Below, in pieces: positions 1-29,372 of a stretch of 29,372 bases of DNA (the stretch's first letter is position 1; every line of letters starts with the position of its first letter). Source of the DNA: Pigoraptor vietnamica (taxonomy: Eukaryota; Opisthokonta; Filasterea); NCBI GenBank assembly GCA_943704525.1, contig CALSCQ010002590.1, positions 1 to 29,372 of the forward strand, in the 5' to 3' direction. Under the pieces are notes generated by a model. It saw only the letters and a list, made by a program, of their open reading frames with translations. It had not been told where the DNA came from and made no database searches. A program made the translations under genes and the position numbers.

Positions 1-95
1 CCCCACACACACACACACGCACACACAACCGACCCTTAACACCCCTCTCCCCCCCCAACACCCAACCCTATTCTGCCCAAGAGGAGAAAATGCAC

Positions 96-143
96 CTGTG
101 TGATGGAGTCCCCGAAGAGGACGATGCGCTGAATGTCTCCCAT
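96..143 (-). CDS. GDSL/SGNH esterase resembling IAH1, first exon only (partial)
   Basis: Reading the minus strand from the ATG at 143 gives 16 codons that include RIVLFGDSITQ. This is block I of SGNH hydrolases, with the nucleophile serine in GDS, and it matches the N-terminus of isoamyl-acetate-hydrolysing esterase (IAH1-type) proteins especially well. The exon ends at CAG followed by GTGCAT (donor at 95-94). Reading past the donor gives low-complexity sequence, so an intron is likely and the rest of the gene lies beyond the left edge. The family hydrolyses short-chain esters; the substrate here is unknown. The gene diverges from the coiled-coil gene at 553. Only the first motif is visible, so any GDSL esterase of this type would fit. 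Confidence 0.6.
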
Positions 144-552
144 GCTGGCGTCAACGATGGAAGTCTCCTCCCTTTCGAAGTGTGCGAGAGCCTCGAAACG
201 ATGTCGAAGACGGTCTCACGCAAAAACTGAAATGAAGCCAAGGCCTCCCTTAGTGCCTGTTAATACTCACGTGTCTTGTAACACATTTATAGCGAGATCT
301 CGGACATTCTTGAATTCGAACTGGGTGGCTAAAAAACCGCACACACACACGGCCTCACCGACGACTCCACAGCAAAACGTGGCCATTCCGTGCGTTGCGT
401 CAACTCTTTCGCGCGGACGTGCATCTCCTCTGTCTCCTGTGGACGTCTCGCTGTGTCACGTGCAGTGCGGCAGATGGGCAGCCGCGACCGATAGCGCTTC
501 GAGTTCTTTGCGTGTCTCTCGTCTGCCGTTTAGGCCGTGTTGACGAGCCAAA
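144..552. promoter_or_regulatory. Divergent intergenic region, probable bidirectional promoter
   Basis: This 409-bp stretch lies between two start codons facing away from each other, at 143 (minus) and 553 (plus). It must hold both 5' UTRs and both promoters unless upstream non-coding exons exist. CACGTG hexamers are visible near 269-274 and 457-462. No clear TATA box is seen. The open frames in it have no recognisable similarity and I regard them as chance. Confidence 0.4.
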
Positions 553-875
553 ATGGCGTTCACAGTGGAGGACTTCAACCGCCTGCAGGTGTGTGTGTAC
601 GTTTGCGTGTGCGTGTGCTTGCGTGTGTGTGTGCTGCGTTTGTGAGTGTGCGTGCGTGTGTATACATGTGTGCGCGCGTGTGCGCGTGTGCGAGCGCGCG
701 TGCGTGCATGTGTCAGCATTTCTCTGTCGGTTGTGTCGCACCTGCACTTTATTTCGCAGTAGCTCTGATGCGCATTGCACAATGTAGGAGCAATTGATCG
801 AGCTTAAGACGGCGAAGTACGAAGCGGAGCTGCGCGAAAAGCATGTCCGCACAGGTGTGTGTGTGTGTGCGTGTG

Positions 876-942
<67 letters not shown>

Positions 943-959
943 CGTGTGTGTGTGTGTGG

Positions 960-990
<31 letters not shown>

Positions 991-3858
991 TGTGGTGTGT
1001 GTGTGGTGTGTGTGCGTGTGTGTGTGTGTGTGTGTGGTGCGTGTCCGTGCGTGTGTCTGTACGTGCGTGCGTGTGTGCGCGTGCGTCTCGTACATCAGTG
1101 CACACGTTTTGTATAAGTTTTGTGTGCGAGTGCGATGTGTTTCTTTATTGTTGACCCATCGGAACTCCCTGCAGAACTCGAGCAGCTGAAGCAGCAGCAG
1201 CACCACGGACCCTCCGGCTCCGCGGGAGGTGAGGGTCAGTCGCAAGCGGCGCAGAAAGCGGCCAAGTTTTTCCAGGCCGGCAAAGACCTCTTCAACAGAA
1301 ACAAGTCAGCGGCAGATGCAGAACAGGCGGCGGCACTTGCGGCTGCACCACCACCGGCAGACCCAGCCGCCGCCGCCGCGCGCATCACGGAGCTGCAGCG
1401 TCACTTGGACGATGCGACGAAGGCGTCGGAGCGTCAGAAGGCGCAGCTAGAGGAGGCCCAGAAGGCGACGGACAAGGTGAAGCGCGAGCTTGAGGAGGCG
1501 ACGAAGGAGAAGCAGGCGGCGCAGTCGCGCGTGTCGGAGCTCCAGAAGCAGCTTGACGAGGCGAACAAGCAGTCGGAGAAGCGCAAGAACATGATCGACG
1601 AGATCTCCATTCAGAAGCAGGAGCTGATCGCGCGCCAGCAGCAGCAGCAACTGCAGGCCGAGCGGCAGCTTGCGGCCAAGGTGGAGGAATCGAACGCAAA
1701 GGCGGCGGCGTACGAGGAGCGCCTGCGTCACGCCGAAGACGTACGCGTGCAGTTGCAGCGGGACCTCGACAAGGCGCGCGCTCACGTCGAGGAGCTCAAG
1801 GCGGACAAGTCTGCGCTCGAGGCGCGTCTGAGCGACCAGCGCGCGGCGAACGAGGCGCTGGAGAAGCAGCGGACGGAGGAAAACGCGGCGTCTGCGGCGG
1901 CTCTCGAGGCAATGACGAAGGAGCGCGACGAAGTCAAGGCAAGTGCGGTTTTGACGGCTATTTTGGGTTGCCTGTCGCATCGCCGCGATAGGGTGCAGGG
2001 GGGGGGGGGATTTCTTGTGACGGCACTGCGGTCGGCTGACACTTTCGTTGCCGCATATCTCAGGCGCAATTGGAGGGCATGCAGCGCGAGGTCGAGGACG
2101 TTCGCTCCGAGCGTGCGCTGGCGGAGAAGAAGGGCGTGCAATTGGTATGTTCGTCATGCTCAGAACAATGTTACGTCCACTGACCACTGTCCCTGCTGCC
2201 CCTGTTTGCGTGTTACTTTGCATGTGCGCTGCAGGATTCAGTGTGTTTCCGTCGTCTGTGCGTTTCACATCACTGCGGCACTCACCGCACGCACATGCAT
2301 ATGTGGCGTATGTTAGTGTACATGCGTGTGTGTGTCTGTGTGTGTGCACGAACTGAGGCATGTGCCCTCGCAGATGAAGGATCTCAAGCGGCAGTTGCAA
2401 GTGGAGAAGGCCAAATCGGAGCGCCTCCAGAACGAACTCAACCAGCTCAATGGCTACAAGCAGACCACGCACTCGCACTCGCCCGGTATGCGCACCATGC
2501 ACGAAGATGGCCCTCTGCTGTCTCATAGCGCCAGTCCTGCGTATCTCACCTTATCACGCCGTGTGAGCGCCTGTCCGTGTCTTTGTCTCGTTCTTTTATT
2601 TTTCTTGGCGCGTGGAGTGGCGTCTATCGTGTCTTACCACTCGCGTGCGCAGACGACGTCCCGAGCCGCAGCAGCATGGACCTGGAGTCTTCGAGTTCGT
2701 CGCGCCGCACTTCGGTGGACATTGCGCGCAACTCGATGGACGGTCGCAATGTCAATTCGCTGGTGGACGACAACAAAACGCTCATCAAGCGGTGCACGGA
2801 GCTGCAGGCGGAGAAGGCCAGCCTCGCCGAGAAGGTGCGTGCCTGTGTGTGTGTTTGTGTGCGTGTGCGTGCGTGTGCGTGCGTGTGCGTGGGTCTGTAC
2901 TTCTATCCGCATGGCATAGCAGTGAGACACGCTGTCTCACTTCACCTCACCCTGCGTGCGTTACAATGTATCCATTGCTATTGCGCAGATCAAATTTCTC
3001 GAGGACACGAACGCGGCGCTGGCGGATGACGTCACGCGCCAGTCGAAGCTCATCCGCGCGTATGCCATTGAGACATTCGGTGCGTGCGTTGCAATAGCAG
3101 CCCCTGTGCCTCTCCTTCGCGGAGCACGTGACATTGCTCTGTTGCCATACTGTTTGTGTGCGTCAAGGCGCTTGTGGCAGTGTGGTTTGTTCGTTGTGAG
3201 CTGTATTTTGGTCTCTCCCGTGAAGTGGAGGGCTACAGTTCGCGCAATTGCCTTTGTCGGTGCGATTCCAATGCCTCACGTTGCCGTCTCAGTGGGCGAC
3301 GATCCCCTCGATCCGTCTGCACCCAAGCGTAAGGTGGGCATTGTGTGCATGCACGCCTCTGTTCATAAGCCTTTCAGCGGCGCCATCCTTAAGTAATCCC
3401 CGACTTTATTATCATCGGACCTTGTTGCGTCTGAGCCCCCTCTAACTCCACGGCACACGCGCAGTCCATCCTCGCGAAGGCGGCCGGTGCCGTCAGTCAC
3501 GTGCCCGGTGTCTCGCAGGCGGCCGGCGCAGTGAAGAAGGTGTCGGACTGAGCTCACAGTTGTGTCTGCATGCCCTTTGTTAGTACTTCATGTCCACGCC
3601 GATGCAGCGACCGCTTGCGGGCCCTTCATAGGCAGTGCATGATGGATCGGGGCCTATTGTCCGGACTGCGCCCAGTCTCATGCACACCGATTGCAGATTG
3701 CGACAGGCGACGGGGCGAAGGACAAGGCACGCAAGGAGGCGCAGCGCAAACTGCAGCTTGCCCTCGAGGAAGCGATGGCCAAGAACGTCGCCCTGCAGGA
3801 GCAGGTGGAGACGATGGACGCGGAACTGCGCCGTGCGAAGAGGAAAGCGGCCGACTGA
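553..3858 (+). CDS. Coiled-coil protein resembling GRIPAP1/GRASP-1, ten exons
   Basis: Exons: 553-588, 788-854, 1175-1938, 2064-2144, 2374-2485, 2653-2834, 2989-3079, 3293-3333, 3465-3539, 3697-3858. They join in phase to about 536 residues. The start MAFTVEDFNRLQEQLIELKT resembles the N-terminus of GRIPAP1, a recycling-endosome coiled-coil protein. Residues about 110-300 are a long Ala/Glu/Lys/Gln-rich coiled coil. A Ser-rich linker (about 370-400) follows, then a segment with KFLEDTNAALADDV and LIRAYAIET that resembles the conserved C-terminal part of that family. The last exon is another short coiled coil. The third intron has an ambiguous or GC donor (see separate entry). Reading through the donor at 3540 gives an earlier stop at 3551, hence a possible shorter isoform. 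The coiled-coil nature is certain; the family assignment is moderate because such sequences align promiscuously. A trafficking role is inferred. Confidence 0.72.
855..1080. repeat. (TG)n microsatellite in intron 2 of the coiled-coil gene
   Basis: More than 200 bp of nearly pure TG with sporadic GG or CG interruptions begins directly at the splice donor at 855. Intron 1 (589-787) and intron 6 (from 2835) are also TG-rich from the donor onward. The Val/Cys and His/Thr-rich open frames here are artefacts of the repeat. Confidence 0.9.
1939..2063 (+). other. Intron with GC-AG (or alternative GT) donor
   Basis: The exon reads in frame to GTC AAG and is followed by GCAAGT, the classic sequence of GC-AG introns. 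The acceptor is CAG at 2061-2063, and phase 0 is kept on both sides. A GT donor two codons earlier (1933, GTCAAG) would also keep the frame, so the exact junction is ambiguous. The intron contains a run of about ten G. Confidence 0.5.
2896..2949 (+). repeat. Dispersed 54-bp repeat, copy 1 (inverted relative to copy 2)
   Basis: This intronic segment (TGTACTTCTATCCGCATGGC onward) matches the reverse complement of 4416-4469 at 50 of 54 positions. In both copies it directly follows a TG-rich tract on the corresponding strand. It may be a fragment of a small mobile or repeat family; no terminal repeats or target duplications are seen. Confidence 0.75.
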
Positions 3859-4873
3859 GCCTGCGCCGTGTGCCTGGGCGCCATACATTGTTACGTCTAC
3901 TCTTACGGAGCATCGTTGACAAGGGACGGTGCAGGTGTTCGTGGCGTTCACAGTGACGGGCAGTGAGGTGGACGGTGCTTATAAGCACCCCTGCTGCGGC
4001 GGACGGCCATAGCACCGGGCTCTTTTCCGACCATTATGACAGCGTCCGCTACTTCGAGCAGGCGACGAGAATGGCGACCGCACTAGCCGCCCCCGTGATG
4101 CACTCGTTTGGTCACAGTTGCGCGCCCGCGGTGAGTGCATTTTTGGTGGAGTCCTGCCGGCGACTGGGTTCTGTTACGCAGCGGCAGGCCCTTGCGTTGA
4201 ACCCAGGAGGCATCTTCTGTAGATGCGGGTTACACGTCAATTGTTCACAGGCGATTAGAATGAGTTTGATCGACCGGCGCCGCGTTCGTGCACTCCAGAA
4301 ATCCGGTCTGTGTTGGGGACCAACCAGGGCACTCAGAGGCATGCATGATAACTAACGGGACTCTGTCCCAAACACCTGCACAACGGCAACGAACGCAAGT
4401 CAACAACGCAGTGGTTGAGGCGAAGGGAGACAGCGTGCCTCACTGCTACGCCATGCGGATAGAAGTACACACACACACACGACCGTGTCAGACGCACGCG
4501 GCCCGGTGGGTAAGTGGATGCTGAAGCGCAGTGTGCGTGCAGGGTATAATTAGACAAAAACAAAAACGAAATGCAGGTGTGACACCCTGCGTTCCCGTCC
4601 AATTTTGCACTCGACCGGCTTCCCCCTGGCACAAATAAGGGGGCAGCGCTCGTGGTCGTCGCTTTTCAAAGTTCCGACTGCCGGTTTGAAACGGTCACGT
4701 GACTCAAAGGAACAGTGATTTGGACACATCATTGTTCGGAGTGTGCGCTCTCCCTCTCTCCTTGTTGCTTTCTGTGCGTTGTGCGGCGCGGCTTTGAGTT
4801 CGGCGCATGCGCGGCAGAGTGTGCGTGCGCTGTAGTGTGGGGTGTGTGTGACGGTGTGTTGTCACGAGGTACA
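3859..4873. other. Intergenic region between coiled-coil gene and TRAPPC11
   Basis: About 1 kb without a credible gene. It should hold the 3' end of the coiled-coil gene and the promoter of TRAPPC11. The longest plus-strand open frame (3963-4355) starts with GTG, has no recognisable motif and no splice partner. The only structured element is the second copy of the 54-bp repeat, followed by a short CA run (about 4467-4480). Confidence 0.6.
4416..4469 (-). repeat. Dispersed 54-bp repeat, copy 2 (reverse orientation)
   Basis: Reverse-complement partner of 2896-2949, with four mismatches in 54 positions. It lies between genes and abuts a CA run, the complement of the TG tract beside copy 1. Confidence 0.75.
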
Positions 4874-7800
4874 ATGGACATCCCTCACGAGCTGGTGCAG
4901 ACGCCGCTCCCCTTCGTCGCCGTCGCGGGCCTCGACCCCTCGCGCGAGCCTGCACACAAGGCGATATGGGACCATCTCACGGAGAAGGACGTGGGTAAAC
5001 TGCTCGCGTCAAAAATCTCATCGTGCGTGACGTAGAGGTGTAGGACTGTGCGGATGAAAGTATGCGCCGTGTGAGCGAATGTTTGGGTTTACGTACGTAT
5101 GGGCGTCTGCTCGATGTCTCAATCTCGGTGATTGTTTGCACGTGCCAGTGTGTGCGAACTTGAAGGAAGGAGTGGAGTGGCTGTTGCCTTTGTGTTGCTC
5201 GCAATCAATCAATCATCGCACCTTGGGACGAGGGCTCTCGCGTCGAACAGTGTTGTCATCCCGTCTCATGCCCGTTTGTAGCAGGCTGGACACCCTGCGC
5301 TCATTGCAGCGCGTCTGTTGGCGCCCAACCACACGTTCCCGCGCCGAAAGGACAAGCGCATCCACGACCCACAGGTGCTCCATCATATCATCAGACCGTA
5401 GAGAGATGACATCTTCATGAGATGTACGCTGTGTGAAAAGGACTCATGTTTGACCTTTCGGCAGGTGCCCGATCGCATCCTCAAAGCGAGCTGGCTGCAA
5501 AAGCACCGGGGCCTCCTTCCTGCCGCACTCGCCGTGTTCGTCGACCTCGAGTGGGACGACCCAAAGTGGGGCGAGCGCGAGATTGAGACGGCATCTCGCC
5601 TGGGCGCCCTCCGGTGCGTGCGTAAGCCCTGCTCTTACTGCTTGTCTCTGTCTTTGAATGCGCCTGTGTGCTTTGTGCAATACTGCCCTTCTTGTTTGTC
5701 GGTGTGTGCCCTGTGCTGCCCGTCGTAGCGGTCCTCTGCCTCGACAGTGTTGTTCGAGGTCCTCTGCCCCCCCCCCCCCCAACAAATGTATTCGCGAACT
5801 GCGTGCTTAATTGTGTATTTGGTCGTCCTATTGCGTACGAAAACCCGTTGTCTTGCTGCCCTTGCGTGCGGTGTAGCGGCCAGTTTCCCTCTTGCAGCCT
5901 TCGCAATCTGTCTCATCGCAGCATTACCTCTAGGTCCACCCTCTATGGCCGCGGCACGCGAGTCGCCGTCATTCTCGTGCAGCGCGCGATGCCATCGACC
6001 CCCGGGACTGGCGATGTGGCGCCTCCCCTCTCCCCTCTCGCCGAAGAGCGCGCCGTCAGCCTGCGCAAGGCGTGTGGGCTTGCGGACACGAAGACGCCGC
6101 TGATGACCGTGTGCGTGTCGGACACGGCCGAGCTGCGCGCGGGTATGGCGCGCGTGGAAAAGTCGCTGCTGGAGCTGTCGCAGGTGTACTATCGCGAGGA
6201 GGCGCGCCGCTTCAAGAAGCACCGGGACGTGCTGAACAAGGCTGCGCACCAGGTGCTGTTTGCGCGGTACTATTTCAAGGTGGCCTTTTTCGCGGAAATG
6301 CGCGGGGACGCCAAGGCCGCCCTCAAGTACTACCACTCTGCGTACTCGTACCTGCGGGACGTGCGCGACAAGGAGGCGCGCTCACGTGACATCAAGATGG
6401 TGGCGGGGTGGATCAACTACAAGATATGCCGGTTTCTGTTTGGGGCGACGAGCACGCAGGCCGAGGCCATCGACCACTTTCGAAGGCACTGCGCCGCGTT
6501 CCGCAGGCTCGTGGGACCGGACGAGATTGAGTTTCAGCACTACGCGTGGCTGTCAAGGCAGTACCGCCAGGTGCGTTCCAGATGTGTGTGCACGTCTGCG
6601 GTGTTTGCATGTGTGCGCGCGTGTGCGTGTGTGCGTATCCGCACCCCCTCGTTTGTATCGTCTCCCTCTTCGATAGACTGTGTGTGCTGGACTATTTGCA
6701 CCAATCGCCGATCACTGAGTGCGCCGCTTTGCTGTGTTTGCAGTTTGCGGACACCTTCGACGCCGCCATCCGACGCGGCACGGCCAACGGGGACCAGGCG
6801 CACCATCCGGGGTTCTACTACCGCACGGCCGCCCAGTACGCCGCGCTGCGTCGCGACAAGGTGCTCGAGATGGGCATCGTCCCCACGATACTCTCGGCGC
6901 GGCGCAGCGGAGACCGAGCGGCGTTGGACGCACTCGCTGTGCCGCCCGCAGGGACACAGGCGCAGGGCGCGGACGCCGGAGGTAAGCTGCTGTGGTTGCG
7001 AGGGTTTGGGGTGCATGGCGCATGCGCCATGTGTGCGCGCGAGAGTCATGCGCGCCTCTGTGTCTGCTGTGCTGTCGTTCGGCACACACACTCACTCACG
7101 TTGTTGTCTTCGCAGCATCGAGCAAGTGGCGCACAGAGTACAGCGGCATTGCGCGACCCCGCCCGTCGCACCCTCTGGACGAGGCGGCGCTGGCGATGAC
7201 GTCGTACATGGAGGACCCGAAGGCCGCGATTGAGTCTGAGCGCGGCGTGGACCACTCTGCGATCATTGTCGATCTGCTGACGAACGCGCGCGCGCACTTC
7301 AAGAAGCACAACAGCGGCCGCATGACGCTCCTCATCGCCGTCAAGATTGCCGAGGAGTACGCATCGTGCGGCGACTGCGCGCGCGCCCTGCAACTGTTTC
7401 AGCGCATCGCGCGCGATTACCGCCGCGAGCGGTGGTGGGACGTCCTTGCGGCGATCCTCTCGAACGCTCTCTCGTGCGCGTTCACGGAGGGAAACGTCGG
7501 CGTGTACGTCGCGTCGGCCGTCGAGTACATTTCGCCGTGTATCCGCAGCTGCGCCTGTTGAGGGCCAACGAGCCACTCTTGTGCCCTTGTGTAGTCCACG
7601 TTGGTCCGTGGGGACGGTATTTGGGGCGCCCTTGGCTGTCGTTGTTCCTTGACTCTCTTGCCCTCTTACGCTTCTCATGTTTTACCCTCTGCGCCGCATT
7701 CGCGCTAACAGTCAACGAGACGCTCAAGGACACGCTCATTCGCGTTCAGCACAACCTCATGCGAGTGCTCATGGTGCGTTCTGCGTTCTTCGTGCCCTCG

Positions 7801-8061
7801 CCCTGCTGTTACGCGCGTTACGCCACTTGAGATTGTGACGCATCATCTGATTGAGTCTGTTCCGCGCAACGCAGGGTCACTCGCCGCTTCCCGAGCCCGA
7901 CGCAGTGCCCACGCGCGAGAGTGCCGTGAAGAACTGGGCCGACGCGATGAACGGTCCGCCGCTTGAAATCAACATGATCGACCTTGTTCCCTTTGGTGCG
8001 TGGCGTGCATCTTCGCTCGTGTCGTGTGTGAAGGCCGGCGTCGATCGCGGGCACATATATA

Positions 8062-8117
<56 letters not shown>

Positions 8118-11011
8118 CAACTTGCATACGCTCGTACGCGCTAACCTTTGCTCTGGCTTGCGCGCCTGCAGTGGATTGCAAGGTGCAGTTTGAGTCGAGC
8201 CAGTTCACCGCGGACGCGCCCATTCGCCTGCGCATCTACGTGCGCTGCCAGTGCCCCCTCCCCATTCGCTTCTCGCACCTCGCGGCGTCGTTTGGTATTC
8301 CGGCGTACAACAACATGTGCCACATTTCGGACAACGGCCCGCTCGATCCCGCGTCCGACGACAACGACTGCCGGCAAGAGGGCAACGAGGGTCTCAGGTT
8401 CGATCCCGGCCAGACGCGCGTGTACTCTTTTGAGTTCAAGGCGGACGAGAAGGGCGACAGGAACTTGGAGGTGCGTATAAATGCGCCGCTTGCGTGTTAC
8501 GACCCAATAGGGCATTCTTTCCCGCCCTGGCGAATGTTGCACATCGGGATAGCATTGCGTCGATGTTTGAAGTGGGCTTCACCTGACGTGTTCTTCACGT
8601 GACGCATTCTTCGCCCGTTCTTTGTTTGACGCATTCATTCTTCATCCGACGTGTTGACGGTGCTTCGTGTCCCCTGTTATCCGCTGTGCACCCTTTCAAA
8701 TCCCAGTGTGTCGCACTCGCACTACACCTCGGCGGCGGCCCCAGCGGGTCACGCGCCATACTCAAGTGGGACATTGTCGAGCGCGTGCGCCGCGCCGTAC
8801 AACAACAGAGCGCGCAGACGCTCATGTTCAGCGGTGAGTCACGTGCGGCATTGTTACGAAATTGTTTCTCTGTCCCCGTTAATGCACACTTGGCCTGACT
8901 GCCTTCCTTCTCGTCCCCGTATCTTGCTGCTCCACAGCCCAGCGCATTCTCAACAATCCCCGCTCGAGTGACTGGAGCGAAATCATCGAGCGCCCACTCA
9001 CGCGGTGCGTTTCGCGAACCTGTGTTTCATGCCTTTTGTTTGTGCCGTTGCTATATCTTGGCGTCTGCATACCGCTTTCACGCGCTGTCAAGCTGAATGC
9101 TGTGCGCCGCAGAATCCTCCCACGCACCGCCCTGTTGGACCTCTCTCTCGAGCACACGTCGCCCGCGCTCGTGGGCGAGCTCTTCCACATCGGCGTGACG
9201 TTCTGCTCACGCGAGGCGGCGCCACTCTCCGACGTGCGCTTCTCCGTGGAAATCGTCAGTCGGCGGGAGTCTGGACACGGCGCCATGTGTGGGTGTCGCT
9301 AACTCCTGCTTGTCTTGTGTCCGGTACACCCTTTTTTGACCCAATAATCGTCGACGTACGCAGCGGGCCAGCTCTTCCTGAACATCCGCCCCTCGGACAA
9401 GCTCAATGTCGGCCAGCTGAAGGGCCCCTGGCGCCTCCAGGACGTCCCCGTGGGCGCGCTGCAGCCGGGACAGCCGGTCACCGTCCCCATCTACGTGCGC
9501 TGCTCGCAGGACGTCGGAAACCGCATGCTGCACGTCAAGGTGCCCACCGTTGCCGTTTTCGTCTCCGCCTTCCTGTCATCACATGTGATGGGGGTTAGAC
9601 TGAAATTTTTTTTGCACACACGCGTGTTTTTACACTGAACGATCAGTTGAAACTGATGGCCCGCTACCGCAGGCGAGCTACGTCACGATTGTTGGCGGCT
9701 CTCAGATGCAGTGCGTGCGCGAGGCGACCGTCCGCATCCCGTTCCTCGTCCCCTTTGACGTCACGACGACACTCACCGCCGCTGCCACGCACGAGCTCAT
9801 TGCTTCGGAGGCGGCGCAGGCGGTCGTGGCGCTTGCGTCGCCGGGCACGGCTGTCGAGCCCGCGGAAGTCGACGCCGGGGAGCGCGTGCTGCTCGTGGCA
9901 GAGGCCAAGTGCACATCGCAGACGGCCGCGCTCGAGATTGTGCGGACCGAGCTCTGCCTGTCGGTGGGTGTTGCCCCACATTGTACCACGTTGTGTGTTA
10001 TGGGTCACGTGATCTCGACTCGATCCATATTGCCGCTTCTCTTTGCGCAGGAGGGATTCCGCAAGATTGACGCCGACGCTGCGCCACAGGTGGAGCGGGG
10101 TGAGTGAATGTGCGGCACAGTGTCTCTGGGCGCGTGCCGCATGCGCCTCTCGCTAAACGCCATTGCAAATACCCGTACAGTGACGGTCGAGCCGAGCGAC
10201 GCCGTTTCCGAGTGCCACGCCATTGCCGCCCCCGACGCACCCGTGGGAAGCGTCTCGATGGGGACGTATGTCATACACTGGCGCAGGTGCGGACAAGCGA
10301 CCGTATGCGTGGTGTGCGGGAGTTGTGCCCAGTTTCTTCGTGAGCAATGCACGGGGTAGAATGTTGGGCAGTGTCTGTCGTCGTTGGTGAAAGTGGACAT
10401 TGATCAATTTGACGAAGTGTACGTGTCCTGACGAAGTGTGGAGGAGGGGTCCCCCACGCTGACACGTGTGCCATACGTTGCAGGGCGTCGGGCACGCAGG
10501 GGCTCGGCGAATCCGCCACGTTCACGACTGAGCTGCAGCTGCCCACAGTGTCGGTTGAGACGGCGCCGTTCTCAGTCGTCTCACGTGAGTACGCCAAGAG
10601 GAGACCTCTGCTTGTGCACGAAACATATCGAAGGGCTGGTCTGCATTCGCTGCGTGCGCTCACTACGTTGTCTCGGCAACAGGCATTCCCCCCTACGGCC
10701 GCGTCAATTCGGTGCTTCCGATCACGTATACCATCCAGAACAACACGGCGCAAGTGCAGGACCTCGAACTCGCCATGGAACCCAGCGACGCATTCATGTT
10801 CTCGGGGTTCAAGAGCACCCGCATACGCGTGCTGCCTCACGCGTCCCGCTCGGTCGCATACAACCTATACCCCATGGGTCCAGGGCTCTCCGCCCTCCCC
10901 CTGCTCCGCGTCCGCGCGCGCCGCTTCGACCAAGAGGTGCCGCGACGCGCGAAGCCCTCGCACGTGTACATTCTCACCGAAGACGCCGTGTCCGCCACTG
11001 GCAGCCACTGA
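4874..11011 (+). CDS. TRAPPC11: Trafficking protein particle complex subunit 11 (foie gras/gryzun protein), 18 exons
   Basis: Exons: 4874-4990, 5285-5374, 5465-5613, 5934-6570, 6744-6981, 7116-7538, 7712-7773, 7875-7995, 8172-8470, 8707-8833, 8938-9004, 9113-9288, 9364-9539, 9673-9963, 10051-10099, 10181-10286, 10484-10584, 10683-11011. All phases agree, giving about 1185 residues (human protein about 1130). TRAPPC11 is a subunit of the metazoan TRAPPIII tether in ER-to-Golgi traffic and autophagy. Collinear family blocks include FVAVAGLD near the start, VFVDLEWDDPKW, the foie-gras region (HKDVLNKAAHQVLF-like sequence, WINYKICRFL, NPGFYY-like HHPGFYY, RERWWDVL), FSHLAASF, LDLSLEHTSPALVGE, and the C-terminal gryzun-type beta region (GTYVIHWRR, PYGRVNSVLPITY, EPSDAFMFSGFKSTRIRVLP, YNLYP). 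The first acceptor could be 5281 or 5284, which adds or removes one Gln. No disruption is seen. Confidence 0.93.
8064..8115. repeat. (CA)26 microsatellite in TRAPPC11 intron 8
   Basis: A pure CA tract of about 52 bp in the intron 7996-8171. Here the sense strand is CA, whereas introns of the upstream coiled-coil gene carry TG on the sense strand. Confidence 0.95.
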
Positions 11012-11695
11012 ATACAGCACTCTGTATGTTCTCCAGGGCTTGAAAAACGGCGTGGTATTTCATGGAAGAGAGAATAGGGCGATGTAGGGTGGGTGTTTTT
11101 CTTCCCTGCATATTCAAATTGTGCACCGCGAAATAAATCTGACAAACTTTGGAGAGAATTTCAAATGAATAGTCCGGCCGGCAACGGATCCCGTCGGCGC
11201 CGGCCGCCGGGCGTCGGATGTGCGCGACGGCTGCGCCGCTATTCCCTTCATGCATCCATTGCAAACGATAAATGAGCACGTGGGTGCTTTGCGAGAGAGT
11301 CCATATCGGCCTATGTCGGACCTTCATCCCTCGGCTCAATGTCGGTCAGGGGCTGTTCTGAGTACTGATGCCGGGCTGCCGATGCTGTTGGTAACCATTT
11401 GCTCGTGGTAACGTGTAGAGAAAATGTAATACTTATCGACATTTTTAGCAGAAATAAAAGTGTATCACGTTAGTAGAATAATCCTAATATTTTATATTCA
11501 TTATTGCAAACTCACATTTGCGTGTCCGCGGACACCGTTCTGCCAAAACCAGTCCGGCAGTGCACGGACACAAAGCCCCAGCATTCCCCCGATACAGTGT
11601 GGCACAAAAGTGCGTGCGCTCGCTACAATTTAGGGAGCCCCCACAATTCGCCGCGAACATGCGGTGCGTTTCTATTCGCAATTGCTCCCTCAAGA
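11012..11695. other. Intergenic region: TRAPPC11 3' end and promoter of HET-like gene A
   Basis: AATAAA hexamers lie at 11132-11137, about 120 bp after the TRAPPC11 stop, and at 11453-11458. The first is a plausible polyadenylation signal. The stretch around 11420-11510 is clearly more AT-rich than the surrounding genes. No gene is recognised. The HET-A frame is open upstream to 11504, but only from a TTG; the first in-frame ATG is at 11696. Confidence 0.55.
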
Positions 11696-19143: not shown

Positions 19144-22100
19144 CTACATGGGCTCCGTAAAGTCGGTGAAGTTGAGCGTCGCCTCGTTGATGTACGTCTT
19201 CACAGCCGACGGCCCGCCGTTCGACGTGACGACGAGCGTCCCGAGCACAGCCAGCATGTCACGCTTGCCGAGATCCCGGCCGAGGAGGTCTTCGAGGACC
19301 AGCGTGAGGCTGAGGTCGCGGTGCCAGAGGGCCACGCCCGTTTTGGACTGAATGAGGGGTGGTAGCAAATTTTAATCAGATTGAACGAATGCGGAACTAA
19401 CACGTAAATATATGCAATTTGGGGTAACAGCAATTTCGAGTACAGAACATAGTCACTATGGTATAATAATGAGAGGAACATGGGACGCAATTGTTGGAGT
19501 CAAAGCAACAATTGGGCCTTGGCTTTGTTCGCACGTGAAAAAACAAAATAAGGCCCACCTGGTCCACTTTGCCGACGTCCACGCCAAGAAACTTTCGCAC
19601 GACCCACGCGCGAGTGTAAAGAAGGCTCTTCACGGACCCCGAGTCGTTCACAGTGTACTGCACGCAGCGTACGCAATGTCAACTCCATAACCAGCCAGCC
19701 ACACAACGAGAAAGGTGCAGATCTAGCCGATTCCATGCCGATTGCAGAACAAGCCAACCACACAAAAAAACAAAGGAACAGCCACTGCGCATCTGGCCGA
19801 TTGAATGCCGATTGCAGAACCAGCCAACCACACAAAAAACCAAAAGGAAAGCCACTGCGCATCTAGGCGACCGACATAATTCGCGCGCAGTGTTGCGAGT
19901 TGCACGGGCAACGCACCAATGGACAGGCGTCAACAATGACAAGCCGCGATTCCGTTACGACGGACGTCTCTGGATCCGTCCACGCAGCGGTTATCCATAT
20001 CACGCTGGACGAGACGCCCTCGGCACTCGCCACGGCTGCAAGGGGCGCCGCCTTCGACGCGACGTTCACTCCGGTCACGCGCGCAAGCCCCGCGGGATCG
20101 GATGAGGTGCCAGCAAAGGCGGCAAGACAGGCTTTCGACGACTGGATTGCATGCAAGGTACAATCATCAGCATTTTAAAATTCACACCAGCCAATGCAGC
20201 AATATAAAGTCAATACACGGCGAGCACACGTACCGACGGCCGCGTGGCCTGCAGGATCGCCGCGAGGATGCCGACTAGCTGCGATGGCTTCGTGACGGTC
20301 GCTACAGACGCGACTGGCCCTGTGGGCGCACCATCCGTACTGCCCGCCTGGCGCTCAACGGGGGGAGCCGCGCTCGCAAAGCGAAGGGCGTCGAGGAGGT
20401 CCGTGACGCCGGATGCGCCCGCGCTGACCACAGGCGAATCGTCGTCGTCGGCCACGGCCGCCTTCGCCAGGTTCAGCGCCGACACCGTCACCTCGGGCAC
20501 GCCGCGCACGCTGCCATCAGCTGGTTCGAAGATGCGGCGTATGGCGTGTGTGAGGATCCCTTCCGACTCGACGCCTGACGACGCCAGGGGCGTTAGCAGC
20601 GACATGTACTGCGCCTCCTGCGCCGCAGGGTCGCCCGCCTGCGTCACAAGACACACGCGGCCAGGCGCGGCGCGAATTTTGCCCGCAACGCGCTCCCCAA
20701 GACTGACGCGGAGGTGCGCGCGGGCCAGCGCACGGGCGGCCTGATCGTTCTCCACCGCCGGCGCCGAAAGCGCACGCTCGCGCTCTTCCGCAAGCGTGCG
20801 CGACACGCGGGCGACGAAGGCAGCGAGGTACTGGTCCTTGCCCTGCGGTTCGGCAGGGGTGTAGAGCTGCCGCTGCTGGTGTGCGGGCCCCGTCACGTTC
20901 AACTTCTTCCACTCGTCCAGCGAGCGCGAGGCGTAGAGCGCCGTCAGCTCGGCGTCGGCGCGCAGCTTGACAATGTCCTCGCGCTTCAGCTCGACCTCCG
21001 CGCGGCGCCCCGCGGCCCACTGCTGCAGCGCCATCACCTGCCGGGGCACGGTCCACTTGAAATCCTCGAACGTGCGCGCGATGTTCTCCTTCGCCTGCCG
21101 CAGCTCCTTCATGCGCGCCTCGTGCTTCTTCTTGAGCTTCGCGTGCTGCTGCTTCGCCTTCGCAACGACGTCCTCCATCTTCCGCTTGCTAATCTTGTTC
21201 GCATCCAGCAGCCGCTTGGCCTCCTCAACCTCTCCCTCCAATAACCCCAGCGCAGACGCAAGGTTCGCCGCCGCCTGCTGCATCTGCGCCGCATTCGTCG
21301 CCGTGTCCGCTGCGAACCGGCGCGATCGGTCGGCGAGCGATCGGTCGATGGCGGCCTGGTCCTCGGCCAATTTCTGGTCCAATTTCGCCTCTTCGGCGGC
21401 GAGCTTCTCCTGCATCTTGAGCGCGCGCGCCAGCATCGCCTCCCTCTGGACGGTCGCGCAGTGGAAGCGGACGTTCAGGTCCTCCTGGTACCGAAAGTGG
21501 CGCACGTAGTTCGAGTAATACGCCTCGATCCAGTCGTCGCTGGCATCCACGCGGATGATGCCGCCGCGCGGGCAAGTGATCGTCGACAGGGCTATGCAGC
21601 TGTTGAATGCAAAGCGGCTGCGTCCGCCCTGCGCAGCAACGCAGTGCCCGCGGTCCATACGTTGCACGAGCAGCCAGCTGTCGCTCGCGCCGTCCTCCCC
21701 GCGGCACAGCGACAGGGACGGCGCGACGGCCTGGCACAGGCACACCGTGGGGCACTTGTGCGGCGGGAAGTTCGGCCATATGCGGACGGGATTTTCGGCA
21801 TCGCCAAACGCCTGGAGGCAAGTGAAGAGCTCGGGCTTCTCGGTGGGCGCCGCTGCGACGCGCGACTTGAGCGATTTGGCAATGTCGGCGTAGCGAAGTG
21901 TGCTGCGGCAGTGGATGCGGGATGAGGGGTAGGGCAAGGGTCCGTGTTAGGTGGCCGACCAATAGACTAGCCATGTTCACAGCAATCGTACACGCATAGC
22001 CCGACCCTAACCCATACGCGCCCTAACCCTAACCGACCTCATCGTCTCGGCGTAGTTGGACATCCGCGGGGAGATGGCGGCCACCATGACGACGCGCGAG

Positions 22101-25100
22101 TTGGAGCCCACGAGCGACTCCTTGAGCACCATCGTCAGCTTCGAGTCACGGTACGGCACGGGCTTGCCCTCGACGATTGCGCTGATGCACGAATTGAGAA
22201 CGGTCAGCGACTTGTTGATCTTGCGCGATTCCAGCTGCCGCGCGGCGACCTCCTCTGCGTTCACGCGCCCCTCCGCCGGCATCACGTTCAGCCGCTCGCT
22301 GCCGGCAAGGTCCACGAGGAAGAGCTTGTTGGTTCGCCGCGCCTCCGACTTGTCTCGGTGGCGGCGGTGCAGCCGAACCTGCGCATTGTTGTTGTGTTAT
22401 GCGCAAAGCGAGTATAGAGGGGAGAGAGCCGCAGCTTCCGACGCATGGGACCACACGGACCTGCAAAATGGTGTGGGCACGGGACGACGTTGCGTTGTAC
22501 TCTGTGGCGGCGACTGTGCAGTGGGACCGGCCCTGCTGCAACAGCTCGCGGAGGTGCGCATGGCTGGTGATGGTGCGCACGTCGCCGTTGGAAATTTCGA
22601 GCACGCCGTTCACCTCTCGAATAAAGAGTTGCCTGTTGGAACATGCAGACACCATGAATGAGACCGAAGGGATAGAACGCAGCCTAAATTGTCGGGCCAA
22701 TAAATCGCATTTAGGAGTAAAACGCAGCCTAAGTTGTCGGGCCAACAAATCGCCATGTGAGAGTTGCAATGGTGCCCGGAGTGCCACTTGCCTCTTCTCT
22801 CCGTGTTGAACCCCAAGGAGATCCTGCACCTTCCCGTTGTAGATCTGCAAAGCACGCCCACGCAGCTTAGAATTCACAATACAATGAATGGGCGCCACGC
22901 CATGACCCTACAAGGGCATGTTGTAACACGGCCCCGGATGCTGCCCGGAAAGCCAAAACACATCGAGGGCAGCGGGCGCGCGAATCGCAGGCAAATGCCA
23001 CGCGGGCGCACCTCGAACATCATGAAGTCCATTTCGTATGTCCACTCCTTTCCTGCGCTCGCCTCCACGCGGCGGTAGAGCTCCTCGAGGATGCGCGGCA
23101 CAAGGCCACGGTCGTCGGGCGTGCCGTACATCGTGTACGTCTTGCCTGTGGGGACGTATTAATCAGGGGGTGGATTGGCGCAGTAACGTCGCACACACGC
23201 ACAACACGCACAGCACACACACCACGCACAACACAAATGAACACGCTTAGGCGCACGGCACGCGGCGATGCCCCACCTGACCCCGTCTGTCCGTAGGCGA
23301 AGAGGCAGACGTTGACGCCGTCAAAGGCGTTCTGGATGGCGTCCTGGCCGAGAATGGCGTGGACATTCTCCTGCGAAATGTACGGCGCGTTGCTGCCGCC
23401 CTTGCGGTCGTGGCTCCAGAACGAGTAGTGGAAGCTGCGGGCGATTGCAGGCGGTCAGGAAAACACACGTTAGGCTCACACAGCGACACACATCCACTTC
23501 TCCATTGCGAAATCCGCTGCCACAGCCAACACATACACTCACACTTGGGGCAACCCACGACGGAAAGCCCTCACGCTTCAAACAATCTGCCATCCCCCAC
23601 GCTGCCGTGCGCACCTGAACTCGTCGTCGCGGCCCGTGTCGGGGTTCTTGACAATCGTCTTGTTGCCGTGCATGCGCACAATGGAAATCTCATTCGCCGC
23701 GCGCTCCTTCTCGTCGAAATTGCGCACGCGGGTCACCACGAGCGCCTCGACATACATGCCCGCCACCCGTTGGTGGTACTGCGAAGCCATGGGGCGATGC
23801 GGTCACACACACGTCATCTGCAACGCTCGCTGGCAGTGTGGGTAAGACGCGCTGAGCAATGCGCAACGCACCGGCAGCTCCCTTTGCGCCCTCGGAAACA
23901 CGCCGCCGCTGTACGAGCGCATTTCGATCTCAAGACGTTCGGAAAAGTAGCGTGCCAGTCGCTGGTGGTAAGTGCCGTAGTCCCTGTAGCGCTCGCGGAT
24001 GGCCACCGCGAGTTGCCTGCGAATGGGCGAGTCGGAGTGTCACGTGCCGCCCACGGCATCACAGCATACGAGCGCACAAGATCGCGTTGCTCTTCACAAA
24101 TGGCAAAGAAAAAAAAGTCGCTCAAATGGACACGACGACAAGGGAACATGTAGCGAAGTGCGCAACGGGAATCGCTCACAGCAAAGTGAGCCGCACACTC
24201 ACCGGTGGAAGAGATCCAGCCGGCCCTCGCCGCGCGTGCCCGCCTCCTCAATGGGGCGCAAATAGGCGCGCAAATCGACGAGGAACTTGGACCACGCGCC
24301 CGGTGAGCACGCGAGGATGGCGAGGGCCTCCGACTCGAGCAGACCCGCGCGCACGCAGACGAGGAGGCACAGCGCGTCCTTGACGAGCGCTGCGCCGTGA
24401 TCTGTCTCCCACCGCACGATCACGCCCACGAGAAGCTTGGCGACGGTCGCGGGCATGCCGGCAATGGCACTGTCGAAGCTATCGTAGTGGCCGTAGAGGG
24501 CGAGCTCCTGGCACGCAATCTTGAGGTAGAGGGGAAGTCCCGACGACTCCTTCTCGACGATCGCGCGCATCTGCGGCGCCGAAAGCGTCTTGCGCTGCAC
24601 GCCGAGCATCGCCGTGACAATTTCCTCGCGCTCCGCCGGAGTGAGCAGACCAAGGTGCTGCGTGGGGAGCCCCATCCGCACGCCCGACAGCTGCGAGGCG
24701 TGGCCCACGACGGTACTCACGGCCACGCGCACGCCCGCCGGCAGCACGGACGGCAACCAGTCGAGCGAGCTTGCGTCGAAAAGTTCGTCCAGCTGATCCA
24801 CGGCATCGATGAGCAGATGCACGGGCACCCTGCGTCCGGACATGGCGGCGAGGGCGTCGGCAAACGCCGCGCACAGGTCGCGGAAGTCGCACGCGTCGTC
24901 GTCCGCGAGGGCATCCGCCGCGTCTCCCAACAAACGAGCACGCTCTCGCAAAAAGCGCCGCAAGAGAAGGTCGACGCTGGTAGACTCCGGGCCGGCGCCG
25001 ACAAAGTGCACGTGCGTGAAGGGGGCGCCCCAGTCGCCGCCGGTACGCACGGATGCGTCGTTTAGGAGGCGGTTGGCGACAGCGGCCATCACGGTGGACT

Positions 25101-28100
25101 TGCCCGCGCCAGACTCTCCAATAAGCATGAGGGGTGGGGAGGCCTCGTCGGGGGCGCGCGCAAAGTACGAGACGACGGCGTCCACGGCCTGCGGGCGCTC
25201 GACAGAGTGCACGAGCAGTTCTGGGAGGGGAGCGGACATGCAGAACGCATCAGTGCGTGCGATGCTAGGGATCGGTGACAAACATACAGAAGGCATCAGT
25301 GCGTTTGAGATGCACGTGCACGCAAAGAGGACTGCTCTCCCACGTTTCGTCTGAACGACACAAGAACACTAGAGGGCATAGAGATCCGTTTCACACAGGG
25401 CGCTGCACACGCACCGCGAACGCGCCGGTCGTGTGCCGCGCGCACAATGTCGTGCTGGTCGACTCCCTCGGCCGCAGCGCCAATTTCGCTCTTCGGGAAC
25501 ATGGTGGCGATGCTGCCCCACAAATTCGCAATCACGCTCTCGGCGAAGGCGTCGAGGTCGCCCACCATCGGCTTCATGTCCACTATGCCGCGCCACGAGC
25601 ACGTGTACCTGCGCAGAAGCGCGCGCGTGAGTGTGTGTGAGAGAGTGTGTGTGTGTGTGTGTGTGAGTGTGCGTGTGAGCGACACGTGACATTGTGTTGC
25701 GAGTCCGCCTTTGAGCCAGAGCCACGAAGAGAATAGCAGGAGCTATCATGAAACGTACGGCGTGGCTGGGATGCCGGGAAGCGCTGCGATGGCGTCCTTG
25801 AGCTCCGCGAGCAGTGGCTCATGCCCCGAGGCGCACTGGAAGTCGTCGTACACGCGTCGCGTCTCCTCAGTGTCCCTCCTGGGAGCAGAGGGAAAAGAAA
25901 CGACCGTGTGAGACACAACGGCGCATGCCCCTCAGCAGTCGTACCCAATACAGCCATCCGATCTGCCCACAATACAACGCGGCTCAAAACAAGGCTACAC
26001 GAAAAGCAAACGCAGCCATCATTTCCACATGCAAAACGTCGCACGAGGCAACCCACAGTTTGCGGAAGTCGTCCCGTTGCATGAACGCGGGGTCCCTGAG
26101 GTAGAAGAACGCGCGCCGAGGGGCGTGCTCCGCGCCCTCGGACAGCGGGGGATCGAGCGACGGGTGCTGCAGGGCCCCGTAGAACATCTCGAGGTGCGTG
26201 ATCGAACGCCCCGTAAACGCGCTCTCGGCAAACCAGAACCGCTCGTCGTTGGTCGGGAGATTGTAACAGTTGGGAACTGCCGGAGGGCACCAGCCGTACC
26301 TTTGTTGCGCGACGCATAAGTGGCGTGGAGCAAGCATGTGCGAGGCGAAGTAATGGCACTTAGGCATACGGCGCACTCCCGCTGATACGAACACGCATGA
26401 CACGCGAAGAATACTGGCAACAGGTGCAGTCGGCGAGAGACGGCACCCGCAAGATGACGGAGCACAGTGTCACGTGCCTCTCGCCCACAATCCCGATGAA
26501 GAACGTGGACTTGTCGATTTCGTTCAGGCAGACGAGGGCGCTCGTGTTGACCTCGGACTCAAGGCGCACGCCCCAGCGCAGGTCGACAGGAATCACCTGT
26601 TAGCCACGGCGTTGCGTCAGGGTTAGAGCAGGCCACATGCACGAAAGAAATTTCACGAGCGAGACATGCCCTCCCCCCCCCCCCCCCCCCCCCCCCTCAA
26701 CGAAGATGATGGTGTGTCGCATAACAGACGCAACCTGGCCCACCTGTACGCGCCGGCTGGCACACATCTCGTTGAGCCGGGGGAACACAAACCGCGTGAG
26801 CACATCGCGCTCGCCGTGCATGTCCGCAAAGCAGCTGCTGATAAACGCATACAGCGTCACCCAGCCCGTCTGCGGGTCTCTTCGGGGCAGCGACGAGTAC
26901 ATCGGTGGCACGCGCCCCTTGCCATAGGGCACGTGACACTCGTAAGGAACAGACGCGGTCGGGACCGCCGTCACGCCGACGCCGCCTGTTTGCTCCGCAC
27001 CCTCCGCCGCCTCACTTGCCGCATTCAGCGCCGACAGAGACATGCTGGTCGAACGGCGCTGCAGCCGCCGCTGCAGCACGTCTGCAGGTGCGCTCGTCGC
27101 CTCCACTTGCTCGTCTTCAATGTCGAGGTCGATGGCCGCAATGAGATCGGCCACGCGATCCCCGAGGGTCGAGCCGTCAGCGAGGCTCGTTTCGCTTCCC
27201 GCGCGGCTGCTCTCGTTGCTGTCGGAGGAAAGCAGCCGCGCGTCCTCGCCGCTGTCGTCGCGCACCAGCGAGGACTCGGCATGGGATGCGCCCCGAGGCC
27301 CCGGATGTCCCGCAGCCACCAGCTCGGCCGTTGCCAGCAGATTGTCGATGGACCCCGGCGCGTCACTGAGCGACCCGCGCGACGCCCCGTGCGCAGCCGC
27401 ATGCGCACCCTCCGCCGCACCGCCCGTACGCGCAGAGAGCGCCAGGTAAGCGTCCGCGGCGCCGATAATTTTCCCCACGGCGTCCGCCGCATGCACCGCG
27501 TCGCCTATTGTCGCGTCCGCCGTTGCCGTGGCGACAGCGAATGCCAGGCTGCTCTCGCTGCCCACCGCCGAAAGCGCGCTTGCGTCGGGCAAGTCCACGT
27601 CGGCCGCAGCCGTGAGCGTCTCTGCGCGCTCAATGGTGCGCTCGGCGTCTGCGAGAAAGCCGTCGTCCTGCGCGCCCTCCAGCTCGTCGTCGAGCGAATC
27701 GGCACTCTCGCTCCGCCGCAGCACCTCACTGCACTCGCCCAGTGTCGCCGCCAAGTCCACGCTGGATGCACCCTCGTCTGCATTGTCCACGTGACCATCA
27801 GGATCGCGGGGACCCTCGTCTTCTGCGCCAAAGTCCAGCCCACCCTCGGCCAATCCATCGACCGCCATTGCGCCGTCCTCCCACTCATCGTCCGCAGCCA
27901 CTTCCCCAGAGCGCGCCTCCAGGGCACCCTCGCCGGACGCCTGTTCACCGGCGCCGTGCGAAAGCAGCGCATTGTCCCGTGAGTCGCCCTGCTCGTCCGT
28001 GCCTTCGCCCGCCCCCTCGGCTTCAAAATCGTCCGCATACACACCGCCTCCTGCCGCCGCAGCCGACGCCCTCTGGCCAATCACAGGCAGACGGGCGGTG

Positions 28101-29092
28101 CCAGTCGGCAGACTCCCTGTGCTCCCGGCTGCTCCGCTGCCGGCGCCGTGCGCGATGGGCGGCAGCACGGCGTGGCTGGATCCGCGCACCTGGTGTTGTG
28201 GGGACGACACGCGCGGCGCACCACGGAGCTGCTCAAGGCCGGAGGGACGCGCTGACGGCCCTTCCGAGGTACCGCCCGTGCGCACGTAACCCATGGCGGA
28301 CGATGCCCGCGGGGGCAGCGGGGAGGGCGCGTCGCGCTTCATGGAAAGGCGCGAGAGGCTGCCGTGCCGCACGCTCGGCAGGGCGTCATCAACAGCACTC
28401 GTCGCTGCGGGAGGTCTGTGCGTCGCAGATGCGGCCGTGCCAATCGGCGGTAGCACCGGACGCAGCGTAACATCCTCCGGCACGTGCGCGGGGAGCGCGA
28501 CAACCGACGGCGTGGTCGGTGGCCGAGCCAGCACGACGGCCGTAGAGCTTCCACGTTCAGCCGAGGGTGGTCGAGGGTCCGGCAGTGGCATCGCGCTGAT
28601 TCCACGCAAGGACGACGAAGAACTCAGGATGCGCGCTGGCGATTCCACCCTAGCACTGTCGCTCCTGGATGTCCCCACATCACTCGAAACGACCGACGCG
28701 CTTCGGTCACTGCGGGCCTGTGTGCCACTGCTGCGAAGCGTCTGCACTTGCGCCTGCAGCTCGGCAACAGCCCGCTCAAGCGCACTCACCGCCGCGACAC
28801 TGCCGTCGCGCTCCTCTTCAAGCGCCCGCAGCGTGCGCTCTGCGGCGCTCTTCGCCTCCTCCGCAACCCTCGCGCGCCCATCGGCACCCTTCGCGCTCGC
28901 CTCCGCCTCGCGCAGCCGCCGCTCATCCTCGTCCCGCTGTCGTCGCAGTGCAGCCAGCTCCGCTTCCACGGACGATCCGCGCGCGTCCGCGTCCTTCAGG
29001 CGGCGCGAGAGAGCCTCGACTGCCTCCTCAGCGCGCCGCAGTCGCTCCGCAAGCTCGGGGTCCGGCTGCGGGGCGCTCGAGCCGGCCCCCAT
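19144..29092 (-). CDS. DUF4062-NACHT/STAND NTPase fused to a kinesin motor, 17 exons
   Basis: Minus-strand exons in order: 29092-26744, 26596-26478, 26299-26045, 25878-25759, 25608-25415, 25220-24203, 24016-23872, 23778-23615, 23434-23277, 23145-23012, 22844-22792, 22632-22461, 22378-22038, 21902-20234, 20141-19917, 19657-19559, 19347-19144. All phases agree and give about 2472 residues. MGAGSSAP at the start is an N-myristoylation-type sequence. A coiled coil (about 10-110) and an acidic Ser/Ala-rich disordered region follow to about 740. Then come DUF4062-like (744-910), NACHT (about 1013-1400), kinesin motor (about 1410-1760), coiled coil (about 1850-2010) and an unrecognised tail. At the junction, FPRAQRELP splices in phase 0 to YHQRVAG, restoring the RELPYH-like end typical of STAND helical regions, and the kinesin strand follows at once. 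The alternative is two genes separated by 12 bp, 23803-29092 and 19144-23790. It is less likely because the NACHT end would be cut short. Confidence 0.62.
19685..19873. repeat. 70-bp tandem repeat, about 2.7 copies, intronic
   Basis: Units 19721-19790 and 19791-19860 align end to end with few differences; both begin ATCTRGCCGATT and end GCCACTGCGC. A partial unit precedes them (19685-19720) and another follows (from 19861). They lie in the intron 19658-19916 of the fusion gene. A 70-bp unit is not a multiple of three, so it is not a protein repeat. Confidence 0.85.
22005..22034. repeat. Interstitial telomere-like repeats (CCCTAA/TTAGGG) at a splice donor
   Basis: CCCTAACCC at 22005-22013 and CCCTAACCCTAACC at 22021-22034, broken by a short spacer. 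On the coding strand these read GGTTAGGGTTAGGG starting within four bases of the donor at 22037. They fill the 5' half of the intron 21903-22037. Confidence 0.85.
22633..22791 (-). other. GC-AG intron inside the kinesin motor domain
   Basis: The exon ends GAG AAG AG followed by GCAAGT; the acceptor AACAG precedes GCAACTC. Only this junction (phase 2) joins GVQHGEKR to QLFIREVNGVLEI in frame. The nearest GT, three bases downstream, gives the wrong phase. Confidence 0.8.
22676..22755. repeat. 45-bp tandem duplication inside the GC-AG intron
   Basis: Two adjacent units, 22676-22720 and from 22721, share AACGCAGCCTAARTTGTCGG and the following GCCAAYAAATCGC. The second unit degrades after about 35 bp. 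Confidence 0.75.
23779..23871 (-). other. Junction intron between NACHT and kinesin parts, with alternative acceptor and start
   Basis: A 93-bp intron from donor GTGCGT (23871) to acceptor TTCGCAG (23779). Inside it, an alternative acceptor GTTGCAG ends at 23818. Its use adds four codons and then TGA (23805-23803), which would give a protein ending just after the NACHT region. An ATG at 23790, in frame with the kinesin exon, lies between the two acceptors and could start a separate kinesin. Confidence 0.6.
26300..26477 (-). other. GC-AG intron inside the DUF4062 domain
   Basis: The exon ends GGC GAG AG followed by GCACGT. The acceptor AAAG precedes GTACGGCTGG. This junction (phase 2) restores the conserved GERYGW motif exactly. 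The nearest GT, within GCACGTGA, would give the wrong phase. Confidence 0.8.
26673..26696. repeat. 24-nt poly(C) tract (poly-G on the sense strand) in first intron of the fusion gene
   Basis: Uninterrupted C on the plus strand within the intron 26597-26743. The pre-mRNA would carry about 24 consecutive G, which could form a G-quadruplex. Shorter homopolymer runs occur in the coiled-coil gene (G, about 2000) and TRAPPC11 intron 3 (C, about 5767-5780). Confidence 0.9.
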
Positions 29093-29372
29093 CGGCAGTG
29101 CGATCAGGGCACGATGCCCCTCACTCGCACGCTGCCGCTCTCTCCGTCTCCTTCGCGCGCGTCGAGAGAGACGTGCCCGGAGGGTTTCCGTTGTGAATAT
29201 GCCGTTTGTAAATCAAAATTCCAATTTCTGCATAGTAACCGCGCAGCCATGGGGCCTTACCGACCAAGGGTCTTTACAGCAAGTGCCCTGATCCATCCAT
29301 CCGAGTGGACGTCTTGCTATGCTATTCTAACCCACTACTTTACTCGGGACGCAAAAAAAAAAAAAAGCCCAC
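29093..29372 (-). promoter_or_regulatory. 5' flank of the fusion gene
   Basis: Sequence upstream of the ATG at 29092 on the minus strand. About 100 bp are GC-rich, then the base composition turns AT-rich from about 29190. It contains an A14 run near the window edge. No specific promoter element is recognised. The open plus-strand frames that enter it are antisense shadows. Confidence 0.35.

Follow-up and report, generated by a model that had tools for sequence, protein, structure and literature searches.

The window analysed here, a stretch of 29,372 nucleotides from Pigoraptor vietnamica (contig CALSCQ010002590.1), carries on one strand a STAND-type module of DUF4062 and NACHT and, directly after it, a kinesin motor. 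The question raised by this locus is whether the two modules belong to one polypeptide and, if so, what a motor may do there. As judged from the sequence, one gene almost certainly encodes one fused polypeptide. The product is most probably a STAND protein that is switched by nucleotide and targeted to microtubules, a function that we infer from its domains.

Structure of the gene and its protein

The gene model rebuilt from the sequence (Table 1) comprises 17 exons and remains open to a TAG, yielding 2472 aa, in agreement with the length of about 2472 residues proposed in the initial annotation. The introns are 82 to 259 nt long; introns 2 and 11 are GC-AG, and intron 1 contains a poly-G run. 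The domains are arranged in the order of a TEP1-type DUF4062, a NACHT, a complete kinesin-3 motor, and a coiled-coil tail.

Table 1 Features of the fused gene in the window
Feature	Position	Strand	Basis
Whole gene, DUF4062-NACHT-kinesin fusion, 17 exons, 2472 aa	19144..29092	-	Rebuilt gene model
N-terminus MGAGSSA (aa 1-7), N-myristoylation-like motif	29072..29092	-	Sequence
Exon 1 (aa 1-783): N-terminal heptad-like stretch, low-complexity region, DUF4062 start	26744..29092	-	Gene model; heptads by eye
DUF4062 (TIR-like), aa 750-829, exons 1-3	26281..26845	-	Pfam, E 1.4e-10
E860, aligned with catalytic E1008 of human TEP1	26188..26190	-	Alignment to TEP1 TIR
P-loop NTPase, AAA_16 match aa 1019-1172; Walker A GESGAGKS (1047), Walker B LLIDAVDQ (1148)	24742..25203	-	Pfam, sequence
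Exon 7: final part of STAND helical region, ending ...GGVFPRAQRELP	23872..24016	-	Gene model, P0001 alignment
Intron 7, 93 nt, joining both modules; in-frame TGA 23805-23803 and ATG 23790 inside	23779..23871	-	Gene model, splice scores
Exon 8: NACHT-family closing motif YHQRVAGMYVEAL first, then directly kinesin strand 1 VVTRVRNFDEKE	23615..23778	-	Gene model, motif profile
Kinesin motor domain, aa 1417-1751, exons 8-14	21872..23730	-	Pfam, structure match, tree
Coiled-coil tail in exon 14	20927..21481	-	Long helices in structure model
Exons 15-17 (C-terminal) and their introns; tail without Pfam family above cut-off	19144..20233	-	Gene model, Pfam

The signatures of both modules, reported earlier on one strand, were confirmed with Pfam: DUF4062 (PF13271; 41.7 bits against a curated cut-off of 24.7), AAA_16 (E 1.9e-10), NPHP3_N (E 2.5e-6), AAA_22, Microtub_bd, and a kinesin match covering profile positions 1-326 of 327 (E 2e-86). 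PF05729 (NACHT) is not among these six families, and the NACHT label rests on the NPHP3_N match and on the DUF4062-NACHT relatives. The P-loop NTPase follows DUF4062, as in TEP1-type STAND proteins. For the C-terminal sensor repeats (WD40, TPR), no repeat family was found by Pfam, and the kinesin motor is there instead; this order of domains supports the earlier view that the motor has taken the place of the repeats.

Both full-length fused proteins, that of the window and the relative P0001 described below, begin with an MGxxxS-type sequence; taken strictly as MG[^EDRKHPFYW]xx[ST][^P], the motif occurs in only 2 of the 177 Met-starting proteins among the 185 listed, P0001 being one of them. 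The single-sequence structure model of the tail has a mean pLDDT of 48.7, with 150 of the 556 modelled residues at pLDDT 70-90. Up to E 10 the sole Pfam match of the tail is CHD5, which at E 1.4 and 9.1 bits is below its cut-off of 29.3, and for the tail of P0001 no match was found within the same limit. FHA is not among the Pfam matches to the window protein up to E 10, although the poor tail model leaves room for a diverged FHA.

The junction between the modules

The phase-0 join after RELP described in the initial annotation was recovered: the RELP|YHQ junction lies after residue 1400, and the closing motif is found in exon 8. This motif, of the ELPYH type, closes the helical region of the window protein, and the exact form ELP[YWF][HQL] is present in 36 of 79 relatives. 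Its PSSM score of 17.96 was equalled by none of the 106,474 background 13-mers, which were taken from kinesin-only matches; the corresponding 13 residues of P0001 fit the profile more weakly, 10 of the 106,474 scoring as high. In a leave-one-out matrix, the donor of intron 7 ranks second and its acceptor fourth of the 16 introns. Left unspliced, the frame runs to the TGA inside this intron, and the ATG there is in frame with the kinesin.

Further occurrences of the fusion

Searches for further sequences combining NACHT and kinesin, suggested earlier, yielded two. The first is P0001, a EukProt protein of 2127 aa with the header 'type:complete' and a transcript-style name, of a kind that suggests a choanoflagellate transcriptome; it carries PF13271, PF24883, and PF00225. 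It is the top match of the window protein (E 1.8e-136; best of at least 73 matches from 7999 scored candidates), and BLASTP aligned the two with 280 of 680 residues identical (41%) across the junction, free of gaps at that point (RELPYHQRVAGMYVEALVVTRVR / RELPFHQRLSQQHNDALVVTRVR). The second is a divergent paralogue on contig C1032 of the same genome, in which a single exon codes RELSYHQRMAGTTPDVLVAVRLRPL, that is, the NACHT closing motif and the first kinesin strand together; its intron is located 3-4 codons upstream of that of the window gene and is in a different phase.

Among the 185 proteins in the matches listed, P0001 alone matched both the motor HMM and the DUF4062-NACHT HMM. No further fusion proteins were seen among the matches listed in a third, word- and length-limited protein search (at least 112 matches; 8000 scored candidates, the maximum), and the P0001 junction as a query, in a search limited likewise, matched only P0001 itself among 95 candidates. 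The viral contigs searched yielded no further members. A kinesin on contig C424 of the window's genome, kinesin-3-like by eye, was rejected as a third fusion: it appears to begin with its own short MTDNVKVAVRVRPF, and a NACHT match is absent upstream in the stretch read. The window's genome also gives 47 cadherin repeat matches, a content that points to a holozoan.

In the motor tree, the three fused rows form one clade (99/96), nested in a 21-row kinesin-3 clade (100/97) that includes FHA kinesins and STARD9. The 30-row NACHT tree also places the three together at 94/76, a support that is not strong, and in a wider, quick 49-row NACHT tree it is just 35; both trees place the DUF4062-NACHT core of the window protein in the wider group with TROVE/WD40 relatives such as P0002. 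NPHP3 itself was left out of the trees. Since both trees group the three genes, they likely derive from one old fusion.

These data bear on two ways in which the fusion might be only apparent. The locus might hold a NACHT gene that stops at the TGA of intron 7 and, next to it, a separate kinesin gene that begins at the ATG. Both signals do exist, the ATG in the context CCATGG. The acceptor used scores 7.5, compared with 5.6 for an internal one at 23817 that is also in phase. However, only 12 bases separate the stop from the ATG, and the C424 kinesin has what seems to be a start of its own. The ungapped junction of P0001, the junction-crossing exon of C1032, and the closing motif that opens exon 8 led us to reject this arrangement, which we regard as very improbable; together with the trees, P0001 and the C1032 exon support the single polypeptide that had earlier been an inference. 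A misassembly or a dead gene, conceivable in a draft genome of 1395 contigs with a poly-G run in intron 1, is scarcely credible for 17 open exons and a fusion that recurs in P0001 and C1032.

Conservation of the catalytic features

The nucleotide-binding motifs are intact in both ATPases of the window sequence, the NACHT and the kinesin. The motor shares GQTGSGKT, SSRAH, and DLAGSER (P-loop, switch I, and switch II) with P0001, and the catalytic motor motifs are retained in C1032 as well; the nearest solved structure to the window motor is KIF1A (1.1e-64). This motor is likely to be an active microtubule-binding ATPase. The neck-linker Asn, present in 14 of the 16 readable rows when 18 kinesin-3-clade relatives were counted by eye, is absent from both the window protein and P0001, so that ordinary motor stepping is doubtful.

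The likeness of the DUF4062 region to the solved TEP1 TIR domain extends over about aa 743-986 (structure 11gz, E 4.6e-34). According to a 2026 preprint (PMC13174449), the DUF4062 of TEP1 is an NADase whose activity depends on E1008 and is lowered when R908 is changed to alanine, and human NWD1, NWD2, and NPHP3, of the DUF4062-NACHT layout, show no NADase activity. On a numbering in which 1113 is taken as the last residue of the 220-residue chain, and which puts R908, R954, and R976 all on Arg and E1008 on Glu, the position of E1008 is E860 in the window protein and E763 in P0001, and that of R976 is R823 and R731, respectively. The position of R908 is A756 and N663; that of R954 is also changed, being T801 in the window protein. 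An active NADase is about as likely as not.

Possible roles of the fused motor

The whole is perhaps best explained, by a modest preference, as a fused TEP1-like STAND kinesin that is localised by its motor and cleaves NAD(P)+. It would have arisen from a TEP1-like STAND protein (TIR-like DUF4062, NACHT P-loop switch, and helical region) by exchange of the sensor repeats for a complete kinesin-3 motor directly after the closing ELPYH helix. The motor would carry the protein along microtubules or hold it there, and the N-terminal lipid motif and the coiled coils may tether it to a membrane or to partners. Nucleotide-driven oligomerisation of the NACHT could then gather the DUF4062 domains, as proposed for TEP1, and NAD(P)+ would be cleaved at those sites where the protein is enriched by its motor. 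That the motor serves localisation or transport has an equal chance of holding or failing; regulated transport of a signalling platform, the initial suggestion, is possible.

Two other readings are each tentative and rather unlikely. In one, the motor is the sensor: microtubule engagement, or its loss upon damage to or targeting of the microtubules, would gate NACHT oligomerisation and DUF4062 activity, the protein serving as a guard of microtubules or as an integrated bait. The C-terminal part of STAND proteins restrains the NACHT and frees it upon a signal, and the motor occupies the WD40/TPR sensor position of the relatives, immediately after ELPYH. The spacer from ELPYH/ELPFH to the common ALVVTRVR is nine residues in both the window protein and P0001, and therefore the conformations of NACHT and motor could be coupled. 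The loss of the neck-linker Asn in both proteins is also consistent with sensing, as is the inclusion of kinesin among the plant NLR domains common to effector targets (PMC4759884, in its Table 2). A passive bait, however, would not need the catalytic motifs, yet these are kept in all three fused genes.

In the other, equally tentative reading, the motor bears a non-enzymatic STAND head, DUF4062 and NACHT forming a scaffold or cargo-binding oligomeriser in an unusual ciliary or vesicle kinesin. Such a role may hold for NPHP3 or the NWD proteins, whose inactivity as NADases was noted above, and the changes at the R908 and R954 positions point the same way. The window's genome also encodes UNC119, which carries myristoylated cargo of cilia, NPHP3 included (PMC9266639). 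Against this, the window protein and P0001 have both kept the catalytic Glu and the Arg at the R976 position, and the Walker motifs of the window protein are intact.

A further combination appears somewhat less probable than either: a STAND NADase with a working kinesin as its sensor, in which the grip on the microtubule decides NACHT oligomerisation and NAD(P)+ destruction, a guard of cytoskeletal integrity. The readout would be mechanical, through the link of about nine residues replacing the motor's own cover strand, and the guard would have been kept since before the split of the two species, and duplicated.

Relation to known systems

The preferred TEP1-like reading can be set against five known systems. 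TEP1 of the vault (TROVE-DUF4062-NACHT-WD40) has the DUF4062-NACHT core in common with the window protein, which keeps the catalytic Glu; the latter lacks TROVE and WD40 repeats (none at E 0.001) and has a kinesin motor and a coiled coil instead. NPHP3, a ciliary NACHT-TPR protein myristoylated at residue 2 (PMC9266639), resembles it in the MG...S start, where myristoylation is predicted by motif, and in the NPHP3_N match. A plain NPHP3 relative was nevertheless rejected: Pfam found no TPR array in the window protein, and its core groups with TEP1/WD40 rows in the trees. Unlike the motors of the kinesin-3 proteins KIF1A, KIF13B, and KLP-6, the window motor, which belongs to a kinesin-3 clade, is internal rather than N-terminal, in addition to its differences in the neck linker and FHA. 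The bacterial Swarozyc shares the DUF4062 NADase domain (PMC13174449), but is an anti-phage system without a kinesin; the word "kinesin" is absent from the main text of that preprint.

Plant NLRs with an integrated kinesin likewise combine a STAND-kind nucleotide switch with a kinesin motor, as far as the survey tables list them (PMC4759884 Table 2; PMC11734081 Table 3). These are NB-ARC receptors, whereas the six Pfam families of the window protein include neither NB-ARC nor LRR. The initial statement that no precedent had been described thus needs narrowing: the plant proteins are listed, but a DUF4062-NACHT-kinesin protein was not found in the excerpted literature searched on this architecture.

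The conserved architecture joins two nucleotide switches that are usually separate, an immune-type STAND protein carrying what may be an NADase head, and a microtubule motor. It is a natural construct in which to ask if STAND proteins can be gated by motors, or motors by STAND proteins, and it is relevant to the further uses of TEP1-type DUF4062-NACHT proteins among eukaryotes.

Gene model and splicing

The gene was assembled manually from splice sites and conserved frames in contig C1078, of which the window (61% GC) spans bases 1-29,372; the contig belongs to a draft assembly of 32.5 Mb in 1395 contigs. The fused frame described in the initial annotation was recovered in full: 17 exons on the minus strand, from 29092 to 19144, remain open to a TAG and encode 2472 residues. 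The introns are 82 to 259 nt long, and 2 of the 16 are of the GC-AG type (intron 2, 26477; intron 11, 22791). Telomere-like repeats (GGTTAGGGTTAGGG) are found at the start of intron 13 (22037-21903). The modules are joined at intron 7 (93 nt); with leave-one-out matrices, its donor scored 10.7 (rank 2 of 16) and its acceptor 7.5 (rank 4 of 16), the next-best in-phase acceptor scoring 5.6. In Pfam, the protein matched DUF4062, AAA_16, AAA_22 and NPHP3_N, followed by a full kinesin motor (1417-1751) and Microtub_bd.

One polypeptide or two genes

A reading that is real on paper is that separate NACHT and kinesin genes are divided within intron 7: left unspliced, the NACHT frame runs into a TGA (23805-23803), and the kinesin frame opens with a CCATGG (23790). 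Three findings stand against this and support the single polypeptide. One is that a search with window residues 740-1480, which gave 73 proteins out of 7999 scored candidates, returned as its top match another DUF4062-NACHT-kinesin protein, P0001 of another organism (E 1.8e-136; 2127 aa; EukProt, with a transcript-style name and 'type:complete'). In BLASTP, P0001 is 41% identical to window residues 1124-1765, without gaps for >90 residues around the junction, and among the 185 proteins returned by the protein searches it alone matched both the motor and the DUF4062-NACHT HMMs.

Another is a second fused gene in the same genome. When a 360-residue junction protein was used as the query, collinear NACHT and kinesin matches were found on contig C1032, which begins within the NACHT part of the gene. 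The NACHT exon there terminates in FPRSL(R), and the following exon codes RELSYHQRMAGTTPDVLVAVRLRPLTDDE, placing the closing motif of NACHT and strand 1 of the kinesin on a single exon. As placed by eye, the intron there is 3-4 codons further upstream than that of the window and differs from it in phase. A gene on contig C424 of this genome, kinesin-3-like by eye, apparently starts with its own short N-terminus.

The last is that exon 8 opens with residues fitting a profile built from the 13 residues following ELP in 36 of the 79 NACHT relatives that are not fused. Its first 13 residues, YHQRVAGMYVEAL (cf. ELPYHQTVAGMWREL in the non-fused relative P0044), scored 17.96, the mean of the 36 profile members being 26.5. 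Among 106,474 background 13-mers from 105 kinesin-only matches, none scored as high as the window segment, while 1 and 10 reached the C1032 and P0001 segments, respectively. Therefore, the STAND homology extends beyond intron 7 and ends at the start of the motor.

Retention of intron 7 would bring in the TGA stop and then, 12 bases on, an in-frame motor ATG (23805-23788), a possible source of two putative short isoforms.

Origin of the fusion

The motor tree, with 76 rows, unites the motors of all three fused genes in a single clade (99/96), nested in a kinesin-3 clade (100/97); within the trio, window and P0001 pair as sisters (100/98). For the NACHT half, a tree of 30 rows chosen by hand gave 94/76 for the trio and 97/94 for the window with P0001; in a quick 49-row tree, the window with P0001 had 99 and the trio only 35. 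The NACHT-half evidence for placing the C1032 copy in the trio is moderate. The simplest account is a single fusion and a later duplication that preceded the separation of the two species, the C1032 copy being the other daughter.

Sequence characteristics of the modules

The DUF4062 region matched 11gz, the solved structure of the TIR-like domain from human TEP1 (E 4.6e-34). According to a May 2026 preprint, DUF4062 domains form a TIR-like family that cleaves NAD+, and the NADase activity of TEP1 works through E1008 (PMC13174449). This residue aligns to E860 in the window and E763 in P0001; of the supporting arginines, R976 is retained, and R908 and R954 are changed. Because the same preprint reports NWD1, NWD2 and NPHP3 as inactive (PMC13174449), NADase activity of the window protein is a coin toss. 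Both of its P-loops appear intact.

The motor retains GQTGSGKT, SSRAH and DLAGSER; P0074 and P0076, plain kinesin-3 relatives, have SSRAH too, and the C1032 motor retains SSRSH. The neck-linker Asn is absent in the window and P0001; by eye, 14 of the 16 clade members readable at this site (18 inspected) have it, as does C1032. The cover strand of kinesins, the stretch preceding strand 1, pairs with the neck linker; in the window, STAND sequence occupies this position.

Both full-length fused proteins have a myristoylation-like MG...S start (MGAGSSA in the window, MGCSSSH in P0001), a pattern seen in 2 of the 177 Met-starting proteins among those returned, including P0001. UNC119, a carrier of myristoylated cargo such as NPHP3 (PMC9266639), is encoded in this genome. 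The window protein has a heptad-like stretch, judged by eye, at the N-terminus and a coiled-coil tail. P0001 has two RyR matches close to its N-terminus, and an MBT repeat is inserted between its Walker motifs. The flanks differ, and the conserved unit is therefore DUF4062-NACHT-motor.

Neighbouring genes and other loci

Coordinates of neighbouring genes and other loci
Feature	Location	Strand	Remark
Foie-gras_1 match, neighbouring gene	window 5938-6570	+	Pfam match
Three long open frames (664, 597, 625 aa)	window 11477-18488	+	opposite strand to fusion gene
Second NACHT-kinesin gene	C1032 (L029) about 1-4300	+	divergent; 5' part lost at contig end
Two DUF4062-NACHT reading frames	C346 2737-9085		about 4.2 kb apart, same orientation

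The Foie-gras_1 match is of the TRAPPC11 type. The three long frames gave no Pfam family above the cut-off; a weak match to Protoglobin (E 0.0055) came from one of them. The two C346 frames are closely related to each other in the tree. Cadherin repeats were matched 47 times over contigs C1328 and C874 of the same genome, a hint that it is from a holozoan.

Precedent and possible working

The claim that no precedent had been described holds in part. No DUF4062-NACHT-kinesin protein occurs among the literature matches listed, whose scope lay mostly outside subscription journals; the main text of a 2010 survey of 1624 kinesins with 105 domain architectures lacks 'NACHT' (PMC2867816), as that of the DUF4062 preprint lacks 'kinesin' (PMC13174449). 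However, the kinesin motor is listed with the domains that NLRs carry in tables of two surveys on plants (PMC4759884, Table 2; PMC11734081, Table 3), so an NLR-type switch with a kinesin is, going by these tables, not wholly without precedent as such. We rate the fusion as real and surprising.

As had been proposed, the motor takes the place of sensor repeats: relatives carry a WD40 or TPR sensor after ELPYH, whereas in the window the kinesin directly occupies this slot. For TEP1, the preprint proposes the sensor there as the trigger of NACHT oligomerisation (PMC13174449). We prefer the reading in which the motor would concentrate the protein on microtubules or move it along them, and NACHT oligomerisation would switch its head. 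Next come the readings that the motor may itself be the sensor, or that the protein may be a scaffold with a dead NADase. The architecture is common to all three: a microtubule motor in the sensor position of a DUF4062-NACHT protein.
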